Source: Oscillospiraceae bacterium (GTDB taxonomy: Bacteria > Bacillota_A > Clostridia > Oscillospirales > Ruminococcaceae). From it: a DNA stretch of 5,371 nucleotides. The position numbers were made by a program, and so were the translations under genes. Position 1 is the first letter of the stretch. Each line of letters opens with the position of its first letter. Where the stretch lies: positions 1-5,371 of the forward strand of contig JAFPQL010000152.1 in assembly GCA_017414145.1 (NCBI GenBank), in the 5' to 3' direction. Under the pieces are notes generated by a model, which saw only the letters and a list, made by a program, of their open reading frames with translations, was not told the origin of the DNA and did not search any database. Shown in pieces: positions 1-5,371 of the stretch.

Positions 1-230
1 AGCAGATCCACCGTGCAGACGCGGTAGAGCTTTTTGCGCTCGGCGAGGGACAGAGAGTCCATGACCTCTGCAATGTCTTTTCCGTGGTAATCCTCCAGCA
101 GGTTCTGCATGATCTTCGGGCTGGAATTGCCGCGGATGATTTTGATAATTTCACTTTCATAATCCGGGATGGATGCCACAGCCGCCTCGGTTTCAGCGGC
201 AACGGCAAGCCCCTGCTTTTCTTCTGCCAC
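1..230 (-). CDS. mgtE: MgtE-family magnesium transporter, N-terminal part (gene runs off the left edge)
   Basis: This is the first 76 codons of a protein that fits the cytoplasmic N-terminal domain of MgtE, the Mg2+-gated Mg2+ channel/transporter of the inner membrane. The visible signature is a stretch with HGKDIAEVMDSLSLAERKKLY, the 'xxADIAEvLeeLppeeRxxLfrll' helical repeat typical of MgtE_N. The CBS domains and membrane helices would lie beyond the window. I chose the GTG at 230 because GGAGG (plus-strand 240-244) lies 9 nt upstream. An in-frame TTG at 251 also opens the frame, directly after a stop, but it has no Shine-Dalgarno sequence. The first 20 or so residues are Ala/Glu-rich and probably disordered. 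Transcription starts from a consensus promoter far upstream, and a terminator stands between promoter and start codon, so expression is probably attenuated. The family call rests on about 75 residues, so it is likely rather than certain. Confidence 0.75.
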   Translation of the reverse strand, partial: MAEEKQGLAVAAETEAAVASIPDYESEIIKIIRGNSSPKIMQNLLEDYHGKDIAEVMDSLSLAERKKLYRVCTVDL

Positions 231-495
231 GCTTGGACGCCTCCGTTTCAATCATGAAATCTGTCGCGGATCTCATGACAGTCTGAACGGACAAAAGGGC
301 ATAAAAAACCCCTGTATGACTTTCATGCGGTCAGACAGGGACGCAGATCTGCTGCGCGGTGCGGTACGGACGGCGGCTTTCGCGTTCTGCCCGATGCACT
401 GCTCTTGCAGCGGATTGCGGTAAATGCCCGTTTGAGCCGCAACTGTCACCGTTTGCCACCGTACTCACCTCACTTTAGAATAGCCGTTTTGCAAC
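231..495 (-). promoter_or_regulatory. Long structured 5' leader of mgtE (candidate riboswitch or attenuator)
   Basis: About 265 nt lie between the predicted transcription start and the GTG start. By hand I see an outer helix of 8 bp (455-462 with 370-377). Inside it is a 5-bp helix (447-451 with 392-396) closing a three-way junction. The junction carries one hairpin with 6 bp (437-442 with 415-420) and a second with 6 bp and an AAGA loop (407-412 with 397-402). An intrinsic terminator follows at 303-340. The segment 443-451 (CGGUGACAG) can instead pair with the 5' arm of that terminator (328-338), nine pairs with a 2-nt bulge, which would be an antiterminator. Mg2+ transporter genes of Firmicutes are often controlled by the M-box (ykoK) riboswitch, but I cannot align this leader to the M-box motifs I remember. 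The ligand is therefore left open. The region also contains a possible 42-codon leader ORF. Confidence 0.6.
303..340 (-). terminator. Intrinsic terminator inside the mgtE leader
   Basis: On the minus strand CCCTGTCTGAC (340-330), a 9-nt loop, and GTCATACAGGG (320-310) form an 11-position stem with one C/U mismatch. One further G and six T residues (308-303) follow. It lies about 155-190 nt after the transcription start and about 70 nt before the mgtE start codon, so it would stop transcription before the gene. This position is the hallmark of an attenuator. Confidence 0.85.
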
Positions 496-501
496 AAGAT
501 T

Positions 502-530
502 ATTATATCAGATTTTTTATTGCGTGTCAA
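502..530 (-). promoter_or_regulatory. Sigma-A promoter of the mgtE leader
   Basis: On the minus strand a perfect TTGACA (-35, plus coordinates 525-530) and a perfect TATAAT (-10, 502-507) are separated by 17 bp with an A/T-rich spacer. Transcription should begin near 495. Such a strong promoter ahead of a long leader with a terminator fits a gene regulated by termination rather than by initiation. It lies back to back with the promoter of the 614 gene, with 31 bp between the two -35 boxes. Confidence 0.9.
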
Positions 531-561
531 GAGAAAAATCGGGATTGCGGCGCCTTTTTTC

Positions 562-590
562 TTGACAAATCACGGGATTTGTTCTAAAAT
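562..590 (+). promoter_or_regulatory. Sigma-A promoter of the MmcQ/YjbR-type gene, with an overlapping dyad
   Basis: TTGACA (562-567) and TAAAAT (585-590) are separated by 17 bp. A perfect 7+7 inverted repeat, ACAAATC-acgg-GATTTGT (565-582), overlaps the -35 box and fills most of the spacer. A repressor bound there would block RNA polymerase, so this is a candidate operator. A chance dyad cannot be excluded. The leader before the ATG at 614 is short, with a Shine-Dalgarno-like AAGGAAAGG at 595-603. Confidence 0.8.
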
Positions 591-613
591 AAAGAAGGAA
601 AGGCGGTGTAAAA

Positions 614-1378
614 ATGAAAAAAGGACAGCATACGGATACCGACCGTGCGGCGGTACTGAAATTTGCGGCCGAGACATGGGGAACTGAGCCGGAATATCTC
701 TGGGCATCGGCACCGGATGCCTGCATCCTCCGTCACAGCGAAAACCGGAAGTGGTACGCGATTTTCATGCGCGTCAGCCGCAAAAGACTTGGGCTTTCCG
801 GCGACGGGCTCACCGATGTGCTCAATGTCAAATGCGACCCGATGATGACCGGCTCGCTGCTGCTGCAAAAGGGCATTCTGCCCGCTTATCACATGAACAA
901 GCAGAGCTGGGTCAGTGTGCTGCTGGACGGCACGGTTCCGTTTTCGCAGGCAGAGGCACTGCTCCGGATGAGCTATGCCGTCACCGCGCCCGCTGCTGTG
1001 CGGACGGCTGTCCGCACGGAGCCGAAGGCATGGCTGATACCCGCGAATCCGGCACTGTATGACATCGAAGGGGAGCTGGCCGGCACGGATGTCATCCGCT
1101 GGCATCAGTCCGCCCGGATGATCGAGGGCGACACCGTGTATATCTATGTGACGGCGCCGGTTTCTGCTGTGCGGTTCGCGTGCGAGGTCACTGCCGTCAA
1201 TCTGGAACCCTCCGTGATTCCGGGTGCGAAAAAGGAGATCGAGCTGCGCTGTGTCCGGCGGTTCCCGCCCGATCTGCTCCCGCTGGAGACACTCCGCGAT
1301 TACGGCGTATACGGGGTGCGGGGCGCATGCGGCGTGCCGGATGAACTGCTGGCGCTGATCCGGGACATTTCACGGTAA
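614..1378 (+). CDS. MmcQ/YjbR-family protein with C-terminal EVE/PUA-like domain
   Basis: This 254-residue protein has two parts. Residues of about 10-125 match the MmcQ/YjbR (DUF419) family, a CyaY-like fold sometimes called DNA-binding. Family hallmarks are the EPEYLW stretch (25-30), a segment with RKWYAIFM (45-52), NVKCDP (71-76), GILPAYHMNK (87-96) and a WVSVLLDG strand (99-106). After an Ala/Thr/Arg linker (about 122-137), residues 139-250 begin AWLIPANP and contain IRWHQS (161-166) and GDTVYIYV (172-179). This resembles EVE/PUA-like domains, which bind modified bases in DNA or RNA. The biochemical role is unknown; nucleic-acid binding is an inference from both domains. It is soluble, with no signal peptide or membrane segment. 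The ATG lies 10 nt after a purine-rich Shine-Dalgarno sequence. The gene is monocistronic, with its own promoter and a terminator just after the stop, and is divergent from mgtE. Confidence 0.8.
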   Translation: MKKGQHTDTDRAAVLKFAAETWGTEPEYLWASAPDACILRHSENRKWYAIFMRVSRKRLGLSGDGLTDVLNVKCDPMMTGSLLLQKGILPAYHMNKQSWVSVLLDGTVPFSQAEALLRMSYAVTAPAAVRTAVRTEPKAWLIPANPALYDIEGELAGTDVIRWHQSARMIEGDTVYIYVTAPVSAVRFACEVTAVNLEPSVIPGAKKEIELRCVRRFPPDLLPLETLRDYGVYGVRGACGVPDELLALIRDISR

Positions 1379-1385
1379 AACAAAA

Positions 1386-1426
1386 CCCGTCTGCGATGCG
1401 GAATGCAAAGCGGACGGGCATTTTTT
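1386..1426 (+). terminator. Intrinsic terminator, probably bidirectional, between convergent genes
   Basis: CCCGTCTGC (1386-1394) pairs with GCGGACGGG (1410-1418), giving a 9-bp stem with one G.U pair, and TTTTTT follows at 1421-1426. On the minus strand the same stem is followed by TTTTGTTTTA, so it can also terminate the hydrolase operon. That operon's stop codon lies at 1428, right at the edge of the structure. One hairpin serving two convergent transcripts is common in compact genomes. Confidence 0.85.
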
Positions 1427-1427
1427 G

Positions 1428-2192
1428 TTATTCAGCAGCACCGGCTTCCAGAAACCGGCGGACATCGGCAATCCAGATTTCCGGACGGTAGACCGCTTTG
1501 AAAATATGCGGATCGCCCTCGTAGCAGAGAATCTCTGTCTGCGGATACAGCGCCTTCAGACGGAGCGCCGATTTCTTTGCCAGCACCTCGTTCTTTTTGG
1601 TGCCGTGGAGAAAGAGAATGTGCGAACTCTGCGCCGCGTGTTCCCCGATGCGGCAGGAGCAGGCAGCCCGGACGAGCTGTTCGGCAGACTGTTCGCTCAT
1701 ATTGTCCGCAATCCTGAGATACGGTTCCAGATACTGTTCGGGCAGAAATTCCGTCTTAAAGCGCGCAAGGATCTTTTTGTCGCGCTGCTTTGACTTTTTG
1801 AGCAGCGTGCGGTATGACATCTGCATGACGCGCTCCGTGATCGCAGAAAAGGGCAGCAGCGGCGCGCCGTCCAGTATAAGCTGACGGACCGGAATCTTTG
1901 TTCTGCTCCAGAATGTCTGTGCAATCGCACCGCCGAGTGACATTCCGCACAGCACGGCGATTTCAGCGATCTGCTGTTCCGTGCAGTACTGCTCCAGCGT
2001 GTCGGCTTCCGCTTCGAGCGAGACAAATTCGCTCGGCGCTTCCTCCGTATGGGCGCTGAGTGCCGGGACAATGATCCGGTAATCCGGCGAGAAGGCGCTG
2101 ATCTGCGGCTGCCAGACCTGCCACGGGGTCAGCATCCCGTGAATCAGGAACATGACCGGCTTGCCGGGGGTTCCGCATTCATGAAATATCAT
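1428..2192 (-). CDS. Alpha/beta-hydrolase fold protein
   Basis: This is a 254-residue soluble hydrolase of the alpha/beta superfamily; the substrate is not predictable. Visible features are the oxyanion-side HG (residues 18-19, in MFLIHGM), the nucleophile elbow GMSLGG with Ser85 (83-88), a helical lid region of about 115-185, a strand ILFLHG (192-197), and a late His229 in GDPHIFKA as the likely catalytic base. The usual Asp after the FLHG strand is not obvious; the loop reads TKKNE, so Glu202 is the best candidate acid. I start at the ATG at 2192. It lies 4 nt after the stop of the phosphatase gene and has no strong ribosome-binding site of its own, which points to translational coupling. 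The frame stays open further upstream, but that part lies inside the phosphatase gene and reads as Arg/Cys/Ser-rich shadow sequence. It is the last gene of the tgt operon. Confidence 0.8.
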   Translation of the reverse strand: MIFHECGTPGKPVMFLIHGMLTPWQVWQPQISAFSPDYRIIVPALSAHTEEAPSEFVSLEAEADTLEQYCTEQQIAEIAVLCGMSLGGAIAQTFWSRTKIPVRQLILDGAPLLPFSAITERVMQMSYRTLLKKSKQRDKKILARFKTEFLPEQYLEPYLRIADNMSEQSAEQLVRAACSCRIGEHAAQSSHILFLHGTKKNEVLAKKSALRLKALYPQTEILCYEGDPHIFKAVYRPEIWIADVRRFLEAGAAE

Positions 2193-2196
2193 TCGT

Positions 2197-2979
2197 TCAC
2201 ATCCATTCACAGGGCGGCAGCGGGACTCCCTCCGGATACCGCACGGCCGCGACGACCGTGATATTATCCCGTGCGCCTTTTCTGAGTGCGAGCTGCACCA
2301 GCGCGTCCAGACGCTCCGGCAGGGGCATCGGCTCCGCGAGCACAGCCGCGATTTCGCGGTCTGCGGCATATTCCGTCAGGCCGTCCGTGCAGGCGAGCAG
2401 CAGCTCTCCGGGCTGAAGTCCCTGCGGAATCACCGAAACATCGGGCTTCGGTGCCGTGTCCGGATTTCCCATGACCGACAGGACAATGTGCCGGTGCGTG
2501 TGGGATTTCTTTTCGTCCTCGGTCAGTGTGCCCTCCTCATAGAGCATCTGAACCAGTGTCTGGTCGCGGCTGAGCTGTTCGAGTACGCCGCCGCGCAGAC
2601 GGTACAGTCTGGAGTCGCCGACATTGAACAGATGCAGGGCATTTGATTCGTCGATGCCGAAGCCGCAGAGCGTTGCCTGCATACCGGACAGCTCCTCCTG
2701 TTTGCGGCTCATGGCGGTGATTTCGGCGTGAATATCGAGGATCCGGCGCTTCAGGTTGACCTTGTGGCTGAATTTGACGGCGGAGAGCAGCTTCAGACAG
2801 GTCTCGGATGCGACCTCTCCTGCCGACGCCCCGGAGACACCGTCGCTGACCGCGGCGAGAAACGGCGCTTCAGCTGCGATCTGCAGCGAGCCGTGGGTAC
2901 GGACAGCGCGGTGCAGCAGCATGGCATCCTCATTGTGATCGGGCAGACCTTTTTCGGTGATGCCGCAGCAATAATACAT
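2197..2979 (-). CDS. PP2C-family serine/threonine protein phosphatase
   Basis: This 260-residue, metal-dependent (Mn2+/Mg2+) PPM/PP2C phosphatase is related to bacterial Stp/PrpC, which reverse Hanks-type kinase phosphorylation. Family motifs appear in order: NED (16-18), SDGVSG with metal ligand Asp46 (45-50), GDSRLYRLR (121-129), DQTLVQMLYEEG (139-150), CTDGLTEY with Asp199 (197-204), and GARDNITVV with Asp238 (235-243). All expected metal-binding acids are present, so it should be active. There is no membrane segment or extra sensor domain, and the length is normal for the stand-alone enzyme. The ATG is preceded by GGAAAGAAG (plus-strand 2983-2991). It follows tgt by 33 nt and is followed by the hydrolase after 4 nt. 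The usual partner kinase PrkC is not next to it in this window, so the symbol stp/prpC is not assigned. Confidence 0.9.
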   Translation of the reverse strand: MYYCCGITEKGLPDHNEDAMLLHRAVRTHGSLQIAAEAPFLAAVSDGVSGASAGEVASETCLKLLSAVKFSHKVNLKRRILDIHAEITAMSRKQEELSGMQATLCGFGIDESNALHLFNVGDSRLYRLRGGVLEQLSRDQTLVQMLYEEGTLTEDEKKSHTHRHIVLSVMGNPDTAPKPDVSVIPQGLQPGELLLACTDGLTEYAADREIAAVLAEPMPLPERLDALVQLALRKGARDNITVVAAVRYPEGVPLPPCEWM

Positions 2980-3012
2980 ATACTTCTTTCCTTTTTTGCA
3001 GATTGGGGCAGC

Positions 3013-4149
3013 TTACGACCGGCGCAGTCTGCCCAGCTGATCGGAATGCGCGGCACGGAACGCCGCAAAGCGGTCTTCGTCCAGTGCCTGCCGGATTTCG
3101 GTCATCAGATTGTTGTAGAACCAGAGATTGTGCTGCACGGCCAGTCTGCCCGCAAGCTGTTCGCCGGCCTTGAACAGGTGGCGGATGTAGGCGCGGGAGA
3201 AATTCTGGCAGGTCGGGCAGCCGCAGCCCTCCTCAATCGGGCGGGGGTCTGTCTCAAATTCCTTGTTTGTCAGGTGCATGATGCCGTCCCATGTGAATAC
3301 GGTTGCGTGGCGGGCATTGCGTGAGGGCATGACACAGTCAAAGAGGTCGATGCCGCGTGCGACGCCCTCAACCAGATTCTGCGGCGTGCCGACGCCCATG
3401 AGATAGCGAATCTTATGCTCCGGCATATGCGGGGCGACCTGCTCGATGATGTCATACATGACCTCTGTCGGCTCACCGACGGCAAGTCCGCCGATGGCAT
3501 AGCCGTCCAGATCCAGCTCCGCGATCTGCTTCATGTGCCGGATGCGCAGATCGGCAAAGGTGCATCCCTGATTGATGCCGAATAACAGCTGATGCGGGTT
3601 GATCGTGTCGGGGAGAGCGTTGAGGCGCCGCATCTCTGTCTGACAGCGCATCAGCCAGCGGGTCGTGCGGTCGCAGCTCTGCTCGGCATAGCGGTAGGGG
3701 GCGGGGTTTTCCACGCATTCGTCAAACGCCATGGCAATCGTCGAGCCGAGGTTTGACTGGATGCGCATACTCTCCTCCGGTCCCATGAAAATCTGCTTTC
3801 CGTCCACATGGGAACGGAAGGTCACCCCTTCTTCCTTGATCTTGCGCAGCTTGGCGAGCGAGAACACCTGAAATCCGCCGGAGTCGGTCAGAATCGGCTT
3901 CTTCCAGCCGGTAAACCCGTGCAGGCCGCCCATTTTCCGGACAATCCTGTCGCCGGGGCGGACATGAAGATGATAGGTGTTGCACAGCATGACCTGACAG
4001 TTGACCTGTTCCAGATCGCGTGCGGACAGGGCGCCCTTGATCGCGCCTGCCGTTGCGACATTCATGAAGGCGGGGGTCTGAAAATCCCCGTGAACCGTGT
4101 GAAAAACGCCGCGGCGGGCGGTTTGTTCCGTCTTAATGAGTTCAAACAT
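3013..4149 (-). CDS. tgt: tRNA-guanine(34) transglycosylase (TGT)
   Basis: This enzyme exchanges guanine at position 34 of GUN-anticodon tRNAs (Asp, Asn, His, Tyr) for a 7-deazaguanine base, normally preQ1, in queuosine synthesis. The 378 residues match the family's usual length. Visible motifs are TDSGGFQVFSL with the general-base Asp89 (88-98), the substrate-pocket GGLAVGE (220-226), GVGTPQNLVEGVARGIDLFDCVMPSRNAR with nucleophile Asp271 (252-280), and the zinc site Cys309, Cys311, Cys314 and His340. The LAVG motif is the bacterial, preQ1-type version. However, some Clostridia are reported to salvage queuine directly with a bacterial-type TGT, so the substrate is not settled by sequence alone. 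I start at the ATG at 4149 because AAGGAG (plus 4159-4164) lies 9 nt upstream. An ATG 45 nt earlier would lie beside the -10 box. It is the first gene of an operon with a PP2C phosphatase and a hydrolase. Confidence 0.97.
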   Translation of the reverse strand: MFELIKTEQTARRGVFHTVHGDFQTPAFMNVATAGAIKGALSARDLEQVNCQVMLCNTYHLHVRPGDRIVRKMGGLHGFTGWKKPILTDSGGFQVFSLAKLRKIKEEGVTFRSHVDGKQIFMGPEESMRIQSNLGSTIAMAFDECVENPAPYRYAEQSCDRTTRWLMRCQTEMRRLNALPDTINPHQLLFGINQGCTFADLRIRHMKQIAELDLDGYAIGGLAVGEPTEVMYDIIEQVAPHMPEHKIRYLMGVGTPQNLVEGVARGIDLFDCVMPSRNARHATVFTWDGIMHLTNKEFETDPRPIEEGCGCPTCQNFSRAYIRHLFKAGEQLAGRLAVQHNLWFYNNLMTEIRQALDEDRFAAFRAAHSDQLGRLRRS

Positions 4150-4182
4150 CAAACATAGCTCCTTCTGACTGATTCCTATAAC

Positions 4183-4211
4183 ATCATACCACAATCGGGC
4201 GCAGATTGCAA
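4183..4211 (-). promoter_or_regulatory. tgt: Sigma-A promoter of the tgt operon
   Basis: On the minus strand TTGCAA (-35, 4206-4211) and TATGAT (-10, 4183-4188) are 17 bp apart. The transcript would start near 4176 and have a leader of about 27 nt. That leaves room for the Shine-Dalgarno sequence but no riboswitch, so I see no preQ1 aptamer here. Confidence 0.75.
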
Positions 4212-4246
4212 GAGGCTTTCCGGATTCTTTTCAGATTCTGCTTTTT

Positions 4247-4426
4247 TTAAGGCAACACCGCACAAAGTCCGCCTGACGGCTTGGCGGCGCATCTGCTTGC
4301 ATCTTTTCCGTCATCCTGCACAGAAACTCCTTGCCGGGCGTCAGCCCGGCGGCGTCATTTCTATACAATCTGACGAAAAATCTGACTGCACATCTGCACC
4401 ACCGGCTCTGTGCGGTGTTGCCTTAA
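4247..4426. mobile_element. MITE-like 180-bp element with perfect 18-bp terminal inverted repeats
   Basis: The left end TTAAGGCAACACCGCACA (4247-4264) is the exact reverse complement of the right end (4409-4426). Inside are concentric palindromes. TTTTCCGTCA (4304-4313) pairs with TGACGAAAAA (4371-4380) with one mismatch, and around the same centre lies the perfect GCCGGGC-gtca-GCCCGGC hairpin (4333-4350). A smaller CCGCC/GGCGG hairpin sits near the left end (4269-4287). No credible coding sequence is present. It lies in the intergenic gap between the divergent tgt and radC promoters, 35 bp from one -35 box and 15 bp from the other. The ends begin and finish with TTAA, so a TTAA or TA target duplication is possible but cannot be told from the repeat itself. 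A non-autonomous, transposase-mobilised element is the best reading. A dispersed structural repeat of the REP/BIME kind is the alternative. Confidence 0.7.
4333..4350. repeat. Perfect internal palindrome of the MITE-like element
   Basis: GCCGGGC, the tetranucleotide GTCA, and GCCCGGC form a 7-bp all-G/C hairpin. It has no T-run on either side, so it is not an intrinsic terminator. It sits at the centre of a larger inverted repeat (4304-4313 with 4371-4380). Confidence 0.85.
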
Positions 4427-4441
4427 TTGCAGACGCCCGGA

Positions 4442-4470
4442 TTGACAAACAGGCGGAAATCTGGTATCAT
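4442..4470 (+). promoter_or_regulatory. Sigma-A promoter of radC-uvrB
   Basis: TTGACA (4442-4447) and TATCAT (4465-4470) are separated by 17 bp. Transcription should start near 4477. No LexA-type GAAC-N4-GTTC operator is seen around it, so SOS control is not evident. The leader carries a short hairpin, TGTCAG-ggga-CTGACA (4481-4496), just before the ribosome-binding site region. Confidence 0.8.
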
Positions 4471-4526
4471 ATGAGATAGATGTCAGGGGACTGACAGAAT
4501 CAGAAGCTCGGACGGAGGGAAAGCAT

Positions 4527-5213
4527 ATGGCGGATCACCGGCATGACGGACACCGCAGTCGGATGCGGGAACGGTTCCTGAAATCAAACCTGTATTCCTT
4601 TCAGCCGCATGAAATGCTGGAAATGCTGCTGTTTCATGCGATTCCGCGGTCTGACACCAATCCGGTCGGCCATGCGCTGCTTGACCGCTTCGGCAGTCTG
4701 CACGGTGTTCTGTCCGCAGAGCCGACCGCGCTGCGCAGCGTGCCGGGCATGACAGACAATGCCGTTGTGATGATTCTGTTCCTGCGGCAGTTTTACGCGG
4801 AGGCTGTCAGTGAGCATTTTACCGGCAGACCGGTGGATTCCTTCGGTGCGGCCAAGGCGTTTTTCCAGCAGATTTACGCTTTTGAGGCGAACGAGGTGCT
4901 GCGGGTGCTCTTTCTGGACGAATCCCTCTGCATCCGGCGGATGGCGACGCTGCGCGAGGGCTTTCAGAACGCCGTATCGGTTCCGGTACGGCAGGTCTCG
5001 GAGCTCTGCTTTGCCGAGCACAGCCGGACCATCGTGCTGGCGCACAATCACCCCGGCTGCACCTGTGCGCCGTCTGCCGAAGATATTGCGGTCACGCGGC
5101 ATCTGGTCAAGGTGTTACGCGGCATGGAGATTGATTTGACCGACCACATCATTGTCGGATCGGACGGTGCCCGTTCCCTGCGGGAGGACGGCATTTTTCT
5201 CGGTCTGGACTGA
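4527..5213 (+). CDS. radC: RadC family (UPF0758) protein with JAMM metalloprotease-like domain
   Basis: This 228-residue protein has the normal RadC layout. Residues of about 5-95 are helical and include a helix-hairpin-helix-like segment ([12 protein letters not shown], 69-80). Residues of about 100-228 form the MPN/JAMM domain. The zinc motif HxHx7SxxD is complete: His173, His175, Ser183 and Asp186 (AHNHP, then CAPSAED). Glu123 in [10 protein letters not shown] is the likely upstream catalytic acid. The usual HNHPSGDPTPS reads [11 protein letters not shown] here, adding two cysteines in the active-site loop. RadC was once linked to DNA repair, but its biochemical role is unresolved. The ATG follows GGAGGGAAAG at a proper distance. 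It has its own promoter and lies 11 nt upstream of uvrB, so the two are probably co-transcribed. Confidence 0.93.
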
Positions 5214-5224
5214 TCGGAGGATAT

Positions 5225-5371
5225 ATGGAACAGCGTTCATTCCGGCTGCACGCCCCGTATGCACCTGCGGGCGATCAGCCAAAGGCGATTGCCGAGCTGA
5301 AGGCCGGCTTTGAGTCCGGAAAAAATGAGCAGGTGCTGCTCGGCGTCACCGGCTCCGGCAAGACCTTTACC
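5225..5371 (+). CDS. uvrB: Excinuclease ABC subunit UvrB, N-terminal part (gene runs off the right edge)
   Basis: The first 49 codons encode the start of UvrB, the damage-verifying helicase-like ATPase of nucleotide excision repair, which works with UvrA and UvrC. The [12 protein letters not shown] segment (11-22) and the Walker A motif GVTGSGKT (40-47) are diagnostic for UvrB. The start is fixed by GGAGG at 5216-5220, 4 nt before the ATG. The gene begins 11 nt after the radC stop, so it is the second gene of a radC-uvrB transcription unit. The rest, including the beta-hairpin and the helicase motifs, lies outside the window. Confidence 0.97.

Follow-up and report, generated by a model that had tools for sequence, protein, structure and literature searches.

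A conserved leader ORF upstream of clostridial mgtE as a candidate translation-controlled attenuator of a Mg2+ importer

How an mgtE gene, encoding a Mg2+ transporter by family, is controlled in a gut Oscillospiraceae bacterium related to Ruminococcus is the question raised by the window analysed here, that is, the whole 5,371 nt of contig JAFPQL010000152.1. The gene lies on the minus strand and runs off the window. Its translation most likely starts at the GTG at 230, a putative start placed there because GGAGG lies 9 nt before it. The 76-residue MgtE piece of the window alone matched no protein family. The closest relative found is a metagenome-assembled contig (L001), whose tgt is 95% identical to that of the window; its leader is 89% identical over 544 bases, its MgtE N-terminus shows 95% identity over 76 residues and its full-length protein contains the Pfam MgtE, MgtE_N and CBS domains. 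The perfect promoter recognised in a first-pass annotation of this DNA is indeed present, and its position on the minus strand suggests a leader of about 265 nt.

502-530, minus strand: promoter, TTGACA and TATAAT separated by 17 nt, with TG ahead of the -10 (12 of 12 matches).
3-230, minus strand: N-terminal 76 codons of mgtE, with the putative GTG start at 230.

On the opposite strand, a near-perfect promoter (11 of 12 matches; plus 562-590) is directed toward a YjbR-domain gene (614-1378).

The leader (231-520) folds better than its shuffled versions (z=-2.31, 3 of 200 shuffles being as good), and the first-pass annotation had considered a divergent M-box or an undescribed metal-sensing RNA. 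With the M-box model RF00380 (gathering score 44), nothing in the window matched at a threshold as loose as E 10, and none of 30 genomes of the genus had a match; the same model matched 22 of 247 genomes of the family and, among 14 control genomes, two (B. subtilis and L. lactis). The suggested Infernal/Rfam check returned no class for the leader at E 10 apart from a plant-virus pseudoknot (14 bits, E 3.9), and the leaders of fourteen related loci had no Rfam match at E 1. Given the lack of matches in the window, the related loci and the genus genomes, an M-box or any other Rfam class was rejected for this leader.

The first-pass account had overlooked a short ORF within the leader, as well as an anti-Shine-Dalgarno (anti-SD) sequence at 291-286, downstream of it.

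331-459, minus strand: leader ORF of 42 codons, GTG (459-457) to TGA (333-331), with its own Shine-Dalgarno (SD) sequence (VANGDSCGSNGHLPQSAARAVHRAERESRRPYRTAQQICVPV).
465-471, minus strand: SD of the leader ORF, GAGGTGA, from the sequence and the leader alignment.

The leader ORF (MANGDSCGSNGRLP...) was found in all 21 mgtE loci from the 30 genomes of the genus, and the nine genomes without an mgtE match were also devoid of it; the search pattern behind this count was drawn up after leader ORFs had already been inspected. These 21 loci share a near-constant block, GAGGTGA-spacer-GTGGCAAACGGTGACAGTTGCGGNTCAAACGGGCGATTACC, which comprises the SD, the start and the first codons, and an ORF of the type M-A-N-G-D-S-C-G-S-N-G-R-L-P is present in all of them and in the window. 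A related form of the ORF precedes mgtE in 12 further loci of the family, with MgtE proteins 67-78% identical. The resulting 34 leaders (the window, 21 from the genus and 12 from the family; hereafter, the window clade) have ORFs of 27-46 codons. From 31 of the 34 leaders, leaving out L109, L110 and L117, a model of this block (R1, alignment A2) was built. It matched once per genome in 21 of the 30 genus genomes, just upstream of mgtE, with no second copies and no match in the nine genomes without mgtE (up to 150 candidates scored per genome); since the 21 positives are training rows, the informative part of this result is the absence of extra copies and of hits in those nine. Across the family, 15 of 247 genomes had matches (21 candidates scored per genome); 13 of these precede mgtE (12 belonging to the training set), which the remaining two, both weak (E 0.002 and 0.006), do not. 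A search for homologues of the leader peptide in a 5.8-billion protein set (alignment A3) gave seven candidates, none at E 1. One locus, L115, had upstream DNA too short for leader analysis. Two adjacent mgtE genes in tandem were seen in family genomes G212, G012, G112, G181, G200 and G249, and the second tandem copies at L133 and L134 have no such leader ORF.

More divergent mgtE genes of the family (24-30% identical) were also considered, 62 of the fetched upstream regions being long enough. An SD-preceded ORF of 10-70 codons starting with M-D was present in 29 of these 62 regions, in none of their 62 reverse complements and in none of 58 control stretches, taken from tgt loci at a single set position that in most, though not all, cases lies directly before tgt; 200 shuffle sets gave a mean of 0.8 and a maximum of 3. 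Examples of the encoded peptides are MDAGSSG..., MDPSGKPRSRR..., MDTGPERRH... and MDALPGRS.... A broad set (B) of 45 leaders was chosen among L119-L192 by the presence of an SD and an M-D, M-E or MSSD start, removing L171, L172, L183 and L186 by hand and setting the ORF of L120 by hand. As these leaders were selected on their start, residue 2 is not independent in the broad set, whereas the test on 62 regions is. In a class-wide draw, a candidate ORF was found in 17 of the 29 loci examined, by pattern only and with some weak cases.

To our knowledge, the M-box definition includes no leader ORF. Both an M-box and an mgtE match occurred in 14 genomes of the family, and in 11 of them the M-box precedes that mgtE in the same orientation, at a distance of 120-344 nt in 10 genomes and 1141 nt in one. 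The order M-box, M-D ORF, mgtE was observed in G085 (L180), G098 (L179), G111 (L135), G184 (L182) and G199 (L144); in G071 (L157), the M-D ORF follows the M-box and seems to overlap the mgtE start. An M-box and an M-D leader ORF before the same mgtE would possibly represent two Mg2+ controls in tandem.

Comparison supports the conservation of the short ORF at both the codon and the peptide level, as read from aligned sequences. Over codons 2-12 of the 17 unique window-plus-genus rows, differences at codon positions 1, 2 and 3 number 278, 112 and 417, and three relatives carry GAT-TGT-AGC in place of GAC-AGT-TGC, which keeps D and exchanges S and C. An ORF conserved in frame and apparently translatable is what would be expected of a translation-controlled attenuator. 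Within its first 15 codons, AGT accounts for 46 of 85 Ser codons in the window clade and 60 of 98 in the broad set, and CGA for 30 of 41 and 41 of 69 Arg codons, respectively; in the mgtE genes of the fetched loci, taken as background, the corresponding values are 7.1% and 2.8%. Both codons are decoded by wobble pairs. All 19 non-redundant leaders of the window clade carry AGT in the reading frame, and none carries it in another frame; in the broad set, 37 of 45 leaders have it in frame, against 1 and 2 in the other frames. The hexamer CGAAGT is found in frame, at codons 6-14, in 21 of the 45 broad leaders (16 of the 36 non-redundant ones) and never out of frame within the first 45 nt, while CGA alone is less frame-bound (39/3/9 and 27/2/11 leaders per frame). 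RNA pairing alone has no need of a reading frame, and a pure RNA reading is, thus, weakened by the in-frame location of CGAAGT and of nearly all AGT. A pure peptide reading is weakened in turn because these codons serve RNA pairing too, which also leaves codon and pairing effects entangled in these comparisons.

The pairings in question were assessed by a covariation test, in which the pairing of each leader's segment with its own partner was compared, through permutations, with its pairing with the partners of other leaders. The closing helix of the first-pass fold, here P1, fared best.

455-473, minus strand: 5' arm of P1, covering the leader SD, the spacer and the start codon, from covariation and pair types.
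354-375, minus strand: 3' arm of P1, codons 29-36 of the leader ORF, its end points read off the sequence.

In the window, the P1 duplex (473-455 with 375-354) has a computed energy of -26.6 kcal/mol. Across the 34 leaders, the segment from -14 to +7 pairs with the distal codons of its own leader at -19.97 kcal/mol and with those of others at -15.15 kcal/mol, a difference reached in 0 of 5000 permutations; two control segments gave p=0.92 and 0.99, and the 19 non-redundant leaders p=0.0002. Thus, P1 covaries in homologous leaders and spans the start of the leader ORF. The leader SD and start are near-invariant and the spacer covaries, with five positions paired in 31-33 of the 34 leaders by four or five pair types. 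P1 covariation extends to the 45 broad leaders (p=0.0002; 5'UTR control, p=0.09) and is retained in the 36 non-redundant ones. The remainder of the proposed three-way junction fared differently: its first hairpin covaries modestly (p=0.009), but neither the inner 5-bp helix (own partner -6.71, others' -7.04, p=0.92) nor the second hairpin (p=0.75) does, and the three-way-junction aptamer was rejected on these grounds. A conserved multi-helix fold of the kind expected of a new metal riboswitch class was, therefore, not found, P1 and, weakly, one hairpin being the elements that covary.

The fate of the transcript would be decided further downstream, at an intrinsic terminator that the first-pass annotation had rightly placed.

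310-340, minus strand: intrinsic terminator hairpin (-13.7 kcal/mol), which holds the leader stop codon and is followed by six U at 308-303.
423-448, minus strand: putative switch segment, spanning roughly codons 4-13 of the leader ORF, of which 442-426 would pair with the 5' arm of the terminator.

A consensus terminator scanner listed no terminator here because it allows loops of 3-8 nt and this loop has 9. Judging from a hairpin scan, 26 of the 34 leaders have a clean intrinsic terminator; L084, L101, L106, L108, L109, L110, L116 and L117, lacking a clean call, were omitted by judgement from the antiterminator and SD tests. The sequence itself allows the antiterminator first drawn, 443-451 with 328-338, as 9 bp interrupted by a bulge of 2 nt, but the strongest computed duplex in the window is 442-426 with 340-325 (-18.1). 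Pairing of codons 1-16 with the terminator 5' arm and loop covaries (p=0.0016, n=26; p=0.0062 in 11 non-redundant leaders), and four other pairings used as controls gave p=0.44-0.93. Comparison, thus, supports a pairing of early codons, about 7-12, with the 5' arm of the terminator. The switch between mutually exclusive terminator and antiterminator proposed earlier for this leader gains support from the homologues and from covariation across the clade, which involves the ORF codons themselves, although equilibrium folding of the window never favours the antiterminator. The stop codon, inside the hairpin in the window, is located at least 9 nt ahead of it in 21 of the 26 leaders.

A second level of control may operate at the SD of mgtE.

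277-303, minus strand: post-terminator segment TATGCCCTTTTGTCCGTTCAGACTGTC, a possible partner of the switch segment, containing the anti-SD TCCGTT (291-286).
252-278, minus strand: hairpin TCATGAGATC/GATTTCATGA, between the anti-SD and the SD, from the sequence and relatives.
240-247, minus strand: mgtE SD AACGGAGG, complementary to the anti-SD, from covariation.

The anti-SD and the mgtE SD covary both in the 26 window-clade leaders (p=0.0002) and in 31 leaders of the broad set (p=0.0002), so comparison supports a predicted pairing between the two. The predicted pairing of the mgtE SD amounts to 76-84% in all states and, in the broad set, to 67-75%. The switch segment (448-423) can pair with 303-277, at -14.9 to -29.0 kcal/mol across leaders; this pairing is conserved rather than covarying (p=0.15). 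The hairpin between the anti-SD and the SD was kept, by eye, in 14 of the 22 window-plus-genus leaders, with one slightly changed. Among the broad leaders, 31 of 45 entered the SD pairing tests, the other 14 having no identified mgtE SD, and their early codons covary with the stretch before the mgtE SD (p=0.0002, n=31; 5'UTR control, p=0.009). In several of them, the ORF letters AGGAAGTAG face TACTTCCTA, which could otherwise cover the SD TTAGGAGG. No more than 14 of the 45 had a recognisable terminator in a scan that covered leaders whose ORF ends well before the limit of the fetched DNA, and regulation in this set may, thus, act mostly at the SD.

On balance, we favour reading the leader before mgtE as a translation-controlled attenuator for a Mg2+ importer, in which the segment of codons 4-13 would be the switch. 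When this segment is free and P1 open, the terminator would be disrupted and the anti-SD perhaps drawn off the mgtE SD, so that mgtE would be made. With enough Mg2+, ribosomes would translate through the segment and mask it, P1 would re-form behind them, and the terminator and the SD hairpin would form, turning mgtE off. At low Mg2+, ribosomes would stall or dissociate while reading the first few codons, leaving P1 open, the segment free and mgtE on. Here, we infer both the translation of the leader ORF and the direction of its response to Mg2+.

Folding with a ribosome mask did not settle this direction in either the window clade or the broad set. Averaged over 26 leaders, the probability of the antiterminator rose from 0.12 with no ribosome to 0.34-0.35 when one was placed at codons 1-2, dropped to 0.00-0.02 for codons 5-22 and recovered to 0.10-0.17 for codons 24-31. 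In 30 of the 31 broad leaders with an SD, the ORF/anti-SD pairing went from 0.36 with no ribosome up to 0.52 for codon 1 and down to 0.13-0.17 for codons 8-15. On average, then, a ribosome held at the very start would open the switch and a travelling one would close it, which fits mgtE being on when low Mg2+ hampers early elongation. Several results count against the favoured reading: the mgtE SD is predicted to be mostly paired in every state, the switch and post-terminator segments do not covary, few broad leaders have a recognised terminator, one 5'UTR control itself reached p=0.009, and the peptide is devoid of the acidic pairs of known destabilizing motifs (0 of 34 leaders).

Folding of the window itself also departs from this average, and the reverse direction has to be weighed, in which translation to the end of the ORF would be the ON signal, with the ribosome opening P1 or sitting on the terminator, and a pause at AGT/CGA would mean OFF. 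The terminator of the window stays at 0.96-0.99 with a ribosome at codons 1-35 and is weakened (0.71) or removed only at codons 36-43 (abolished at 37-43, its stop codon being inside the hairpin), so complete translation would be its ON signal. A ribosome on the stop codon also lowers the mean terminator probability of the 26 leaders to 0.64, the antiterminator rises to 0.13-0.17 at codons 24-25, and a ribosome on the conserved rare codons would cover the switch segment. Against this, the distance between stop codon and hairpin in most leaders, together with a mean antiterminator probability higher at codons 1-2 than near the end of the ORF, leads us to regard the reverse direction as unlikely.

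A metal-binding riboswitch, whose P1-closed RNA would bind Mg2+ or another ion directly, the ORF being secondary or only an SD-like arm, would account for the strong P1 covariation, for the modest signal of the first hairpin, for the family of the downstream gene and for the joint formation of P1 (0.81) and terminator (0.83) in folding without a ribosome. It sits poorly with the failure of the inner helix and the second hairpin to covary, with an SD and start that hardly vary beside a covarying spacer, and with the absence of any Rfam match. Moreover, the conserved letters within P1 behave as codons in a fixed frame, and the aptamer put forward in the first-pass annotation is weakened because its conserved core looks like the coding sequence of the leader ORF; we consider a riboswitch improbable, if somewhat less so than the reverse direction. 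The enrichment of Ser AGT and Arg CGA codons could instead point to attenuation by an amino acid or charged tRNA (Ser, Arg or Cys) rather than Mg2+, and Salmonella mgtP is reported to respond to proline limitation through its proline codons (PMC3641672). Yet each of the 21 genus matches and 13 strong family matches is followed by mgtE, long runs of a single codon are absent and five family genomes have such an ORF between M-box and mgtE, which makes an amino acid signal very unlikely.

The leader can be compared with several known systems. The best reading by analogy is that it may reproduce the logic of enterobacterial mgtL from other parts, differing in sequence, apparently in terminator type, and in peptide motif. 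In the mgtL leader of E. coli and Salmonella mgtA, intrinsic ribosome destabilization is reported to be at work, with low Mg2+ hindering early elongation and giving the ON state (PMC11282234). Both leaders have a short ORF before a Mg2+ importer and competing RNA folds, and many broad-set leaders share with mgtL an early acidic residue followed by Arg (e.g. MDPSGKPRSRR). However, the transporter family, the phylum and the peptide are different, the mgtL terminator is described as Rho-dependent whereas that of the window looks intrinsic, and the leader studied here may have a second control, at the mgtE SD. Neither an acidic pair nor an acidic-Pro (EPDP-like) motif of the mgtL type was found in any of the 34 window-clade leaders; within the first 12 residues of the 45 broad-set leaders, they occur in 5 and 9, respectively.

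In Salmonella mgtP/mgtM of mgtCBR, leader-ORF codons likewise form part of alternative stem-loops, ahead of an operon for Mg2+ transport (PMC3641672), but proline codons and ATP sensing are involved; the window ORF has no proline run, and no sequence relation was seen. The M-box is described as controlling mgtE-type genes through terminator choice (PMC12810186), a likeness to the window leader, while RF00380 differs in that no match to it was found in the window or the 30 genus genomes. The Mycobacterium tuberculosis pe20 M-box/uORF2 (PMC12810186) is another leader linked to Mg2+ that combines a small conserved ORF with competition among SD, anti-SD and anti-anti-SD, in which, unlike here, the aptamer controls the ORF, termination is Rho-dependent and the peptide is reported as mycobacteria-specific; by analogy, it is a precedent for coupling an M-box to a small ORF. 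The mgtE motif SRC-65-1 is another candidate RNA before mgtE, which is reported only from Thioalkalivibrio, as a riboswitch candidate with a model including the SD and AUG of the gene itself and not a leader ORF (PMC11109978). Within the open-licence literature searched, no description of a leader ORF before clostridial mgtE was found.

We file the leader class as a new version of translation-controlled attenuation, whose translation and Mg2+ response are presumptive. Enterobacteria are known to sense Mg2+ by way of ribosomes on a leader ORF, and MgtE of Firmicutes is best known as M-box controlled. Tentatively, and with rather less assurance than for the attenuator itself, we propose an undescribed and widespread family of leader ORFs before mgtE in Clostridia, in which early elongation itself would sense Mg2+. 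Rare, wobble-decoded AGU and CGA codons, kept in frame at varying distances from the start, would at the same time be the stretch of RNA by which the terminator is opened and the mgtE SD released, providing a ribosome-based alternative to the M-box, sometimes in tandem with it. If true, a family-wide clostridial class of leader ORFs, occurring where the M-box was not found or beside it, would mean that the same logic has arisen again from other parts, and its many natural variants would allow testing how Mg2+ is read jointly by the choice of codons, the early peptide and the pairing of the RNA.

Two further elements were observed. Positions 4247-4426 of the window form a 180 bp MITE-like element with 21-nt terminal inverted repeats (95%), whose first 18 letters, TTAAGGCAACACCGCACA, had no exact copy among the 256 loci fetched. 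At L102, positions 2304-2398 of the minus strand match the CPEB3 ribozyme (E 0.0008), the score of 29.5 bits falling short of the gathering score, 35.
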